DNA of 64,000 nucleotides, taken from assembly GCF_009711165.2 (NCBI RefSeq), contig NZ_WMID02000030.1, forward strand, positions 1 to 64,000, given 5' to 3'. The position numbers and the translations under genes were made by a program. The notes below the pieces were generated by a model. That model saw only the letters and a program-made list of their open reading frames with translations, was not told the origin of the DNA and searched no databases. This document shows, piece after piece, positions 1 through 64,000 of the stretch (position 1 is its first letter; each line of letters begins with the position of its first letter). This DNA comes from Flavobacterium sp. MC2016-06. Lineage in GTDB: Bacteria; Bacteroidota; Bacteroidia; Flavobacteriales; Flavobacteriaceae.

Positions 1-1179
1 TGTGATCAAGACGCAATAAGCACCATAACAAATCATATTTCAGGATACACTTATACCTTTTCGCCACCGGGACCAGAAGTAACAACAACTGGTTTGATTA
101 CGGGAATGATAATAGACCAGCCGTATAAAGTGAAAGTATCGGACGGAACATGTACTTCAGATGAATCAAGTGAATTTTCTAATTCCGCAAAACCATTAAT
201 GCTTAATGCTAAAATCGTCCCAGATTCAATGTACCAAGAAATTTGTGCAAATGACGGAAACGGACAATTTACAATTGAAATTAATGGAGGAATTACCCCT
301 TACGAAGTATCTATTGACAACAGAACTGGCATTTATACTCCAACTTCTGATAACAATCACACGTTTGATAATCTTTCAGGAGGGCTTCATACAGTTTACA
401 TTAAAGATGCTTTAAACTGCACATTTGAACTTGAAGTACAAATACAGAATGGGGTTACAATCAATCCAAAAACTGTAGTTCATTATGATTGTGTAGATGA
501 CTTACCGCACAATGCAGTTACGGTAACTGTTGATAGAAGCATTACCAATCTTTCTGATGTAGATTATAGCCTTGATGGTGATGCTTCAGAATATCAAACT
601 AGTAATGTATTCACTAATCTAGCTCCTGGAAAACATTTTATCAGAGTAAGACATAGCAGCTCTTGCGAAAAAGACACGGAAGATTTTACAATAAATGAGG
701 TACAGCCATTAGAACTAAAATTAGATAATACCGAATTAAATCAACTTACAGCAACAACAACTGGTGGCGATGGTGGATATCAGTATTCATTCCAAGGAGA
801 ATCTTTTAGCTCTAGTAATAAACTTACTATTTACAAAACAGGAACTTATAAAATTATTGCAACGGATAGAAAAGGTTGTTCAGTGACCAAAACAATCTTT
901 GCTAATTACGTTGATGTTTGTATTCCTAATTACTTTACCCCAAATGGCGATGGTGCTAATGATCAATGGGGTCCTGGATGCACAAACATATACAAAAACC
1001 TGACCTATACAGTTTTTGACAGATATGGCCGCGAAATTGTTAATTATGGATTAAACCAAAAATGGGATGGAAAATACAACGGCGTAGAATTGCCTGCTGG
1101 TGATTATTGGTATGTCCTTAAATTAAATGACATTAATGACAACAGAGAATTTGTCGGGCATTTCAATCTATACAGATAG
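1..1179 (+). CDS. T9SS type B cargo protein, gliding-motility C-terminal domain (5' truncated)
   Basis: The frame is open from the first base, so the N-terminus lies outside the window; 392 residues are visible. The visible part is a Thr/Asn/Asp-rich surface protein with scattered cysteines and repeated beta-rich segments, as in SprB-like adhesins. From about residue 310 it carries the type B sorting domain: NYFTPNGDGANDQW, then FDRYGREI, WDGKYNG, PAGDYWYVL and the terminal FNLYR. Such proteins cross the outer membrane through the type IX system and stay on the surface or are released. The next gene is a PorP/SprF protein, the usual partner of type B cargo. The specific substrate or ligand cannot be inferred. 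Confidence 0.9.
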   Translation, partial: CDQDAISTITNHISGYTYTFSPPGPEVTTTGLITGMIIDQPYKVKVSDGTCTSDESSEFSNSAKPLMLNAKIVPDSMYQEICANDGNGQFTIEINGGITPYEVSIDNRTGIYTPTSDNNHTFDNLSGGLHTVYIKDALNCTFELEVQIQNGVTINPKTVVHYDCVDDLPHNAVTVTVDRSITNLSDVDYSLDGDASEYQTSNVFTNLAPGKHFIRVRHSSSCEKDTEDFTINEVQPLELKLDNTELNQLTATTTGGDGGYQYSFQGESFSSSNKLTIYKTGTYKIIATDRKGCSVTKTIFANYVDVCIPNYFTPNGDGANDQWGPGCTNIYKNLTYTVFDRYGREIVNYGLNQKWDGKYNGVELPAGDYWYVLKLNDINDNREFVGHFNLYR

Positions 1180-1210
1180 ACTATTATCTATCTAAAATTA
1201 CAATACAAAA

Positions 1211-2185
1211 ATGAAAAAAATTATAATATCATTCTTATTAATGGCTGTTACTTCAGGGTACAGCCAAGAATTAAATTTACCTGTATTTACTCAATATTTA
1301 GCCGACAACCCTTTTGTTTTATCACCTACATTTGCAGGAATCGGGGATAATCTTAGAATAAGAGCCAATGGTCTAACACAATGGGTGGGTATCAAAGATG
1401 CTCCTGATAATCAATCTTTATATGCAGATATTAGAATTCTGGATCGATCTGGTGTTGGAATCTCACTATACAATGACACCAATGGATACACACAGCAAAT
1501 GGGAGCTAAAATTTCTTTTGCTCATCATTTAACTTTAGATTATTATTCTAAACAATATTTATCATTTGGTATTTCGTACAACCTCAATAACTTTAAAATA
1601 GATATTGATAAATTTAATTCAACTATCGAAATGCCAAATTTTGATCCAAGTGTAACAAACAATAGATCTGTTTCTAATAATAATTTTGATGCAGGAGTTT
1701 TATACCGCAACAAAGGTTTCTACCTAAGTCTAAACGTAAATAACCTTTTAAACAAAGCAACAGACAAATTCACAGGAGTTGAACCTAGTTTGCTTAGAAA
1801 CTATCAAATCTATACTGGATATATCATTAAAAGTTCAAATTACAAAACAATTGAGTTTGAGCCATCTGTTTATTATCAATTATTTGCCAGTGACAAACGT
1901 TCTACTACAGATGTAAACTTTAAATTTAGACAATATAATTATTTGGATGATTATTATTGGGTAGGTATTTCTTATCGCTTCCTAAACGATCAAGCGTTAC
2001 AGCCTTTAATGATTGGACCAATGGCAGGTTTTAAAAAATCTAACTTTTATTTTGCCTATTCTTATCAGGCATCACTAAATCAAATTGGAGCTTACAATTC
2101 AGGAACGCATTCTATTACAATAGGATTGGATTTTCTACAGTCCATTAGTAATTGTCCATGTACTCATAGTCCTGCACATCATTAA
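1211..2185 (+). CDS. PorP/SprF family type IX secretion outer-membrane protein
   Basis: The protein has 324 residues, the usual family size. It begins with a signal peptide (MKKIIISFLLMAVTSGYSQ, cleavage near SQE). LPVFTQYLADNPFVLSPTFAG follows, the typical PorP start in which a mature protein watches for Q-Y and NP-x-L-x-NPA-like residues. Many alternating aromatic strands follow, consistent with an outer-membrane barrel. It starts 31 bases after the cargo gene on the same strand, so the two are probably one operon. In F. johnsoniae, SprF-type proteins are needed for export of specific type B cargo; that this one serves the gene upstream is inferred from adjacency. The Cys-Pro-Cys near the C-terminus is a small oddity. 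Confidence 0.9.
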   Translation: MKKIIISFLLMAVTSGYSQELNLPVFTQYLADNPFVLSPTFAGIGDNLRIRANGLTQWVGIKDAPDNQSLYADIRILDRSGVGISLYNDTNGYTQQMGAKISFAHHLTLDYYSKQYLSFGISYNLNNFKIDIDKFNSTIEMPNFDPSVTNNRSVSNNNFDAGVLYRNKGFYLSLNVNNLLNKATDKFTGVEPSLLRNYQIYTGYIIKSSNYKTIEFEPSVYYQLFASDKRSTTDVNFKFRQYNYLDDYYWVGISYRFLNDQALQPLMIGPMAGFKKSNFYFAYSYQASLNQIGAYNSGTHSITIGLDFLQSISNCPCTHSPAHH

Positions 2186-2222
2186 ACAATAAAAGCATTA
2201 ATATAATTTGACTAGAAATTGT

Positions 2223-2453
2223 CTAAGTTTCTTTGACCGTAATAATTTTCACCGGACAAGCTTTTGCTGCCAATTCACAGCTTTCAACAATAGCATGATT
2301 TGTGGATTTTAATGTAAAAAATCCTTTGGCATTCTGCGAATGAAGCAAAACCGATTTTCCGTCTTTTTTTGACATTTGAAAATGCATCGGATCCATTTCT
2401 ACACAGTAGTTACAGCCGATGCATTTATCTCTTTGTAAAGTGATGATAACCAT
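2223..2453 (-). CDS. 4Fe-4S ferredoxin, coupled to the TrhP-like gene
   Basis: A 76-residue ferredoxin with one visible cluster motif: CIGCNYC near the N-terminus and a distal CELAAKACP supplying the fourth ligand before proline. The 35 or so residues between the halves are an insertion typical of single-cluster ferredoxins. Its ATG shares one base with the stop codon of the upstream TrhP-like gene, so translation of the two is probably coupled. This suggests that the ferredoxin supplies electrons to, or otherwise serves, that Fe-S protein. That role is an inference; the family assignment is firm. Confidence 0.88.
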   Translation of the reverse strand: MVIITLQRDKCIGCNYCVEMDPMHFQMSKKDGKSVLLHSQNAKGFFTLKSTNHAIVESCELAAKACPVKIITVKET

Positions 2454-3694
2454 TACGCCTCAACAATTTTATATAATTTATCAGACATTCTAATTCGAAA
2501 TGGTAATTTAAAACTACAATCATCACCTTTTGACGCTTTGTCGCCAACAACATCATTCACAAACATTTCGTCGATTACCATTTCCTGCGCTCCTGTACTT
2601 GGGCCAGTCACAAGAATTTTATCTCCGATTTTAATATCGTAAGCTTCAATTTTGAACAACCCTACTTCGGCTTTTGGGAAATAATGTGTGCCTTTACCCA
2701 CATACACTTTCTTCTGCGTTGCTGCAGATCCTGGAATATCACTCCACTCACCTAATTCTTGACCCAGATAATATCCTGACCAAAAACCGCGATTGTAAAC
2801 TGTATTCAAAGCTTCCATCCAGATTGCTGTTTTTCTTTTAGAAAACGAACCTTCATAATAAGAATCAATGGCTTCGCGATAGGTTTTTGTAACGGTCGCT
2901 ACATATTCTGGCGCACGACCGCGACCTTCCAATTTTAAAACCTGAATTCCAGAATCAATAACTTGATCTAAAAAATCAAGTGTACACAAATCTTTTGGGG
3001 ACATTAGATATTCGTTATCAACTTCGATCTCAAATCCTGTTTCTTGATCAATAACAGTATATTTTTTTCGGCAGTTTTGTTTGCAGGCACCACGATTTGC
3101 AGAAGAGTTATGAGAATGAAGGCTCAAATAACATTTCCCAGAAACTGCCATACATAAAGCGCCGTGACCAAAAATCTCAATTTCAACTAAATTTCCGTTC
3201 GGGCCTTTTATCTGTTCTTTCTCAATTTGATCGGTAATTTTCTTGACTTGACGTAAACTCAATTCACGGCTTAAAACCATTGTATCGGCAAATAAACTGT
3301 AGAATTTTATAGTTTCAATGTTGGTCACATTTAACTGAGTCGAAATATGCACTTCCATTGCAATAGCCCTCGCCATTGCAATAACTGCTTGATCTGATGC
3401 AATAACTGCGGTAATTCCAGCTTGTTTAGCCTTGTTCAATAACACTTTTACGACAGACAAATCGTGATCGTAAATTATGGTGTTTAAAGTCAAATAGCTT
3501 CGAACGTTTTTTATTGTACAACGACTTGCAATTTCCGGCAAATCTTCAACAATAAAATTGACTGTTGAGCGTGCGCGCATGTTGAGTTGTTCTACACCAA
3601 AGTAAATAGAATCCGCGCCATTGTCGAGCGCAGCTTGTAGGGACTCAAAGCTCCCAGCGGGAGCCATGAGCTCAATTTTATTATTTGTTGTCAT
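2453..3694 (-). CDS. trhP: Peptidase U32 family, TrhP (YegQ)-like tRNA uridine hydroxylation protein
   Basis: A U32-fold protein of 413 residues. It starts IELMAPAGSFESLQAALDNG and has the four U32 cysteines in GALCMAVSGKCYLS and RGACKQNC (residues 181, 188, 204, 208 of the chosen start), which in E. coli TrhP are linked to Fe-S chemistry. E. coli TrhP makes 5-hydroxyuridine at tRNA position 34 from prephenate-dependent chemistry. I chose ATG 3694: a longer frame to 3724 would place its first codons inside a dispersed palindrome. The last 85 residues form a beta-rich domain that recurs in the TrhO-like protein at 4430-5788. Collagenase-type U32 peptidase activity is the alternative reading, less likely in this context. 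Confidence 0.8.
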   Translation of the reverse strand: MTTNNKIELMAPAGSFESLQAALDNGADSIYFGVEQLNMRARSTVNFIVEDLPEIASRCTIKNVRSYLTLNTIIYDHDLSVVKVLLNKAKQAGITAVIASDQAVIAMARAIAMEVHISTQLNVTNIETIKFYSLFADTMVLSRELSLRQVKKITDQIEKEQIKGPNGNLVEIEIFGHGALCMAVSGKCYLSLHSHNSSANRGACKQNCRKKYTVIDQETGFEIEVDNEYLMSPKDLCTLDFLDQVIDSGIQVLKLEGRGRAPEYVATVTKTYREAIDSYYEGSFSKRKTAIWMEALNTVYNRGFWSGYYLGQELGEWSDIPGSAATQKKVYVGKGTHYFPKAEVGLFKIEAYDIKIGDKILVTGPSTGAQEMVIDEMFVNDVVGDKASKGDDCSFKLPFRIRMSDKLYKIVEA

Positions 3695-3712
3695 TTTTAT
3701 TTGCTTTATATT

Positions 3713-3944
3713 CCAATGGTTCAAACCATGGGAAATGTATTGTTGCTATTCTTTGTCTCCAATGGTTGAAACCATTGGCAATGTTTTAGAAGATTGTGTT
3801 TTCATTTTCAACACATAGCCCATGGTTTCAACCATGGGAAACGTATTGTTGCTATTCTTTGTCTTCAATGGTTGAAACCATTGGCAATGTTTTATAAGAT
3901 TGTGTTTTCATTTTCAACACATTGCCGATGGTTTCAACCATGGG
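3713..3944. repeat. Five alternating 18-20 bp palindromes in a ~106 bp tandem array
   Basis: Palindromes with the core ATGGTTGAAACCAT or ATGGTTTCAACCAT lie at 3713-3732, 3759-3778, 3819-3838, 3865-3884 and 3926-3944. Two alternating types give a repeating unit of about 106 bases (3713 to 3819 to 3926; 3759 to 3865) with nearly identical spacer sequence. They lie directly beside a degraded REP-associated transposase, so they are probably its REP-like targets. The first palindrome overlaps the 5' leader of the TrhP-like gene. Confidence 0.85.
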
Positions 3945-3973
3945 AAACGTAAAGAAACGGTATCATAAAGCAA

Positions 3974-4408
3974 TCATTTATCTGCCAAACCATGCAATTT
4001 AATAAATTCATCAAACTCATCTTGTCCCTTTTTCTTAAGGTGATGCTGCTTTTGATTCTTTATATAATTGTGAACGACATCTAACTGAGACTCACTGACA
4101 GAAAAAGCCGCAAAGCCATTTTGCCAAGCAAACTTTTCAAGGATCAATTCTTGCCGATTTATAAAATGGGAAGAACTTCCTTTAATTTGCTTAATTAAAT
4201 CTGAAATAGTTTTTTGTGGATTTTGTAAAAATAAGATATGTACATAATCAGGCATTCCGTTAATGATTCTAACTGGGCAGCCTAATTCTATTAATTGCTC
4301 CCCGATATAATCATATAACTTCCCTTCAATTGAATTATCAATTAATTCCTGACGATTTTTTGTTGCCTAAATTGCATGAATCCACAATTTGGTAAAAGAA
4401 TTTGACAT
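3974..4408 (-). pseudogene. REP-associated tyrosine transposase (Y1_Tnp), inactivated
   Basis: Reading back from 4408 gives an IS200/RAYT-type protein beginning MSNSFTKLWIHAI, then an in-frame TAG at codon 14 (4367-4369), then ATKNRQELIDNS and an uninterrupted remainder. The RAYT core is recognisable: NGMPDYVHILF, KQIKGSSSHFINRQ, FAWQNGFAAFSVSESQ and the candidate catalytic tyrosine in VHNYIKNQ. The HUH motif has lost its first histidine (DYVH instead of DHVH). The nonsense codon plus the lost metal ligand indicate a dead gene. It lies beside the palindrome array 3713-3944. An internal ATG at 4255 leaves a 93-residue frame, but that product would lack the N-terminal strand of the fold. Confidence 0.85.
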
Positions 4409-4429
4409 GTAAACCAGCTTAAATGGCTG

Positions 4430-5788
4430 CTAATTTACAATTTTATACACTTTATCTGACAAACGAATACGAAAAGGTACTTCAAAAGTAACTTTATCTC
4501 CAATTTTAGCAGTTGTAGTTACTGCTCCATCGACGATCATTTTATCCAAAACTAATTCTTGATCACCTGTAGTAGGTCCCGAAATTAAGATTCTATCTCC
4601 AATGTTTAATTCATGATTTTCAACAGTAAACTGTCCAACTTTAGCCTTAACATAGTAATGTTCTGCTTTTCCAAGAAGTACTTTTTTTACTTTTATTTTT
4701 TGACGAATTTCAACCGGTTTTTCGGCAGTAGCTAAAGCTGTATTTGGCAAATCTCCAGAATGTTTGAATTTTAAACTTTCCGATTTTCCTTTTCTAAAAA
4801 CTTTATTTCCAACTTGTTTTCCGGTTCTTAATCGCACTTGATCAACCAAAGGCATATGTACAATTTCTAGACATTCTGCAGAACAACAGTTATCCATTGC
4901 TGCTTTACATTCGTCACATTGAATAAACAACAAATGACAGCCATCGTTTTCGCAATTGGTGTGATTATCACAAGGTTTGCCGCATTGATGGCATTGTGAA
5001 ATAATATCGTCTGTAATTCTTTCGCCTAAGCGATTATCAAATACAAAGTTTTTACCAATGAATTTACTTTCTAAACCTTCTGCTTCAATTTGTTTGGCAT
5101 AATTGATAATGCCGCCTTCTAATTGATACACATTTTTAAAACCTTGGTGTTTAAAATAAGCACTTGCTTTTTCGCAGCGAATGCCGCCTGTGCAATACAT
5201 TACAAGGTTTTTATCTTCTTTGTGGTTTTGAAGTTGTTCGTTGATTATTGGTAAACTTTCTCTAAAAGTTTCAACATCTGGAGTAATCGCATTTCTAAAA
5301 TGTCCTACTTCACTTTCGTAGTGATTTCTAAAATCAACAACAATTGTGTTTGGATCTTCAAGAATATCATTGAATTCTTTGGCTTTTAAGTGAACGCCAA
5401 TATTAGTTACATCAAAAGTATCATCATTTAAACCATCAGCGACAATTTTATCACGAACTTTAATTGTTAGTTTTAAAAACGAATGATCATCATGTTCTAC
5501 AGCTTCATTCAAACGAATGCCTTTCATAAAATCATAAACTTCTAGAGTTGCTCTAAAAGCCTCCAGGTTTTCTTCAGGAATACTCATTTGAGCATTAATT
5601 CCTTCGTTGGCAACATAGATTCGGCCAAGTGCATCAAGTGCATTCCAGGCTACAAATAAATCATCGCGAAATTTTTTGGGATCTTCAAGTTTGGCATACG
5701 CATAGAAAGACAACGTAAGACGTTGTTTACCTGCATCATCGATCATGATGGCTCTTTCTTCTGCGCTTAATGTGTTATACAGTTGCAT
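4430..5788 (-). CDS. trhO: TrhO-type oxygen-dependent tRNA uridine(34) hydroxylase (rhodanese) with extra C-terminal domain
   Basis: A 452-residue rhodanese-related protein. The N-terminal acylphosphatase-like part ([12 protein letters not shown]) is followed by a rhodanese domain with active Cys199 in [14 protein letters not shown] cysteine-rich stretch ([27 protein letters not shown]) looks metal-binding. E. coli TrhO (YceA) makes 5-hydroxyuridine-34 in tRNA using O2. Bacterial TrhO is usually about 320-350 residues; the extra ~90 here (from about 365) are a domain closely matching the end of the TrhP-like protein at 2453-3694. It is separated from that operon only by a dead transposase and repeats. 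Family assignment is strong, activity is by homology. Confidence 0.88.
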
Positions 5789-5966
5789 GCTATAAACAGT
5801 TTAAGTTAAGAATATAATTGAATTCTATTTTTCTGAGTGAATTCGAGCGCAAAGGTAGAGCTTTATTTACAATTTTAAAAACAATAAAGCCTTTCGATTT
5901 TAGACTGCTAATGTGAATTTCATATCAATATTAAGTTTTTTAAGCACAAAAACTCAATATTACATT

Positions 5967-5983
5967 ACGCAACTAAGTTGCGT
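5967..5983. promoter_or_regulatory. Candidate Fur-family operator upstream of the RND efflux operon
   Basis: A perfect 17-base palindrome, ACGCAAC-TAA-GTTGCGT, 80-98 bases upstream of the efflux adaptor start. The same GCAAC-N3-GTTGC core occurs in front of the Fur-family gene (18783-18797), which suggests that regulator as the binding protein. No convincing TAnnTTTG element was found next to it. Confidence 0.6.
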
Positions 5984-6064
5984 TAAATAAATATATATAC
6001 TGTTTATCAGTACATTATGATTTATTTATTATATTTATATGGTATAATTTTAACATTTATGATT

Positions 6065-7213
6065 ATGAATGCTTTAAAACTACCCAAACCACTTCTCTCA
6101 ATTCTCCTACTCTCCATTATTTTTAATTCTTGTAAAAAAGAACCACCAAAAGCACCACCGCCCATGCAAGCTCCTTTTGTAACGGTGAAAAGTGAAGATG
6201 TCCCCATTTACAAAGATTTTGCAGGACAGACTTTTGGAGATTTAGACATTGAATTGATTGCTAGAGTTGACGGGATTTTAACTGGAATTCATTTTAAAGA
6301 AGGCCAAAAAGTCAAAAAAGGACAACTGCTCTACACCATCGATCCTTTAGAATACGATACGAAAGTAGAACAAGTTCGCGGTCAGGTGGCTGCTTCTCAA
6401 AGTAGTTTGGCTAATGCCGATGAAGAATTAAAGCGAATTCGCCCGCTTGCCGATATGAATGCAGTGAGTAAAAGAGAACTTGATGCAGCCGTTGCCAAAG
6501 ACAAAGCAGCAAGATCTAATTACGCCAGCGTTCAGGCAAGTTTAAGAAATCAGGAAATTGAAAGAGGCTATTGCAATATAAAATCTCCTATAGATGGCGT
6601 TATCGGACTTTCGCATGCACGATTAGGCGACTATATTACTAAAGTTGGCGAATCGTCAAGATTAAACACCGTTTCCAAACTAGAAAAAGTCAGAGTCCAA
6701 TTTACAGTAAGTGAATCTGATTATATGCGTTATCAAAAGCAGATAAAAGTAGGCGAACAAATTACAGATGTTCAGTTATTATTATCGGACGGAAGTACTC
6801 ATCCAGAAAAAGGAAGTTTGAATTTTTCCGACACTAAAATAGATCCAACCACTGGAACTGTAACCATTGAGGCACAATTTCCAAATCCAGATGGCACTTT
6901 ACGATCTGGTCAATTTGGTAAAGTCCGGCTTTTAATTCGAACACAAAAAGATGCCATTGTAGTTCCTCAAAAAGCGATTACCGAAATTCAAGGGCTTTTT
7001 CAAGTCTCTGTAATTGATGATAAAAACGTTCTTCAGACCCGAATGGTAGAAGTTGGACAAAAAGTCGGAGTCGATTGGATAGTTACCAAAGGGCTAAAAG
7101 CCAATGAAAAAGTAGCCATTATTGGTAATCAGTTCATTCAGCCGGGTTCAACCGTGACACCAATTCCGTATGTGGCCGATCAAAAACCGAATGCAGTATC
7201 TCTAAACAACTAA
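6065..7213 (+). CDS. RND efflux periplasmic adaptor lipoprotein (AcrA/MexA type)
   Basis: First gene of a three-gene tripartite efflux operon. I place the start at ATG 6065, giving a lipoprotein signal (LLLSIIFNSC) of normal length; upstream in-frame ATGs at 6017 and 6059 would only lengthen it. After the acylated cysteine there is a Pro-rich linker, then the membrane-fusion fold: lipoyl halves (IARVDGILTGIHFKEGQKVK and YCNIKSPIDGVIG) flanking a coiled-coil hairpin, then beta-barrel and membrane-proximal domains. It bridges the inner-membrane pump to the outer-membrane channel. A Fur-type operator upstream suggests metal-responsive control, although the pump family is HAE1 rather than the heavy-metal class. 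Confidence 0.93.
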   Translation: MNALKLPKPLLSILLLSIIFNSCKKEPPKAPPPMQAPFVTVKSEDVPIYKDFAGQTFGDLDIELIARVDGILTGIHFKEGQKVKKGQLLYTIDPLEYDTKVEQVRGQVAASQSSLANADEELKRIRPLADMNAVSKRELDAAVAKDKAARSNYASVQASLRNQEIERGYCNIKSPIDGVIGLSHARLGDYITKVGESSRLNTVSKLEKVRVQFTVSESDYMRYQKQIKVGEQITDVQLLLSDGSTHPEKGSLNFSDTKIDPTTGTVTIEAQFPNPDGTLRSGQFGKVRLLIRTQKDAIVVPQKAITEIQGLFQVSVIDDKNVLQTRMVEVGQKVGVDWIVTKGLKANEKVAIIGNQFIQPGSTVTPIPYVADQKPNAVSLNN

Positions 7214-7216
7214 ATT

Positions 7217-10200
7217 ATGGATAATTTTTTTGTACGAAGACCGATAGTTGCCATAGTATTGTCCATATTTATTGTTTTAATCGGAGGACTTTCTATACTC
7301 TCAACGCCAATTGCACAATATCCAGAAATTGCACCGCCTTTGGTACAAGTTTCTACAAGTTATAGAGGTGCAAACGCTTTAAACGTTGAGCAAGCCGTTG
7401 CTACACCTATTGAGCAAAAAGTAAACGGAGTTGAAAACATGCTTTACATGCAGTCGACCAATACTGGAGATGGAAGTATGACACTTTCAATAACTTTCGA
7501 CATGGGAACTGATCTTGATAATGCAACAATGTTAACCCAAAACAGAGTTGCCGAAGCAACTAATAAACTCCCAAGCGATGTAAAAACTAATGGTGTTACG
7601 ACCAAAAAATCGCTTTCGATGCCAATGCTTATTTTGTCTTTGTATTCTCCCAACAATACATTCGATAATAACTTCTTAACCAACTATGCTAACATCAATC
7701 TGGTTGATGCCTTGGCACGTATAAAAGGTGTGGGCGAAGTAACACTTTACGGAGGAAGTAATTATGCGATGCGAATTTGGGTCAAGCCCGATATCATGGC
7801 CAAATACAACTTGACCGTTCCAGACATTATAAAATCGATTCAAGATCAAAATGCAATTGCGCCGGGAGGAAAATTTGGAGCGCCGCCAGCAACTGACAAT
7901 AACGAATTTACATACAACGTAACATTGAAAGACCGCTTGGTTAATCCCGAAGATTTTGAAAACATTATTTTAAAATCAAATATTAGCAATCAACAAGTTC
8001 GATTAAAAGATGTTGGAACTGTAACTTTAGGAACAGAAAGTTATGCCTCTATTGCGAAACTAAACGGAAGTCCAGCAGGAACTATTGGAATTAAACAAAT
8101 GCCCGGTTCTAATGCTTTGGAAGTAGCTGCCAATGTCAAACAAACCATTGAAAAATTAAGCAAACGATTTCCTCAGGATTTAAAATACAAAGTTTCATTA
8201 GACACCACTTTGGCCATTTCTGAAGGAATAAATGAAATCATCCATACTTTAGTAGAAGCTATAATTCTAGTAATCATAGTGGTTTTCATCTTTTTGCAAA
8301 ACTGGCGTGCGACATTAATTCCGTTATTAACCGTTCCTGTTTCCCTAATTGGTGTTTTTATGCTTTTCCCGCTTTTAGGTTTTTCAGTAAATGTGCTCTC
8401 TCTTTTAGGATTAGTGCTCGCAATTGGGATTGTGGTCGACGATGCCATTGTGGTTGTAGAAGCCGTAATGCATCATATCGAGCAAGGCATGAGTCCGAAA
8501 GAAGCAACCAATCAAGCCATGCGCGAAGTTTCGGGACCTGTAATTGCTATTGCGGTTGTATTAACAGCCGTTTTCATTCCTGTTGCATTAACACCCGGAA
8601 TCACGGGACGATTGTATCAACAATTTGCGATTACAATTGCTATATCTGTGATTTTCTCCGCGTTAAGTGCGTTGACATTAAGTCCTGCTTTATGTTCACT
8701 TTTATTAAAACCCAATCAAGAAGCAAAAGGTTTATTAGGCAGATTCTTTAAAGCCTTCAATACCAGATTTGGTACTTTTACGAATAGATATACAGGATTT
8801 TCACATCTTTTGATTAAAAAAACAGCTCGGAGTTTTATTTTCATCGGAATTTTAATTGGGGCTGTTATTCTTTTGGGAGGAAAAATTCCAGGCGGATTTG
8901 TTCCTGAAGAAGATCAAGGCTATATGTTCGTAAACATTGAATTGCCCGGCGCTTCTTCACTAGAAAGAACCAGCAAAGTCATTCAGAAAGTCGATGCCAT
9001 TTTATCCAAAAATCAAGGCGTTGAATACCGTACCTCTGTGGCCGGATTTAGTTTAATCAAAAACTCCATCGCAACCAACAATGGTTTTTTCTTTGTTGCT
9101 TTAAAAGAATGGAAAGAACGTGAACAAGATGTTTTTCAGATTCTGAAAGAAGTTAACGGGAAAGTTATTTTTGGAATTCCCGAAGCTACCGTTTTTGCTT
9201 TTGGCCCGCCGCCGATTACTGGAATTGGAAATGCTGCCGGATTCTCTATGATGCTCCAAGATCGAGAAGGAAATACACCTCAATATCTTTTTGAAAATGC
9301 TCAAAATTTTATGAAGGAAGCCAAAAAGCGACCCGAAATAGGAACTATCCGAACAACATTTAACCCAAATGTTCCACAGATTCGTTTAGATATTGACCGA
9401 GAAAAAGTTACAGAACTTAATCTTTCTTTATCTGATGTTAACCTCGCAATTGGAGCAAGTTTGGGAGGGCAATACATTAACGAGTTTAATAAATTCGGAA
9501 GACAATATATTGTTTTACTCCAAGCCGATCCGAGCTATACGGTGAATCCCGAGGATATCAACAAGATTTTTGTGAGAAGCAGAGACAACAAAATGATTCC
9601 TATTTCGAGTATTGCAACCATCAAAAAAGAAAGCGGGCCTGAGTTTACAACTCGGTTCAACTTATACAGAGCGGCCGAAATTGGCGGCACTCCTGCTCCA
9701 GGATTTACCTCAGCGCAAGCAATGACCGCTTTACAAGAAACTGCCGATAAAATACTTCCAGGTGGAATGGGTTACGAATGGGCAAACATGAGTTACCAAG
9801 AAAAACAAGCCGAAGGAAAAGGAAATACTGTTTTTATAATGGCGCTGCTTTTCGTGTTCTTAATTCTTGCTGCGCAATACGAAAGCTGGAAACTTCCTTT
9901 CAGCGTACTTTTAGGAACTCCTTTTGCTGTTTTTGGCGCTTTCTTAGGTTTATATCTTTGCCGATTATTTAGTCCTGATTATGTCAACAATGTTTTTGCA
10001 CAAATTGGTTTGGTAATGCTTATTGGTTTAGCTGCCAAAAATGCCATTTTAATTGTAGAATTTGCCAAAGAAGAATATGAAAAAGGAATGCCTGTTGTTG
10101 ATGCCGCGCTTTATGCTGCAAAGCTTCGCTTCCGACCAATTCTTATGACGGCTTTTGCTTTTATTCTTGGAGTAACTCCATTGCTTACGGCATCTGGTGC

Positions 10201-10363
10201 AGGTGCTCAAGCTAGGAAAGTAATGGGATTGACAGTTTTTAGCGGTATGCTGGTCGCGACTATTTTGGGAGTTTGTTTGATTCCTGTTCTGTTTGTATTT
10301 ATTGAAAGTTTTGGCAAAAAACATTCAAAGGAAAATGAGGAAACTAAAAAGGAAGAACCATGA
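7217..10363 (+). CDS. RND multidrug efflux permease (AcrB/MexB, HAE1 family)
   Basis: A 1048-residue pump, full length for AcrB-type permeases. It opens with FFVRRPIVAIVLSIFIVLIGG, the canonical first helix, and keeps the proton-relay acidic pair in GIVVDDAIVVVE (TM4) and the lysine in GLAAKNAILIVEFAKEE (TM10). Two large periplasmic loops separate the two six-helix halves. It exports hydrophobic or amphiphilic compounds using the proton gradient. It starts three bases after the adaptor stop and overlaps the next gene by four bases, so the three are co-translated. Sequence alone does not give the substrate. Confidence 0.95.
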   Translation: MDNFFVRRPIVAIVLSIFIVLIGGLSILSTPIAQYPEIAPPLVQVSTSYRGANALNVEQAVATPIEQKVNGVENMLYMQSTNTGDGSMTLSITFDMGTDLDNATMLTQNRVAEATNKLPSDVKTNGVTTKKSLSMPMLILSLYSPNNTFDNNFLTNYANINLVDALARIKGVGEVTLYGGSNYAMRIWVKPDIMAKYNLTVPDIIKSIQDQNAIAPGGKFGAPPATDNNEFTYNVTLKDRLVNPEDFENIILKSNISNQQVRLKDVGTVTLGTESYASIAKLNGSPAGTIGIKQMPGSNALEVAANVKQTIEKLSKRFPQDLKYKVSLDTTLAISEGINEIIHTLVEAIILVIIVVFIFLQNWRATLIPLLTVPVSLIGVFMLFPLLGFSVNVLSLLGLVLAIGIVVDDAIVVVEAVMHHIEQGMSPKEATNQAMREVSGPVIAIAVVLTAVFIPVALTPGITGRLYQQFAITIAISVIFSALSALTLSPALCSLLLKPNQEAKGLLGRFFKAFNTRFGTFTNRYTGFSHLLIKKTARSFIFIGILIGAVILLGGKIPGGFVPEEDQGYMFVNIELPGASSLERTSKVIQKVDAILSKNQGVEYRTSVAGFSLIKNSIATNNGFFFVALKEWKEREQDVFQILKEVNGKVIFGIPEATVFAFGPPPITGIGNAAGFSMMLQDREGNTPQYLFENAQNFMKEAKKRPEIGTIRTTFNPNVPQIRLDIDREKVTELNLSLSDVNLAIGASLGGQYINEFNKFGRQYIVLLQADPSYTVNPEDINKIFVRSRDNKMIPISSIATIKKESGPEFTTRFNLYRAAEIGGTPAPGFTSAQAMTALQETADKILPGGMGYEWANMSYQEKQAEGKGNTVFIMALLFVFLILAAQYESWKLPFSVLLGTPFAVFGAFLGLYLCRLFSPDYVNNVFAQIGLVMLIGLAAKNAILIVEFAKEEYEKGMPVVDAALYAAKLRFRPILMTAFAFILGVTPLLTASGAGAQARKVMGLTVFSGMLVATILGVCLIPVLFVFIESFGKKHSKENEETKKEEP

Positions 10364-11724
10364 AAAATCTAAAATCAGTACTCGTACTACTTATAATAGC
10401 TGTTTTTCCTTATAGCTGTATGGTTGGGCCTAAATATGCAAAACCAGAACAGCCCAAAGCCGACAGTTTTTTATACGGAGACAAAACTACAGACACAACT
10501 GCTAATGTAACCACTATAAAATGGTCTACTATTTTTAATGATCCGGTTTTAATTGGTTTGATTCAGAAAGGAATTGAGAACAATTTCGATTTAAAAATTG
10601 CTGTAGCTCGTTTAGAACAAGTAAGAGCAAATTTAGGCATTGCCAAAGCCGATTTGTATCCCGCTTTTCAATATTCGGGTCAGGTAAATACTGCCGAAAC
10701 TATTTTACAGCCCAGTTCTTTAGTCGCCAATATGTCTTGGGAATTGGATTTTTGGGGAAAATACCGCCATCAAACGAAAGCTTTGCAAAATGAACTTTTG
10801 GCTTCTGATGAAGCACGAAAAGTAGTGCTTTCTAATGTTGTAAGTATAATTGCCATTTCCTATTTTGAATTACGTGATTATGACAATCAGCTGGAAATAA
10901 CACAACATACTTTAGAAACCAGACAAAAAGCATATGATATTATTAATGAACGTTTCAAAAGTGGATATGTTGCAGAATTGGATAAAGTACAGATCGAACA
11001 GCAGGTTGCCATTGCCGAATCTAATATTCCATTAATAAAAAGACAGATTACGGCTTTAGAAAATTCGATTTCTGTTTTAATTGGACAGATTCCGGCTCCG
11101 ATAGAAAGAGGCAAAACCAATAGCGAATTATTAGTCACTTCAACATTTCCAACTTCGGTTCCTTCAGCTTTGCTGGAAAATCGTCCAGATGTAAAACGAA
11201 CTGAACTTTTGTATCGAGCTTCAAACGAAAGAATTGGGGTTGCGCAAGCCATGCGATATCCTTCGTTTAATATTGCGGCTCTTGCTGGTTTTACGAGCGC
11301 GATGGTGGGAGATTTATTTAATGATTCTTCTTATTTTCAAAATGCTGGTGCAAGTGTTGCGGGTCCCATCTTTAACTTCGGAAAGAATAAACGCCGTGTC
11401 GAAGTAAACCGCCAAATTGCTGAAGAAAACAAACTAACTTTTCAGAAGACTTATTTAACGGCAATTTCGGAAGTGGAAAATGCACTGCAAAATGTTGCTA
11501 TGTATAAAGAAGAATGGACGGCTCGAGAAAGACAAGTAAAAGCGGCTCAGAAAAACTACGATTTATCTAATGCCAGATATTACAACGGATATGTTTCTTA
11601 TCTTGAAGTTTTAGATGCACAGCGTTCCCTTTTTGAAGCACAATTGAGTCTTTCGCAATTAACCCAAAAACAATTAAGCTCGATGGTTTTATTATATAAA
11701 GCACTCGGCGGAGGGTGGAATTGA
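10360..11724 (+). CDS. Outer-membrane efflux channel lipoprotein (TolC/OprM, NodT family)
   Basis: A 454-residue OprM-like channel. The N-terminus is a lipoprotein signal ending FPYSC, followed by MVGPKYAKPEQP, the typical NodT start. The two internally repeated alpha-barrel segments are visible, each with long helices (NFDLKIAVARLEQVRANLGI and the second half around NERIGVAQAMRYPSFNI). It forms the exit duct of the pump encoded just upstream, with which it overlaps by an ATGA junction. A hairpin at 11821-11845 follows and probably ends the transcript. Confidence 0.95.
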   Translation: MKNLKSVLVLLIIAVFPYSCMVGPKYAKPEQPKADSFLYGDKTTDTTANVTTIKWSTIFNDPVLIGLIQKGIENNFDLKIAVARLEQVRANLGIAKADLYPAFQYSGQVNTAETILQPSSLVANMSWELDFWGKYRHQTKALQNELLASDEARKVVLSNVVSIIAISYFELRDYDNQLEITQHTLETRQKAYDIINERFKSGYVAELDKVQIEQQVAIAESNIPLIKRQITALENSISVLIGQIPAPIERGKTNSELLVTSTFPTSVPSALLENRPDVKRTELLYRASNERIGVAQAMRYPSFNIAALAGFTSAMVGDLFNDSSYFQNAGASVAGPIFNFGKNKRRVEVNRQIAEENKLTFQKTYLTAISEVENALQNVAMYKEEWTARERQVKAAQKNYDLSNARYYNGYVSYLEVLDAQRSLFEAQLSLSQLTQKQLSSMVLLYKALGGGWN

Positions 11725-11790
11725 TTTTAGATTATGAGAATTAAAAGAGTCAATGATATCAGAGCTTTACAACATTCAGTCTTAAATAAC

Positions 11791-11803
11791 GCAACAGAGT
11801 TGC
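11791..11803. promoter_or_regulatory. Third GCAAC-N3-GTTGC palindrome, downstream of the efflux operon
   Basis: GCAAC-AGA-GTTGC is a perfect 13-base palindrome with the core of the operators at 5967 and 18783. It lies in the convergent space between the efflux operon and the bacilliredoxin gene, where no promoter is expected. It could be a chance match, a decoy, or a site for an unseen RNA. Confidence 0.3.
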
Positions 11804-11820
11804 TATTTGCAAAAATCAAA

Positions 11821-11848
11821 AAAGCACTATAAAATATAGTGCTTTTTA
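11821..11848. terminator. Bidirectional hairpin terminator
   Basis: AAAGCACTAT and ATAGTGCTTT form a 10-bp stem with a five-base loop; runs of A before and T after suit both strands. It lies between the convergent efflux operon and bacilliredoxin gene. Confidence 0.8.
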
Positions 11849-11892
11849 TAAAATTTTAATGACTTAAAATCTAAGTAACTTTAGTCTTTTAA

Positions 11893-12303
11893 TTAGCAGA
11901 ACTCATTAAAAGCATCTTGCAAGTTCTCAGCAATTAATTCAGCTGGACGACCTTCAATATGGTGACGCTCTAACATGTGAACTAATTCTCCGTTTTTGAA
12001 CAAAGCCATACTTGGCGATGATGGAGGAAAAGGAAACATATGTTGTCTTGCAGCATCAACTGCTTCTTTGTCAACACCAGCAAAAACTGTAATTAAGTGA
12101 TCTGGTTTTTTAGCTCCTTCTAAACTCATTTTTGCTCCCGGACGTGCATTTCTTGCAGCACAACCACAAACAGAGTTTACAACAACCAAAGTGGTACCTT
12201 CAGCTTTGATAGCATTATCTACAGCGTCAGCACTATGTAAATCTTGAAAACCTGCAGCTGTAAGTTCAGCCTGCATTGGTTTTACCATTTCTTCTGGATA
12301 CAT
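11893..12303 (-). CDS. BrxA/BrxB family bacilliredoxin
   Basis: A 136-residue thioredoxin-fold protein of the YphP/YqiW family. The active site is the family-specific CGC (Cys46-Gly-Cys48, in NSVCGCAARNARPG) rather than CxxC. It starts MYPEEMV, as usual for the family, and ends with a conserved ERHHIEGR segment and a C-terminal Cys. In Firmicutes these proteins remove bacillithiol from mixed disulfides; whether this organism makes bacillithiol cannot be told here. It stands alone, convergent with the efflux operon. Identification is firm; the thiol partner is inferred. Confidence 0.92.
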   Translation of the reverse strand: MYPEEMVKPMQAELTAAGFQDLHSADAVDNAIKAEGTTLVVVNSVCGCAARNARPGAKMSLEGAKKPDHLITVFAGVDKEAVDAARQHMFPFPPSSPSMALFKNGELVHMLERHHIEGRPAELIAENLQDAFNEFC

Positions 12304-12448
12304 ATTCTTGTCTTTTTAAATTTAACTTTTGAATTGCAAAGTTACAAAGTTTACTCGCAACTACTTAATTTGTGGTATAAAGTTTTGTTATAGTTCGATT
12401 GTTAATTTTTAATCGAAATCATTTCTTACCAATTACAGCTAAATTTTA

Positions 12449-12883
12449 TTAATATATAACCTCTTCCATTTTTTCTTTTTTATGCGAAAACTGATAATTA
12501 TACTGTTTTAAATGACTATTTCTGGTTCTTTTTTGTCGAGTTGTTAAGACTGTTAATTTGTTTTCTTCAGAAATTTCAATCGTTGAAAGATAACTGGTCA
12601 AATACTTTTTAAGAATCTGTATGTTAGAAACTTCAATAGAATAAATTATTTTTTTTCCTTCGTTTTTTATATTAACAAGATTTGCTTTTTTTAATTCTAA
12701 TAAATGTTTGGATATTGTGGATTGTGCCAATGGAATTAAGTTGACAATATCTCCGCAAGTTCTGTTGTTTCGCTTCCATAAAAGTGTCATAATCTGAATT
12801 CGGACTGGATGTCCAAGTGCCTTACAAATTTTTCCTAATGCTTGCGTTTCTATATCAAATTGCTGTTGCTTCGTGATCCCCAT
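12449..12883 (-). CDS. ArsR-type winged-helix transcriptional regulator
   Basis: A 144-residue DNA-binding protein. The first 95 residues form an ArsR-like winged helix: LGHPVRIQIMTLLWKRN, a recognition helix around LAQSTISKHLLELKKANLV and the wing NEGKKIIYSIE. The last 45 residues are basic and without recognisable fold. I see no conserved CxC metal site of ArsR/SmtB sensors, so the inducer is unknown. The gene is single; neither neighbour is on an obvious shared transcript. Its targets cannot be inferred. Confidence 0.8.
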   Translation of the reverse strand: MGITKQQQFDIETQALGKICKALGHPVRIQIMTLLWKRNNRTCGDIVNLIPLAQSTISKHLLELKKANLVNIKNEGKKIIYSIEVSNIQILKKYLTSYLSTIEISEENKLTVLTTRQKRTRNSHLKQYNYQFSHKKEKMEEVIY

Positions 12884-13266
12884 TTAATCTGCCCTTTCAT
12901 TATCGTTAATAATCGATTGTATTATAACCTCATTGTCTTAGCAAAAATTTAATCACTCTTTTCCTTATTCATTTTAGAATATAGAATTTAAAGTTATTGC
13001 TTAGTTATCAATTCAGTTTTTAAAGCAGCAAATCTAAATATTCTCAGATCTTTTGATCATCTCAAAAAGCTATTAAAACAGTAGAATAAGTCATTTTTAC
13101 GACACAAATCATGTGTTGATAAGATCAATACTTTTAAGGTGTCAACTATTTTTAGCGATAAAAGATATTTGTAATTAATCGAATAAACAAAGTCTAAAGG
13201 TTGAAAGGAAAGATAAGTGCCTTAAGCAGATCAAAAACGAATTTACATATATCTTTTCGAAACAGT
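12884..13266. other. Gene-free AT-rich stretch
   Basis: About 380 bases between the ArsR regulator start and the lycopene cyclase stop. No open frame with codon character, no strong hairpin with a T-tract and no clear TAnnTTTG element were seen. It presumably holds the promoter of the ArsR gene. Confidence 0.5.
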
Positions 13267-14436
13267 TTATTTAAACAAAACTCTAAACAATGCTTTTATA
13301 AACGGAAGTTTTGGACACTTCATAATAACTTTAAAATCTTCAAACAAAGTTGTTTCTTCGTCCAAAAAACTAAAAATCAATCTTGGATTTCCTTTTTTGA
13401 ATAAGGCAGAAAAAATTGAACTTCCTAATTCATTATGACGATAAAGAATATTTAAAAGCAATAAATCATAAAACCAAAATCTAGATTTTTTATAAAAATC
13501 CTTCATTTCAAAATCTTCATTCTGAATAAACTTTACTAAAGCTGTTGATCTTTTATCCGCATTTTTAAAAGTATAACCCGTACTCGCCTTTGTCCATCCG
13601 CCGGCTGTACCGATGTTCAGAACTCTTTTAGTATTTCTTTTCCAAAATGGAAAACAAGTCATCGGGATACTTCCCTGCTCTTTTTCTAATATTTGGTATT
13701 TCGCTGTACCTAAATTCTCTAAGTACTTTTGAATCTCATTTTCATACTCTTCTATCGGAAGTAACTTCTCCGAAAACAGCGTGTATTCAACCAAAGCTTC
13801 GGTTTTGGAAGTTGGCAAAACATACATAAAACGTGTGTTGTTTTTTTGCTCTACCGAAAAATCCATAAAAGTTGCTTGATCCGGATTGAAGATTTCGGAT
13901 TCACTTTTTACAAACCAGCCCACAAAATGCTGTTGCAAAGCGGGATATTTCGTTTGACTTTCGGCGAAAGCTTTTGTATAAATACTATTGAATAAATAAT
14001 CGCAAGTATATCTGTTGTTTTCTTCTGCCCCAACAAAAACATGCGTCTCGAGTTCGTTAATGTCGGTTACTTTTTCGTTTAAGAAAGTAATATTCGAATG
14101 TTTCAAAAGTTCTTCAAAAACAAAACTATAAAAATCCAATCCGCGAATTTGATTGTATTGGTAAGGCTTTAACGTTAAATCACGTTTAAAATTTTCATCA
14201 GCAAATAAAGCCGAATCCCATTTTTTAGAAATTACAGAATCCCAAATTGTTTGATTTTTAGACCAAAAACACCAAGTTCTATCGTTAGTTTGTTTTGAGT
14301 TTTGATCTAACAATAAAATCGATTTATCATTGAATTTTCCCGACAAAACCATTTTATAAACGGTCATCAAAGCAGACAAACCCGTTCCTGTAAAGATGTA
14401 ATCGAAATGTTTGATTTGTGAGGATTGCATTTTCAA
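13267..14436 (-). CDS. crtY: Lycopene cyclase family protein (CrtY type)
   Basis: A 389-residue flavoprotein-like cyclase. The N-terminus has the dinucleotide-binding strand FDYIFTGTGLSALM, followed by the lycopene-cyclase signature NDRTWCFW and, further on, FMDF, FMYVLPTS, EYTLFSE and NIGTAGGWTKASTGYTF. Lycopene beta-cyclase closes the rings of lycopene to give beta-carotene, the route to the zeaxanthin-type pigments of yellow flavobacteria. No other carotenoid gene is present. It begins 12 bases after a thioredoxin-like gene on the same strand, so it probably shares a transcript with it and perhaps with the TonB receptor further upstream. Confidence 0.88.
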   Translation of the reverse strand: MKMQSSQIKHFDYIFTGTGLSALMTVYKMVLSGKFNDKSILLLDQNSKQTNDRTWCFWSKNQTIWDSVISKKWDSALFADENFKRDLTLKPYQYNQIRGLDFYSFVFEELLKHSNITFLNEKVTDINELETHVFVGAEENNRYTCDYLFNSIYTKAFAESQTKYPALQQHFVGWFVKSESEIFNPDQATFMDFSVEQKNNTRFMYVLPTSKTEALVEYTLFSEKLLPIEEYENEIQKYLENLGTAKYQILEKEQGSIPMTCFPFWKRNTKRVLNIGTAGGWTKASTGYTFKNADKRSTALVKFIQNEDFEMKDFYKKSRFWFYDLLLLNILYRHNELGSSIFSALFKKGNPRLIFSFLDEETTLFEDFKVIMKCPKLPFIKALFRVLFK

Positions 14437-14448
14437 AAATAAGGAATT

Positions 14449-14913
14449 TTATTCTTTCAATTTTTCTAAAATCAGTTTAAAATCCTTTGGACTTAAACAA
14501 CTATTATACTGCAGTATAATTTCGTTTTTAGAATTTAAAACACATAAAACAGGATAAACAATTTGATTATCAATCGTTCCTAATTGAACGGCCAGCTCAT
14601 TTACACCAACGTTATTTCCAGATGGCTGGTATTTAAAAACCTGATTGTTAAACGCAATGTCTCGTTTTTCTTCTGCATTCAAATCAATGAAATAGAAATC
14701 TGAATTTAACTTCTCCGTAATTTCTTGATTTTTGAAAGTCGTGCTTTTCATTCTTTGGCAAAACTGGCACCAATCGGCATGAATAAAAACAATGATATTT
14801 CTTTTTTGAATGTGCTGCAAACTATCTACAACCTCAAACGGAATACTTTTGAGCTGGCAAAATCCCGTTGAAGTAATTGCTAAGAGAAAAAATATAAACA
14901 CTGCTTTTTTCAT
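14449..14913 (-). CDS. Secreted thioredoxin-family protein
   Basis: The start at ATG 14913 gives a clean signal peptide (KKAVFIFFLLAITSTGFCQ); an upstream in-frame ATG at 14973 would bury it. The mature protein has a thioredoxin fold with the active site ADWCQFC (Cys49, Cys52), similar to the DsbD-gamma or thiol:disulfide interchange domains that work in the periplasm. NNQVFKYQPSGNNVGVNELA and a conserved cis-Pro region (VYPVL) follow. It is 12 bases from the lycopene cyclase gene and about 120 bases downstream of the TonB receptor, all on the minus strand. Its client is unknown. Confidence 0.82.
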   Translation of the reverse strand: MKKAVFIFFLLAITSTGFCQLKSIPFEVVDSLQHIQKRNIIVFIHADWCQFCQRMKSTTFKNQEITEKLNSDFYFIDLNAEEKRDIAFNNQVFKYQPSGNNVGVNELAVQLGTIDNQIVYPVLCVLNSKNEIILQYNSCLSPKDFKLILEKLKE

Positions 14914-14964
14914 TTGTTTAAAAGTTGGCTGTTTTAAGTTGGTATCGCAATGCATAATTTTAAA

Positions 14965-15030
14965 GTTTGCCACGAATTACACAAATTACCACGAATTGAT
15001 TTGTGAAAATTCGTGTAATTCGTGGCAAAC
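14965..15030. repeat. 18-bp perfect inverted repeat between TonB receptor and thioredoxin genes
   Basis: GTTTGCCACGAATTACAC (14965-14982) is exactly repeated in inverse at 15013-15030, with a 30-base loop that holds another partial copy (ACCACGAATT). It starts immediately after the TonB receptor stop. There is no T-tract of terminator type, so it looks like a dispersed hairpin repeat that may attenuate the transcript or protect its 3' end. Confidence 0.75.
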
Positions 15031-15032
15031 TC

Positions 15033-17282
15033 TTATTTCAAATTATATCTCAATCCCAAAAACCCACGAATAGTTTGGTTCTGTCCATAAACATACGTCG
15101 TATCAAAAGTCAATCCGTATGGGTTGTTTGATGTTACCAAAACTTTTCCAGCCGAATCGTATTGCACATTTTTATCAAAAGGATCATTTGTTCTCGAAAT
15201 CAAAAACGGATTGTTTTGCTTTGGCGTAAAGTTCAGCAGATTTTTTACACCGCCGTAAAGTTCAAAACCTTTCCAACCCAAATATGTAAACTGAATATTT
15301 TGAATACTGTACCAAGGCGATTTCGGACTTCTCGGATCGGTTTCGCTCAACAAAGGTAATTTCATCGGACTGTAAACATTTCCTGTATAATCTAACAATA
15401 ACTTTAAAGGTTCTATTTTGTATGAAATGCTCCAAGTTGCGGTAAATTTTTCCGTAAGAAAAGGAGTTTCAGAAATTCCATTTTCAACATTTTTATTGTC
15501 TAAAACGGTCGCACCAACTATAAACTTTAAACCCGATGGAAGGTTAAGATCAACATTCGTGCTGATTCCCTGACTCAAAGCATAACCGTTGATGTTGTCG
15601 TAAATGATTTTGTTGGGATCGGTTTCGTAATCTGAAATTATTTTATTGCTGAATCGCGTATAAAAAACCGTTGTTTCAATTCCCATAAAAGTTCCGTTCC
15701 CAAAATTGATCTTCTGGATATAATTTAGATTTACATTAAAGGATTGTTCTGGTTTTAAATCACTTTTTATCACAACATCTCTAGAACCTGTAAGCGCTGC
15801 GTGATCTTCGGTAAACAAATTCACAACTCTAAAACCCGTTCCTGCATTTAATCTAAAAATCGTGTTTTCGTTCGCTTTTAAACGATATGCCACTCTGGGC
15901 GTAAAAATCGAACCGTGAATCGAGTTGTAATCGTATCGCATTCCTAACAAAACCTGACTTTTCGGCGAAAACCTAATTTCATCCTGAACAAAAATTCCAG
16001 GTAACCAAGTGCTTTCGGCTTCTTTTGTTGCCGTTGTATTATCGTCGTAATACGAATATCGATTGGCAATTCCAGCGAGTAAATCGTTTCTTCCAATCTT
16101 TTTATCCCAAGTCAATTGCAGAAAACCAATTTTCTGATTGGCAATATAAGATGTTGTTCCGTAACGACTGTCCTGATAATGAACATTTCCAGAGAAGGAA
16201 AGAATCACCTTTTCTTCAAAAGGCAACTGATAACTCCCGATTAATTCGCCTCTTTTGGTATAAATGCTTTCGCCGTAAATTTCGTCGCCTCCGCGAAATT
16301 TCTTTTCCCAGCGTACATCTCCGCCCCAGCGATCTTCATACATGCCACGCGCTGCTATCGTAAATAGGCGATTATTATTCCGCTGAAAACTCCATTTGTT
16401 AAAAATCGAAACTCTTTTAGACAACGTAACATCGGTAAAACCATCGTGATCTTTGTCGATAATCTGATTGTAATCGAAATAATTTACACCCAAAAGTGTC
16501 GTTGCTTTTTTAGACGGATTGAATTTCATTCCCAAATCTACATTGGTTTCTAAATAAGAAGTTGTAAAAACATCGGCAGAAAACATTGGCGCATTGAGCG
16601 GATTTTTAGTAATAATGTTAATCAAACCACCAACTGCTTCACTTCCGTACAAAGACGAAGCTGGACCTTTTACAATTTCAATTCGCTCAACCAAAGAATT
16701 CGGAATTCCAGATAAACCATAAACCGTAGAAAGACTGCTCACAATTGGCATTCCATCAATTAAAACTAAAGTATAAGGGCCTTCAAGACCGTTGATATGA
16801 ATATCACCCGTATTACAAACCCCGCAATTGAGCTGAGGTCGAACGCCATTTATGTTTTGAAGCGCATCGTAAATACTTGCCGTTGGATTCTTTTTGAAGA
16901 AAACAGGCGAGTAAACCTCAACCGGAACAGCGCTTTCTAATCGCTTGACGGCTTTTAGAGTTCCAGAAACTACAACTTCATTAAGTTCATTTTCATTGTC
17001 TTTTAATTCAAAATCAAGGTTTAAGTTTTCATTTTCTACAATAGAAATTTTTTGACTTATTGTTTTGAATCCTGTCGAAATCACTTGAATTTTATAATCT
17101 CCGCCCGGTATATTTTCTAGTTTGTAATTGCCTAAACTGTCAGCCTCTGTTTTAAATTCTGAATTTAACAATGCTATTTTGATCCGCTGTGCATCATTGT
17201 CTCTATTTACTTTTCCAGAAATAGTTTGTGAATACGACGCTTTAACCGAAAAGAAAAGCATTATTAAAAATAAATATTTCAT
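15033..17282 (-). CDS. TonB-dependent receptor, probably metal-regulated
   Basis: A 749-residue outer-membrane receptor. Signal peptide LFLIMLFFSVKASYSQ, then a carboxypeptidase-regulatory-like beta-sandwich (to about residue 100), a plug with VEVYSPVFFKKNPTASI and CGVCNTGDIHINGLEGPYT, ERIEIVKGPASSLYGSEAVG, and a 22-strand barrel ending GFLGLRYNLK. The CGVC pair in the plug is unusual and might touch a metal or copper complex. Its promoter carries an 18-base palindrome of the mntH type, which overlaps the -7 element, so metal-dependent repression by the DtxR-type regulator at 21265 is likely. The true ligand is unknown; manganese or iron chelates are the leading guesses. Confidence 0.88.
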   Translation of the reverse strand: MKYLFLIMLFFSVKASYSQTISGKVNRDNDAQRIKIALLNSEFKTEADSLGNYKLENIPGGDYKIQVISTGFKTISQKISIVENENLNLDFELKDNENELNEVVVSGTLKAVKRLESAVPVEVYSPVFFKKNPTASIYDALQNINGVRPQLNCGVCNTGDIHINGLEGPYTLVLIDGMPIVSSLSTVYGLSGIPNSLVERIEIVKGPASSLYGSEAVGGLINIITKNPLNAPMFSADVFTTSYLETNVDLGMKFNPSKKATTLLGVNYFDYNQIIDKDHDGFTDVTLSKRVSIFNKWSFQRNNNRLFTIAARGMYEDRWGGDVRWEKKFRGGDEIYGESIYTKRGELIGSYQLPFEEKVILSFSGNVHYQDSRYGTTSYIANQKIGFLQLTWDKKIGRNDLLAGIANRYSYYDDNTTATKEAESTWLPGIFVQDEIRFSPKSQVLLGMRYDYNSIHGSIFTPRVAYRLKANENTIFRLNAGTGFRVVNLFTEDHAALTGSRDVVIKSDLKPEQSFNVNLNYIQKINFGNGTFMGIETTVFYTRFSNKIISDYETDPNKIIYDNINGYALSQGISTNVDLNLPSGLKFIVGATVLDNKNVENGISETPFLTEKFTATWSISYKIEPLKLLLDYTGNVYSPMKLPLLSETDPRSPKSPWYSIQNIQFTYLGWKGFELYGGVKNLLNFTPKQNNPFLISRTNDPFDKNVQYDSAGKVLVTSNNPYGLTFDTTYVYGQNQTIRGFLGLRYNLK

Positions 17283-17297
17283 TTTGTCTTAATTAAA

Positions 17298-17333
17298 TTT
17301 TAGACAAATCTAAAAATTAAATTTGATAAACAA
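17298..17333 (-). promoter_or_regulatory. TonB receptor promoter with DtxR/MntR-type operator
   Basis: On the minus strand a -7 element TAGATTTG (plus-strand 17305-17312) has a TTG 18 bases upstream (17331-17333). The palindrome TTTTAGAC-AA-ATCTAAAA (17298-17315) sits right on the -7 element. It matches the mntH site at 19213-19230 at all arm positions but one. A bound repressor here would block initiation. Confidence 0.65.
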
Positions 17334-17394
17334 TGTTTCTTAGGCTAAAAACTTTAAAATGAATCGTTTTAAAAACAATTAGCAACGAAAATTC

Positions 17395-17458
17395 ACCATA
17401 TAAGTTATATAAGTAAATTTAAGTTTTGTTTTAAATGACCTTATATAACTTATATGGT
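17395..17458. repeat. 19-bp perfect inverted repeat, possible terminator
   Basis: ACCATATAAGTTATATAAG (17395-17413) is repeated exactly in inverse at 17440-17458, with a 26-base AT-rich loop. It follows the stop codon of the flavoprotein gene on the minus strand and may end that transcript, although the T-tract is weak. Confidence 0.65.
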
Positions 17459-17466
17459 TTAAAAAA

Positions 17467-18378
17467 TTAAACGAAAGTTTCGTCGATAAGTTCTTTATTT
17501 AATGGTGCTCCAGCCAAAGATCCAGTGGAAACTGCCATTGCAACAGAGCGCATTTGAGTTGTACTGTCGCCGCTGGCATAAATTCCAGGAATGTTTGTAC
17601 GTTGCATCATATCTATTTTTATCAAACCTTGTTCCGTCAACTCACAGCCTAAAAATTCTGGCAACAGACAATACTGTACAAAAGGCAATCTTGAGTAAAT
17701 GGCTTTTATCTCAATTTTTGATTTGTTTTTGAAGACAATCTCTTGAATATTTCCATTTTCATGAAGGAACGAATCGATTTCGTCTTCAATGATTTCTATT
17801 TGGTGTTTTTGAAGCAGTTCTTTCTGTTCCGAATTTAATGTTGCTTTTCCATTAGTAATCAATCGAAGGTCTTTTGTCCAGTTTGAAATCATCTTTACAT
17901 ATTCAAAACCAATTTCGCCATTGGCAAGAACCGCCGTTTTTTCTCCTTTTACTTCGTAACCGTGACAATACGGACAATGCAAAACAGAAATTCCCCAACA
18001 AGCTGCGAAACCATGAATGTCTGGTATTAAATCTTTAATTCCTGCTGCGAAGAGTATTTTCTTAGTCTTAAAGATTTTTCCAGATTCTGTTTTAACTTCA
18101 AAACCGTTTGCTGTTTTAACAGCAACAATTGCGAGTCCGTTATAAAATTGAACGGTATCGTAAAAGCTTACTTGGGTTTTGGCTTTCGCCGAAATAACAG
18201 CAGGTTTTTCACCGTCGTGTGTAATAAAATTATGCGAATGCGGCGTTTGTCTGTTGCAAGGTAAACCGCTGTCTATAATTAAAACTTGTCGCAAAGAACG
18301 ACCTAGACTCATCGCTGCCGAAAGTCCGCTGTAACTTCCTCCCACAATTATAACTTCAAAATGATTTTGCTTTGTCAT
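17467..18378 (-). CDS. Thioredoxin reductase-like NAD(P)/FAD oxidoreductase
   Basis: A 303-residue flavoprotein with FAD-binding VIIVGGSYSGLSAAMSLG at the N-terminus, a redox pair in LHCPYCHGYEVKG (Cys135, Cys138) in the place of the TrxR CATC, a second nucleotide-binding strand in KTAVLANGE, and the C-terminal FAD motif GIYASGDSTTQMR. It is a low-molecular-weight TrxR or TrxR-like disulfide reductase. It starts five bases after the MerC-like gene and so belongs to the operon controlled by the two GCAAC-N3-GTTGC operators. Its small-molecule or protein substrate is not evident; a role in metal detoxification is inferred from the operon. Confidence 0.85.
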   Translation of the reverse strand: MTKQNHFEVIIVGGSYSGLSAAMSLGRSLRQVLIIDSGLPCNRQTPHSHNFITHDGEKPAVISAKAKTQVSFYDTVQFYNGLAIVAVKTANGFEVKTESGKIFKTKKILFAAGIKDLIPDIHGFAACWGISVLHCPYCHGYEVKGEKTAVLANGEIGFEYVKMISNWTKDLRLITNGKATLNSEQKELLQKHQIEIIEDEIDSFLHENGNIQEIVFKNKSKIEIKAIYSRLPFVQYCLLPEFLGCELTEQGLIKIDMMQRTNIPGIYASGDSTTQMRSVAMAVSTGSLAGAPLNKELIDETFV

Positions 18379-18383
18379 ACTCT

Positions 18384-18728
18384 TTATTTTTTATGTGATT
18401 TATAATTTAAAAAGTGACCGATGATCATTCCGGTTCCTCCAATAAAAATAAGATCAAGATGAATCTCCAGAAAAATTTCAGTCAAAATACTAATCCAAAT
18501 CAATGCTATCGAAATAATAAGAATACTAGAAACCAAAAGATTCGATTTTTTGATTATTTTTAAGATTGCAAAAATACCGATTGAAGCAAAAGTCAAATCA
18601 ATAAATGGATTATGACTTAGCCCTAAAGGCAGAATTGTCAGCAAGGGAAATACTAAACAATGCACCAAACAAATCGCTGCACTTGAGATTCCTAAAATAT
18701 CATAAATAGGTGTCGTTGTTTTCTTCAT
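18384..18728 (-). CDS. MerC-domain integral membrane protein
   Basis: Start chosen at ATG 18728, giving 114 residues. It has four hydrophobic segments, and the first contains the MerC-type pair CLVHC (Cys20, Cys24) followed by FPLLTILPLG. MerC proteins carry Hg(II) into the cell in mercury operons, but chromosomal members are common in Bacteroidota and often lie next to Fur-family genes, so zinc or another soft metal is plausible here. It is the first gene of a two-gene operon with a flavoprotein and diverges from the Fur-family gene. Confidence 0.8.
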   Translation of the reverse strand: MKKTTTPIYDILGISSAAICLVHCLVFPLLTILPLGLSHNPFIDLTFASIGIFAILKIIKKSNLLVSSILIISIALIWISILTEIFLEIHLDLIFIGGTGMIIGHFLNYKSHKK

Positions 18729-18733
18729 TTTTG

Positions 18734-18741
18734 TATATTTG
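18734..18741 (+). promoter_or_regulatory. -7 element toward the Fur-family gene
   Basis: TATATTTG matches TAnnTTTG. It lies 80 bases before the regulator ATG and ahead of both palindromic operators, so the leader of the regulator mRNA would contain both sites. Confidence 0.45.
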
Positions 18742-18746
18742 CTTAA

Positions 18747-18767
18747 TGCAATTTTGTTGCAAATATA
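18747..18767 (-). promoter_or_regulatory. merC promoter with overlapping operator
   Basis: The minus-strand -7 element TATATTTG (18760-18767) overlaps the imperfect palindrome TGCAAT-TTT-GTTGCA (18747-18761), one mismatch off the CGCAAC-N3-GTTGCG site at 18783. This arrangement predicts repression of the merC-flavoprotein operon. Confidence 0.6.
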
Positions 18768-18782
18768 CAATGAAATTCAATT

Positions 18783-18797
18783 CGCAACTATGTTGCG
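18783..18797. promoter_or_regulatory. Fur-family operator between merC and the regulator
   Basis: CGCAAC-TAT-GTTGCG is a perfect 15-base palindrome 25 bases before the regulator ATG. The same core precedes the RND efflux operon at 5967-5983. Autoregulation is likely. Confidence 0.6.
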
Positions 18798-18821
18798 TTA
18801 ATATTATTTAATCCATTTAAG

Positions 18822-19211
18822 ATGAAAACTTCAAGAAGCACCACAGCAAAGACGGCCGTTACAGAGATTCTTAGCAAATCTAAAGCGGCGCTTTCGCACA
18901 GTGAAATTTACAAACTAACGGCAGATTTATGCGACCGTGTTACGATTTATAGAATACTAGATCGTCTTTTAAATGACGACATCGTGCACAAAATTGTAGA
19001 TCTTGACGGAACGGTAAAGTATGCAAAATGCCACCATGCACATCCTGTTACCATACACAATCATGCTCATTTTAGTTGTGAAAACTGCCACGAGATTACG
19101 TGTCTTGAAAGTGTAAAACCGAGTTACATTATTCCGCACAATTATAAAGTTAATGACATCAATTTTACATTGTCTGGATTGTGCCCGAATTGTTTAAATT
19201 CTAACATTTAA
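18822..19211 (+). CDS. Fur-family transcriptional regulator (possibly Zur-like)
   Basis: A 129-residue Fur-fold repressor. The winged helix includes the recognition segment RVTIYRILDRLLNDDIVHKI. The dimerisation half has two CxxC pairs, SCENC (Cys86, Cys89) and CPNC (Cys121, Cys124), which form the structural zinc site, and histidines in HHAHPVTIHNHAH that could form the sensing site. The His-rich segment and small size resemble Zur/Mur-like members more than classical Fur. It diverges from merC with two palindromes between them. Which metal it senses is not decided by the sequence. Confidence 0.88.
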   Translation: MKTSRSTTAKTAVTEILSKSKAALSHSEIYKLTADLCDRVTIYRILDRLLNDDIVHKIVDLDGTVKYAKCHHAHPVTIHNHAHFSCENCHEITCLESVKPSYIIPHNYKVNDINFTLSGLCPNCLNSNI

Positions 19212-19212
19212 G

Positions 19213-19230
19213 TTTTAGACTTGTCTAAAA
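19213..19230. promoter_or_regulatory. MntR/DtxR-type operator upstream of mntH
   Basis: TTTTAGAC-TT-GTCTAAAA: two perfect 8-base arms, two-base centre. It lies about 28 bases upstream of the -7 element TATATTTG of mntH (19259-19266), near the -33 region. The palindrome also precedes the TonB receptor (17298-17315), and the mntR gene follows mntH. Confidence 0.7.
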
Positions 19231-19258
19231 ATATTATTGAGCGAATGTAATTTTTCTA

Positions 19259-19266
19259 TATATTTG
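19259..19266 (+). promoter_or_regulatory. mntH -7 promoter element
   Basis: TATATTTG matches the TAnnTTTG consensus and ends 19 bases before the mntH start codon, leaving a short leader. Confidence 0.6.
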
Positions 19267-19285
19267 GTAAATCAATATTTTTACA

Positions 19286-21166
19286 ATGACCAAATCTTTA
19301 GAAGAAGTTAACCAATCGGTTGCTACAGAGCATAAAAAAACAGGTTTTAGAAAAATTTTAGCCTTCTTAGGCCCAGCATATTTAGTAAGTGTAGGATATA
19401 TGGATCCAGGAAACTGGGCCACAGATATTGCTGGCGGAAGTCAGTTTGGCTATACTTTAGTATGGGTTTTATTAATGAGTAACCTGATGGCTCTGCTCCT
19501 TCAGAGCTTAAGTGCCCGCCTCGGAATTGTAACACAGCGCGATTTGGCACAGGCTTCTCGAGAAACATATTCTAAGTTCATCAATTACATTTTGTACTTT
19601 TTGGCCGAAATTGCGATTGCGGCCTGTGATTTGGCAGAAGTGCTGGGAATGGCTATTGGAATTAATCTATTATTTGACATTCCGCTTATTGAAGCCGTTA
19701 TAATTACAGTCTTAGATACATTTATACTCCTTTTCTTGATCAACAAAGGAATTCGTAAAATGGAAGCTTTTATAATTGCTTTGGTCGCGATTATTGGCTT
19801 CTCTTTTATTTTTGAAATGATTTTTGCGGAACCGGAAATGCATAAGGTTTTTGCCGGACTTATTCCTTCTATTCCAAATTCTGCTGCTCTATATATCGCA
19901 ATCGGAATTATTGGTGCTACGGTAATGCCGCACAACTTATACTTACACTCTTCTTTGGTGCAGACTCGAAAATTCGACAGAACTCCTGCTGGAATCAAAC
20001 AAGCGTTAAAATACAACTTCATCGATTCTACAATTGCTTTAAATCTGGCGTTTTTTGTAAATGCTGCGATTTTGATTCTTGCTGCTGCGACTTTTCATAA
20101 AAATGGAATGTTTGAGGTAGCGGAAATTCAAGATGCTCATAAATTTTTAGAACCCATGTTAGGAACCAAATGGGCTCCTGTTTTGTTTGCTGTTGCATTG
20201 ATTGCTGCCGGACAAAGCTCAACGGTTACGGGAACTTTGGCTGGACAAATTGTAATGGAAGGTTATCTGCATTTACGTATTCAGCCTTGGGTACGTAGAA
20301 TTATAACCCGCTTAATTGCTATTGTTCCTGCAGTTATTGTGATTTTAATTTATGGGGAAAGCGTAACTGGGAAATTATTGATTCTGAGTCAGGTTATTTT
20401 GAGTTTACAATTAGGTTTTGCTATTATTCCGCTAATTCATTTTGTGAGTGATAAATCTAAAATGAATGGTTTTCATATTTCTAAAACTACACAAGTTGTT
20501 TCTTGGATTATTGCTGCAATCATTGTTTCATTGAATGCAAAATTAGTTTACGATGAAATTAATTCTTGGCTTGAAAGTTCAAATCATCCAATACTGCTTT
20601 GGCTTACGGTTGTTCCGCTTGCTTTCGGATTCTTGGCTTTACTGCTTTACATTATTGCAAAACCATTTATTGCCAAAGCAAAAGACAAAATGATAAACCA
20701 TTCACCTCATCATTTGAAATTGCAATTTTCACCAAGAGAAAGTAAAAGTATTCAAAACATAGCTGTTTCGGTCGATTTTTCTAAAGCGGATGAAGCTGCA
20801 CTAAACAAAGCCTTTGAATTGGGCGGAATTGACACGCAGTATACTTTAATTCACATTGTAGAAACCGTCGGCGCATTGATCTATGGCGTTAATGTACACG
20901 ATCATGAAACTACTATTGACGAAAAATTACTATTAGAATACAAACAAATGCTTTCGGAGAAAGGTTTCAAAATCGAAACACAGCTTGGTTTTGGCAAACC
21001 AAACAAAGTAATTCCGAAAATCATTAACGAAGGCAATTTTGATATTTTGGTTATGGGAACGCACGGTCACACTGGTTTAAAGGATATTCTTTTTGGCACA
21101 ACAGTAGACAAACTGCGTCATAAAATTTCGATACCTTTGTTGATTGTTAAATGTGCGGAGCTATGA
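19286..21166 (+). CDS. mntH: Nramp divalent-metal transporter fused to a universal stress protein domain
   Basis: A 626-residue fusion. The first ~480 residues are an Nramp/MntH transporter: DPGNWATDIAGGSQFGY in TM1 (metal-binding Asp and Asn) and MPHNLYLHSSLVQTR in TM6 (metal-binding Met), about 11 membrane segments. The last ~135 residues form a cytoplasmic UspA domain with strand IQNIAVSVDFSKADEAALNK and the nucleotide-binding loop VMGTHGHTGLKDILFG. Nramp proteins usually stop near 410-450 residues, so the Usp domain is an addition that may sense ATP or stress. It imports Mn(II) and perhaps Fe(II). The operator 19213-19230 and the mntR gene downstream support manganese control. Confidence 0.93.
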   Translation: MTKSLEEVNQSVATEHKKTGFRKILAFLGPAYLVSVGYMDPGNWATDIAGGSQFGYTLVWVLLMSNLMALLLQSLSARLGIVTQRDLAQASRETYSKFINYILYFLAEIAIAACDLAEVLGMAIGINLLFDIPLIEAVIITVLDTFILLFLINKGIRKMEAFIIALVAIIGFSFIFEMIFAEPEMHKVFAGLIPSIPNSAALYIAIGIIGATVMPHNLYLHSSLVQTRKFDRTPAGIKQALKYNFIDSTIALNLAFFVNAAILILAAATFHKNGMFEVAEIQDAHKFLEPMLGTKWAPVLFAVALIAAGQSSTVTGTLAGQIVMEGYLHLRIQPWVRRIITRLIAIVPAVIVILIYGESVTGKLLILSQVILSLQLGFAIIPLIHFVSDKSKMNGFHISKTTQVVSWIIAAIIVSLNAKLVYDEINSWLESSNHPILLWLTVVPLAFGFLALLLYIIAKPFIAKAKDKMINHSPHHLKLQFSPRESKSIQNIAVSVDFSKADEAALNKAFELGGIDTQYTLIHIVETVGALIYGVNVHDHETTIDEKLLLEYKQMLSEKGFKIETQLGFGKPNKVIPKIINEGNFDILVMGTHGHTGLKDILFGTTVDKLRHKISIPLLIVKCAEL

Positions 21167-21179
21167 GCTATGAGTTATA

Positions 21180-21245
21180 AATTATGAGTTATGAGTTTTT
21201 GAAACTTGAAACCTGGAACTTGAAACTTGAAACTTTAAAACTCCA
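21180..21245. repeat. Short direct repeats GAGTTATGA and GAAACTTGAA
   Basis: Between mntH and mntR, copies of GAGCTATGA/GAGTTATGA are followed by four near-copies of GAAACTTGAA/CCTGGAACTTGAA. The same GTTTCAAGTTTCAGG-type sequence occurs at 33290-33362 and 33935-33984, so it is a dispersed family. Confidence 0.7.
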
Positions 21246-21264
21246 AACCTTATTATCTTAAAAA

Positions 21265-21918
21265 ATGACTTTCTCAGAAGAAAACTACTTAAAAGCGATA
21301 TACCATCTTACTGCTTCTCTCGAAACAGAAGTAAGTACTAATTCTATTGCCGAAATGATGGAAACCAAAGCTTCATCGGTTACGGATATGTTGAAAAAAC
21401 TATCGGATAAAGGTTTGGTTAATTATAAAAAATACCAAGGTGTTTCTTTGACGGAAAACGGAAAACTTGCTGCAAAAATGATTGTTAGAAAACACCGTCT
21501 TTGGGAAGTGTTTTTGGTAGAAAAATTGAATTTTTCTTGGGATGAAGTTCATGATATTGCAGAGCAGTTAGAACACATCAAATCGGAACAGTTGATTAAC
21601 CGTTTGGATGATTTTCTTGGAAACCCAACAGAAGATCCTCATGGCGACCCGATTCCAGATGCAAACGGACGTATTGTAAAAATCGAAAAACAACTGCTTT
21701 CTGAATTAGAAGAAGGTCAAGTAGGCGTTTGTGTTGGCGTAAAAGATACTTCTTCGGAGTTTCTGAAATATCTAGACAAACAAGAAATTGCTTTGGGTTC
21801 TAAAATTGAATCTATTTCTAAAGAATCTTTTGATTTGTCTTTAAAAATCAAAGTTGACAATAGAGAATTGTCTATTTCTAATAAAATTGCTTCTAACTTA
21901 TTTGTAAAATTGGTTTAA
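21265..21918 (+). CDS. mntR: MntR/DtxR-family metal-dependent repressor
   Basis: A 217-residue DtxR-type regulator: N-terminal helix-turn-helix (MTFSEENYLKAIYHLT, then TKASSVTDMLKKLSDKGLV), a dimerisation region with metal-ligand residues (RKHRLWEVFLVEKL, HDIAEQLEHIKSE, DPHGDPIPD) and a C-terminal SH3-like FeoA domain (QVGVCVGVKDTSSEFLKYL). It lies 98 bases after mntH on the same strand, separated by short repeats. With the operators at 19213 and 17298 it forms a small candidate regulon with mntH and the TonB receptor. Iron rather than manganese could be the corepressor. Confidence 0.88.
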   Translation: MTFSEENYLKAIYHLTASLETEVSTNSIAEMMETKASSVTDMLKKLSDKGLVNYKKYQGVSLTENGKLAAKMIVRKHRLWEVFLVEKLNFSWDEVHDIAEQLEHIKSEQLINRLDDFLGNPTEDPHGDPIPDANGRIVKIEKQLLSELEEGQVGVCVGVKDTSSEFLKYLDKQEIALGSKIESISKESFDLSLKIKVDNRELSISNKIASNLFVKLV

Positions 21919-21946
21919 TCCGAGTTTCCAAAATAGATCATATTCA

Positions 21947-21972
21947 AAAAGGCTTCCAAATGGAAGCCTTTT
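21947..21972. terminator. Hairpin terminator after mntR, copy 1
   Basis: AAAAGGCTTCC / GGAAGCCTTTT form a near-perfect stem around AAAT, with A-run and T-run on the two sides, 28 bases after the mntR stop. The hairpin is bidirectional. Confidence 0.85.
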
Positions 21973-22098
21973 AATTTTAATCTTTGCGTCTCTACAACTT
22001 TGCGAGAAACTAAGACTTTACTTTATAAAGCTTATAAATTAAAAATCTCGCAAAGGCGCGAAGGCGCAAAGGTTTTATACTTTTTTTGCTTTCCATAT

Positions 22099-22127
22099 AA
22101 AAAGGCTTCCAAATGGAAGCCTTTCTT
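22099..22127. terminator. Hairpin terminator, copy 2
   Basis: A second copy of the GGCTTCC-AAAT-GGAAGCC stem, 152 bases after the first, with a slightly altered 3' side (CTTTCTT). On the minus strand it may end the di-heme protein transcript, whose gene stops at 22229. Confidence 0.75.
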
Positions 22128-22228
22128 ATTTTAAACTTTGCGACTCTGCGACTTTGCGAGATTTTAAAACAGTAAGAACTTAATAAATCTTAGTTTCTCG
22201 CAAAGTCGCAGAGACGCGAAGGTTTTTA

Positions 22229-23626
22229 TTAAAGTGAATTTATAAATGCTAGCAAATCTTCTCGTTCTGTAGCGCTTAACTTTTTGTACTTGTCTTTTGC
22301 TTTCTGTGCTTCGCCTCCATGCCAAAGAATGGCTTCTTCAACATTTCTAGCTCTACCGTCATGCAATAAGTTAGTATGTCCGTTTACCGTTTTAATCAAT
22401 CCAATTCCCCATAAAGCAGGAGTTTTCCATTCAGAACCTGTAGCTTTAAAATCAATTGCGTTGTCGGCTAAACCAGCGCCCATATCGTGCAGTAAAAGAT
22501 CGGTATAAGGACGAATAGTTTGATTTCGCAATACTTCAATCGGATGTGTATTTCCTGTTTGAATTTTAGGAATATGACAACTTGTGCATCCAATGGTCTC
22601 AAATGATTTTTTCCCTCTCAATACATTTTGATCGGTATAATTTCTACGTCCCGGAACTGCCAATGTACTTGAATACACAACCATTCGGTCTAAATTTATA
22701 TCTGTAATTTCTGGTTCGCCTCCGTTTGGAATCGCAGTTAAATCTACGCCCGCTGGACCACTTTCAAAAGGAAACAAACTCGAAGTAATTCCCATATCTC
22801 CAGATAATGCACCTGCAACCTGCTGTTTGATATTAGGCTGATTGGCTTTCCATCCAAATCGACCCATCTTTGTTGAGTTTGATGCAAAGTCATATACATA
22901 ATTTGGTCTTCCAGAAATACCGTCTCCGTTAGTATCGTTTTCATCGGCAAAACCTAAAATGGTGCTTTCTGAAATGGCTTCCAACAATCCCAAACCAATA
23001 ATTTGATTCGCAATTCTAGGTGACATCTGCACAGTGGCCAAAGGACCATAACCTAAATTGGTAATCGTATAAATTGGTTTCTGCAAAGTAACTACAGTTC
23101 CATCGTCTAAAGTTTCAGTTATTGGCTGATAGCTGATGGTAAATTGACCTTCGGCAGTTTGTCCTAAAATAGCATGATCTTGCAATTGTCCACCATAAAT
23201 AGGATCTGTAAAACCAATACCGTTTGCATCCTGTCCACCAATTGTGAAACGGAAAAGTAATCCCGCTCTATCTTCACCATCAAACAATGGCGGTCTTCCG
23301 CGTCCGTCTTTAAAGTGACAGCTTGAACAAGAATGAGCATTAAAAAAAGGCCCTAAACCATCTCGCGCCGTTGTAGAAGAAGGAGCTGAAACCCAGCTTT
23401 GTCTAAAAAATGAATTTCCGACACCAAAATCAGACTGTTGATCAAATGTAAGCGTTGGAGCAAAAAAACCAAAGGCTTCTTCACTGGTATTAAAAACGGT
23501 TGTTTCTCCACCAGAAAACTGCTCTCCATCCTCAGCCGTCAGCGGCATATAACTATCGTCGCTATCACTACAACTTTGAAGTGTAAAACAAACAATAACA
23601 AATAAATAGACTCTTAAATTCTTCAT
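22229..23626 (-). CDS. Di-heme oxidoreductase lipoprotein (COG3488 / DUF1111 type)
   Basis: Start chosen at ATG 23626, which gives a lipoprotein signal ending FTLQSC. The 465-residue protein has two c-type heme sites, CSSCH (in FNAHSCSSCHFKDGRGRPP) and CTSCH (in GCTSCHIPKIQTGN). Distal parts such as FRFTIGG, RPYTDLLLHDMG and EWKTPALWGIG match the predicted thiol oxidoreductase family found with imelysins. In many proteobacteria this gene sits in a fixed cluster with two imelysin genes (COG3487-COG3488-COG3489). It faces the periplasm. It probably transfers electrons to or from iron; the real reaction is unproved. Confidence 0.85.
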   Translation of the reverse strand: MKNLRVYLFVIVCFTLQSCSDSDDSYMPLTAEDGEQFSGGETTVFNTSEEAFGFFAPTLTFDQQSDFGVGNSFFRQSWVSAPSSTTARDGLGPFFNAHSCSSCHFKDGRGRPPLFDGEDRAGLLFRFTIGGQDANGIGFTDPIYGGQLQDHAILGQTAEGQFTISYQPITETLDDGTVVTLQKPIYTITNLGYGPLATVQMSPRIANQIIGLGLLEAISESTILGFADENDTNGDGISGRPNYVYDFASNSTKMGRFGWKANQPNIKQQVAGALSGDMGITSSLFPFESGPAGVDLTAIPNGGEPEITDINLDRMVVYSSTLAVPGRRNYTDQNVLRGKKSFETIGCTSCHIPKIQTGNTHPIEVLRNQTIRPYTDLLLHDMGAGLADNAIDFKATGSEWKTPALWGIGLIKTVNGHTNLLHDGRARNVEEAILWHGGEAQKAKDKYKKLSATEREDLLAFINSL

Positions 23627-23690
23627 CGTATATACAGAAAAAGTGCTCCGCAAAGGAACACTTTTTGTTTTAATTTTTCAATACTATTGA

Positions 23691-24866
23691 TTACCCATTA
23701 ACGGTTACACCAATTTTTGTAGCTCCCGCAAGTAAATTCTGTCCAAACACAATTAATTGTGCAACAGCAACTTTCACTTTTGCTCCTTCTACAGAAGTTG
23801 GTCCGCCTGAAATTGCTAAATCAAAAGGAATCAAAATAGCAGCCACTTTAGTAGTTGAAGCTGTCATTGCAGTTTCTGTATCGGTAAAAGTTGCAGCATC
23901 TGCTTGTTTTACTAAATCTTCTAAAGAAGGTCCGTCAATAGATCCGTATTTTCCTTGATATACATCAATAACACCTTGTAAATTTAAAGCGATATCTCTG
24001 TGCGTATTATCACTAAAGCAAGAATGCTCGTCTTCTTGATTTGCATTTTCTACCGCTGTGTTCATACGCTCAATTGGCAATTCAGTTGTAACTAAAGTTA
24101 CAATTCCTAAATACATATTTTGAAGCGCTTCACTTTCAGGCATAGCCAAAAATTTAGTTCTGTAAACACCGCCAACTTTCCATTGTTGTACTAAATAATC
24201 TAAATTATCAGTCAATAAATCAGCACACATTTTTAAATAATCAGCTCTTCTACCTTGGTTAGAAGCAGTTCCACCCGTTTTTAAATAATCTGTGTAAGGT
24301 CTTTGTCCAGGCAATTTTGCAGAAGGAGCTGTTAAATCTTGTCCCCACAACAAAAATTCGATTGCGTGATATCCAACACTAATGTTTTTTTCGTCTTCGT
24401 CTAATCCGTTTTCATCGATTAAGATTTGTTTAGACAATGTTGGGAATGCAGTTGTATTGTTTATGATACCAGCATTTGCATCACCGTCAACATAATCAAT
24501 AAAGTTTTCGTCTAATGGCCAAGAATTTATTAGTCCTTCGGGTCCGTTGTCATCACCATCAATTGGTCCGTTTGCAAAACGAAACGCTTCAGTAGTTCCG
24601 TAACTTTCTCTAGAGTTTTTCCAAGCTGTTTTTGCAGCTGTAAAATTAGCGTCTGTTGGGGTAGCAGTAAAAGTTGTGATTGCAGTTTCTAAAAGAACAG
24701 CATCATCATACGCTTTTTTGTAATTAGCATAAACGATATCTGCATAATTTGCAATTACTTCTTTTTTAGTAACATTAGATGATCCATTATTATCATCACC
24801 ATTACAGGCAAAAAAAGTCATTCCAGCAAATAAAGCCAAAGCAACTTTTGGATATAGGTTTTTCAT
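23691..24866 (-). CDS. Imelysin-family lipoprotein, IrpA type
   Basis: A 391-residue protein with lipoprotein signal ALALFAGMTFFAC and the imelysin motif VGYHAIEFLLWGQDL (GxHxxE), the proposed metal-binding site. Its C-terminal half (SCFSDNTHRDIALNLQGV, QLIVFGQNLL) resembles IrpA (COG3487), an iron-regulated periplasmic protein. It precedes the di-heme gene on the minus strand (38 bases upstream after the chosen start) and diverges from the second imelysin gene. The region between them has two TATTTAGAA-type palindromes. Peptidase activity once claimed for the family is not supported by the motif; iron binding is more likely. Confidence 0.9.
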   Translation of the reverse strand: MKNLYPKVALALFAGMTFFACNGDDNNGSSNVTKKEVIANYADIVYANYKKAYDDAVLLETAITTFTATPTDANFTAAKTAWKNSRESYGTTEAFRFANGPIDGDDNGPEGLINSWPLDENFIDYVDGDANAGIINNTTAFPTLSKQILIDENGLDEDEKNISVGYHAIEFLLWGQDLTAPSAKLPGQRPYTDYLKTGGTASNQGRRADYLKMCADLLTDNLDYLVQQWKVGGVYRTKFLAMPESEALQNMYLGIVTLVTTELPIERMNTAVENANQEDEHSCFSDNTHRDIALNLQGVIDVYQGKYGSIDGPSLEDLVKQADAATFTDTETAMTASTTKVAAILIPFDLAISGGPTSVEGAKVKVAVAQLIVFGQNLLAGATKIGVTVNG

Positions 24867-24873
24867 ATTGTTT

Positions 24874-24892
24874 TATTTAGAACAGTTAAATA
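24874..24892 (-). promoter_or_regulatory. Possible iron-type operator, imelysin gene leftward
   Basis: TATTTA-GAACAGT-TAAATA, an imperfect palindrome just downstream of the minus-strand -7 element TACATTTG (24898-24905). Position after the -7 element suggests repression. Confidence 0.45.
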
Positions 24893-24931
24893 TAGCGCAA
24901 ATGTAAGCGTTTTCAGCACCTTAGCAAATTT

Positions 24932-24977
24932 TATTTAGAATAAATATGCATAAGTTTGATTCGCTTTTGTATTTTTG
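24932..24977 (+). promoter_or_regulatory. Promoter and possible operator of the rightward imelysin gene
   Basis: A -7 element TATTTTTG at 24970-24977 lies 18 bases before the ATG. About 24 bases upstream is the perfect palindrome TATTTA-GAA-TAAATA (24932-24946), which shares TATTTAGAA with the site at 24874. The two probably serve one regulator for both halves of the divergent cluster. Confidence 0.5.
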
Positions 24978-24994
24978 ACAAAATTTACATCAAA

Positions 24995-26113
24995 ATGAAG
25001 AAACTTATTTTCCTTTTAGGCTTAATTACCACTATAATAGCCTGTTCATCAGGAGGTGATGGTGATTCGAATACAAATGGCAATAATTATGACAGAGCTG
25101 CACTTTTAACAAACTGGGCAGATAATATTATAATTCCGAGTTATGAAAATTATCAAGCAAAAGTCGCAGCCTTAGTGACAAATGCAAATACTTTTACAAC
25201 TACTCCTACCGAAGCCAATTTACAAACCCTAAGAACAAGCTGGTTTGAAGCTTACAAAGCGTATCAATATGTGGCACTTTATGGTTTTGGCAAAGCCGAA
25301 GAAACTAGTTTTAAAGAAATTTCTAATACCATTCCAACAAGTACAAGCGGTATTGACGCTAATATTTCTTCAGGAAGTTACAACCTAGATTTACAGGCGC
25401 AATTTGCTAAAGCTGGTTTACCTGGTTTAGATTATCTGCTTAATGGTTTGGGTGCAAATGATACAGTAATAGTTGGATTTTACACTACTAATGCTAAAGC
25501 GGCAAACTATAAAGCTTACCTAACCGCAGTTACAGCAAAACTAAAATCCGCTGTAGACGTAGTAGTAACGGACTGGAAATCTGGTTTTAGAGACAGCTAC
25601 GTAAAAAACACAGGAACATCTGTAAGCGGTGCAGTAAATATTACGACTAACAATTTTGTAAAAAATCTTGAAAAAGACATTAGGACCATAAAAGTTGGAA
25701 TTCCTGCTGGTCTTTTCTCAAATGGTGTAAAATATCCTGAAAAAACAGAAGCGTTGTTTAAAGGAAATGCTTCAAAAGAATTACTAACGATTTCGATTCA
25801 AGCACATCAGGATTTCTTTAACGGAAAACATTTTGGATCAGCAACCACGGGACCAAGTTTAAAAACCTATTTAGATTTTGTAAATGCTGTACGCGACGGT
25901 CAAAAACTAAGTGATTTAATCACTGCTCAATATACCGCAATTGCAACTACAAATGCTAATCTAAACAGCAGTCTTGCCGATCAGATTAATACTGATAATA
26001 CTAAAGTTGTTGCTTCTTACGATGCTATTCAAAAAAATGTTCTTTATACCAAATTAGACATGATGCAAGCGCTAAACATTTCAATCGATTATGTTGATGG
26101 CGATGGCGACTAA
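24995..26113 (+). CDS. Imelysin-family lipoprotein, COG3489 type
   Basis: Start chosen at ATG 24995, giving a lipoprotein signal ending TTIIAC and 372 residues. The sequence is alpha-helical with an imelysin core: SWFEAYKAYQYVALYGFG, GLPGLDYLLNGLGAND (the counterpart of the GxHxxE region, with the His replaced by Pro-Gly-Leu) and AHQDFFNGKHFG. The lost His/Glu suggests that this paralogue is a partner of the IrpA-type imelysin and not the metal-binding subunit. It is followed two bases later by the HTTM/VKGC-like gene and then the TonB receptor, forming one operon. Confidence 0.85.
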   Translation: MKKLIFLLGLITTIIACSSGGDGDSNTNGNNYDRAALLTNWADNIIIPSYENYQAKVAALVTNANTFTTTPTEANLQTLRTSWFEAYKAYQYVALYGFGKAEETSFKEISNTIPTSTSGIDANISSGSYNLDLQAQFAKAGLPGLDYLLNGLGANDTVIVGFYTTNAKAANYKAYLTAVTAKLKSAVDVVVTDWKSGFRDSYVKNTGTSVSGAVNITTNNFVKNLEKDIRTIKVGIPAGLFSNGVKYPEKTEALFKGNASKELLTISIQAHQDFFNGKHFGSATTGPSLKTYLDFVNAVRDGQKLSDLITAQYTAIATTNANLNSSLADQINTDNTKVVASYDAIQKNVLYTKLDMMQALNISIDYVDGDGD

Positions 26114-26115
26114 GA

Positions 26116-27483
26116 ATGAAAAATAAGCTTACAAAATATTTAAACAAAAATACATCTGCCGCGACGCTAGCCTTTTTTAGGCTGGCGTTTGGTTTAATGA
26201 TGCTTTTGAGTTTGATTCGTTTTTTAAGTTACAACTGGGTTGAGAAATTTTATATCGAACCGCTTTTACATTTTACTTATTATGGTTTTGAATGGGTAAA
26301 ACCTTTTGGAACTGCAACTTACATCTTGTTTCTTATAGCAATACTTGCATCAATCTGCATTTCGATTGGGTATCGTTTTAAATTGGCTTCGGTATTGTTT
26401 TTCCTAAGTTTTACTTATATCGAATTAATGGATAAGACAACCTACCTCAACCATTACTATTTTATTTCGATCATAAGTTTTGTCTTGATTTTTTTACCTG
26501 CAAATGCTTATTTTTCAGTTGATGCTTATCTGAAGCCAAAAATTGCTTTTGAGAAAATCCCACGCTGGACAACCGATATTTTAAAAGTCCTTTTAGGAAT
26601 TGTATACTTCTATGCAGGTTTAGCCAAAATAAATTCTGATTGGCTTTTAAAAGCAATGCCTCTAAAAATCTGGCTTCCCAACAATCATACTTTGCCCATT
26701 ATTGGAAGTTTATTAAATGAAAACTGGGTTCATTTTGCTTTTAGCTGGACGGGAATGTTTTACGATTTGAGCATTCCGTTTCTATTGCTTTATAAACGAA
26801 CTCGCACTTTTGCTTTTATATTGGTGGTTGTTTTTCATCTTCTAACGAGAATCTTATTTCCGATTGGCATTTTCCCATATGTCATGATTGTGAGCTCTTT
26901 GCTTTTCTTTGACAGCAATTTCCATAAAAATTGTCTTAATTTCATAGCCCGATTATTTCATTTGAATTTCAATATCTTTGAAAACGAAAAAGAGATAAAA
27001 ACTTCATTTAATGCATTTTACAAAGCAAAAATGATAGTCTTAAGCGGGTTTTTAATATTCCAATTAGTATTTCCTTTTCGATATCTTCTTTATCCGCAAG
27101 AATTATTTTGGACAGAAGAAGGTTTCCGTTTTTCGTGGCGCGTCATGCTCATGGAAAAAGCCGGATATACACAATTTACAGTAACTGACAGTAAAACCAA
27201 AAATCAGATTAGAGTTAATAACGGTCATTTTCTAACTGCTTTTCAAGAAAAACAAATGGCTTTTCAGCCCGATTTTATATTAGAATACGCCCACTTTTTA
27301 CATAATTATTATCAAAAACAAGGCATAAACGATCCCGAAGTCCGCGTAGAAAGCTATGTTGCACTCAACGGACGTTTGAGCAAATTATATATTGACCCGA
27401 ACATAAACCTCGCTAAAGAAAATGAATCATTCCAGCACAAAACTTGGATCTTACCTTTTAACGATGAAATTAAAGGATTTTAG
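26116..27483 (+). CDS. HTTM-domain membrane protein, vitamin K-dependent gamma-carboxylase-like
   Basis: A 455-residue membrane enzyme. HTTM region with about five helices: ATLAFFRLAFGLMMLL, DKTTYLNHYYFISIISFVL (as in GGCX) and YFYAGLAKINSDWLLK. Lys171 in GLAKINSDW aligns by eye with human GGCX Lys218, the catalytic base. The C-terminal part (FRFSWRVMLMEKAGY, FQPDFILEYAHFL, INDPEVRVESYVALNGR, IDPNINL) matches the lumenal domain of GGCX. The vitamin K2 cofactor is present in flavobacteria. It lies between an imelysin and a TonB receptor gene. Carboxylation of a metal-binding neighbour is a guess; epoxidation or another reaction is equally possible. Confidence 0.82.
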   Translation: MKNKLTKYLNKNTSAATLAFFRLAFGLMMLLSLIRFLSYNWVEKFYIEPLLHFTYYGFEWVKPFGTATYILFLIAILASICISIGYRFKLASVLFFLSFTYIELMDKTTYLNHYYFISIISFVLIFLPANAYFSVDAYLKPKIAFEKIPRWTTDILKVLLGIVYFYAGLAKINSDWLLKAMPLKIWLPNNHTLPIIGSLLNENWVHFAFSWTGMFYDLSIPFLLLYKRTRTFAFILVVVFHLLTRILFPIGIFPYVMIVSSLLFFDSNFHKNCLNFIARLFHLNFNIFENEKEIKTSFNAFYKAKMIVLSGFLIFQLVFPFRYLLYPQELFWTEEGFRFSWRVMLMEKAGYTQFTVTDSKTKNQIRVNNGHFLTAFQEKQMAFQPDFILEYAHFLHNYYQKQGINDPEVRVESYVALNGRLSKLYIDPNINLAKENESFQHKTWILPFNDEIKGF

Positions 27484-29887
27484 TTTCATCCTCTTTTTTC
27501 TCTTTTCATTAAATGCCTTTTCTCAGACTCATATTTCGGGAGTTCTTATGGGAGAATCTGGCGAAAAACTGGCTTATGCAGAAATCTACAATAAATCGAA
27601 CGCAAGTAAAACAATAACGGACAAAGAAGGAAATTTTGACATTACCCTTTCTGCTTCAGGAACTTATACTCTTGTTTTTTATAAAGACAATTATTCGGTT
27701 TTAGAACAAGAGATTTCAGCTCCAAGTTCAAATTTGACGATTACTTTAAACAAAATCACCAATTTATCTGAAGTTGTCATTAAAAATGAAAAAGAAAAAA
27801 TATTCGCACTTCATAAACTAAAAGACATTGAAGGGACAGCAATTTATGCGGGTAAAAAAACGGAAGTTATTTCTGTAGAACAACTTACAGCCAATAAAGC
27901 CACCAATAATCCGAGACAAATTTATGCTCAGGTTGTGGGTTTAACAATTAATGAAAGTTCCGACGGAGGTTTACAGTTAAGTGTTGGCGGACGCGGTTTG
28001 GATCCAAATCGAACGGCAAATTTCAACACGCGCCAAAACGGTTACGATATTAGTGCCGATGTTTTGGGTTATCCCGAAAGTTATTACGCAACACCAACAG
28101 AAGCACTTGAAGAAGTTCAGATTGTACGTGGCGCTGCATCTTTACAATACGGAACGCAGTTTGGCGGTTTAATCAATTTCCAAATTAAAAGTCCGAGTAA
28201 AAAACCAATCGAATTCTTAACCCGAAACACGATTGGTTCTTACGGTTTGTATACTAATTTTTCCAGCTTGAGCGGTACAAAAGGCAAATTCAGCTATTAT
28301 ACGTTTTTCAATTATAAGAAAGGTGGCAGTTTTAGACCGAACTCAGATTTTGAAAGCAAGAGTTATTTTGGTAATCTAAACTATCAGTTTACAGAGAAAA
28401 CTTCTTTACATTTTGATTATACTCATTTCGATTATCTAGCGCAGCAACCTGGCGGATTAACTGATGAAATGTTCAACCAAGATCCTTCTCAAAGTAACAG
28501 AACTCGTAACTGGTTTGCCGTAAACTGGAACTTATTTGCACTTCGACTCAATCATCATTTTGATAACGATGCCGATTTTTCGTTACAGTTATTTGGTTTA
28601 GATGCCAGCAGAAATACAGTTGGTTTTAGACCCAACCGCGTTGCACAAGCAGATCCGGGCGGACAACGTGATTTAATTAAAGGCGATTTTGTCAATTGGG
28701 GAGCAGAAGCGCGTTATTTAAAAAAATATAATATTGGCAGTAATTCAAATGCTTTCTTAATTGGAGCAAAATACTATCAGGCAGAAAACACCGGGCTTCA
28801 AGGTGCTGGAAGTTCTGGAAACGATGCTAATTTTAATTTGGCTTCCGCCGAATTTCCAGGATATCCAAATCAATCAAATTTTAAATATCCGAATTTGAAT
28901 GTTTCCCTTTTTGGAGAAAACATCTTCAAAATAAATCAGAATTTCTCGATTACACCCGGCTTTAGATATGAAAACATCAAAACGCAGGCAGACGGAACAT
29001 ACCAAAAAATTAATCTTGATGGTGCTGGAAATGTTATTTTAGACGAAACTGTTGTTGAGAATATAGTCAAAAAACGTAATTTCTTTTTATTTGGGGTTGG
29101 ATTAAGTTATAAACCGCAAAACGGAATAGAGTTCTACGGAAACGTGTCGCAAAACTACCGTTCGGTAACTTTTAATGATATTAGAACCGTAACTACAAGT
29201 CAGATCATTTCACCAGACATTACAGATGAAAAAGGATATACCTCTGATATTGGTATTCGAGGTCAGATAAACGACAAAATTAGGTTTGATTCGAGTATTT
29301 TTGGTTTATACTACAATGACAAAATTGGAGAATACTTTACCGAAGTCGATGCTAAGTCTGTCAGCATAAGAGATAATCTAGGAACTGCTTTTACTTATGG
29401 CTTTGAAACTATGGTAGATTGGAGTTTAAACAAGACTTTCTTTGAAGAAAATCCTAATATAATCTGGAATGTCTTCTCGAATGTCGCGATTACAAATTCT
29501 AAGTATTTAAAATCTGCTATTCCAAACATTGAAGGCAATGATGTAGAGTTTGTTCCTCTTTTTAATATTAAAACGGGAACTGGAATTGGTTATAAAAACT
29601 TCATGTCGAGTATTCAGCTTACTTATGTATCATCGCAATTTACCGATGCGACTAACCAAGATGTGGGAACAAATGCCATAAGCAGTGGTATTTTTGGTAA
29701 AATTCCATCTTATTACGTAGCCGATTTTTCGTCTTCTTATAAATGGAAAAATTGGAAACTAGAAGCCGGTATTAACAATTTTACTGATAATAAATATTTC
29801 ACCAGACGCGCCACAGGATACCCTGGGCCTGGAATTATTCCATCGGACACTAGAACTTTTTATACTACTTTAGAATTTATTTTCTAA
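27464..29887 (+). CDS. TonB-dependent receptor (FecA-like)
   Basis: Start chosen at ATG 27464: this gives signal peptide DFSFILFFLFSLNAFSQ and a 20-base overlap with the VKGC-like gene, so the two are translationally coupled. The 807-residue protein has a carboxypeptidase-like N-domain to about residue 110, a plug (TEVISVEQLTANKATNNPRQ, LQLSVGGRGLDPNRTANFN, EVQIVRGAASLQYGTQFGG) and a barrel ending YTTLEFIF. Similar receptors are annotated as Fe(3+)-dicitrate importers. In this operon it probably takes up an iron chelate that the imelysins then handle in the periplasm. Confidence 0.9.
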   Translation: MKLKDFSFILFFLFSLNAFSQTHISGVLMGESGEKLAYAEIYNKSNASKTITDKEGNFDITLSASGTYTLVFYKDNYSVLEQEISAPSSNLTITLNKITNLSEVVIKNEKEKIFALHKLKDIEGTAIYAGKKTEVISVEQLTANKATNNPRQIYAQVVGLTINESSDGGLQLSVGGRGLDPNRTANFNTRQNGYDISADVLGYPESYYATPTEALEEVQIVRGAASLQYGTQFGGLINFQIKSPSKKPIEFLTRNTIGSYGLYTNFSSLSGTKGKFSYYTFFNYKKGGSFRPNSDFESKSYFGNLNYQFTEKTSLHFDYTHFDYLAQQPGGLTDEMFNQDPSQSNRTRNWFAVNWNLFALRLNHHFDNDADFSLQLFGLDASRNTVGFRPNRVAQADPGGQRDLIKGDFVNWGAEARYLKKYNIGSNSNAFLIGAKYYQAENTGLQGAGSSGNDANFNLASAEFPGYPNQSNFKYPNLNVSLFGENIFKINQNFSITPGFRYENIKTQADGTYQKINLDGAGNVILDETVVENIVKKRNFFLFGVGLSYKPQNGIEFYGNVSQNYRSVTFNDIRTVTTSQIISPDITDEKGYTSDIGIRGQINDKIRFDSSIFGLYYNDKIGEYFTEVDAKSVSIRDNLGTAFTYGFETMVDWSLNKTFFEENPNIIWNVFSNVAITNSKYLKSAIPNIEGNDVEFVPLFNIKTGTGIGYKNFMSSIQLTYVSSQFTDATNQDVGTNAISSGIFGKIPSYYVADFSSSYKWKNWKLEAGINNFTDNKYFTRRATGYPGPGIIPSDTRTFYTTLEFIF

Positions 29888-29898
29888 ATGTGAAACAC

Positions 29899-29943
29899 AA
29901 AAAATCCCAAAACTACATTTAGAGCAGTTTTGGGATTTTTTTT
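29899..29943. terminator. Strong hairpin terminator after the TonB receptor
   Basis: AAAAATCCCAAAACT (29899-29913) and AGTTTTGGGATTTTT (29926-29940) form a 15-bp stem with T-run; the A-run upstream makes it usable in both directions, ending the convergent membrane-protein gene too. Confidence 0.92.
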
Positions 29944-29944
29944 A

Positions 29945-30469
29945 TCATTTGGTTTGGTCTATCTTTTCCTTATCAATAAACTTAACTACTGTTTTACTAT
30001 TTGTCATTATTAAATAACCAGAAAGAGCTTTCAAAAAATAAAATATAAGCCATGATGCACCCATATATTCATTAATCCTTTCTTTTTGCTTTGCAAATTC
30101 ATAAATCGTTGAGCAAAGTTTAGGAAGTGCTTCAATAAAAACATCTGCTCCAATTACAATAACAACAATAGAAAGCACCGTTTTATACGGGATATTCAAA
30201 TCTATTTTGTCTTGAGAAAAATTTTTGTCAAGTCTTAATTTTTCAATTAACCAAGCTGATTTAAAAAGAAAAACACTTGCTACAAGAAGATAAAGAATAA
30301 GTGTGCCAAAAGTAATAATCCAAGCAGCTATTAAATTTTTCCAATTCAATCCACTATCAGATGTAAAAGCAAAGGTTGAAGCAAATTGTGTTATAACATA
30401 CACGCTATTTATTAAAAGCCAAAGACCAATTCCTTTTATAATAATACTCCAAAATGTCTTAATCTCCAT
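29945..30469 (-). CDS. Uncharacterised four-helix membrane protein
   Basis: I did not recognise a family. Start chosen at ATG 30469 (MEIKTFW), giving 174 residues; a longer frame reaches 30505. Four hydrophobic segments are visible: around IIKGIGLWLLINSVYVITQF, WIITFGTLILYLLVASVFLF, YKTVLSIVVIVIGADVFI and WLIFYFLKALSGYLIM. They are separated by charged loops. It starts 42 bases after the next gene on the minus strand (30511-30912). The terminator 29899-29943 follows it. Function unknown. Confidence 0.7.
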   Translation of the reverse strand: MEIKTFWSIIIKGIGLWLLINSVYVITQFASTFAFTSDSGLNWKNLIAAWIITFGTLILYLLVASVFLFKSAWLIEKLRLDKNFSQDKIDLNIPYKTVLSIVVIVIGADVFIEALPKLCSTIYEFAKQKERINEYMGASWLIFYFLKALSGYLIMTNSKTVVKFIDKEKIDQTK

Positions 30470-30510
30470 AAATTTATTTTTCCTGTATACAAATGGTAAA
30501 ACCAATTAAT

Positions 30511-30912
30511 CTAAACAATTCCTTTCTCAATCATCTCCAGCATTACTGGCGAAGCATTTTTAAAAGTCGGTGGTTGTTCGATAATACTTCCAGCGTTTTT
30601 CTTATTTACTTTAAAAGTCAAATCATTGTCTGTTGTAAAAAGTAAAGCTGTCAAAAAAGGATTTTTAATATAAGAACCCAAAACCATTAAAGCTTCATCT
30701 AAAGTATGAATACTTTCTATTTCTTCGGTTTTATAACGCGTTGTTAACGAAATCGAATAGGTGTCATCTTCATTCAAAACCAATCTGAAATAGATGTTTT
30801 TGATTTCGGTATCGCCAATAGTTTTAGCTAAAGTTAGTTTGGCAAAAGTGCCGCTCGTTATGCTTTCTTTCACGCGTTCGCAGAAAAGAGCAAATATAGG
30901 TTCGTAAGACAT
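30511..30912 (-). CDS. Hypothetical protein, resembles an N-terminal domain of a Bacteroidota methyltransferase family
   Basis: A 133-residue cytoplasmic protein with no membrane segment. The order FAKLTLAKT...NIYFRLVLNED...YSISLTTRYKTEEI...FLTALLFTTDNDLTFKVNKK...PPTFKNASP resembles, from memory, the N-terminal domain of a Bacteroidota class I SAM methyltransferase family. The SAM-binding half that usually follows is absent, and the next gene begins right after. It could be a remnant or a free-standing domain; I cannot rule out chance similarity. Confidence 0.6.
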   Translation of the reverse strand: MSYEPIFALFCERVKESITSGTFAKLTLAKTIGDTEIKNIYFRLVLNEDDTYSISLTTRYKTEEIESIHTLDEALMVLGSYIKNPFLTALLFTTDNDLTFKVNKKNAGSIIEQPPTFKNASPVMLEMIEKGIV

Positions 30913-31016
30913 GTTTTTTAATTTATTTTCTAAGGTTCTAAAATGGCTGATGAATCACTAAGTTTTTAAATTCTTTGTGATTCTCTGCGCATTCTTTGTG
31001 GAACTTTGTGATATAG

Positions 31017-31799
31017 CTATTTCCCAGTAAATTCAGCTTTTCGTTTTTCTAAAAATGCAGTAGTTCCTTCTTTAAAATCTTGAGTTCCGAAGCATTTTCC
31101 GAATGATTTTATCTCCGTATCAAATCCGTTTTTACCATCTGTAAAGTTAGCGTTTATAGATTTTATCGCTTTGCTGATCGCAAAAGGAGCATTTTTGATT
31201 ATTTTTTGAGCAATTGCTTTAGTAAAATCTAAAAGCTCTGCCTGCGTTACTACATGATTTACTAAACCATATTGTTTCGCATCATCTGCAGTAATCATTC
31301 CAGCTGTCATAATCATTTCCATCGCACGACCTTTACCTACTAATTGTGGCAAACGCTGTGTTCCTCCGTAACCTGGAATCAATCCTAAACTTACTTCTGG
31401 CAATCCCATTTTAGCATTATCAGACGCAATTCTAAAATGACAAGCCATTGCCAATTCTAATCCACCGCCAAGAGCAAAACCATTAACTGCTGCAATAACT
31501 GGTTTCTTTAAATTTTCGATATAATCAAAAAGAGATTCCTGCCCTTCAGCTGCCAATTGTGCTCCTTCAATAATGGTATAATTAGCAAATTCCGAAATAT
31601 CAGCTCCAGCTACAAATGCTTTCTCTCCACTTCCGGTTACTATAATTACTCGAACATCGTTGTTTTTACCTAATATTTTTATTGCTTTATTTAGATCACT
31701 AATCGTTGCTTTGTTTAAAGCATTTAGCTTTGTTGGACGATTAATAGTTACGACCGCAATATTTTCTTCAATAGAAATTAAAAGATTTTCGTAGTTCAT
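31017..31799 (-). CDS. Enoyl-CoA hydratase/isomerase (crotonase) family
   Basis: A 260-residue crotonase-fold protein with the conserved oxyanion-hole stretches VRVIIVTGSGEKAFVAGADI and VIAAVNGFALGGGLELAMAC, and the acidic residues in MGLPEVSLGLIPGYGGTQRL. It hydrates trans-2-enoyl-CoA in fatty acid or related acyl-CoA breakdown, or acts on a similar CoA ester. Length and motifs are complete. It starts 11 bases after the histidine kinase gene on the minus strand, so they may be co-transcribed, but a functional link is not evident. Confidence 0.92.
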   Translation of the reverse strand: MNYENLLISIEENIAVVTINRPTKLNALNKATISDLNKAIKILGKNNDVRVIIVTGSGEKAFVAGADISEFANYTIIEGAQLAAEGQESLFDYIENLKKPVIAAVNGFALGGGLELAMACHFRIASDNAKMGLPEVSLGLIPGYGGTQRLPQLVGKGRAMEMIMTAGMITADDAKQYGLVNHVVTQAELLDFTKAIAQKIIKNAPFAISKAIKSINANFTDGKNGFDTEIKSFGKCFGTQDFKEGTTAFLEKRKAEFTGK

Positions 31800-31809
31800 G
31801 ACGCTTTTT

Positions 31810-33282
31810 TTAGGAGTTTGTGATCGGTAAAGAAACTATAAATGTGGTTCCTTTTCCATAAGTTGACTCAAAGGTAATTGTTCCTTTGTAATTTTCGATG
31901 ATGTTTTTAATAATTCCCAATCCAAGTCCCATTCCACTGGTTTTGGTTGTAAATTTAGGTTCGAAAATTCTGCCGATATCCAGTTTCTGAATTCCGATTC
32001 CGTTATCTTTTACTGCAATTTCAACATTGTTCTGTTTGCGCATTACGGTAACTAAAATTGATTTATGGAATTGGCTGTCTGGAATTGCTTGTGTGGCATT
32101 TTTAACCAAATTGGTAATCACACGAATTAATTGTGTTCGATCCATTTTAGAAATGATCTCTGGTTCTGGACTTTCAAAAACAATATAATCTTCATTAAAA
32201 ATATCCAGCGCTAATTCTACTACCTCAACTACATTCAAAGTTTCGTTTTGTTGTGCTGGCATAGAAGCAAAGTTAGAAAATGCAGAAGCTACGGCTGTCA
32301 TGGTATCAATCTGCTGTATTAAAGTCTCTGAATAATCATTCATTTTCTGCTTAACATCTGGAGCTGTTGGATCAAACTTTCGTTGAAAACTCTGCACAGT
32401 CAAACGCATCGGCGTAAGCGGATTTTTAATTTCGTGTGCTACTTGTTTTGCCATTTCGCGCCAAGCTTCTTCACGCTCACTTTGGGCCAATTTTACAGCA
32501 CTGGTTTCTAGTTTATCTACCATTCCGTTATAAGCATTAATCAAGAAGTTGATTTCTTTGCTGGTAGCTTCTAAAACAATTTTCTCGTTTTTCTGCTCTA
32601 AATTGGTTTCTTCCAATTTATCTGAAATGGTTTTTAGAGATTTTGTAATATAAGTCGATAAGAAATAGGCCAATGCAAAAGCCACAATCAGCATAAACGA
32701 ATATACTTGGCTCAGTCGAATTAAAAAAGTATTCAATTCGTTGTCATAATAACCATCGTCTTCTAAATATGGAAGATTTAAAACTCCAAGCGGTTTAAAT
32801 TTTTCGTCTTTTATTAAACTATAAGACGATCTATTTTTAACTCCGTCGATGGTTTTAATATCTACAAAACGCTTTTCTATAGAAGAACGTACTAATTTTA
32901 GAATATATGCCGGAATTGGCGGCGCGACTTTATCTACGGCAAAAGACTCTTTAGAAGATTTTAATAATTTCCCGTCAAGGCTGTAAATGTTGATTTCGAT
33001 TTTGTGAATCTGCGCTAATTCGTGGATTTTATCTTTAAAGATCAAATCTAGATTAGCCGTTTTCAGTGGATATGTTGTAGTTGCCAGCACATAATTGATA
33101 TGTTCTTTTACGGCATTTTCTTTACGTTCAAGTCGTTCTTGATGATATTCTTTGGCTTCTGTTTTAAATTGAATAATAGAAATAGATGCCAATAAAAAAG
33201 ATGCCACAACAATCAATACAATCATCGATAGGAAAATCCTAGTTCGCAATGAAAGCATCGACATTTTGAGGTTGTTCAGCAT
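31810..33282 (-). CDS. Membrane sensor histidine kinase, NtrY-like
   Basis: Start chosen at ATG 33282 (490 residues); the longer frame to 33306 takes its first codons from a GTTTCAAG repeat. Layout: TM1 (TRIFLSMIVLIVVASFLLAS), periplasmic sensor to about residue 190, TM2 (SFMLIVAFALAYFLSTYI), HAMP, HisKA with AKQVAHEIKNPLTPMRLTVQ, and ATPase domain with N-box NLVKNATQAI and DNGIGI, MGLGLGIIKNI. It is an orphan, since no response regulator is adjacent. Its gene is preceded by hemJ and hemH on the same strand. The stimulus is unknown. Confidence 0.88.
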   Translation of the reverse strand: MLNNLKMSMLSLRTRIFLSMIVLIVVASFLLASISIIQFKTEAKEYHQERLERKENAVKEHINYVLATTTYPLKTANLDLIFKDKIHELAQIHKIEINIYSLDGKLLKSSKESFAVDKVAPPIPAYILKLVRSSIEKRFVDIKTIDGVKNRSSYSLIKDEKFKPLGVLNLPYLEDDGYYDNELNTFLIRLSQVYSFMLIVAFALAYFLSTYITKSLKTISDKLEETNLEQKNEKIVLEATSKEINFLINAYNGMVDKLETSAVKLAQSEREEAWREMAKQVAHEIKNPLTPMRLTVQSFQRKFDPTAPDVKQKMNDYSETLIQQIDTMTAVASAFSNFASMPAQQNETLNVVEVVELALDIFNEDYIVFESPEPEIISKMDRTQLIRVITNLVKNATQAIPDSQFHKSILVTVMRKQNNVEIAVKDNGIGIQKLDIGRIFEPKFTTKTSGMGLGLGIIKNIIENYKGTITFESTYGKGTTFIVSLPITNS

Positions 33283-33289
33283 ATAGTTT

Positions 33290-33362
33290 TTTGTTTCAAG
33301 TTTCAAGTTTCAGGTTTCAGGTTTCAGGTTTCGCTGCGATTGACAACTTGAAACCTGAAACT
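33290..33362. repeat. GTTTCAAG/GTTTCAGG repeats with an inverse copy
   Basis: Five near-tandem copies of GTTTCAAG/GTTTCAGG (33290-33335) are followed by an inverse copy CAACTTGAAACCTGAAACT (33344-33362), giving a hairpin between hemJ and the kinase. The same family lies at 21180-21245 and 33935-33984. Confidence 0.75.
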
Positions 33363-33369
33363 AAAAATA

Positions 33370-33918
33370 CTATTTCTTTTCTCTTATTCTTTTATAAAAT
33401 TGAAAGCCCAACATTAGTAAAACTGAAAATAAAATGATTCCGATTACACCAAAAATCCAATTCACAGCACTTTTTAAAACTACCAAAAAAACTATAGCAA
33501 ACAAAATTATGGTAGCACCTTCATTCCACAAACGCATAAAATTACTAGAATATTTCACTTCATGATTTTGTAATTGTTTGAAAATTTGATGACATTTTAA
33601 ATGATACAAATACAAAAGGAAAACAAAGCACAACTTTACATGCATCCAAGGCATTTTGAGCCAAGCGTTACCTAAATCAGTAAAAAGTAACATCCAAAAA
33701 GCAAAAATACTTGCCAAAATTGCTGATGGCCATGTAATAATATACCACAAGCGATAAGACATAATTTTAAATTGCTCCTGTAAAATTTCTTTTTCAGGAG
33801 ATGGTTTTTCACTAGCCTCAATTTGATATACAAATAAGCGTACTATATTAAATAACCCAACAAACCAAGTTAATACAAAGATTATGTGTAATGACTTTAA
33901 GTAGTTATAGTATTCCAT
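33370..33918 (-). CDS. hemJ: HemJ-like protoporphyrinogen oxidase (CopD/UPF0093 membrane family)
   Basis: A 182-residue membrane protein with about five helices. It begins MEYYNYLKSLHIIFVLTWFVGL (His11 is the conserved HemJ histidine), continues FKIMSYRLWYIITWPSAI and has MPWMHVKLCFVFLLYLYHL, matching the HemJ HxKL element. HemJ oxidises protoporphyrinogen IX to protoporphyrin IX, the step before ferrochelatase, and hemH is the preceding gene on the same strand. A hairpin (33935-33984) separates the two. Confidence 0.88.
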   Translation of the reverse strand: MEYYNYLKSLHIIFVLTWFVGLFNIVRLFVYQIEASEKPSPEKEILQEQFKIMSYRLWYIITWPSAILASIFAFWMLLFTDLGNAWLKMPWMHVKLCFVFLLYLYHLKCHQIFKQLQNHEVKYSSNFMRLWNEGATIILFAIVFLVVLKSAVNWIFGVIGIILFSVLLMLGFQFYKRIREKK

Positions 33919-33934
33919 AATTATTTATTTCAAG

Positions 33935-33984
33935 TTTCAAGTTTAAGGTTTTTTTTAAAGTTGATTATAACCTTAAACTTGAAA
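33935..33984. repeat. 16-bp perfect inverted repeat between hemH and hemJ
   Basis: TTTCAAGTTTAAGGTT (33935-33950) is repeated exactly in inverse at 33969-33984. It belongs to the GTTTCAAG family. A hairpin inside the hemH-hemJ pair may attenuate or separate the two messages. Confidence 0.75.
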
Positions 33985-33990
33985 CAAATA

Positions 33991-35004
33991 TTATTTAGCC
34001 CAATCATTAATCCAATTACCTACAGTTTCACACCATTCGTCGTCGTCATTCAAACACGGAATCGCTAAGAATTGTTTACCGCCATTGGCTTCAAAATCTT
34101 CTTTAGCGCGCATGGCAATTTCTTCTAATGTTTCTAAACAATCCGACACGAAAGCTGGAGTTACAACAGCTAAATTCTTGATGCCTTTTGCCGGCATTTT
34201 ATCAATTTCAATATCGGTGTAAGGTTCTAGCCATTTATCGCCCGCTAAACGAGATTGAAAAGTCAAACTGTATTTATCTTCTGGAAGACCCAATAATTTT
34301 ACAACTTGTTTTGTAGTTTCATAACATTGATGACGGTAGCAAAAATCATGCGCTGGAGATGGCGTATTACAACATGAACCATCAATTTTACAATGTGATT
34401 TTGTTACATCCGTTTTGCGAATATGACGCTCTGGGATTCCATGATAAGAAAACAATAAATGATCGTATTCAAAAGTTCCTAAATGTTTCTGAATAGAATC
34501 TGCTAAATTTTTAATGTAATCTGGTTTGTTATAGAATGCTGGAACATCGGTAAAAGTCATTTCTGGAAATTTACTTTTTCTAATTTCTTCTGCTTTAACT
34601 AAAATAGTCAAAGTAGAAGCCATTGCATATTGTGGATATAATGGAAAAAGCAATACTTCGGTAACTCCTTTATCATGCAATTCTTGAAGTCCTTTTTCGA
34701 TGGTCATAGATCCGTAACGCATTGCTAATGCAACAGGAACATTTACTAAAGGCTGCACTTTTTTCTGCATTCTTTCGGAAAGAACCACTAAAGGAGAACC
34801 TTCTTCCCACCAGATTTTTGCATAAGCATGTGCAGATTCTTCTGGTCTTTTTCTTAAAATAATACCGCGAACTAACAACGCTCTCAATAAATACGGAACA
34901 TCGATCACGTATTTATCCATTAAAAATTCGTCTAAATAGGGTTTAACATCTTTTGGAGTTGGACTTTCGGGAGAACCTAAGTTTACTAATAATACGCCTT
35001 TCAT
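33991..35004 (-). CDS. hemH: Ferrochelatase
   Basis: The chosen start at ATG 35004 (MKGVLLVNLGSPESPTPKDV) gives 337 residues and the family-typical N-terminus; a 7-codon longer frame starts at 35025. LLFSYHGIPERH holds the conserved histidine, and KSHCKIDGSCCNTP plus FCYRHQCYET give a cluster of cysteines near residue 200, as in 2Fe-2S-containing ferrochelatases. WLEPYTDIEI and TPAFVSDCLETLEEI complete the fold. The enzyme inserts Fe(II) into protoporphyrin IX. hemJ follows on the same strand. Identification firm; the Fe-S cluster is inferred. Confidence 0.95.
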   Translation of the reverse strand: MKGVLLVNLGSPESPTPKDVKPYLDEFLMDKYVIDVPYLLRALLVRGIILRKRPEESAHAYAKIWWEEGSPLVVLSERMQKKVQPLVNVPVALAMRYGSMTIEKGLQELHDKGVTEVLLFPLYPQYAMASTLTILVKAEEIRKSKFPEMTFTDVPAFYNKPDYIKNLADSIQKHLGTFEYDHLLFSYHGIPERHIRKTDVTKSHCKIDGSCCNTPSPAHDFCYRHQCYETTKQVVKLLGLPEDKYSLTFQSRLAGDKWLEPYTDIEIDKMPAKGIKNLAVVTPAFVSDCLETLEEIAMRAKEDFEANGGKQFLAIPCLNDDDEWCETVGNWINDWAK

Positions 35005-35142
35005 TATATTTTTTTTGTTTTTCATTAAGTATCATTCCGAAGAATGAAAATTTCGTCAAAAGTAGAACTTGCTGCTTTTTTGAAATATGATAATTATTAC
35101 TTTTTATTTATATCTTGATTTATAAAACTGATTGATACTTCT

Positions 35143-35541
35143 CTAAAAGTCATTGGTTGGAAAAGTTATCATTTCTTTTTTTATTTTAACTTCTTTCTTA
35201 TTTATTAAACATTCTATTTCTCCATTTTCAATATTTACTAAAGCAACATTTTCTTTTCCAAAAGTAACTTTAAGCTTTCCTGATCTTACAGAAATAAATT
35301 TAATTTTAGTCTTTCTTTTACTGCACTTTGTAACCACTTCTGCCTTCCATTTGATTATTCCGTTTTGTATAGCAATTAAGTTTTGATTTTTCTTCTCTAT
35401 ACAAAAAGTTATTCCTCCTACATATTCTATTCCTTCAAGTTTCAATAATTCATCATAATTTGGTTTATCTTGGGAGTTGTCTTGCGCGAACGATTTAAAC
35501 ATACAGAAGAAAACAAGTAAAAAGAAAAACTTCTTTTTCAT
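35143..35541 (-). CDS. Small secreted hypothetical protein
   Basis: Not recognised. Start chosen at ATG 35541 gives 132 residues with signal peptide KKFFFLLVFFCMFKSFAQ and a Lys-rich beta-strand-like mature part (EYVGGITFCIEKKN, IIKWKAEVVTKCSKRKTKIK). Two cysteines might form a disulfide in the periplasm. It lies just 4 bases past the AraC-family gene's stop, on the same strand, so the two may be co-transcribed. No functional clue in the context beyond that. Confidence 0.65.
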   Translation of the reverse strand: MKKKFFFLLVFFCMFKSFAQDNSQDKPNYDELLKLEGIEYVGGITFCIEKKNQNLIAIQNGIIKWKAEVVTKCSKRKTKIKFISVRSGKLKVTFGKENVALVNIENGEIECLINKKEVKIKKEMITFPTNDF

Positions 35542-35545
35542 TTTA

Positions 35546-36418
35546 TTATACATTCGTATTAATTGACATTAAATATTTTTTTGGAGTTGTGGCAAATTTT
35601 TTCTTGAATGCCGCTATAAAATGACTTCCGGTACTATAACCAATTTTCAATCCAACTTCATTTACATTATAAGAACCGCTGTCGAGTAGTTTTCTAGCAA
35701 AATCCATTTTGTAATCAAATAGAAAGCCATAAACAGTATCGCCGTAAATTTGTTTAAAACCCATTTTTAGCTTCTTCAAAGTCAAACCAATTTCATCTGC
35801 CAACTCTTGTAATCCGGGCGGTTCAGCCATATTAGCGATGATAATTTCTTTGGCTTTTCTGATTTTTAAAACGTTGTCTTCATCAATCAAAAACGGACAT
35901 TGTTCTGCATTTGGATCTTCGGTTCTGTTGAAATACAAACTCAACAATTCGTACCCTTTTCCTTTATAATAAAGGTTTTTTATTGATGGATGAAGGTTAT
36001 AATGAAATAGCTGACTTAGTACAATTGCCATTGACGGACTGATATTTCCTTCGTTATAATACTTTTTGTCTTTATTATCTGGACTCAAAAAAGTAATATA
36101 ATCGGCTTCTGCAGAAAACAACGCGTGAAATTTCTTGATCGATACAATTACAGAAATCACCCAAGAATTTGGAGAAAGCTCTAAATGAAGCGGTAATTCT
36201 TTCTGTGGATTGTACAAAAGCAATGATTTTTCTTCCTTCAATTCTAAAGAATATGTGCCTTCATTAAACAAAAATTTTGCATTGCCTTTTATCCCGAAAT
36301 GAAACTGTATCAGGCCACTACCAATTTCGCGCTGTGCAAAATAAGGTTCTAGACTGTCATTCTGAAAACGGATAAGCGTAAAGTCGTCTTCAATCTTTAT
36401 AATTTCTTGAGAACTCAT
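35546..36418 (-). CDS. AraC-family transcriptional regulator, divergent from hemA
   Basis: Start chosen at ATG 36418 (MSSQEIIKI), 290 residues. The N-terminal ~180 residues are a cupin-like sensor domain; the C-terminus is the AraC double HTH: PGLQELADEIGLTLKKLKMGFKQIYG and SYNVNEVGLKIGYSTGSHFIAAFKKKF. It is divergent from hemA across about 230 bases, so it is a candidate regulator of heme synthesis. That arrangement recurs in flavobacteria as far as I remember, but the inducer is unknown. Confidence 0.9.
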   Translation of the reverse strand: MSSQEIIKIEDDFTLIRFQNDSLEPYFAQREIGSGLIQFHFGIKGNAKFLFNEGTYSLELKEEKSLLLYNPQKELPLHLELSPNSWVISVIVSIKKFHALFSAEADYITFLSPDNKDKKYYNEGNISPSMAIVLSQLFHYNLHPSIKNLYYKGKGYELLSLYFNRTEDPNAEQCPFLIDEDNVLKIRKAKEIIIANMAEPPGLQELADEIGLTLKKLKMGFKQIYGDTVYGFLFDYKMDFARKLLDSGSYNVNEVGLKIGYSTGSHFIAAFKKKFATTPKKYLMSINTNV

Positions 36419-36613
36419 AGCGATATTTTTTTGAAAGATAAATGGAAAGAAATGTAATTTATTATTTAGAATGACTCTAAACAAAATATTTCTAACAACT
36501 TGATTTTGCTACAAAAATAATCCTTTTTGCATAAAAACAGACGTTTAGAAACAAAAAAACATTTAGCGACACAAATAGTACTTTGAGCGTTACTTTTATA
36601 AACTCTATAATAA

Positions 36614-36621
36614 TAATTTTG
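36614..36621 (+). promoter_or_regulatory. hemA -7 promoter element
   Basis: TAATTTTG fits TAnnTTTG, 24 bases before the hemA start codon. A TTTG at 36582-36585 is 28 bases upstream, somewhat far for a -33 element. Confidence 0.45.
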
Positions 36622-36645
36622 TTCCACTTTTATGAAAGTGAATTT

Positions 36646-37896
36646 ATGGAAAACAATAACGTACCGAAACACCTATATTTTTATTCAGTTGGTCTGAGTT
36701 ATAAAAAAGCTGATGCTGAGGTAAGAGGTCAATTTAGTTTGGATGCAGCTGCCAAAACGCGTTTGCTGGAACAAGCTAAAAACGAAGGAATAGAAAGCTT
36801 AATTGTCACTTCGACTTGCAACAGAACCGAGATCTACGGTTTTGCAGAACACCCATTTCAATTAATAAAACTAATTTGCGATAATAGTAAAGGTTCTGTT
36901 GACTCTTTTCAGAAAGTTGGTTTTGTCTATAAAAATCAAGAAGCAATCAATCATATGTTTCGCGTAGGAACTGGTTTAGACAGTCAGATTCTTGGAGATT
37001 TTGAAATTATTTCTCAAATCAAGACGAGTTTTGCTCATTCAAAATCAATGAATTTAGTGAATTCTTTTCTTGAAAGATTGGTTAATTCGGTAATTCAAGC
37101 CAGCAAAAAAATAAAAACAGATACTGAGATTAGTTCAGGAGCAACTTCTGTTTCTTTTGCTTCTGTGCAATACATTCTTAAAAATGTTGAGGACATTAGT
37201 AACAAAAATATCCTATTGTTCGGAACTGGGAAAATTGGAAGAAATACTTGCGAAAATCTAGTAAAACATACTAAAAACGAACATATTACTTTAATCAACA
37301 GAACAAAAGATAAAGCGGAGAAATTGGCTGGAAAATTGAATCTGATTGTTAAAGATTATTCAGAGTTACATCTTGAACTTCAAAAAGCCGATGTTGTTGT
37401 TGTAGCAACTGGCGCGCAAAACCCAACAGTTGACAAAGCAATCTTAAATCTTAAAAAACCTTTATTGATTTTAGATTTGTCTATTCCTAAAAACGTACAC
37501 GAAAATGTAGAGGAATTAGAGGGCGTTACTTTAATTCACATGGATTATTTGTCTCAATTGACAGACGAAACTTTAGAAAACCGCAAACTGCACATTCCTG
37601 CTGCCGAAGAAATTATCGAAGAAATCAAAGAAGAGTTTACAACTTGGATGAAAGGACGCAAATTTGCACCTACTATAAATGCTTTAAAAGAAAAACTGAA
37701 TGCCATCAAAAATTCAGAATTAGACTTTCAAAGCAGAAAAATAACCGATTTTAATGAAGCACAAGCTGAAATCATCAGCAATAGAATCATTCAAAAAATC
37801 ACTACTCATTTCGCCAATCATTTAAAAGACGACGACACCATGGTCGATGAAAGCATCGAATGGATCGAAAAAGTCTTCAAAATAAAAGCATCTTAA
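36646..37896 (+). CDS. hemA: Glutamyl-tRNA reductase
   Basis: Start chosen at ATG 36646 (MENNNVPKHLYFYSVGLSYK), 416 residues; a longer frame to 36583 would cross the promoter. The catalytic cysteine is Cys58 in VTSTCNRTEIYG. GTGLDSQILGDFEIISQIK and the NADPH-binding NILLFGTGKIGRNTCENL follow. It reduces Glu-tRNA(Glu) to glutamate-1-semialdehyde, the committed C5-pathway step of heme synthesis. It heads a heme gene run that continues with hemC after an intervening GxxExxY gene. The partner aminotransferase gene hemL is not in the window. Confidence 0.96.
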   Translation: MENNNVPKHLYFYSVGLSYKKADAEVRGQFSLDAAAKTRLLEQAKNEGIESLIVTSTCNRTEIYGFAEHPFQLIKLICDNSKGSVDSFQKVGFVYKNQEAINHMFRVGTGLDSQILGDFEIISQIKTSFAHSKSMNLVNSFLERLVNSVIQASKKIKTDTEISSGATSVSFASVQYILKNVEDISNKNILLFGTGKIGRNTCENLVKHTKNEHITLINRTKDKAEKLAGKLNLIVKDYSELHLELQKADVVVVATGAQNPTVDKAILNLKKPLLILDLSIPKNVHENVEELEGVTLIHMDYLSQLTDETLENRKLHIPAAEEIIEEIKEEFTTWMKGRKFAPTINALKEKLNAIKNSELDFQSRKITDFNEAQAEIISNRIIQKITTHFANHLKDDDTMVDESIEWIEKVFKIKAS

Positions 37897-37898
37897 GT

Positions 37899-38039
37899 TT
37901 TTTTACCATTAAGATATTAAGTTAATTAAGCTTTGTGGTTAAAAAATCAATGAAAGTGAATCATTAAGACATAAGAATTAATTAAACTTTGTGTTTACAA
38001 AGACAACCTTAACTTTCTTAATATCTTAATGGTAAAAAA
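37899..38039. repeat. 23-bp perfect inverted repeat upstream of the GxxExxY gene
   Basis: TTTTTTACCATTAAGATATT-AAG (37899-37921) and its exact inverse at 38017-38039 bracket a 95-base loop with further CATTAAGACATAAG pieces. It is right after the hemA stop and right before the GxxExxY ATG. A related copy, CTTAATGTCTTAATGG, follows the gene at 38500-38515. Confidence 0.85.
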
Positions 38040-38050
38040 TAAAAAGTTCA

Positions 38051-38455
38051 ATGACAAAAAAAGAGGTTACGCAATTAGCTTATGAAATTACAGGTTTTGC
38101 CATAAAAGTGCATAAAGCTTTAGGTCCTGGATTATTAGAAAGCATTTATGAGCAATGTCTAAAATATGAATTAGAACAAAACGGATATAATGTTAAACAA
38201 CAACTATCTGTAAAAATAGATTATTATGATCTTGAGTTAGAATCAGATTTAAGAATCGATTTATTGGTTAATGATTGTGTTGTTGTAGAATTAAAAGCAA
38301 TAGAAAATCTATTACCAATTCATGAAGCACAATTGTTAACTTACATGAAATTATTACAAAGACCCCAAGGATTATTAATTAATTTTAATACTCTAAATAT
38401 AACAAAATCAATGAAACCGTTAGTGAATGATCATTTTGCAAGATTAATAGATTAG
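38051..38455 (+). CDS. GxxExxY family protein inserted between hemA and hemC
   Basis: A 134-residue protein of the GxxExxY family: VHKALGPGLLESIYEQCLKYEL, then SDLRIDLLVNDCVVVELKA, which resembles a PD-(D/E)xK nuclease core (Asp-Leu-Leu...Glu-Leu-Lys). The family's function is not settled; it is common in Bacteroidota and Leptospira, often in intergenic or intervening positions. Here it interrupts the heme gene run and is flanked by CTTAATATCTTAATGG-type inverted repeats, which suggests that it arrived as a small mobile unit. No transposase is attached. Confidence 0.88.
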   Translation: MTKKEVTQLAYEITGFAIKVHKALGPGLLESIYEQCLKYELEQNGYNVKQQLSVKIDYYDLELESDLRIDLLVNDCVVVELKAIENLLPIHEAQLLTYMKLLQRPQGLLINFNTLNITKSMKPLVNDHFARLID

Positions 38456-38499
38456 TCAGCTTCATTAACTTAAAAAAATCAACCCAAAGCTTAATGAAT

Positions 38500-38515
38500 C
38501 TTAATGTCTTAATGG
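38500..38515. repeat. Flanking copy of the CTTAATATCTTAATGG repeat
   Basis: CTTAATGTCTTAATGG, one base different from the copy at 38017-38032, 44 bases after the GxxExxY stop and about 40 before hemC. Confidence 0.65.
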
Positions 38516-38552
38516 TTCAAAAAAAGCCAAAGCATGATTTTAAAAAATAAAA

Positions 38553-39479
38553 ATGGCAGAAAAAACAATACGAATAGGAACGCGCGATAGCGAATTGGCA
38601 CTTTGGCAAGCTCATACCGTTGAGAAACAATTAAACGACTTAGGTTACAAAACAACAATTGTTGCGGTAAAATCTACAGGCGATATTATTTTAGACAAAC
38701 CGCTTTACGAACTTGGCATTACCGGAATTTTCACCAAAACACTAGACATTGCAATGATTAACGGCGATATTGATATTGCTGTTCATTCAATGAAAGATGT
38801 TCCAACGGCTTTGCCAAAAGGTATTGTTCAAGCAGCAGTTTTAGAAAGAGCCAATGTTTTAGACATTTTAGTTCACAAAGGAAATTCTGATTTTACAAAT
38901 AAAGAAAGCACCATTGCGACCGGAAGTTTACGCCGTCAGGCAATGTGGCTTCACAAATACCCAAATCATACTGTTGTTGATTTACGTGGAAACGTAAATA
39001 CGCGTATGCAGAAATTACAAGAAAACAACTGGGACGGTGCTGTTTTTGCTGCTGCTGGTTTGGAGCGCATTAACCTAAAACCAGAAAACGTTATTGATTT
39101 AGATTGGATGATTCCCGCTCCGGCACAAGGAGCAATGCTTGTTGTAGCAATGGAAAATGACAATTATACTTTGGATGCTTTATCACAATTGAATCATATT
39201 GAAACTGAAATTTGCACCTATATCGAACGTCAGTTTTTGCGAACTCTTGAAGGTGGTTGCACGGCGCCAATTGGAGCTTTAGTAAAATATAATGAAGACG
39301 AAGACACGCTTCATTTTCAAGGTGTTTTACTTTCTATTGATGGAAAACAAAAATTAGAAATCAATAAAACGGTTGACATTTCAGAGTGGAAAAAACTAGG
39401 TTTCCACGCAGCACAGGAAATCCTGAACGATGGCGGAACCGAATTGATGAAAACTATTAAAGATTCACTGAAAAAATAA
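38553..39479 (+). CDS. hemC: Hydroxymethylbilane synthase (porphobilinogen deaminase)
   Basis: A 308-residue full-length enzyme. Substrate-binding RIGTRDSELALWQA opens it, VHSMKDVPTALP and ATGSLRRQA follow, and the dipyrromethane-cofactor cysteine is Cys236 in LEGGCTAPIGALV. It polymerises four porphobilinogens to hydroxymethylbilane. Its TAATGG stop/start junction overlaps hemD by one base, so the two are translationally coupled. Confidence 0.96.
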   Translation: MAEKTIRIGTRDSELALWQAHTVEKQLNDLGYKTTIVAVKSTGDIILDKPLYELGITGIFTKTLDIAMINGDIDIAVHSMKDVPTALPKGIVQAAVLERANVLDILVHKGNSDFTNKESTIATGSLRRQAMWLHKYPNHTVVDLRGNVNTRMQKLQENNWDGAVFAAAGLERINLKPENVIDLDWMIPAPAQGAMLVVAMENDNYTLDALSQLNHIETEICTYIERQFLRTLEGGCTAPIGALVKYNEDEDTLHFQGVLLSIDGKQKLEINKTVDISEWKKLGFHAAQEILNDGGTELMKTIKDSLKK

Positions 39480-40144
39480 TGGCAAAGTCAATTCAAATAT
39501 TATCTACAAAAAAGCTTTCGAGCGTTCAAAAACAGGAATTAGTAAAAGCTGGTTTTGAAGTTACAGAAGCAGATTTTATTCAAACAGAAAACAAACCTTT
39601 TGAGATTAAAAACCTCAACGACAATTTGATATTTACGAGTCAAAATGCAGTTCACAGCGTTTTATCTCAACCAAATTGGGAAGATTTAAAATCTAAAAAT
39701 GTATTTTGTGTTGGATTAAAAACAAAGATTCTTTTATCTGAAAGTGGCTTTAATGTTGTGGCTTATACCGGTTATGCTTCAGATTTAGCCGAAATCATCA
39801 CTTTGATTTACCGAACAGAAAGTTATACTTTTTTCAGCGGAAACCTTCGCAGAGAAACATTACCAAAAGCTTTAAAAGACGCTGATGTAAAATTTAATGA
39901 GATTCAGGTTTACGATACTTCTTTAACGCCTCAAAAAATAAAAACTTCGGTTGAAGCTATTTTGTTTTTCAGTCCGTCTGGTGTTGAGAGTTATTTAAAA
40001 GAGAATACTATCAAAAAAGAAACTTGCTTTTGTATTGGAGAAACTACAGCGCAAGCATTAGAAAAAATCACAAAAAACATCATAATCGCGGATCAACAAA
40101 GTGTTGAAGACGTAATTGAAGATGTAATCAACGAATATAAATAA
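39479..40144 (+). CDS. hemD: Uroporphyrinogen-III synthase
   Basis: A 221-residue HemD-fold protein. Conservation in this family is low; support comes from NLIFTSQNAVHSVL, VFCVGLKTKILLSESGFNV, TFFSGNLRRETLPKAL, ILFFSPSGVESYL and CFCIGETTAQALE, together with the position between hemC and hemE. It cyclises hydroxymethylbilane with inversion of ring D. The start ATG overlaps the hemC stop. A palindromic pair (40159 and 40209) follows. Confidence 0.92.
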   Translation: MAKSIQILSTKKLSSVQKQELVKAGFEVTEADFIQTENKPFEIKNLNDNLIFTSQNAVHSVLSQPNWEDLKSKNVFCVGLKTKILLSESGFNVVAYTGYASDLAEIITLIYRTESYTFFSGNLRRETLPKALKDADVKFNEIQVYDTSLTPQKIKTSVEAILFFSPSGVESYLKENTIKKETCFCIGETTAQALEKITKNIIIADQQSVEDVIEDVINEYK

Positions 40145-40158
40145 CAATCCTATTATCT

Positions 40159-40185
40159 CCTACAAGGTTTCCAAAACCTTGTAGG
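40159..40185. repeat. CCTACAAGGTTT palindrome, copy 1
   Basis: A 27-base hairpin sequence: left arm CCTACAAGGTTT and right arm AAACCTTGTAGG around CCA, perfectly complementary. It lies 15 bases after the hemD stop. Two near-identical copies occur at 40209 and 41292. Confidence 0.85.
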
Positions 40186-40208
40186 TGTTAAACAATCCAA
40201 TAACAATA

Positions 40209-40235
40209 CCTACAAGGTTTTGGAAACCTTGCAGG
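40209..40235. repeat. CCTACAAGGTTT palindrome, copy 2
   Basis: CCTACAAGGTTT and AAACCTTGCAGG around TGG, the inverse of copy 1's centre; the stem is complete except for one G-T-type mismatch. It ends 15 bases before the hemE ATG, so it would be in the hemE leader and may influence expression. Confidence 0.85.
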
Positions 40236-40250
40236 ATAAATAAACAAGAC

Positions 40251-41276
40251 ATGTTAAAAAACGATCTATTTCTAAAAGCATTAAAAGGAGAAACTGTTCA
40301 ACGTCCGCCAGTATGGATGATGCGTCAGGCAGGAAGATATTTACCAGAATTTAGAGCTTTGCGTGATAAATATGATTTCTTTACGCGTTGTGAAACTCCA
40401 GAATTGGCTGCAGAAATTACGGTTCAACCAATTCGCAGAATTGCTCCAGATGCCGCTATTTTATTTTCAGATATTTTGGTAGTACCACGCGCAATGGGAA
40501 TTCACGTTGAATTGAAAGATAACTTGGGACCAATTATTCCAGATCCAATTCGTACAATGGAGCAAGTAAATCAGGTTTTTGTTCCAGATGTAAATGAAAC
40601 TTTAGGTTACGTTTTTGACGCTGTTAAATTGACTAAAGAAATGTTGAACGACGAAGTGCCATTAATTGGTTTCGCTGGTTCGCCTTGGACAATTTTCTGT
40701 TATGCTGTTGAAGGAAAAGGTTCTAAAAGCTTTGACACTGCAAAAGGATTCTGTTTTTCAAATCCAGTTGCGGCACATACTTTATTACAAAAAATTACAG
40801 ATACGACTATTTTATATTTAAAAGAAAAAGTAAACGCTGGTGTTGATGCCGTTCAGATTTTTGATTCTTGGGGAGGAATGCTTTCTCCTGTTGATTATCA
40901 AGAGTTTTCATGGAAATATATTAATCAAATCGTTGAAGCATTGGCAGAAGTTACTCCGGTTATTGTTTTCGGAAAAGGATGTTGGTTTGCCTTAAACGAA
41001 ATGGGTAAAAGTAAAGCTTCAGGTATTGGTGTAGACTGGACTTGTTCTGCAAGAAATGCTCGTTATTTATCTGGAGGGCAAAAAACGCTTCAAGGAAACT
41101 TTGATCCATCAAGATTGCTTTCTCCAATTCCAACCATCAAAAAAATGGTTCACGAAATGATTGACGAGTTCGGAAAAGACAAATACATTGTAAATTTAGG
41201 TCACGGTATTTTACCACATATCCCAGTAGATCACGCCAAAGCGTTTATTGACGCGGTGAAAGAATACGGGAATTAA
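40251..41276 (+). CDS. hemE: Uroporphyrinogen decarboxylase
   Basis: Start at ATG 40251 ([20 protein letters not shown]) gives 341 residues, the normal size; a longer frame from 40185 would run through palindrome 2. [18 protein letters not shown] is the substrate-site signature, and [31 protein letters not shown] and [13 protein letters not shown] are diagnostic. It decarboxylates uroporphyrinogen III to coproporphyrinogen III, the substrate of HemF further down. Confidence 0.97.
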
Positions 41277-41291
41277 TATTTAGTTCTACTT

Positions 41292-41318
41292 CCTGCAAGG
41301 TTTCCAAAACCTTGTAGG
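41292..41318. repeat. CCTGCAAGGTTT palindrome, copy 3
   Basis: Left arm CCTGCAAGGTTT, right arm AAACCTTGTAGG, centre CCA; a third copy, in the orientation of copy 1, 15 bases after the hemE stop. Hence hemE is bracketed by this family. Confidence 0.85.
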
Positions 41319-41330
41319 AAATACATTTTA

Positions 41331-41729
41331 ATGAGAATAGAACCCGAAATTAAAATCAATCAAGATTCTATGAAAGAAACACATATTACTGATATTGAAA
41401 AAGTAGAACCTAATTTTATTGGTTTTAATATATTTGTTTTATTTGTTTTTATCATTTGGTGGTACAATGTTATTAGCTCGATCGTTTTTCATCATTATTC
41501 TTTATCAGGTGAAAAGCAAATCTTTGAAATATTTCTTTATGCTACAGGTTCATTTGGTTTACCATTATTATATACTTTTTATATTTTAGCTCACATCCAA
41601 TACGCCAAAATAAAGAAACAGTCTCTATATTTCAAACTTATAGGATTGACTTGGTTACCAACAATAATTGCTTTAATCGCATTTATTTATATTCAATCAA
41701 CAATTGACAATCGGGTATATTTCGAATAA
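41331..41729 (+). CDS. Uncharacterised three-helix membrane protein
   Basis: No family recognised. The protein has 132 residues: a charged N-terminus and hydrophobic helices around FIGFNIFVLFVFIIWWYNVI, IFEIFLYATGSFGLPLLYTF and YFKLIGLTWLPTIIALIAFI. An internal ATG at 41370 (MKETHITD) could be the real start. It lies within the heme run, 55 bases after hemE, but nothing else links it to heme. Confidence 0.65.
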   Translation: MRIEPEIKINQDSMKETHITDIEKVEPNFIGFNIFVLFVFIIWWYNVISSIVFHHYSLSGEKQIFEIFLYATGSFGLPLLYTFYILAHIQYAKIKKQSLYFKLIGLTWLPTIIALIAFIYIQSTIDNRVYFE

Positions 41730-41752
41730 AAAACAACTCATACGAAAATAAA

Positions 41753-42130
41753 ATGCTCAACAAAGGTTTACAAGACGAAGAAAAAATTAGAATCGACAAT
41801 GTATTAAAGACATTGCGAACTATCGTTTTTGTACCTCAGCCATTAAGCAGTTCAGCAAAGATTGATATTGAAAATCAATTGAAAGATTTTGGCTTGAATA
41901 TCAAAACTTTAGTTGATTATCAGAATGAAGAATTGATTACATTATTAATTCGTCTTCATTTCGATTGGGATCAAATGGAGCAATTTGCTGACTTTTTAAT
42001 GGAATTTTCTAAAGCTAAAAACTACAACTTTCAAGAAAAAGCTTTAGCCATTTATCAATACATTCAACAGGAAAGCAAAGTCTTTTCTTTCGGAATCAAT
42101 ACTAAAATCGCTTCCGCTAAAAACAAATAG
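41753..42130 (+). CDS. Hypothetical cytoplasmic protein
   Basis: A 125-residue, mostly helical protein with no signal peptide; not recognised. IRIDNVLKTLRTIVFVPQPL, LLIRLHFDWDQMEQFADFL and ALAIYQYIQQESKVFSF are its densest segments. It is followed two bases later by an acetyltransferase gene, so the two probably form a unit. Confidence 0.65.
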   Translation: MLNKGLQDEEKIRIDNVLKTLRTIVFVPQPLSSSAKIDIENQLKDFGLNIKTLVDYQNEELITLLIRLHFDWDQMEQFADFLMEFSKAKNYNFQEKALAIYQYIQQESKVFSFGINTKIASAKNK

Positions 42131-42132
42131 AG

Positions 42133-42678
42133 ATGAGTTTTACAGATTGGAAAATAGACCGAATTGAAAATATTATTCCCGAAGAGTTTTATCAACTTAT
42201 AGACAAGAATAGACATCATATAGGAAAGACTTTTCCCGTAACCTTATCTGATTGTGACACTTATCAAAAAACCGAAGATTTCATTAACTTCTGTATTGAC
42301 AAAGAAAAAAACAAAGAAGGTTATTATTTTTACGCCAAAGATTTAAAAACCAATACTTTAATTGGTTATCTGTGTATAAAAAGCATCCATTTAAGAATTT
42401 CAAAATGTGAATTTGGTTATTTTACGGATGAAGATTATCAAGGAAAAGGAGTTACATCAAAAATGGTTTCTACAGCACTTGATTTTAGTTTCAATGAATT
42501 GATGATGAACAAGGTTTTCATCTGTACTTCAGAAATTAATTTGGCAAGCCAGCGAATTGCATTAAAACATAACTTTAAACAAGAAGGAATTTTACGAGAC
42601 GAATTTAGAAACGGTGACGGCACTTTGCAAAATACCGTTTATTTCGGCTTGATTAAATCAGAATATAATGAAAGATAA
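42133..42678 (+). CDS. GNAT acetyltransferase, RimJ/RimL type
   Basis: A 181-residue GNAT. Key stretches are YYFYAKDLKTNTLIGYLCIK, CEFGYFTDEDYQGKGVTSKM (the acetyl-CoA Q/R-x-x-G-x-G/A loop, here QGKGV) and CTSEINLASQRIALKHNFK, ending RDEFRNGDGTLQNTVYFG. RimJ/RimL-like enzymes acetylate N-terminal amines of ribosomal proteins or small molecules such as aminoglycosides. The target here is unknown. Confidence 0.85.
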   Translation: MSFTDWKIDRIENIIPEEFYQLIDKNRHHIGKTFPVTLSDCDTYQKTEDFINFCIDKEKNKEGYYFYAKDLKTNTLIGYLCIKSIHLRISKCEFGYFTDEDYQGKGVTSKMVSTALDFSFNELMMNKVFICTSEINLASQRIALKHNFKQEGILRDEFRNGDGTLQNTVYFGLIKSEYNER

Positions 42679-42704
42679 AATTTATTAAACAGAATTATTC
42701 CTAA

Positions 42705-44549
42705 ATGAGAAAATTATTATTCTTTTTTGTTTTTTTGTTTTGTTTCAAAAGTTACTCTCAAAATTCTTTGAAAAAAGATAGTATTACAATTTCTAATTAT
42801 ATAAAAAAGCAAAAACTTTTAAGTAAAAACCCTGAAATTTTAGTAATTAAAGATAAAAAATGGGTAGACTTAATTAATAATTATTCAAACTCAAAGCAAA
42901 AACTAATCAATAATAAGCTTCTAAAAAAGTTAAAAAATGAATCAATAGCAGTACGATTTAAACAAAATGATCCATCTGTAAATTCCGAAATCATTACAAT
43001 TATAAAAAAAGGAAATAACGACTCTATAAATAAACTTTTCAGAGAATTAATATCTTATTCATTCAATAATAAACCAAAACAAATAGACAATAATTTAAAA
43101 CTACTGCTATTTGAATCTATCAATAATCCTGAACTTGAAACTTCTACTGCCTTTATGATTTCCAGTTTAAAAATAGATGGTTTTGAAAAAATTATTGAAA
43201 ACTTGTTGTTATCTGGAAAATCAGTTGATGAGATAACATTGTTTTATTGTTTAAAAGATTCTAATAATTCAAATACAATTGATTATATAATCAATTCAGT
43301 TCTTAATACAAATAAACATATAAATGAAAAAAAATTATTTAACAAAAAATTCATTAGCACATTAGATATAATAATATGTAACAAGAAAGGGAATGATGTT
43401 TTAAAAGAAAAATCATTATCGTTTTGCATTCAACTGTTAGATAAATACCCAATAACACTTGAGCTTCTAAACAAAAGTTCAATACGTGCTTACCAAAACA
43501 GAGAGCCCTTTTTATTGGGAGGAGACTTTGAAAATCAACTTGGCATTTTGTATTTATTAATTAAGAATAATGATCAACGAATAATACCTTTTTTAAAATT
43601 ACTTCAAAAATTAGGCGTCAAAGACAACATACAATTTGATTTCTTATTTTGGAAATTTGATGAGGATAAATCAGACGCGGTTTTTAACAAATTATTATCC
43701 GATTTTCAGTATTATTTTTCAATGGTTTATGAATTAGATCGAAAAGATATTTTATTGAATGATGACAATCTTATGATCAAAGTTTTAAGTAATTTTGAAA
43801 AAACACCAACATTTGCAGGAATGGAACACCAAGTTTTCATCGGATGGAATATTGGTCATATAAGGTATCTAATGACCGTTTTCTATAAATTAGATAAATC
43901 TAAATTTTTAACTATTTTAAATAATTCAATAAAATCTCCAGAAGACAAAAATTTATTTATCAAAATCTATGAAGAGTATAATCGATCGAGTATTGATTCT
44001 TATATTTTGAATCAAAAACTTTACACAAATACCTCAAATAAATATGATAATTTTGATACTGGCGTTTATTTAAGTAAAAGAAAAATTGATCTATGCAATT
44101 CATTTCTAAATGATATGAAAATTGCAGATTATAAAATCATTGAAAGTTACAGTCCTGAATATGAAGACAACTTTGAGAAAACAATCTATTTAAAAAATTT
44201 CTTAAATGTTATTAAAAATCATTCAAATAATGAATTAAAAAACATGGATTATTTCTTTGAAAACGTATACAAGAAAAGTAATGACGAAAGTTCAGATTAC
44301 GATGAGAAATTTGAATCTAACTGTTATATAACATTCCAAAATATGGTATACTTCATCAAAGTGAATGAAAAAATAGATGCAAGAAAACTAGTTATGAATC
44401 GCATTTCTGAAAAGCTTTTAAACTCAATAAAAAGTTCAAATCATTTTGTTGAATTAGATTTCTGGAAAGTAAATAACTCATCAATTTATACTTTCGGAAA
44501 TCCAGACATTGTAAATGGTATTTTAAGTAAATATGATTTTAAAAATTAA
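42705..44549 (+). CDS. Large secreted hypothetical protein, Asn/Lys-rich
   Basis: A 614-residue protein with signal peptide LLFFFVFLFCFKSYSQ; no family recognised. It is strikingly rich in Asn, Lys, Ile and Ser codons, with long helical segments and no membrane span beyond the signal. Apparent repeats of the type LL-FES-INN-PELE and FLKLLQKLG suggest an alpha-solenoid-like fold. Composition is visibly more AT-rich than hemE and hemF around it, which could mean recent arrival. It may be a periplasmic or secreted protein. Confidence 0.65.
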   Translation: MRKLLFFFVFLFCFKSYSQNSLKKDSITISNYIKKQKLLSKNPEILVIKDKKWVDLINNYSNSKQKLINNKLLKKLKNESIAVRFKQNDPSVNSEIITIIKKGNNDSINKLFRELISYSFNNKPKQIDNNLKLLLFESINNPELETSTAFMISSLKIDGFEKIIENLLLSGKSVDEITLFYCLKDSNNSNTIDYIINSVLNTNKHINEKKLFNKKFISTLDIIICNKKGNDVLKEKSLSFCIQLLDKYPITLELLNKSSIRAYQNREPFLLGGDFENQLGILYLLIKNNDQRIIPFLKLLQKLGVKDNIQFDFLFWKFDEDKSDAVFNKLLSDFQYYFSMVYELDRKDILLNDDNLMIKVLSNFEKTPTFAGMEHQVFIGWNIGHIRYLMTVFYKLDKSKFLTILNNSIKSPEDKNLFIKIYEEYNRSSIDSYILNQKLYTNTSNKYDNFDTGVYLSKRKIDLCNSFLNDMKIADYKIIESYSPEYEDNFEKTIYLKNFLNVIKNHSNNELKNMDYFFENVYKKSNDESSDYDEKFESNCYITFQNMVYFIKVNEKIDARKLVMNRISEKLLNSIKSSNHFVELDFWKVNNSSIYTFGNPDIVNGILSKYDFKN

Positions 44550-44558
44550 TTATTACAC

Positions 44559-45461
44559 ATGAAAGATAAATTTTACGCATACATACAAAAGTTACAAGAC
44601 CAGATTTGCGCTGGATTAGAAGCCGTTGACGGAACTGCAAAATTCCAAGAAGATCTTTGGAAACGCCCAGAAGGTGGCGGAGGAAGAACGCGCGTCATCG
44701 AAAACGGAGCCGTTTTTGAAAAAGGCGGTGTAAACATTTCGGCCGTTCACGGAAAATTACCCGAAGCCATGCAAAAAATGTTTGGCGTTGGCGAAGCCGA
44801 TTTCTTTGCTTGTGGATTGAGTTTGGTTTTGCACCCGAAAAACCCGATGGTTCCTACTGTGCACGCCAATTGGCGATATTTTGAAATGTATGACGAAAAA
44901 GGAAATGTAATCGAACAATGGTTCGGCGGCGGACAGGATTTAACACCCTATTATTTGTTTGAAGAAGATGGAAAACACTTTCATCAAACGTGTAAAACGG
45001 CTTGTGACAAACACAATCCAGAGTTTTATCCAAAATATAAAAAACAATGCGACGCTTATTTCTGGAATGCACATAGAAACGAAGCTCGCGGACTTGGCGG
45101 TTTATTCTTTGATTATTGCAAAGCAAATGAGCAAATGTCGATGGAAGATTGGTACAACTTTGTAACCGAAGTTGGAAATAGTTTCCTTGAAGCTTATGTT
45201 CCAATTGTAGAAAAAAGAAAAGATTTGCCTTATACAGCTGAACAAAGAAACTGGCAGGAAATTCGTCGTGGTCGTTATGTTGAATTCAATTTGGTTCACG
45301 ACAAAGGAACTTTATTCGGTTTAAAGACTAACGGAAGAATTGAAAGTATCTTGATGAGTTTGCCTCCACATGTACAATGGGTTTACGATCATCATCCTGA
45401 AGCTGGAAGTATTGAAGAGAAATTATTACAAGTATTAGAAAAACCTATAGATTGGATTTAA
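44559..45461 (+). CDS. hemF: Oxygen-dependent coproporphyrinogen III oxidase
   Basis: A 300-residue HemF. EDLWKRPEGGGGRTRVIENG, FEKGGVNISAVHG, VHANWRYFEMYD, WFGGGQDLTPYYLFEEDG and YVEFNLVHDKGTLFGL are signatures of the O2-dependent enzyme. It converts coproporphyrinogen III to protoporphyrinogen IX, which HemJ then oxidises. No O2-independent hemN copy is in the window, so the route here is aerobic. It is 10 bases after the hypothetical secreted protein. Confidence 0.97.
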   Translation: MKDKFYAYIQKLQDQICAGLEAVDGTAKFQEDLWKRPEGGGGRTRVIENGAVFEKGGVNISAVHGKLPEAMQKMFGVGEADFFACGLSLVLHPKNPMVPTVHANWRYFEMYDEKGNVIEQWFGGGQDLTPYYLFEEDGKHFHQTCKTACDKHNPEFYPKYKKQCDAYFWNAHRNEARGLGGLFFDYCKANEQMSMEDWYNFVTEVGNSFLEAYVPIVEKRKDLPYTAEQRNWQEIRRGRYVEFNLVHDKGTLFGLKTNGRIESILMSLPPHVQWVYDHHPEAGSIEEKLLQVLEKPIDWI

Positions 45462-45484
45462 CAATAAACTAAAATCTCATTATC

Positions 45485-46387
45485 ATGGAAAAGAAACATG
45501 TACAATTAGCACAATTAGACTGTATGCATTCTGGAAAAGGATTTATTGCAGCTTTAGATCAAAGTGGCGGCAGTACGCCGAAAGCATTATCGCAATATGG
45601 CGTTGAAGAAAGCAGTTTCAAAAATGAAGAAGAAATGTACACGCTTGTACATGAAATGAGAACTAGAATTATTAAAAGTCCAGCCTTTGACAGTAAATAT
45701 ATTTTGGGCGCTATTTTGTTTGAAAACACGATGGATCGCAAAATTGACGGACAATGGACTGCCGATTATTTGTGGGAGAAAAAAAACATAGTTCCTTTTC
45801 TAAAAATTGATAAAGGACTTGCTGATCTTGCAAATGGTGTACAATTGATGAAACCGATTTCTGGGTTGGATGAATTATTGACAAGAGCAGTAGAACGAAA
45901 TGTTTTTGGCACTAAAATGCGTTCTGTGATTAAGGAAGCCAATGAAACTGGAATTCGCGAAGTTGTAAAACAGCAATTTGAAGTAGGAAAGCAAATCTTT
46001 GCAAAAGGTCTTATTCCGATCATTGAACCTGAAGTTGATATTTACAGCGCTGATAAAGAAAAATCAGAAGAAATTCTAAAAGAAGAAATCATAAAACAGT
46101 TGAATTTACTGGATAATGATGTGAAAGTGATGTTGAAACTTTCTATTCCAACTGTGAATGATTTTTACAAAGAATTAATGTCAGACCCGCATGTTGTGCG
46201 CGTCGTTGCTCTTTCTGGCGGCTATTCTACAGAAGAAGCCAATCAGAAATTGGCAGAAAATCATGGATTAATTGCAAGTTTTTCAAGAGCATTATCTGAA
46301 GGACTTTCGGCTAATCAATCTGATGAAGAGTTTGACGCTAAAATTGGTCAGACGATTCAGGAGATTTATAAAGCTTCGATTACATAA
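45485..46387 (+). CDS. fda: Class I fructose-bisphosphate aldolase
   Basis: A 300-residue bacterial class I aldolase. [50 protein letters not shown] and [16 protein letters not shown] mark the barrel; the Schiff-base lysine is expected in [12 protein letters not shown]. It interconverts fructose 1,6-bisphosphate with triose phosphates in glycolysis and gluconeogenesis. It is in the heme gene run by position only. Confidence 0.92.
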
Positions 46388-46394
46388 TAAACTT

Positions 46395-46410
46395 TTTGAA
46401 GAAATATAAT
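46395..46410 (+). repeat. Direct repeat of the transposase 3' end, left copy
   Basis: TTTGAAGAAATATAAT occurs here and at 47157-47172, where it is the 3' end of the transposase gene (Phe-Glu-Glu-Ile-stop). Both copies are followed by the same ATATAAATATATCGC and a GCTCCGCTGGAGC palindrome. Confidence 0.75.
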
Positions 46411-46428
46411 ATGCTATATAAATATATC

Positions 46429-46703
46429 GCTCCGCTGGAGCTCTGTTAAAACGCTAATACAAATATCCTATAAACATTGTGCTCCTCTGGAGCTAAAAAC
46501 AAAACAAAAAACACAATTTTTCAAAAGCTCCAGCAGAGCGAAATATTTATAGCATAGAATTACAATTTCTAAAAATAGCACCAGCGGTGCGGCATATTTA
46601 TAGCAAAACAAAATATCATAAGGCACGATTTTAAAAAAGCTCGAGAGGAGCGAAATGTTTATAGCAAAAAAAGTACGATTCCTAAAAAAGCACCAGCGGT
46701 GCG
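46429..46703. repeat. Six REP-like palindromes upstream of the transposase
   Basis: 13-base palindromes at 46429 (GCTCCGCTGGAGC), 46481 (GCTCCTCTGGAGC), 46527 (GCTCCAGCAGAGC), 46578 and 46691 (GCACCAGCGGTGC) and 46639 (GCTCGAGAGGAGC), each 13 bases long and 46-61 bases apart. They alternate between GCTCC and GCACC types and are linked by ATTTATAGCA-like spacers. This 324-base stretch has no other gene. Confidence 0.88.
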
Positions 46704-46711
46704 GCATATTA

Positions 46712-47171
46712 ATGGCAAACACTTATTCTCAATTATATATTCAAATTGTTTTCGCTGTCAAAGGCAGACAAAATTTAATTTCCAACAAATGGAAAGAAGA
46801 ACTGTTTAAATATATAACTGGAATTGTTTCTAATGAACAACAGAAATTGATTGCCATAAACGGAATGCCAGATCACATTCATATCTTATATTGGATTAAA
46901 ACCCAATAAAGCGTTGTCAGATTTGGTTAGAGATATAAAAGCTAATTCATCCCGATTCATCAATGAAAAAGGGTGGATAAATGGAAAATTTGAATGGCAA
47001 ACTGGATTTGGAGCTTTTTCTTATAGTCATTCACAATTGACAAATGTTATCAATTACATTCAAAATCAGGAAGAGCATCATAAAACAAAAACATTCAAAG
47101 AAGAATATTTAGAATTTTTGAAATTGTTTAATATTGATTTTAAAGATGAATATCTATTTGAAGAAATATAA
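46712..47171 (+). pseudogene. REP-associated tyrosine transposase (IS200-like), frameshifted
   Basis: The product starts MANTYSQLYIQIVFAVKGRQ and keeps the HUH motif in NGMPDHIHILYW, then stops at 46907-46909. The +1 frame continues without gap: KPNKALSDLVRDIKANSSRF, KFEWQTGFGAFSYSHSQ and the candidate catalytic tyrosine in VINYIQNQEEHH, ending at 47171. The shift falls in an A4 run (46898-46901), where one base is extra. The HUH residues are intact, so the event is recent. It is flanked on both sides by GCTCCGCTGGAGC palindromes, its likely REP substrates. A length polymorphism or sequencing error in the A run is possible. Confidence 0.88.
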
Positions 47172-47172
47172 T
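47157..47172 (+). repeat. Direct repeat of the transposase 3' end, right copy
   Basis: TTTGAAGAAATATAAT, matching 46395-46410, covers the end of the transposase frame and its stop codon. Confidence 0.75.
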
Positions 47173-47187
47173 TTATATAAATATATC

Positions 47188-47300
47188 GCTCCGCTGGAGC
47201 TCGTTTAAAACCTAATATGAATATTCTATAAACATTGTGCTCCGCTGGAGCTAAAACAAAATTTAATACAAATTCTATAAACATTAGGCTCTTCCAGAGC
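47188..47300. repeat. Three REP-like palindromes downstream of the transposase
   Basis: Palindromes at 47188-47200 and 47239-47251 (both GCTCCGCTGGAGC) and a diverged GCTCTTCCAGAGC at 47288-47300, about 50 bases apart. They are the same family as the upstream six. Confidence 0.88.
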
Positions 47301-47371
47301 TGAATACAAAATAACAATAACGGTTTAAGAAGGAAGATTAACGACTAATGATTCACACATTCAAAGTCAAA

Positions 47372-47399
47372 ATCTAAAATCTAAAATCTAAAATCTAAA
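47372..47399. repeat. Four perfect 7-bp tandem repeats (ATCTAAA) before hemB
   Basis: ATCTAAA is repeated four times without change, ending six bases before the hemB ATG (47406). The tract therefore sits where ribosome binding and leader length would be affected by copy-number change. Confidence 0.85.
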
Positions 47400-47405
47400 A
47401 TTATT

Positions 47406-48401
47406 ATGTTCCCATTACACAGAGGCAGAAGATTAAGAGTAAATGAATCAATTCGTTCTTTAGTTCGTGAAACAAGTTTGAGTCCATCAGACTTTATGTT
47501 TCCAATGTTTGTTGCTGAAGGCGAAAATGTAAAAGTTGAAATCGCATCAATGCCCGGAATTTTCCGCAGATCAATAGATTTAACGGTTGAAGAAGTAAAA
47601 GAAATTTATGCTTTAGGTATTCGCGCCGTTAACATTTATGTGAAAGTAAGCGAAAACCTAAAAGACAATACAGGAAAAGAAGCTTGGAATAATGATGGAT
47701 TAATGCAACAGGCAATTCGCGCCATCAAATCGGCTTGCCCAGAAATGATTGTAATGCCAGATGTTGCCCTTGATCCCTACTCAATTTATGGTCATGACGG
47801 AATTATAGCCAATGGTGATGTTGAAAACGACAGCACTGTTGAAGCATTAGTAAAAATGGCCGTTTCTCACGCTCAAGCCGGAGCTGATTTTGTGGCGCCA
47901 AGCGACATGATGGACGGACGTGTTTTACGCTTAAGAGAAGGCTTAGATAAAGCTGGTTTTCATAATGTAGGTATTATGAGTTATTCGGCTAAATATGCAT
48001 CTGCTTTTTACGGACCATTTCGTGATGCTTTAGATTCTGCTCCAAAAGAAGCTGATGTTGAAGTTCCGAAAGATAAAAAGACCTATCAAATGGATTACGC
48101 TAATCGCATCGAAGCGATAAAAGAAGCTTTATGGGATGTTGAAGAGGGTGCAGATATGGTTATGGTAAAACCAGGAATTGCTTATTTGGATATTGTTCGC
48201 GAAGTAAAAAATGCTGTAAATGTTCCTGTCACGGTTTATCATGTTTCTGGAGAATATGCTATGATCAAAGCGGCTGCCGAAAGAGGATGGCTTGACAATG
48301 ATAAAATCATGATGGAACAGCTTATGTGTATTAAACGTGCTGGTGCAAGTTTGATTTCAACTTATTTTGCAAAAGAAGCTGCAATATTTTTAAATCAATA
48401 A
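47406..48401 (+). CDS. hemB: Delta-aminolevulinic acid dehydratase (porphobilinogen synthase)
   Basis: A 331-residue HemB. RRLRVNESIRSLVRETSLSP, FPMFVAEGENVKV, MPDVALDPYSIYGHDGIIA and YQMDYANRIEAI are present; the Schiff-base lysine is expected in MVMVKPGIAYLD. The metal-site segment reads ALDPYSIYGHDG without the cysteine triad of zinc enzymes, indicating a magnesium- or alkali-dependent type. It condenses two aminolevulinates to porphobilinogen. It is the last heme gene of the run; the REP cluster separates it from hemF and fda. Confidence 0.96.
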   Translation: MFPLHRGRRLRVNESIRSLVRETSLSPSDFMFPMFVAEGENVKVEIASMPGIFRRSIDLTVEEVKEIYALGIRAVNIYVKVSENLKDNTGKEAWNNDGLMQQAIRAIKSACPEMIVMPDVALDPYSIYGHDGIIANGDVENDSTVEALVKMAVSHAQAGADFVAPSDMMDGRVLRLREGLDKAGFHNVGIMSYSAKYASAFYGPFRDALDSAPKEADVEVPKDKKTYQMDYANRIEAIKEALWDVEEGADMVMVKPGIAYLDIVREVKNAVNVPVTVYHVSGEYAMIKAAAERGWLDNDKIMMEQLMCIKRAGASLISTYFAKEAAIFLNQ

Positions 48402-48403
48402 AA

Positions 48404-48805
48404 ATGAAAAAAATATTATTCTTATCTGCTGTTTTAGCTTTTGCTTCATGTAAAAAAGAAACAACTGAAAACCCTGATCAAAAAACAACAGAAACTTACT
48501 CAGAAGGAGAATCGGCGAAAGCCAAAAGTCCAGAAGATCTAGGTAAACAAATATTTGAAGGAAAAGGAAATTGCATTTCCTGCCATCAAACAGATCAAAA
48601 AATTATTGGACCAAGTCTTCAAGAAATTGCAAAAATCTACAAAGACAAAAATGGCAGCATTGTAACTTTCCTTAAAGGAAATGCAGATCCTATTGTAGAT
48701 CCAAGTCAGTTTTCTGTTATGAAGACAAACTTTCCTGTAACACAGGCAATGTCAGACGAAGAATTGAAAGGCATTGAAAGCTACATTAAAAGTTACTTAA
48801 AATAA
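48404..48805 (+). CDS. Mono-heme c-type cytochrome lipoprotein
   Basis: A 133-residue lipoprotein: signal ILFLSAVLAFASC with acylated Cys16, a Glu/Thr-rich linker, and heme attachment at GNCISCHQTD (Cys57, Cys60, His61) with FPVTQAMSDEELKGIESYI at the end; the methionine in FSVMKTNFP is the likely sixth ligand. It begins two bases after hemB, and a terminator follows, so hemB and this cytochrome are probably one message. It is a soluble electron carrier anchored on the periplasmic side. Confidence 0.9.
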   Translation: MKKILFLSAVLAFASCKKETTENPDQKTTETYSEGESAKAKSPEDLGKQIFEGKGNCISCHQTDQKIIGPSLQEIAKIYKDKNGSIVTFLKGNADPIVDPSQFSVMKTNFPVTQAMSDEELKGIESYIKSYLK

Positions 48806-48813
48806 GAGTATAA

Positions 48814-48842
48814 AAAAACGGCGCTAGATTAGCGCCGTTTTT
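48814..48842. terminator. Hairpin terminator after the cytochrome gene
   Basis: AAAAACGGCGCTA and TAGCGCCGTTTTT around GAT form a GC-rich 13-bp stem with T-run. It also serves the convergent M13 peptidase gene (stop 48854). Confidence 0.92.
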
Positions 48843-48853
48843 AATTCTATATA

Positions 48854-50917
48854 TTACCAGATTTTAACTCTATTCTCTGGATCAACATACATTTTATCAC
48901 CTTTCTTGATATCAAATGCTTGATAAAAAACATCTACATTCTGAATCGGCACATAAGCTCTGTACATTCCTGGAGAGTGTGGATCTGTTTTTACTTGGCT
49001 TTTTATTGCTTCGTCTCTAGATTTTGTTCTCCAAACAGTAGCCCAAGAAATAAAGAAACGTTGTTCTGGTGTAAAACCATCAATTAGACCTGGATTTCCG
49101 TTTGCTTTTAAATACAATTGTAATCCATCGTAAGCAGCATTAATTCCTCCTAAATCTCCAATGTTTTCACCTAAAGTAAATTTACCATCTACGTGAATTC
49201 CTGGTAATGGCTCTAAAGCGCTGTATTGCGCAGCAAGTGCAGCTCCAAGAGCAGTAAATTGTTTCAAGTCGTCAGCAGTCCACCAATCAACAAGATTTCC
49301 ATCAGCATTGTAACGAGCACCAGAATCATCAAATCCGTGTGAAATTTCGTGACCAATTACAGCTCCAATTCCACCATAATTTACAGCTTCATCAGCTTGG
49401 TAGTTGTAAAATGGAGGTTGTAAAATTGCAGCAGGGAAAACAATCTCATTGTATGAAGGATTGAAATAAGCATTTACAGTTTGTGGAGACATTCCCCATT
49501 CTGTTTTATCAACTGGTTTACCCAATTTAGCTAAATCTTCTTTATAATCCCATTTAGAAATACTTTGCATATTAGTAAAGTAAGTTCCGCCTTCAGTAAC
49601 ATTTTTAAGTTCTAAAGCAGAATAATCTTTCCATTTATCTGGGTATCCAATTTTAATGGTAAGTTTCTTCAATTTCTCAATTGCTTTTACTTTAGTTGCA
49701 TCAGACATCCAAGGCAAAGCATTGATTCTGTTTTCGTAAGCTAAAATTACGTTTTGAATCATTTTCTGCGCTTTTGTTTTTGCTTCAGCTGGAAATAATT
49801 TTTCAACATATAATTTTCCTAAAGCTTCTCCAGTAACTTGGTTAATTACTTGTAAAGCCATTTCTTCACGCGGACGTTGTTTTAATGCTCCTGTTAATGT
49901 TTTTCCGTAGAAATCAAAATTTGCATTTTCAATATCAGTACTCAATAAAGATGCTGATCTATTTAAAATTGACCATTTTAGATATTCTTTCCACTCATCA
50001 ACTTTCTTTGCAGCAAAAATCTTTTCTAAGTCAGCCATATAACGAGGCTGTGTTATAATAACAGTATCAATTTTTGTTATACCAATTCCTGTAAAGTATT
50101 TTTCCCATTGAATAGATGGAACTGTCTTTTTTAAATCGGCAACTGCAGTTGGGTTGTATTGTTTTCTACGATCTCTACGCTCAACACGATCTAATCTTGG
50201 CGCAGACATTGCAGTTTCTAAAGATAAAATTTGTGCAGCACTTTCTTTTGCTTTTGCTGGAGATTCTCCAATAAACTGCATCATTCTAGCAATATGAATT
50301 TCATATTTAGCACGTTTTTCTTTAGAATCTTTATCGTCAGAATTGTAATAATCTTTATCAGAAAGTCCTAAACGTCCTGGTCCGATACTTACTGAGTTTA
50401 AATTACTATTTTTTGCATCAGCTCCAATGTAAGTTCCAAAGAAACCAACACCAGCACCCTGAGATTCCATTTCGATAAGGAAATTTTGCAAATCGGTTAC
50501 ATTTTTAATAGCATCGATTTTCTTTAAAATAGGCTGAATAGGTTTTATGCCTAATTTGTTTCTTCCTACAGTATCTAATATGGTATTAAACAAAGCAATT
50601 GCTTTACCTTGATCTGTATTTGATTTATATTTTGGATCTTTCGATGCCTCTTTTAAGATCGCAAGCGAATTGTCATCCGTTTTTTGTCTTAATTCGTTAA
50701 AACTTCCCCAAGAAGTTCTGTCACTAGGAATTTCGGTTTTATCTAACCATGTTCCATTTACAAATCTAAAAAAATCATCTTTCGGACTAATTTTAGTATT
50801 CATGTTCGAAACATTAATACCTGGTTCTTTAGGTGCCGCATTTTGAGCCTGCATTGCCGTCAAAGAGAACATTGCAGAAACAACACAAAACACAGGTTTT
50901 ACAAGCTGTCTTTTCAT
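48854..50917 (-). CDS. M13-family metallopeptidase (PepO/neprilysin type)
   Basis: A 687-residue secreted zinc endopeptidase. A signal peptide (FCVVSAMFSLTAMQAQ) precedes the M13 N-domain (PKDDFFRFVNGTWLD). The zinc motif is VIGHEISHGFDDSG near residue 520, with the third ligand glutamate in GENIGDLGG near 580; the substrate-binding NAYFNPSYNEIVFPA (NAY/F-x) is also intact. M13 enzymes cleave peptides up to a few kilodaltons. It stands alone with its own promoter (50944-50951) and terminator. Substrate unknown. Confidence 0.94.
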   Translation of the reverse strand: MKRQLVKPVFCVVSAMFSLTAMQAQNAAPKEPGINVSNMNTKISPKDDFFRFVNGTWLDKTEIPSDRTSWGSFNELRQKTDDNSLAILKEASKDPKYKSNTDQGKAIALFNTILDTVGRNKLGIKPIQPILKKIDAIKNVTDLQNFLIEMESQGAGVGFFGTYIGADAKNSNLNSVSIGPGRLGLSDKDYYNSDDKDSKEKRAKYEIHIARMMQFIGESPAKAKESAAQILSLETAMSAPRLDRVERRDRRKQYNPTAVADLKKTVPSIQWEKYFTGIGITKIDTVIITQPRYMADLEKIFAAKKVDEWKEYLKWSILNRSASLLSTDIENANFDFYGKTLTGALKQRPREEMALQVINQVTGEALGKLYVEKLFPAEAKTKAQKMIQNVILAYENRINALPWMSDATKVKAIEKLKKLTIKIGYPDKWKDYSALELKNVTEGGTYFTNMQSISKWDYKEDLAKLGKPVDKTEWGMSPQTVNAYFNPSYNEIVFPAAILQPPFYNYQADEAVNYGGIGAVIGHEISHGFDDSGARYNADGNLVDWWTADDLKQFTALGAALAAQYSALEPLPGIHVDGKFTLGENIGDLGGINAAYDGLQLYLKANGNPGLIDGFTPEQRFFISWATVWRTKSRDEAIKSQVKTDPHSPGMYRAYVPIQNVDVFYQAFDIKKGDKMYVDPENRVKIW

Positions 50918-50943
50918 AATAAACTATTGTTTTAGGTAAAACA

Positions 50944-50951
50944 CAAACATA
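50944..50951 (-). promoter_or_regulatory. M13 peptidase -7 promoter element
   Basis: On the minus strand TATGTTTG (plus-strand CAAACATA) matches TAnnTTTG, 26 bases before the start codon. Confidence 0.5.
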
Positions 50952-51092
50952 TTGTTATTATTTTTAATTTTGTGTTAAAATTTCACATAATTTAACATTT
51001 TGTTCTCAATTAGTTTGATTAAAAAACAAATGTCGCAGAAATGATTATTTCTATTGATGCTTAGTGCTTAATTGAATTAGATTTTAGAATAT

Positions 51093-52043
51093 TTGTCTTA
51101 TAGAATCCAAAATAAAGTGAGAGCAAAAATACAAAATGCCGTTTCGGGAAAAATTGACAGTATTGGACTTCCGATTCTGGCTTTATGCTGGGTTAGTTTT
51201 TTTTGGGGTACAACTTGGCTGGCTTCAAAAGAAGGGGTAAAACATATGCCGGCTTTACAATTGGCGATGATCCGACAGTTTTTGGGCGGACTAATTTATG
51301 TGGTGTATTTTATTCTAAAAAAACAACCTTGGCCAAAAGGCAGACAATGGCGAACTATTTTGATTTTGAGTGTTTTGAATTTTGCGCTTAGTAACGGCTT
51401 AAGTACTTGGGGCGTAAAATATATGTCAAGTGGATTGGGTGCGATCATTAGTGCTCTTTTCCCAATCTGGATTATTATCATTAATTTTTTTAATGGTAAA
51501 AGAATTGCAAAAATGGCATTGTTGGGTATTCTGATAAGTTTTGGAGGAATCTGCATTATTTTTATTGATTATTTATCTGATTTTTTGAAACCTGATTTTC
51601 AATTCGGAATTATTTTAATGACGGCTTCCACTATTACTTGGGCATTTGGAATTTTAGAAACGAAGAAAAAGGCATCGAGTTTTAATCCATATTTTAGTCT
51701 AGGGTTGCAAATGTTAATCTCAAGTGTATTGCTTTTTGGCATAACAGAAGCTTCGGGAATGAATATTTCGTTGACAGAAATCCCTTTAACTTCTTGGTAT
51801 GCTATTGCTTATTTAGTAATTATTGGTTCTGTTTTAACTTTCATTGCTTTTATTTATTCTTTACAGCATCTTCCAACAGAAATCAGCAGTATATATGTGT
51901 ATATCAATCCAATTGTTGCGATGGTTTTAGGTTCTTTTATTTTTGGTGAAACGCTTACGCAAGCAATTTCAATTGGAGCCCTTGTAACTTTGATCGGCTT
52001 ATATTTGGTAAACAAATCGATTAGGAAGACTAAACTTAAATAG
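51093..52043 (+). CDS. EamA/DMT-family inner-membrane transporter
   Basis: A 316-residue permease with ten hydrophobic segments in two EamA halves (ALCWVSFFWGTTWLASKEG opening half one, STITWAFGILETKKK opening half two). DMT proteins export or import amino acids, nucleosides or other small solutes; the substrate cannot be told. The start is uncertain: I accept TTG 51093 because an in-frame TAG lies at 51078 and no ATG occurs before a methionine within TM2; ATT 51081 is another possibility. The gene stands alone between the divergent M13 peptidase and the SCO gene. Confidence 0.85.
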   Translation: MSYRIQNKVRAKIQNAVSGKIDSIGLPILALCWVSFFWGTTWLASKEGVKHMPALQLAMIRQFLGGLIYVVYFILKKQPWPKGRQWRTILILSVLNFALSNGLSTWGVKYMSSGLGAIISALFPIWIIIINFFNGKRIAKMALLGILISFGGICIIFIDYLSDFLKPDFQFGIILMTASTITWAFGILETKKKASSFNPYFSLGLQMLISSVLLFGITEASGMNISLTEIPLTSWYAIAYLVIIGSVLTFIAFIYSLQHLPTEISSIYVYINPIVAMVLGSFIFGETLTQAISIGALVTLIGLYLVNKSIRKTKLK

Positions 52044-52178
52044 TTTTTTCTGGGCAATTCGCAGATTTACTTTTAAAGCTTTTAAGCATAAATCATTTCT
52101 AAATTTGCGACTATCAAATTTTCATTGTTAAAGACCGTTAAATAACAGACTGTTTACGGTTTTAAAAAGTGCTTTTTG

Positions 52179-52186
52179 TATTTTTG
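52179..52186 (+). promoter_or_regulatory. SCO gene -7 promoter element
   Basis: TATTTTTG (TAnnTTTG), 16 bases before the ATG at 52202. It lies inside a longer in-frame reading (start 52169), which argues against that upstream start. Confidence 0.55.
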
Positions 52187-52201
52187 CGCCAAATTATCTT
52201 T

Positions 52202-52867
52202 ATGAAATCGTTACTCTACAAATACCGAAAGTTCTTTATTGTATTAATTATATTTTCAGTTGTTACTATATCCCTATTTTATTCTGCATTAAAACCACAA
52301 AAAACACTGCCAATTTACAATCCAGCCGATGTAAATCCTGAGTTGGTCGACAGTACAATTCAATACAAAAGTAAATATCACACTATTGCAGATTTTTCAT
52401 TTGTAAACCAAAACGGAGATACTATTACTCAAAAAAATTACGAAGGAAAGATTTATGTTGCCGACTTCTTCTTTACAACCTGCGGATCGATCTGTCCAAA
52501 AATGTCAACAAATCTGTCTGAAGTTCAAAAAGCAGTTCTTAACAATCCCAAAGTAATGCTGCTTTCTCATACGGTTTTTCCAGAAGTTGATAGTGTGTCT
52601 GTATTAAAAGCTTATGCTGTAAAATATGGAGTTGTAGACAGCAAATGGAATTTGGTTACTGGTGATAAAAAAGAAATCTACACAATGGCCAGAAAATCTT
52701 ACTTGGCTGTAAAATTGGGAAGACCAGATCAGCTTTACGATATGGTTCATACAGAGAATTTTGTTTTGGTCGATCAAAAAAGACGTGTTAGAGGATTTTA
52801 TGACGGAACGAACAAAGAAGAAATTAAACGCCTTATAGACGACATAAACTTCTTGTCTCAAGAATAA
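52202..52867 (+). CDS. SCO family protein (cytochrome oxidase copper chaperone-like)
   Basis: Start chosen at ATG 52202, 221 residues. An N-terminal anchor helix (FFIVLIIFSVVTISLFYSA) is followed by a thioredoxin-like SCO domain with CGSICPKM (Cys94, Cys98) and the histidine in MVHTENFVLVD. These three residues are the usual Cu-binding set. SCO proteins help build the CuA site of cytochrome oxidase or reduce it. There is no oxidase gene nearby. It is followed, after about 100 bases, by the feoAB genes with their own promoter. Confidence 0.93.
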   Translation: MKSLLYKYRKFFIVLIIFSVVTISLFYSALKPQKTLPIYNPADVNPELVDSTIQYKSKYHTIADFSFVNQNGDTITQKNYEGKIYVADFFFTTCGSICPKMSTNLSEVQKAVLNNPKVMLLSHTVFPEVDSVSVLKAYAVKYGVVDSKWNLVTGDKKEIYTMARKSYLAVKLGRPDQLYDMVHTENFVLVDQKRRVRGFYDGTNKEEIKRLIDDINFLSQE

Positions 52868-52936
52868 AAGCCTTATTTTTAGAAAGATTTAGCATTTGAG
52901 TCGGTATTAAATGCCTTTATATATATAATAATTACT

Positions 52937-52965
52937 TATTTTTGCAATCTAAATTCAATCTAAAT
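52937..52965 (+). promoter_or_regulatory. feoAB promoter with direct-repeat operator candidate
   Basis: The -7 element TATTTTTG (52937-52944) is followed immediately by two copies of AATCTAAAT (52946-52954 and 52957-52965), 11 bases apart, in the region where the transcript would start. The sequence ATCTAAA matches the half-site of the DtxR-type palindromes at 17298 and 19213. Confidence 0.5.
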
Positions 52966-52970
52966 AAGCT

Positions 52971-53210
52971 TTGCAAAATACTATTCATTCTTTAAAAAAA
53001 GGCGAGAAAGCCATTATCAAAGATTTTGATATCGATCTTATTCCTCTCAAATTATTAGAAATGGGTTGTTTGCCAGGCAGCATGGTCGAATTACTTCAAA
53101 TTGCTCCTTTTGGAGATCCGTTGTATTTGGATATTAACGGTTCTCATGTTGCCATTCGTATTGAAACTGCTCGCGAAATTGAAGTTGAACTTATCAAAAC
53201 CAATTTGTAA
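52971..53210 (+). CDS. feoA: FeoA ferrous-iron transport accessory protein
   Basis: A 79-residue SH3-like protein that regulates or assists FeoB. It starts with TTG (no ATG near; QNTIHSLKKGEKAIIKDFDI follows), and IPLKLLEMGCLPGSMVEL, APFGDPLYLDING and GSHVAIRIETAREIEVEL complete the FeoA fold. TTG initiation may keep levels low. The stop overlaps the feoB ATG by one base, so the two are coupled. Confidence 0.94.
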   Translation: MQNTIHSLKKGEKAIIKDFDIDLIPLKLLEMGCLPGSMVELLQIAPFGDPLYLDINGSHVAIRIETAREIEVELIKTNL

Positions 53211-55309
53211 TGAGCATTCAAAATATTAATGTTGCCCTTATCGGAAACCCAAATACCGGAAAAACTTCAGTTTTTAATCAGCTTACAGGATTGAATCAAC
53301 AAGTGGGGAATTATCCCGGAATTACGGTTGAGAAAAAAATCGGATTCTGTAAACTGCCGCATAATATTAAAGCAAACATTTTAGATTTACCTGGAACCTA
53401 CAGTTTGAACGCAAGTTCTATGGATGAAAGTGTTGTTATTGAGCTTTTATTAAACAAAAACGACAAATTATATCCAGATGTTGCTGTTGTGGTAACGGAT
53501 GTTGAAAATCTAAAAAGAAATTTACTGATTTACACTCAAATAAAAGACCTTGAAATTCCGACGATTTTAGTCATAAATATGGCGGATCGAATGGAAAATA
53601 AAGGTATCACACTTGATATTCCATATCTAGAAGACAAGCTTAAAACTAAAATTGCACTTGTTAGTTCTCGCAAAGGTTTGGGAATTGATTATTTAAAAGA
53701 ACTAATTGTTTCATATAAAACTGTTCCTCACTTACCATGTTTAGATGCATCGGTTATTGACAAGGAATATTTTGAAAAATTAGAGCACGCTTTTCCAAAC
53801 CAATTGTTATACAAATTGTGGCTGGTTATTACTCAAGATGTGAATTTTTCTAATTTAGATCGAAATGAAATCCGAACTACATTCACAAAATCACATTCAG
53901 AATTAAAACGTCTGCAGCAGCAAGAAACCATAAAACGTTATCAATTTATCAATGGCGTTTTAAAAGAAGGTTTAAAAGTTGATGAAACAATGGCAAAAGA
54001 CATCAGAGCAAAACTGGATCGTGTCTTAACACACAAGGTTTGGGGTTATGTAATTTTCTTTGCTATTTTATTTATCATTTTTCAATCTATTTTTTCTTGG
54101 TCAACAATTCCAATGGATTATATTGACAGTACTTTTGCTTCTTTAAGCACTTGGACGGCTGCAACATTACCTAGCGGCATTTTAACCGATTTAATATCTC
54201 AAGGTATCGTACCAGGAATTGGCGGCGTAATTATTTTTATACCGCAAATTGCCTTCTTGTTTCTATTTATTTCTATCCTGGAAGAAAGCGGTTATATGAG
54301 CCGAGTTGTATTTTTGATGGATAAAATTATGCGCAGATTTGGTCTTTCTGGAAAAAGCGTTGTGCCTTTAATCTCAGGAACTGCTTGTGCAATTCCGGCG
54401 ATTATGGCAACTCGAAATATTGAAAACTGGAAAGAACGTTTGATTACCATTTTAGTTACTCCATTTACTACTTGTTCTGCAAGATTACCCGTTTATGCCA
54501 TTATCATTTCATTGGTAATTCCAAGTAAACGAATTTTGGGTATTTTAAATCTTCAAGGTTTAACTCTGATGTTGCTTTATGTTTTAGGGTTTACGGGAGC
54601 AATTGTATCTGCTTATATTTTAAATAAGATTTTAAAATTAGACAGCAAAACCTATTTTGTTGTTGAAATGCCTAGTTATAAATTACCGCTTTTTAAGAAC
54701 GTTGGAATCAATGTTGTGGAAAAAACAAAAGCATTCATTGTTGGCGCAGGTAAGATCATCTTGGCAATATCTATTATTTTATGGTTTTTAGCTTCATACG
54801 GACCTGGAAACAATTTTAACGAAGCCGAAGCTATCGTGAAAGAAAGAACAGCTGAAAAACACTTAACTGAACTTGAATTTGAAAACGAAGTCGCTTCTCA
54901 AAAATTAGAAAACTCATACATCGGATTAATGGGTAGAGCTATAGAACCTGCTATTGCACCTTTGGGTTACGATTGGAAAATAGGGATTGCGCTTATCAGT
55001 TCATTTGCTGCACGCGAAGTTTTTGTTGGAACTTTAGCAACCATTTACAGCGTTGGAGACAGTGATAACGAAGCTACTATAAAAAGCAAAATGCAGCAAG
55101 AAGTTGATCCAGAAACAGGTAATAAGATTTTTAATTTCGCTACAGGAGTTTCTCTTCTTTTATTTTATGCGTTTGCAATGCAGTGCGCCAGTACACTTGC
55201 TATAACCAAGAAAGAAACAAATTCTTGGAAATGGCCGGCAATGCAGCTCGTTTTTATGAGCGGTCTGGCTTATTTCGCCGCATTAATTGCGTATCAAATC
55301 TTAAAATAA
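53210..55309 (+). CDS. feoB: FeoB ferrous-iron transporter
   Basis: A 699-residue FeoB: N-terminal GTPase with GNPNTGKTSVFNQLTG (G1), NYPGITVE (G2), LDLPGTYSL (G3), VINMADRME (G4), then a helical GDI region to about 270, and a membrane domain with two Gate halves (FLMDKIMRRFGLSGKSVVPL; MATRNIENWKERLI; ARLPVYAIIISL). It moves Fe(II) into the cell, with GTP binding required. It is the middle gene of feoA-feoB-cys-rich protein, whose promoter at 52937 looks metal-controlled. Confidence 0.97.
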   Translation: MSIQNINVALIGNPNTGKTSVFNQLTGLNQQVGNYPGITVEKKIGFCKLPHNIKANILDLPGTYSLNASSMDESVVIELLLNKNDKLYPDVAVVVTDVENLKRNLLIYTQIKDLEIPTILVINMADRMENKGITLDIPYLEDKLKTKIALVSSRKGLGIDYLKELIVSYKTVPHLPCLDASVIDKEYFEKLEHAFPNQLLYKLWLVITQDVNFSNLDRNEIRTTFTKSHSELKRLQQQETIKRYQFINGVLKEGLKVDETMAKDIRAKLDRVLTHKVWGYVIFFAILFIIFQSIFSWSTIPMDYIDSTFASLSTWTAATLPSGILTDLISQGIVPGIGGVIIFIPQIAFLFLFISILEESGYMSRVVFLMDKIMRRFGLSGKSVVPLISGTACAIPAIMATRNIENWKERLITILVTPFTTCSARLPVYAIIISLVIPSKRILGILNLQGLTLMLLYVLGFTGAIVSAYILNKILKLDSKTYFVVEMPSYKLPLFKNVGINVVEKTKAFIVGAGKIILAISIILWFLASYGPGNNFNEAEAIVKERTAEKHLTELEFENEVASQKLENSYIGLMGRAIEPAIAPLGYDWKIGIALISSFAAREVFVGTLATIYSVGDSDNEATIKSKMQQEVDPETGNKIFNFATGVSLLLFYAFAMQCASTLAITKKETNSWKWPAMQLVFMSGLAYFAALIAYQILK

Positions 55310-55315
55310 AAAATC

Positions 55316-55438
55316 ATGATACAAGAAATCATAGCCTTTGTAATACTTGCACTCGCAGTCGTTTTTTTGATCAAAAAGTTCTTTTGGAAATCAAAAAAGA
55401 AAAAAGACTGCGGTGATGGCAATTGTGGATGCAGCTAA
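55316..55438 (+). CDS. FeoB-associated Cys-rich membrane protein
   Basis: A 40-residue protein, six bases after feoB: one transmembrane helix (IIAFVILALAVVFLIKKFF), a run of lysines (SKKKKD) and the tail DCGDGNCGCS with three cysteines. This layout matches the FeoB-associated Cys-rich membrane proteins that take the FeoC position in many bacteria and whose cysteines may bind Fe(II) or a cluster. Start ATG 55316. Function inferred from position. Confidence 0.85.
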   Translation: MIQEIIAFVILALAVVFLIKKFFWKSKKKKDCGDGNCGCS

Positions 55439-55481
55439 TTCTTTTAGATGCTAGGCGCCTGATTTTTTACTTTGAATGTTA

Positions 55482-55566
55482 TTAGGAGCTATTTCCCGCT
55501 GTCATTCCAAATCTTTTACTTTTTAAAGAAAAAAGCAAAAGGATTTTCCCTCCCATCGGGGCTAGA
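55482..55566. repeat. Long imperfect hairpin with TTCCCG and CGGGGC flanks
   Basis: An inner stem pairs AAATCTTTTACTTTTT (55509-55524) with AAAAAAGCAAAAGGATTT-like sequence (55529-55546). Outside it, the left side reads GAGCTATTTCCCGCTG and the right side CCCATCGGGGCTAG, with CCCG and CGGG complementary. I recall similar hairpins between genes in other Flavobacterium genomes. It is 45-130 bases past the small Cys-rich protein. The rest of this gene-free stretch (55439-55760) is featureless AT-rich sequence. Confidence 0.6.
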
Positions 55567-55760
55567 AAGACCACGCACATTTATCAAGAAGATACTATGC
55601 CTATTTATCATTTTTTTGATAAACCATAGAAATGAAAACTTCAATAAAACCAATCCAGAAATTAAATTGTCCTTATTTAATATAAAAAAAACGTATTGTT
55701 CTTCTTTCAGTTTACTGTTTTATATAACTTGACAAACTATTCATTTCAAAATCGATAAAG

Positions 55761-55868
55761 ATGTCAGAATCAGAAAAAACAGAAATAATAAGAGACAACA
55801 GAGTTGCCAGATTACTGTGGTTTGCTATAGGTTTTGCTTTTGCAACAATCATTTATTTTGTAAAATAA
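55761..55868 (+). CDS. Very small single-helix membrane protein (possible)
   Basis: A 35-residue frame: charged MSESEKTEIIRDNRVAR, then one hydrophobic helix (LLWFAIGFAFATIIYFVK) to the stop. It looks like a real small membrane protein, but no homologue was recognised and the AAAG upstream of the ATG is the only start signal. The stop lies four bases from the convergent HD hydrolase stop (55872). Confidence is limited by length. Confidence 0.42.
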   Translation: MSESEKTEIIRDNRVARLLWFAIGFAFATIIYFVK

Positions 55869-55871
55869 AAT

Positions 55872-56525
55872 CTACTTCACTCCTTCCCATTCCGCATAAA
55901 ACTGCGCAAGGAACAACTCCATAAAACGATGTCTTTCTGCGGCAATTTGTCTGCCTGTTTCAGTATTCATTTTATCTTTTAGGAGTAAGAGTTTTTCATA
56001 GAAATGGTTTACAGTTGGTGCATTATTCTTTTTGTACTCCTCTTTCGTCATGTTTGTTACCGGCGCAATTTCTGGATTGTATAATGCGCGGTTTTTAAAG
56101 CCTCCATAATTAAAAGCTCTTGCAACTCCAATCGCTCCAATTGCATCTAAGCGATCAGCATCCTGAACAATATCCAATTCTATAGAAGAGAATTTCTTTT
56201 CGAAGTTTCCTCCTTTGTATGAAATGTTTTCAATGATCTTTACAACATGAGCAATAATATCTTCCTCAACATTTTCAGACTCTAAAAACAAACGTGCCGT
56301 TTTTGGCCCTATAGTTTCATCTCCGTTATGAAATTTACTATCGGCAATATCATGAAGCAAAGCTCCTAATTGAACAACCGTATTATTACAAGAAGTATCC
56401 TTTGCAATCAAAAGCGCATTTTTATATACACGCTCAATATGAAACCAATCATGTCCGCCTTCGGCATTATTTAGTTTTTCTTTTACAAATGTGATCGTTT
56501 TATTTATTAAAACTGTATTCTCCAT
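55872..56525 (-). CDS. HD-domain phosphohydrolase (YedJ-like)
   Basis: A 217-residue HD-fold hydrolase. GGHDWFHIERVYKNAL gives the first His, HDIADSKFHNGDE the HD pair and DADRLDAIGAIGVARAF the last acidic residue. YedJ-type proteins hydrolyse nucleoside triphosphates or phosphate esters in vitro. It is not on an operon. The sequences downstream of the desaturase (56582-56692) form a nested inverted repeat just ahead of this gene. Confidence 0.88.
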   Translation of the reverse strand: MENTVLINKTITFVKEKLNNAEGGHDWFHIERVYKNALLIAKDTSCNNTVVQLGALLHDIADSKFHNGDETIGPKTARLFLESENVEEDIIAHVVKIIENISYKGGNFEKKFSSIELDIVQDADRLDAIGAIGVARAFNYGGFKNRALYNPEIAPVTNMTKEEYKKNNAPTVNHFYEKLLLLKDKMNTETGRQIAAERHRFMELFLAQFYAEWEGVK

Positions 56526-56581
56526 AATTATTCAAATGTCTTTTAAAACATGCTATTTTATAGGTTTTTTCAAATTGAACA

Positions 56582-56692
56582 TTGTTGCGTTAACAAATTT
56601 TCAACACCCATTTTATTAAAAAATGTTGATTATCAAAGTTTTAAAAACCTCAATAATCAACATGTATTTTTTATTTAATTAAACGCAACAAA
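56582..56692. repeat. Nested inverted repeat between the desaturase and HD genes
   Basis: Outer arms TTGTTGCGTT (56582-56591) and AACGCAACAA (56682-56691) bracket an inner stem: TGTTGATTAT (56624-56633) with ATAATCAACA (56653-56662). A- and T-runs of 6 lie next to the inner stem, so on the minus strand it can end the desaturase transcript. The outer arms carry GTTGCG/CGCAAC, the half-sites of the operator class at 5967 and 18783. Confidence 0.65.
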
Positions 56693-56717
56693 ATTGCATT
56701 TAATGAAAAATCTGAAA

Positions 56718-57710
56718 TTATAGTCTTGCAGGCTCAACCCATTTGAAAATATGTGACTCTTTTGGGATCACAATTCTCTCAGAAATTCTTGCCATACGAG
56801 CTGGTAATTTCATCAAATATTCACGTGCTTTTTCAGCTTCATCTGTTAAGTTAGTGATTTTGTCAATCTCCCATTTGTCGATTAGCTTTTGCATAATGTC
56901 AACATAATCGTTTGCTGTGTAAACACCAATACGTTGTGCCGAATCCGAAAATTGCTCAAATGCAGTACTTATCTTTTGTCCAGATTCTCTTAAAAAGTGT
57001 GCCGGCATAACGATTTTTTGTTTCATCATGTATTGAAATGCCAACATCATTTCGCTAGGATCAACCGCAAAAATTCTAGTTACAAATTCGCTGTATGCAT
57101 GATGATGACGCATTTCGTCACCTGCAATCATTTTACACATTTTAGACAACTTGTTATCGCCAAATTTCTTAGCCATTTGAGCCACTCTATTATGCGAAAC
57201 ATAAGTTGCTAATTCCTGAAAACTGGTATATACGAAGTTTTTGTACGGATCAGATCCAGTTCCAATATCAAAACCGTCGTTGATTAAATGTTGTGTCGTC
57301 ATTTCGATTTCACGCATATTAACACGACCAGATAAATACAGGTATTTATTCAATAAATCACCGTGACGGTTTTCTTCTCCTGTCCATTGACGAATCCATT
57401 TAGACCAACCATTTCCACCATCTTCTATCTGATTTATTCCTTCTACATCCATTAACCAAGATTCGTAAGTTGGCAAAGCTTCCTCAGTAATTGTGTCACC
57501 TACAAGCGTAACCCAGAAATCATATGGTAATTCTTTAGCAATTTCGCGTAACTCTCTTACCTCTTCAAAGAAATTATCTCCTTGAGAATTAGGTAAAAAA
57601 TCTGTCGGCTGCCAAATTTTTTCAACAGGAATTAAATACTGTTCTACGAAGCTATCCACGTTTTTTTCCAAAAACTGCATTACTTCTAATCTAATGTTTT
57701 TTATAGACAT
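56718..57710 (-). CDS. Acyl-ACP desaturase (soluble, di-iron)
   Basis: A 330-residue soluble stearoyl-ACP-type desaturase. The di-iron ligands are in EENRHGDLLNKYL (ExxH) and DEMRHHHAYSEF (ExxH), about 90 residues apart, the typical spacing. It introduces cis double bonds into acyl-ACP with O2 and ferredoxin, affecting membrane fluidity. The preceding gene on the minus strand is a lysophosphatidate-type acyltransferase (54 bases away), consistent with a membrane-lipid pair. Confidence 0.94.
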   Translation of the reverse strand: MSIKNIRLEVMQFLEKNVDSFVEQYLIPVEKIWQPTDFLPNSQGDNFFEEVRELREIAKELPYDFWVTLVGDTITEEALPTYESWLMDVEGINQIEDGGNGWSKWIRQWTGEENRHGDLLNKYLYLSGRVNMREIEMTTQHLINDGFDIGTGSDPYKNFVYTSFQELATYVSHNRVAQMAKKFGDNKLSKMCKMIAGDEMRHHHAYSEFVTRIFAVDPSEMMLAFQYMMKQKIVMPAHFLRESGQKISTAFEQFSDSAQRIGVYTANDYVDIMQKLIDKWEIDKITNLTDEAEKAREYLMKLPARMARISERIVIPKESHIFKWVEPARL

Positions 57711-57763
57711 TACTTATTTAAGATTTGGGATTTAAGCTTTAGAATAGTTTCTAAGGCAAAAAT

Positions 57764-58504
57764 CTATTTATATTCATTTACTCCTTCTACTACTGCCTTT
57801 TCTGTAATTGCCATTAATTCGGCAAAATCATAATCTTTAACGGCCATAGCCTTATGAACGGTAAAGGTAAGGCGATTTCCTAAACCAACAGGAAACATTC
57901 CAAATCGAACCATTTTCCATGAATTGTTGATACTCACCGGAACAATATACGCAGATGGTGCATATTTGCATAAGATTTTTAACCCGCTTTGGGCAAATTC
58001 TTTTGGTTTTCCAGTTTTGCTTCGGGTACCTTCGGGAAAAATTACGGCTGATCTAGTGTTTTTTTCGATATATTCAGACAAGCCTTTGATTACTGGGATT
58101 GCTTGTTTTGGGTCTTTACGGTCAATTAGCACTGAACCTCCGTGACGTAAATTGTATGATACACTCGGGATTCCGCTACCTAACTCTTTCTTGCTTACAA
58201 ATTTACAATGAAAACGTCTAAAATACCAAATCATTGCAACAATATCGTACATACTTTGATGATTAGACACAAAAATCAAGGGAACGCCAGTAGGAATAGT
58301 CTCTCTGTTCGCAATTTTATAAGTGGTTCCCACAAGATTTGTACATCTTAAAAGAAAGAAGTTCAAATAATCGACACTTATTTTATGAGCCTGATAACCA
58401 AAAACATTTAGGCAGATCCATTGTATTGGGTGAAAAATTACCAAACACAATCCAAAACACAAATAGTAAATAACAGATATTGGATACGAAATTATCTTTT
58501 GCAT
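57764..58504 (-). CDS. 1-acyl-sn-glycerol-3-phosphate acyltransferase (PlsC type)
   Basis: Start chosen at ATG 58504 (MQKIISYPISVIYYLCFG), 246 residues. It begins with a membrane anchor, has the acceptor motif FVSNHQSMYDIVAM (H-x4-D), FPEGTRSKTGK for glycerol-3-phosphate binding, and VPVSINNSW. It adds a second acyl chain to form phosphatidic acid. It precedes the acyl-ACP desaturase, so acyl-ACP desaturation and phospholipid synthesis may be co-regulated. It diverges from rnpA. Confidence 0.92.
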   Translation of the reverse strand: MQKIISYPISVIYYLCFGLCLVIFHPIQWICLNVFGYQAHKISVDYLNFFLLRCTNLVGTTYKIANRETIPTGVPLIFVSNHQSMYDIVAMIWYFRRFHCKFVSKKELGSGIPSVSYNLRHGGSVLIDRKDPKQAIPVIKGLSEYIEKNTRSAVIFPEGTRSKTGKPKEFAQSGLKILCKYAPSAYIVPVSINNSWKMVRFGMFPVGLGNRLTFTVHKAMAVKDYDFAELMAITEKAVVEGVNEYK

Positions 58505-58603
58505 GCTTGAAAAATTAAAGGCCAAAAGTAATAAATATATTTTTAGCGGTATTAAAATTAAAAACAATAACCGTTTTTCTGGTTTAATTGTACCTTTGCT
58601 AGA

Positions 58604-58611
58604 TATATTTG
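58604..58611 (+). promoter_or_regulatory. rnpA -7 promoter element
   Basis: TATATTTG (TAnnTTTG), 19 bases before the rnpA start. A second match, TACCTTTG, lies at 58591-58598. Confidence 0.5.
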
Positions 58612-58630
58612 CAAATTTTTTCTGAATTAA

Positions 58631-59035
58631 ATGAACTTCACTTATCCTAAAAACGAACGTCTAAAAAGTAAAACAATAATAGGTTTACTCTTTTCTGAAG
58701 GTAAATCGGTTTCAAAATACCCTTTGCGTTTGGTTTATCGTACTGGAGAAGCAGATGCTGATGAAAAAATTAAACTTGGAGTTTCGGTTTCTAAGAAATA
58801 CTTTAAAAAAGCAGTTGATCGCAATTACTTTAAACGTGTTTTGAGAGAAACGTACCGATTAAACAAACATTTGCTTTGGGATAATGTGGAGCAACCCTAT
58901 TCTATCATGTTTTTTTATCAAAGTAAAGACCGATTGTCTTACGAAGAAATCAATACCAAAACAATCCAATTGTTTGAGAAATTTCTGTTACAAGTAAACA
59001 AAACAAACGATTCTGAAAACAAAACGGAGTTGTAG
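58631..59035 (+). CDS. rnpA: Ribonuclease P protein component
   Basis: A 134-residue RNase P protein, basic, with FTYPKNERLKSKTIIGLLFSE at the N-terminus and the RNR-like motif in KKAVDRNYFKRVLRETYRL (the R-N-R of other bacteria is R-N-Y-F-K-R here). It binds the RNA subunit and assists 5' processing of tRNA. rpmH, usually next to rnpA, is not in the window. The gene starts a plus-strand run with DUF4349, S41 peptidase and OmpA genes. Confidence 0.93.
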   Translation: MNFTYPKNERLKSKTIIGLLFSEGKSVSKYPLRLVYRTGEADADEKIKLGVSVSKKYFKKAVDRNYFKRVLRETYRLNKHLLWDNVEQPYSIMFFYQSKDRLSYEEINTKTIQLFEKFLLQVNKTNDSENKTEL

Positions 59036-59115
59036 AGCTCAAAAGGCAACTTTATTTATCAAATTAGATAAAAAATTATAAAAAAATTGTAGTTTTAGCT
59101 CTAAATTGAAATTTT

Positions 59116-59940
59116 ATGCGACCTATTTTCTACGTATTCTTTTTTTCTCTGATTTTAACAAGTTGTGCAAAAGACAAAAATGACGACGTCTCTAATGACA
59201 TTAAAATATCTGCCATAAAACTTCCAGCCAAAAAAATGGAATCTAGTGGTGATTATGATAAAGATAGTCCTGCATCAAGCGAAATTCAACAAAAAATAAT
59301 AAGACAAGCTTATCTTAAATTTGAAACCAGTGACCTAGAAAGCACAGCAGATCAAATTCAGAAAGCAATAAAAGAAAACAAAGGATCTGTTCAAAATGAT
59401 TCTGAAGAAAAGGGCTATGGAACATCATCCAGAAACCTTATAGTTCGCATTCCAAGTCAAAATTTTGACGCATTTTTACAATCCATTTCAAAGGGAGTTT
59501 CCTATTTTGACACCAAACAAATTTCTTCTGACGATGTAACAGCAGAATATATTGATCTAGATTCTAGATTAAAAACAAAACGTAAATTAGAAAGCCGTTA
59601 TTTAGAAGTGTTGCAAAAAGCAACTAAAATTAGTGAGATATTAGAAATTGAGAAACAACTTTCGATTATTCGCGAGGAAATAGAATCAAAGCAAGGTCAG
59701 TTAAAATATATGGAAAGTCGTGTCTCTGAAAGCACATTTACCATTGAGTTTTACAAAACAATAGCAGAAAAAGAAGGTGTAAAAGTTTCATACGGTTCAA
59801 AGATATGGACAGCGATACAATCTGGCTTTTTTGGTTTATCAAGTTTATTTATATGGTTGATAAGTGTTTGGCCGTTTGTCATTATATTTTCAGTACTAGT
59901 TTATTTTATTAGAAAAAGATTAAAAAGAAAAAAACAATAA
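59116..59940 (+). CDS. DUF4349-domain lipoprotein
   Basis: A 274-residue protein: lipoprotein signal (YVFFFSLILTSC, acylated Cys), an N-terminal region of beta strands (QQKIIRQAYLKFETSDLE), a helical coiled-coil segment (about residues 155-190; RKLESRYLEVLQKATKISEI), a further strand block and a C-terminal membrane helix (IWTAIQSGFFGLSSLFIWLI) with a basic tail. DUF4349 proteins are widespread and unassigned. It is immediately followed by the S41 protease gene (two bases), suggesting linked function at the envelope. Confidence 0.85.
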   Translation: MRPIFYVFFFSLILTSCAKDKNDDVSNDIKISAIKLPAKKMESSGDYDKDSPASSEIQQKIIRQAYLKFETSDLESTADQIQKAIKENKGSVQNDSEEKGYGTSSRNLIVRIPSQNFDAFLQSISKGVSYFDTKQISSDDVTAEYIDLDSRLKTKRKLESRYLEVLQKATKISEILEIEKQLSIIREEIESKQGQLKYMESRVSESTFTIEFYKTIAEKEGVKVSYGSKIWTAIQSGFFGLSSLFIWLISVWPFVIIFSVLVYFIRKRLKRKKQ

Positions 59941-59942
59941 TC

Positions 59943-61580
59943 ATGTATCCTTATTTCAAAAAGAAATTCATCATACCTGCCGTTGCTGTAGGGTTTTTAT
60001 TTGTTGGAACCAGTTTTAAAGACGATTTCTTTGAAATTGCCAAACAAATCGAAATCTTCACAACCTTATTCAAAGCTGTAAATACCAACTATGTAGACGA
60101 AACTAATCCAGGTGATTTGATGGATAAAGCCATTAAAAGCATGTTGGGTAGTTTGGATCCTTATACGGTTTACTTTAACGAACAGGATGTTGTCAACTTT
60201 AAAATCAACAATACTGGAGAATATACCGGAATTGGGGCTTTGATTGCTAGAAAAAGTGATCGCTTAATTGTACGTGAACCCTATAAAGGTTATCCGGCAG
60301 ATAAAGCAGGACTGAAAGCGGGTGACGAGATTATTCAGATTGGTGACATTTTGGTTGCTGATTATAAAGATGATGCATCGCAATTAATGAAAGGAACTAA
60401 AAACACTAAAATCAACATAAAATACCTGCGTCAGGGAAAAATGAGCACTACGGTTTTGGTTTTGGACGAAGTTGATATTAGATCTGTTCCTTTCTTTGGA
60501 AAAATAGATGATAAAACAGGTTATATTGTTTTAGCTCATTTTAGCCGTAAAGCTGCAGCTGAAGTAAAGAGTGCTCTTGAAAAGCTTAAGGCTGATGGTG
60601 CTAAGCAAATTGTATTGGACTTAAGAGGAAATCCTGGAGGTTTACTAAATGAGGCTATTGATATCTGCAATTTATTTGTTCCTAAAAACGAAGTGATTGT
60701 AACGACAAAGTCAAGAATTGAAAAACATAACAATACGTATAAAACTCAAAACGAACCTATTGATACTGAAATTCCACTAGCCATTTTGGTGAATGGAAGA
60801 AGTGCTTCTGCTTCAGAAATTGTGTCGGGTGCATTACAGGATTTAGATCGTGCAGTAATTCTTGGAAGCCGCAGTTTTGGAAAAGGTTTGGTGCAACGCT
60901 CTGTTGATTTAACTTATGGAACACAACTAAAGGTTACTATTTCTAGATATTATACGCCATCTGGTCGTTGTATTCAGGCACTAGATTATGCGCATAAAGA
61001 TAAAAATGGTGTTGCTCAAAAAACAGATGCTAAAAACTTTAATGCTTTTAAAACCAGAAAAGGCAGAACTGTTTTTGATGGCGGAGGTGTATTACCCGAC
61101 ATTGAATTGGATGAAACTAAAATGAGTCCAATCACTACTGCGTTACTTAAAAATGACGGAATTTTTGATTATGCAACAAGTTATTATTACAAAAACCCAA
61201 ATTTAGGTGACAAAATCCCAACACTTACCGATGCGGATTATACTAATTTTAAACAATATTTAAAAACGAACAAAATTAGTTTTGATACTGAAACAGAAGT
61301 GGCTTTAAAAAACACTTTGACAGCTGCAAAAAACGAAAAAATAGACGAAACAATTGCTCCAGAATATCAACAATTATTAGCCGCGCTTGAAAGAAGCGAA
61401 AACACTTTATTGGATAAAAACCAAAAAGAAATCAAAAATCTGATTTTAGAAGAACTTATAAAAAGATACCAATATCAAGAAGGTTTGTATCAATATTATA
61501 TCAAAAACAATTCAGAAATTAAAAGAGCAGTTAACGTATTAAATAACCAAACAGAATATAAAACGATTTTAAAAATGTAG
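59943..61580 (+). CDS. S41-family C-terminal processing peptidase with PDZ domain
   Basis: A 545-residue periplasmic serine protease. A PDZ domain (YTGIGALIARKSDRLIVREP, DKAGLKAGDEIIQIGDILV) precedes the S41 core with nucleophile Ser in NGRSASASEIVSGAL and base Lys in GSRSFGKGLVQRS. The C-terminal ~140 residues are a helical extension common in Bacteroidota CtpA-like enzymes. It degrades or trims envelope proteins. It starts two bases after the DUF4349 gene and ends three bases before the OmpA gene. Confidence 0.93.
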   Translation: MYPYFKKKFIIPAVAVGFLFVGTSFKDDFFEIAKQIEIFTTLFKAVNTNYVDETNPGDLMDKAIKSMLGSLDPYTVYFNEQDVVNFKINNTGEYTGIGALIARKSDRLIVREPYKGYPADKAGLKAGDEIIQIGDILVADYKDDASQLMKGTKNTKINIKYLRQGKMSTTVLVLDEVDIRSVPFFGKIDDKTGYIVLAHFSRKAAAEVKSALEKLKADGAKQIVLDLRGNPGGLLNEAIDICNLFVPKNEVIVTTKSRIEKHNNTYKTQNEPIDTEIPLAILVNGRSASASEIVSGALQDLDRAVILGSRSFGKGLVQRSVDLTYGTQLKVTISRYYTPSGRCIQALDYAHKDKNGVAQKTDAKNFNAFKTRKGRTVFDGGGVLPDIELDETKMSPITTALLKNDGIFDYATSYYYKNPNLGDKIPTLTDADYTNFKQYLKTNKISFDTETEVALKNTLTAAKNEKIDETIAPEYQQLLAALERSENTLLDKNQKEIKNLILEELIKRYQYQEGLYQYYIKNNSEIKRAVNVLNNQTEYKTILKM

Positions 61581-61583
61581 TGA

Positions 61584-62387
61584 ATGAGAATAACTTTTGT
61601 CCTATTTCTATTTTTTATTTACACTATTAAAGCACAACAAAAACCAGTAGAAACCATTTATTTTGATTTTGATAAATACAATCTTACTACTGAGCAGGAA
61701 AATGTTGTTGCCAATTTTATAAAAAATATTGATACCTCAAAAGTTGAGTCAATTCAGATATATGGTTACTGCGACGATCGCGGTACTGATGATTATAATT
61801 TTCGTTTATCGCTAAATCGCGTTAATACTATACAAGAGTTATTACTTTTATCAGGATTTAATCAAAGTAAAATTGTTATTCTAGAAGGAAAAGGTCGTAT
61901 TATACTAAGGCCAGATACTGTAGAAAATCTTCATGAAACTCGTTCTAGAAATCGGCGGGTTGATTTGATAGTAGTTAAACGGAACAGCTTTGGAAAAGGA
62001 ATTTATACATCGTTTAAAGACGATCTAAAAATTGGTGATAAAATTTTCTTAGACAATCTATTATTTGATATTGGGAGTGCAAAATTAACTGCATCTGCTA
62101 AAAAAATATTAGACAAAATTGCTACAGTTTTACAAACACACCGAAACATTAAGTTTGAAATAAGAGGTCATGTCTGTTGCACTCCAGATATCTATAGCGA
62201 CGGAATTGACAGAGACACTAAGGAAAGAAGGCTTTCTTGGAATCGTGCCAAAACCGTTTTTCACTACCTAATATCTAAAAAAATATCTAAAAGCCGTATG
62301 ACTTATCTGGGCTGCGGTAATAAATATCCACTTGGAAAAGGCGACAAATTAGATAGACGTGTTGAATTTGTGATTACGAAGACTTAA
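61584..62387 (+). CDS. OmpA-family protein with two OmpA-like domains
   Basis: A 267-residue secreted protein (signal ITFVLFLFFIYTIKAQ) made of two OmpA C-terminal-like domains: the first from VETIYFDFDKYNLTTEQ to TRSRNRRVDLIVV, the second from LFDIGSAKLTASAKKILDK to GDKLDRRVEFVI. Both keep the peptidoglycan-binding Asp/Arg pattern (CDDRGTDDYN...RSRNRRVD; second DRDTKERRLS). The second has a Cys pair (HVCCTPD). Doubling is unusual, since most have one. It probably ties the envelope to the wall. Four bases overlap the convergent GNAT gene. Confidence 0.9.
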   Translation: MRITFVLFLFFIYTIKAQQKPVETIYFDFDKYNLTTEQENVVANFIKNIDTSKVESIQIYGYCDDRGTDDYNFRLSLNRVNTIQELLLLSGFNQSKIVILEGKGRIILRPDTVENLHETRSRNRRVDLIVVKRNSFGKGIYTSFKDDLKIGDKIFLDNLLFDIGSAKLTASAKKILDKIATVLQTHRNIKFEIRGHVCCTPDIYSDGIDRDTKERRLSWNRAKTVFHYLISKKISKSRMTYLGCGNKYPLGKGDKLDRRVEFVITKT

Positions 62388-62830
62388 CCACGTATCATCT
62401 CAATATGCGGAATATCATCTTCTAAATACATTTCGCTACTTTGTACGAATCCATGGCTTTCGTAGAATTTCTTTAAATACAACTGAGCCCCTATTGTAAT
62501 TCTATCTTTTCCAAAATTAGATTTTATTTCGGCGATAGCTTCCTGCATTAAAACATGTCCCCATTTTTTATCGCGATAAGCTGCATCTACAACAACACGC
62601 CCAATTGAAGCATTATCAAAACTTATTCCTGCATCAAATAAACGTGAATAAGCTACTGTTTTACCATCGTATTCACCAATTAAATGTAAAGCAAGCTTGT
62701 CTTTGCCATCTATGTCCAAATAAACGCAGTTTTGCTCTACTACAAAGATTTCACTTCTTAATTTCAGCAAGTCATATAACTCATGAACAGTTAAGGCCTC
62801 AAAAGGCTTTATTTTCCATTTTAATTCCAT
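62384..62830 (-). CDS. GNAT acetyltransferase, ElaA-like
   Basis: A 148-residue GNAT of the ElaA subfamily: LKWKIKPFEALTVHELYDLL, RSEIFVVEQNCVYLDIDGKD, YSRLFDAGISFDNASIGRVVVDAAYRDKKWGHVLM and YLKKFYESHGFVQSSEMYLEDDIPHIEM. The HLIGEYDG and GHVLM segments carry the acetyl-CoA fold. Substrate unknown. It is convergent with the OmpA gene and 23 bases from the DUF4837 gene upstream. Confidence 0.92.
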   Translation of the reverse strand: MELKWKIKPFEALTVHELYDLLKLRSEIFVVEQNCVYLDIDGKDKLALHLIGEYDGKTVAYSRLFDAGISFDNASIGRVVVDAAYRDKKWGHVLMQEAIAEIKSNFGKDRITIGAQLYLKKFYESHGFVQSSEMYLEDDIPHIEMIRG

Positions 62831-62853
62831 CTTGTATTTTATATTCTTTAAAA

Positions 62854-63822
62854 TTATCTTTTATCGATATTTATCGACTTTATTATTGCTTCTAGATTCA
62901 ACATTAAATCGCGTTCTTGATTGGATGGTGAATAACAAAATCCTTCTACAACTAAAATTCGATTATATGTTTCGTCAAGAACCGCATAATTTATAAATGG
63001 CCCAGCCATAAAATCGTTTTTTAATTCCCAAGTTCCTTTGGTTTCGTAGGCTTTTTTACCGTCTAAAGTTGTTGTAGAAAAATACGGTGCATATGCTTCG
63101 CCAGTTATCATAGGTGCATTGGCTTCACGTCCTTTGATATAAAGGCCGACAGAATCACGCATTTTGATGATGTTACTAACAATATCAGAATTTTTTTTGA
63201 AGCTGTGAATAGGAATCTGATAAATCAGCAAACTTGTACTTCCGCTGATAATGTCGTTTTTAAGCCAGATAAAATTCTTTTTATGCAACATGTATTCGTA
63301 ACCAGTCGGAACTTGCAAGTCAACATGAAACTTATTTTTGATGATTGCTGGACTCAGCAATGATTTTCTATTGTCTTCTTGAATTTTTTGAATTTCTGCA
63401 TCACGGATGACTTTTATAATTTGAGTTGAATTAAGTTCGATACTGCAAATAATGTCATCGATAGATTTTCCGTAGATACGGAAAGTATTATGAGGTAAGG
63501 CTTTATTGTGTATAATTTCAAATTTATCTGCTGCAGCTTTTTTTACTACAATGATACTTCGACTGTCGGTAACAAAACCTTCAAGTAATCGCGCTGGGTA
63601 TTGATTAATTGTAAATAAAGGTTCTTCTTGTGTAAGCCCTAAAACGGGAGATGCAAATTTGTTTCTAATACTGTCACCTACTTCTCCATACCATAACTGA
63701 TCGTCTATGATAATAGAAATGGTATTGGTTTTACCAGATACAGGTTCTGCTTGTTTGTCGTTTTTAAAACAAGAAACCAGCAAAAACAGTAGTATTAGAA
63801 ATAAAAAATGGGTTTTATTCAT
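62854..63822 (-). CDS. DUF4837-family lipoprotein
   Basis: A 322-residue lipoprotein (signal HFLFLILLFLLVSC) of the DUF4837 family, known only from Bacteroidota: IIIDDQLWYGEVGDSIR, EPLFTINQYPARLLEGFV, VPTGYEYMLHKKNFIWLKND and LVVEGFCYSPSNQERDLML. It lies at the outer or inner membrane. It follows the LysM-domain gene on the minus strand with about 50 bases between. No function is established for the family. Confidence 0.85.
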   Translation of the reverse strand: MNKTHFLFLILLFLLVSCFKNDKQAEPVSGKTNTISIIIDDQLWYGEVGDSIRNKFASPVLGLTQEEPLFTINQYPARLLEGFVTDSRSIIVVKKAAADKFEIIHNKALPHNTFRIYGKSIDDIICSIELNSTQIIKVIRDAEIQKIQEDNRKSLLSPAIIKNKFHVDLQVPTGYEYMLHKKNFIWLKNDIISGSTSLLIYQIPIHSFKKNSDIVSNIIKMRDSVGLYIKGREANAPMITGEAYAPYFSTTTLDGKKAYETKGTWELKNDFMAGPFINYAVLDETYNRILVVEGFCYSPSNQERDLMLNLEAIIKSINIDKR

Positions 63823-63868
63823 TTTATTAAGTTATGAAATAAAACCCAAATTTAAATAAGATTTTTTA

Positions 63869-64000
63869 TTATCCGTTTATTTTAAGTTTCATTCCAGGTT
63901 TTATGTCTTCATCTTTAATACCATTCCACTTTTTGATATCTGAAATTGTTACTCCAGGATATTTTTTTGAAATGCTGTAAAGTGAATCTCCCTTTTTAAC
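63869..64000 (-). CDS. LysM-domain protein, C-terminal 43 residues (5' truncated at window end)
   Basis: On the minus strand, reading in from the window edge, the frame gives KKGDSLYSISKKYPGVT, then SDIKKWNGIKDEDIKPGMKL and a stop at 63869-63871. This is a LysM peptidoglycan-binding module at the protein C-terminus. The N-terminus is outside the window. LysM-DUF4837 neighbours are common in flavobacteria as far as I remember. The upstream part could be a peptidase. Confidence 0.85.
   Translation of the reverse strand, partial: VKKGDSLYSISKKYPGVTISDIKKWNGIKDEDIKPGMKLKING

Follow-up and report, generated by a model that had tools for sequence, protein, structure and literature searches.

A vitamin K carboxylase-like membrane protein encoded behind an imelysin in a putative iron operon of Flavobacterium and its relatives

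Described relatives and layout of the locus

To our knowledge, there is no settled answer to the question of what bacterial members of the vitamin K-dependent gamma-carboxylase (VKGC) family do. A Leptospira carboxylase is mentioned in the accessible part of one study (PMC4555120), and human GGCX can be compared residue by residue. The VKGC protein considered here is encoded in a 64,000-nt stretch of Flavobacterium sp. MC2016-06 (contig NZ_WMID02000030.1; hereafter the window), and it shares with GGCX the order of HTTM and lumenal domains as well as K218, H160, N159, W223, F286, F299 and G259 (VKGC residues in human numbering unless stated). However, it is about 250 residues shorter C-terminally, has Ala for K217 and a residue other than Arg at R436, carries the changes N158L, N290T and M401V, and lies in an apparent iron operon without a known propeptide or Gla substrate.

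Three described systems resemble the locus from the side of iron uptake. The P. aeruginosa PA4370-4373 cluster (ICMP, a di-haem protein and PA4372), as presented in the accessible part of PMC3143127, has parts matched by DHOR, ImA and ImB of the window, but most of the best 80 related loci differ from this type: they lack DHOR and ImA, and their ImB is accompanied by a DUF4856 protein, VKGC and a TonB receptor. EfeUOB has an imelysin-fold protein in common with the locus, but the inner-membrane part of the locus is supplied by a VKGC-family protein, and no EfeU/Ftr1 permease occurs among the Pfam matches of the operon. Finally, RAYM_09779-RAYM_09789 of R. anatipestifer, likened by annotation, comprise a receptor, a VKGC protein and an imelysin with consecutive locus tags (PMC5609570, accessible part). 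This paper was the only one found for imelysin and vitamin K-dependent carboxylase jointly, in searches covering largely literature outside subscription; within the same coverage, no paper joined imelysin with HTTM, the HTTM domain with Bacteroidetes, or an HTTM domain-containing protein with iron. An F. columnare iron paper contained none of the sought terms, and an R. anatipestifer CH-1 iron RNA-seq paper mentioned neither imelysin nor carboxylase. Two receptors were set aside: BfpR of F. psychrophilum belongs to another locus, downstream of asd, according to the accessible part of PMC9331221, and the paper on B739_1343 of R. anatipestifer makes no mention of imelysin, carboxylase or HTTM.

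The initial annotation had described five genes, encoding a di-heme protein, two imelysins, a VKGC-like protein and a TonB receptor; all five appear in the ORF list where it had placed them, and Pfam assignments back each identity (Table 1). DHOR, which we take to be COG3488-like, probably starts at ATG 23626, ImB at ATG 24995 (giving 372 aa with a lipoprotein-type signal) and the receptor at ATG 27464. With these likely starts, a gap of 2 nt separates the end of ImB from VKGC, and VKGC and the receptor share 20 nt; the overlap noticed earlier stands. The 62-nt overlap in the ORF list is the product of an upstream ATG.

Table 1. Features of the locus, in window coordinates
Feature	Position	Strand	Remarks
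DHOR di-heme protein, 465 aa	22229..23626	-	PF06537, 344 bits; optional neighbour
ImA, imelysin of IrpA/ICMP type, GxHxxE motif (GYHAIE)	23691..24866	-	PF09375, 214 bits; ICMP structure 7xrx, E 1.1e-58; optional neighbour
Fur-box-like site ATTTAGAATAAATATGCAT	24933..24951	+	15/19 matches to published R. anatipestifer consensus; 43 nt 5' of ImB ATG
ImB, second imelysin (IPPA-like), lipoprotein	24995..26113	+	PF09375, 81 bits; constant VKGC partner
VKGC-family membrane protein, 455 aa	26116..27483	+	HTTM PF05090, residues 10-268; lumenal domain PF22777, residues 304-451
TonB-dependent receptor, 807 aa	27464..29887	+	PF00593, PF07715, PF13715

The PF09375 (Peptidase_M75) match of ImB, at 81 bits, passes the cut-off of 23.5. 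Its predicted model (pLDDT 90.8) matched 3pf0 best (Foldseek E 2.9e-8, TMt 0.82) and EfeO weakly (Foldseek E 0.05). ImB lacks the GxHxxE of the ICMP/IrpA families and has GxxxxD at G154-D159 instead, to which the GxxxxE motif of the IPPA family is nearest (PMC3143127, accessible part).

Conservation and iron control of the gene unit

The co-occurrence with imelysins, on whose presence the initial proposal hinged, was observed for the VKGC clade of the window (clade I): among 294 Flavobacteriales genomes, an imelysin lies directly upstream in all 57 that carry the clade, and of the 59 genomes with an imelysin just 2 are without it. Christiangramia (L101) and Zobellia (L108) are among the genera that have the operon. 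The ImB-VKGC pair was present at 73 loci in 392 Bacteroidota genomes, and in a second collection ImB lay immediately upstream of VKGC in 76 of the best 80 related loci (median gap 10 nt). Since the pairing is conserved across so many Bacteroidota, it is not due to chance. On the ImB tree of 48 rows the linked/unlinked label requires 6 changes, so that pairing with VKGC extends beyond a single ImB lineage. ImB-type proteins without an adjacent VKGC also exist, and one clade I VKGC (G427) stands alone.

The five genes together did not prove to be the conserved unit that had been supposed. A TonB receptor adjoins VKGC in 76 of the best 80 related loci and DHOR is nearby in only 10 of them; the conserved core is ImB-VKGC-TonB receptor, usually headed by a DUF4856 lipoprotein. 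With both DHOR and ImA optional, DHOR-ImA-ImB-VKGC-receptor was dropped as the unit.

The ImB-VKGC-receptor operon looks iron-controlled. Matches to the published Fur box consensus of R. anatipestifer are enriched upstream of the operons, being found at 92 of 103 as against 50 of 1121 controls. The site in the window (15/19) is weaker than those of most relatives (mode 16), and the 16-mer at 24930-24945, which overlaps it, is not a rare sequence in the window (15 matches versus 11.3 expected, with 3 mismatches allowed). In R. anatipestifer, the annotated TonB receptor, VKGC and imelysin of RAYM_09779-RAYM_09789 are all up under iron limitation, a response that persists in the fur mutant (PMC5609570, Table 4 and accessible text).

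Catalytic residues and cofactor

The window's VKGC protein scored 274 bits for PF05090 and 197 bits for PF22777, each against a curated cut-off of 27.7, which bears out its description as a VKGC-like protein with a lumenal domain. It is a full-length family member whose alignment covers residues 4-448 of human GGCX (E about 4e-43). Its GLAKINSDW aligns with human GVKKLDADW, and therefore catalytic K218 is retained and K217 is Ala; the equivalents are K171 for K218, H113 for H160, N112 for N159 and A170 for K217. The claim that the catalytic-lysine context is kept is thus half true, because it holds for K218 but not for K217, which serves substrate coupling in GGCX.

This protein has K218, H160 and N159, as do all 104 distinct proteins of clade I. 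Across human GGCX, these 104 proteins and 18 of clade II (each bacterial one at least 400 aa), N159, H160, K218, W223, F286, F299 and G259 were invariant; in all, 13 positions, K218, H160 and N159 among them, do not vary between human and the two bacterial clades. The position of K217 is Ala in 104 of 107 alignment rows, otherwise Cys or Ser, and none of the 18 rows of clade II has Lys there. F286, F299 and G259 are quinone-pocket residues.

Three positions are fixed in clade I and differ from human and most paralogues: N158L, N290T and M401V. All three have been placed in the GGCX catalytic chamber (PMC12589487); if clade I VKGC carboxylates ImB, the remodelled chamber would mark the change of substrate. 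The altered Glu-pocket positions of clade I are N158L, M401V and R436, the last mostly Gln and not Arg; Y425 is not conserved. Clade II of Flavobacteriales has the same catalytic residues, but keeps M401 and N290 in 18/18 and N158 in 16/18 proteins, has His in 16 and Gln in 2 at Y395 where clade I has Tyr or Phe, and in Flavobacterium adjoins ribF; neither an imelysin nor a receptor was found next to it.

The availability of menaquinone, assumed earlier, is supported by a MenA gene in the window's genome. VKOR was present in 15 of 57 clade I genomes versus 90 of 294 overall, so that no epoxide recycler tracks clade I, which speaks against VKOR as its recycling partner; the genome of the window has one PF07884 (VKOR) match, in a 539-aa frame on another contig, unlinked. 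A VKOR-family partner is not strictly defining for a vitamin K-dependent gamma-carboxylase.

Proposed action on ImB and alternative roles

The protein is most likely a member of an imelysin-dedicated, menaquinol-dependent VKGC subfamily, and its place behind an imelysin in what looks like an iron operon points to a use of quinone chemistry in iron acquisition, where the imelysin lipoprotein may be what it alters. The analysis shows a conserved gene unit, a distinct clade with its catalytic residues retained, and enrichment of Fur boxes; from these we infer an active quinol enzyme, ImB as its substrate and a carboxylated residue as its product. The reading we favour, with a probability of roughly 0.4, is an iron-responsive operon for uptake from the outer to the inner membrane, in which VKGC acts on ImB with menaquinol, most likely as a carboxylase. 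The TonB receptor would import an iron complex, which lipoprotein ImB (with DUF4856 in most relatives) would handle in the periplasm; VKGC would act on ImB using menaquinol and the K218/H160/N159 machinery, adding carboxylate to acidic side chains so that a metal site is built or tuned. That clade I VKGC is specifically the physiological bacterial protein carboxylase of ImB, yielding an iron-binding protein via Gla-like or beta-carboxy-aspartate modification, seems rather doubtful; candidate sites are E239, E265 or the near-invariant acidic DxDGD tail. A Gla-like dense Glu cluster was found in none of the three families examined (ImB, DUF4856 and the receptor), whose conserved acidic positions are scattered. 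If carboxylation were true, it would be a new way of making an iron-binding protein, and the family would be active beyond the calcium-binding proteins of animals.

Alternatively, VKGC may be a quinol enzyme other than a carboxylase, acting from the periplasmic face to reduce ferric iron or to modify an imported chelator or haem, with ImB delivering the substrate. This would fit the retention of catalytic and quinone-pocket residues alongside the changed Glu-pocket positions N158, M401 and R436, and the lack of a recycler that tracks the clade. By family assignment, VKGC would be the sole known membrane-spanning inner-membrane family that the conserved part of the operon encodes. Imelysins almost always occur with a haem peroxidase (PMC3143127, accessible part), and with DHOR at so few of the best 80 loci VKGC may fill the redox slot. 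We nevertheless consider a non-carboxylase role somewhat unlikely, as base-driven carboxylation in GGCX relies on K218, H160 and N159, and Pfam identified no metal- or haem-binding site in VKGC. This trio, as far as we know, is not typical of reductases.

It is improbable that VKGC, as carboxylase or quinol enzyme, acts on DUF4856 or on the adjoining receptor with ImB a mere neighbour. Two Roseivirga genomes (L113, L114) do have DUF4856-VKGC without an adjoining ImB or receptor, but both carry ImB elsewhere, and L152, L153 and L174 pair VKGC with ImB while DUF4856 is absent from the stretch examined. No DUF4856 match was obtained in the window's genome, nor in control genomes, though relatives do have the family according to Pfam. 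That VKGC replaces EfeU as a docking or permease-like partner of the imelysin, without catalysis, is very improbable, for although VKGC is the only known inner-membrane family of the conserved operon and outer-membrane imelysin operons lack EfeU (PMC3143127, accessible part), docking would not need 13 positions, K218, H160 and N159 included, to stay the same in human and the two bacterial clades.

Clade I constitutes a sharply defined VKGC subfamily tied to iron acquisition, with a constant partner and a regulatory signal; its catalytic and clade-specific residues can be named, and the paralogues supply a natural control. The existence and purpose of a bacterial carboxylated protein thereby become directly testable. 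For the favoured action on ImB, E239 and E265 (385-aa numbering of the ORF-list frame; residues chosen after the fact) are a suggestive, not decisive, VKGC-dependent mark in the alignment: within the classic ImB subtype both were retained in 13/13 VKGC-adjacent versus 6/17 non-adjacent proteins, linkage being judged inside the examined stretch (1.5 kb flank for L179-L208). Their loss amounts to only 3 events on the ImB tree, and P127, K366 and G290 are likewise more variable in unlinked ImB. Both residues are retained in both ImB copies of the L145 and L147 genomes, and also in the ImB of G170, which yet has no VKGC match.

The C-terminus of ImB reads DGDGD. The DxDGD tail was ruled out as a VKGC-specific mark, with xDGD ending 101/102 linked and 13/13 other rows; 3pf0 likewise ends in DGD. 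In a further comparison the imelysin of L170 and the linked ImB of L174, which has one extra residue, ended differently.

Organization of the cluster and its conserved core

The initial annotation described five genes, encoding a DHOR di-heme protein, an IrpA/ICMP-type imelysin (ImA), a second, lipoprotein imelysin (ImB), a vitamin K-dependent carboxylase-family protein (VKGC) and a TonB receptor, and all five were found at 22229-29887 of the window as described. Human GGCX aligned over residues 4-448 of the 455 in VKGC, which was the sole HTTM match in a genome search. The ImB stop and the VKGC start are 2 nt apart and, as had been proposed, the receptor overlaps VKGC, its likely ATG sitting within the VKGC end; because of this spacing and overlap, the three genes on the plus strand appear to be transcribed together. 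Upstream of them, on the opposite strand, are ImA and DHOR. A metal-homeostasis neighbourhood adjoins the cluster.

Features in and beside the cluster (window positions)
Feature	Position	Strand	Remark
VKGC	26116-27483	+	complete HTTM + lumenal-domain (PF22777) protein
DxDGD acidic tail of ImB	26096-26113		very C-terminus
Metal-homeostasis neighbourhood	18822-21918
Fur-family regulator	within 18822-21918		weak match
Nramp metal transporter fused to universal stress protein domain	within 18822-21918		626 aa
DtxR/MntR-type repressor	within 18822-21918

PF22777 was matched in 25 of 60 genomes of relatives, and the VKGC neighbourhoods fetched from these split into two kinds, the imelysin-linked clade I (11 loci, L032-L042) and clade II (18 loci, L043-L060). 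ImB and the receptor stand alongside clade I VKGC at every locus but L036, which has a short VKGC frame and yielded no ImB; VKGC is split over two frames at L042, and the receptor precedes it at L041. One gene family of 371-438 aa lies upstream in nine of the 11 clade I loci and is DUF4856 (PF16148) in the three proteins scanned, while the window-type DHOR-ImA arrangement recurred only in L034. When the best 80 relatives were taken from a one-genome-per-species scan, a sample that favours clade I, ImB was immediately upstream of VKGC in 76/80, the receptor next to VKGC in 76/80 and DUF4856 within the locus in 72/80; DHOR was present in 10/80, and the proposed five-gene unit did not hold up. 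The four loci lacking ImB immediately upstream are L067, where the VKGC match starts close to the contig start, L098, with the order ImB-receptor-VKGC and the very VKGC sequence also found at L041, and two Roseivirga loci that have just DUF4856-VKGC, both genomes having ImB elsewhere. DUF4856 lipoproteins come first in most clade I operons (L033:4748-5959, L066:6591-7829 and relatives) and carry an MEHxWDE-type motif; their predicted fold is confident and mostly helical (pLDDT 89.6), and its comparison with the PDB gave no clear match.

The suggested co-occurrence with imelysins was confirmed. Among 294 Flavobacteriales genomes (completeness filter 95) searched with the clade I profile and the imelysin family PF09375, clade I VKGC (E ≤ 1e-140) was found in 57, and in 57/57 a same-strand imelysin lies directly upstream, the domain edges being 62-305 nt apart. 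Imelysins are present in 59/294, only genomes G038 and G170 having them without clade I VKGC (Fisher's p 5e-59, shared ancestry ignored). A phylum sample of 392 Bacteroidota genomes, not independent because genomes overlap between the two samples, gave an adjacent imelysin at 73 VKGC loci in 72 genomes; imelysin-adjacent VKGC is absent from 21 of 93 imelysin genomes, and two strong VKGC matches are without an adjacent imelysin. One of these, in G452, lies at the end of a contig and is immediately preceded by an ImB fragment. The other, in G427 (L167:8915-10285), is a clade I VKGC that bears the L158/T290/V401 signature (human GGCX numbering) and stands alone, with no imelysin, DUF4856 or receptor alongside, ImB being found elsewhere with DHOR and ImA. 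G170 (locus L151) has DUF4856-ImB-receptor and represents a natural deletion of VKGC, no VKGC match at E 1e-10 being found in the operon or genome.

Residues of the two VKGC clades

A tree built from 34 sequences of clade I, 18 of clade II and a human row, itself a long branch, separates clade I from the rest by a branch with 99/97 support. Residues N159, H160, Y162, Y211, K218, W223, G259, D263, F286, F299, P378, W399 and Q433 are invariant across 104 distinct sequences of clade I, 18 of clade II and human GGCX. According to PMC12589487, K218 serves as the base of GGCX, with N159 and H160 keeping the Glu side chain in position and the quinone site lined by F286, F299, W223 and G259. Three changes, N158L, N290T and M401V, sit at positions that are fixed in clade I, at a 98% threshold, and occupied by another residue in 85% or more of clade II, the human residue being that of clade II each time; the same paper locates N158 at the backbone of the substrate, N290 within the isoprenyl tunnel and M401 in between the pockets for quinone and Glu. 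All three recurred in 28 of 29 further rows (two of them re-fetches), the other, L202, ending before position 401. Position 395 separates the clades without being fixed (Tyr/Phe in clade I, His/Gln in clade II). K217, assigned to substrate coupling in GGCX (PMC12589487), is replaced by Ala in nearly all bacterial sequences aligned, and R436 by Gln in 105/107 clade I rows and by Met or Glu in 4/29 further rows. Because of these invariant and altered positions, we read clade I VKGC as a protein whose quinol site probably still works and whose substrate chamber has been altered in this imelysin-linked lineage.

At the 18 clade II loci, phmmer with the window's proteins detected neither imelysin nor receptor. 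VKGC follows one gene family (c4) in 12/18, the one member scanned being an FAD synthetase/riboflavin kinase. In Flavobacterium (L043-L054), clade II VKGC comes immediately after a ribF-like gene and has the full set of catalytic residues; its chamber is more GGCX-like, with N158, N290 and M401 present and Y395 replaced by His, and no candidate substrate was recognised beside it.

ImB as the putative partner

The predicted model of ImB is an imelysin (pLDDT 90.8) with a nearly invariant C-terminal DxDGD, residues 382-385 of 385 being predicted disordered (pLDDT below 50). This acidic tail also ends other ImB proteins among L032-L210, VKGC adjacent or not, and Psychrobacter 3pf0 likewise terminates in DGD. 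Because it is found in proteins away from VKGC, the tail is, judged from sequence, a property of ImB and not of VKGC linkage; it is a possible binding tag or metal site.

Pairing with VKGC spans more than one ImB lineage, including the DUF4856 type and the classic DHOR-ImA-ImB type (L145, L147, L152, L153, L174 and others), and VKGC-adjacent and non-adjacent proteins were therefore compared within the classic type. Both E239 and E265 are present in 13/13 adjacent proteins versus 6/17 non-adjacent ones, the latter being those among the sequences fetched (Fisher p 3e-4). In six genomes (L092; L107; L148; L149; L150; L039 with L144), the VKGC-adjacent ImB has both residues and the other copy has lost one or both; in those of L145 and L147, both copies keep them. 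Retention of E239/E265 may mark VKGC linkage, a lead and not proof, because the losses amount to only three events on the ImB tree, the residues were selected after the data were seen, and the ImB of G170 has both in a genome without a VKGC match.

Iron control and proposed function

In R. anatipestifer, the genes that carry receptor, VKGC and imelysin annotations go up 2.1- to 3.1-fold when iron is limiting (PMC5609570). Against a simple Fur reading, the fur mutant retains this response (2.7 to 2.9) and with iron exceeds the wild type only 1.4- to 1.9-fold, and the operon is absent from the Fur boxes tabulated there and from the four promoters tested by EMSA. Scored against the 19-bp consensus of that study over a stretch running from 200 nt upstream of the first ORF to 30 nt within it, 92/103 operons have at least 15/19 matches versus 50/1121 upstream regions belonging to the other genes of the fetched loci, and the window operon has a site scoring 15/19. 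Iron control is thus well supported, and direct Fur control is likely.

The operon, with its Fur-box-like site, encodes a receptor together with one or two lipoproteins of the periplasm and an inner-membrane enzyme, putatively of the quinol type. The initial annotation raised the possibility of a carboxylase acting on imelysins or the receptor; the most likely reading, at roughly 40%, is that ImB is modified by VKGC, through carboxylation. The main rival, quinol chemistry without carboxylation, is somewhat less likely. VKOR does not track clade I (15/57 clade I genomes versus 90/294 overall) and so gives no indication of a vitamin K cycle of the classical kind, although the window's genome has one VKOR match, in a 539-aa frame (L165:2172-3791) that lies on a different contig and is unlinked to the cluster. 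Bacterial VKOR proteins studied by the time of PMC4555120 did not reduce the epoxide.

The gene set is in print as table rows (PMC5609570), and a literature search covering listings and passages found no paper treating it as a unit. Part of the arrangement may already be drawn, because Figure 8 of PMC3143127 depicts an F. psychrophilum context (FP1487). We regard the system as a VKGC subfamily that is most likely imelysin-dedicated and belongs to an iron operon.
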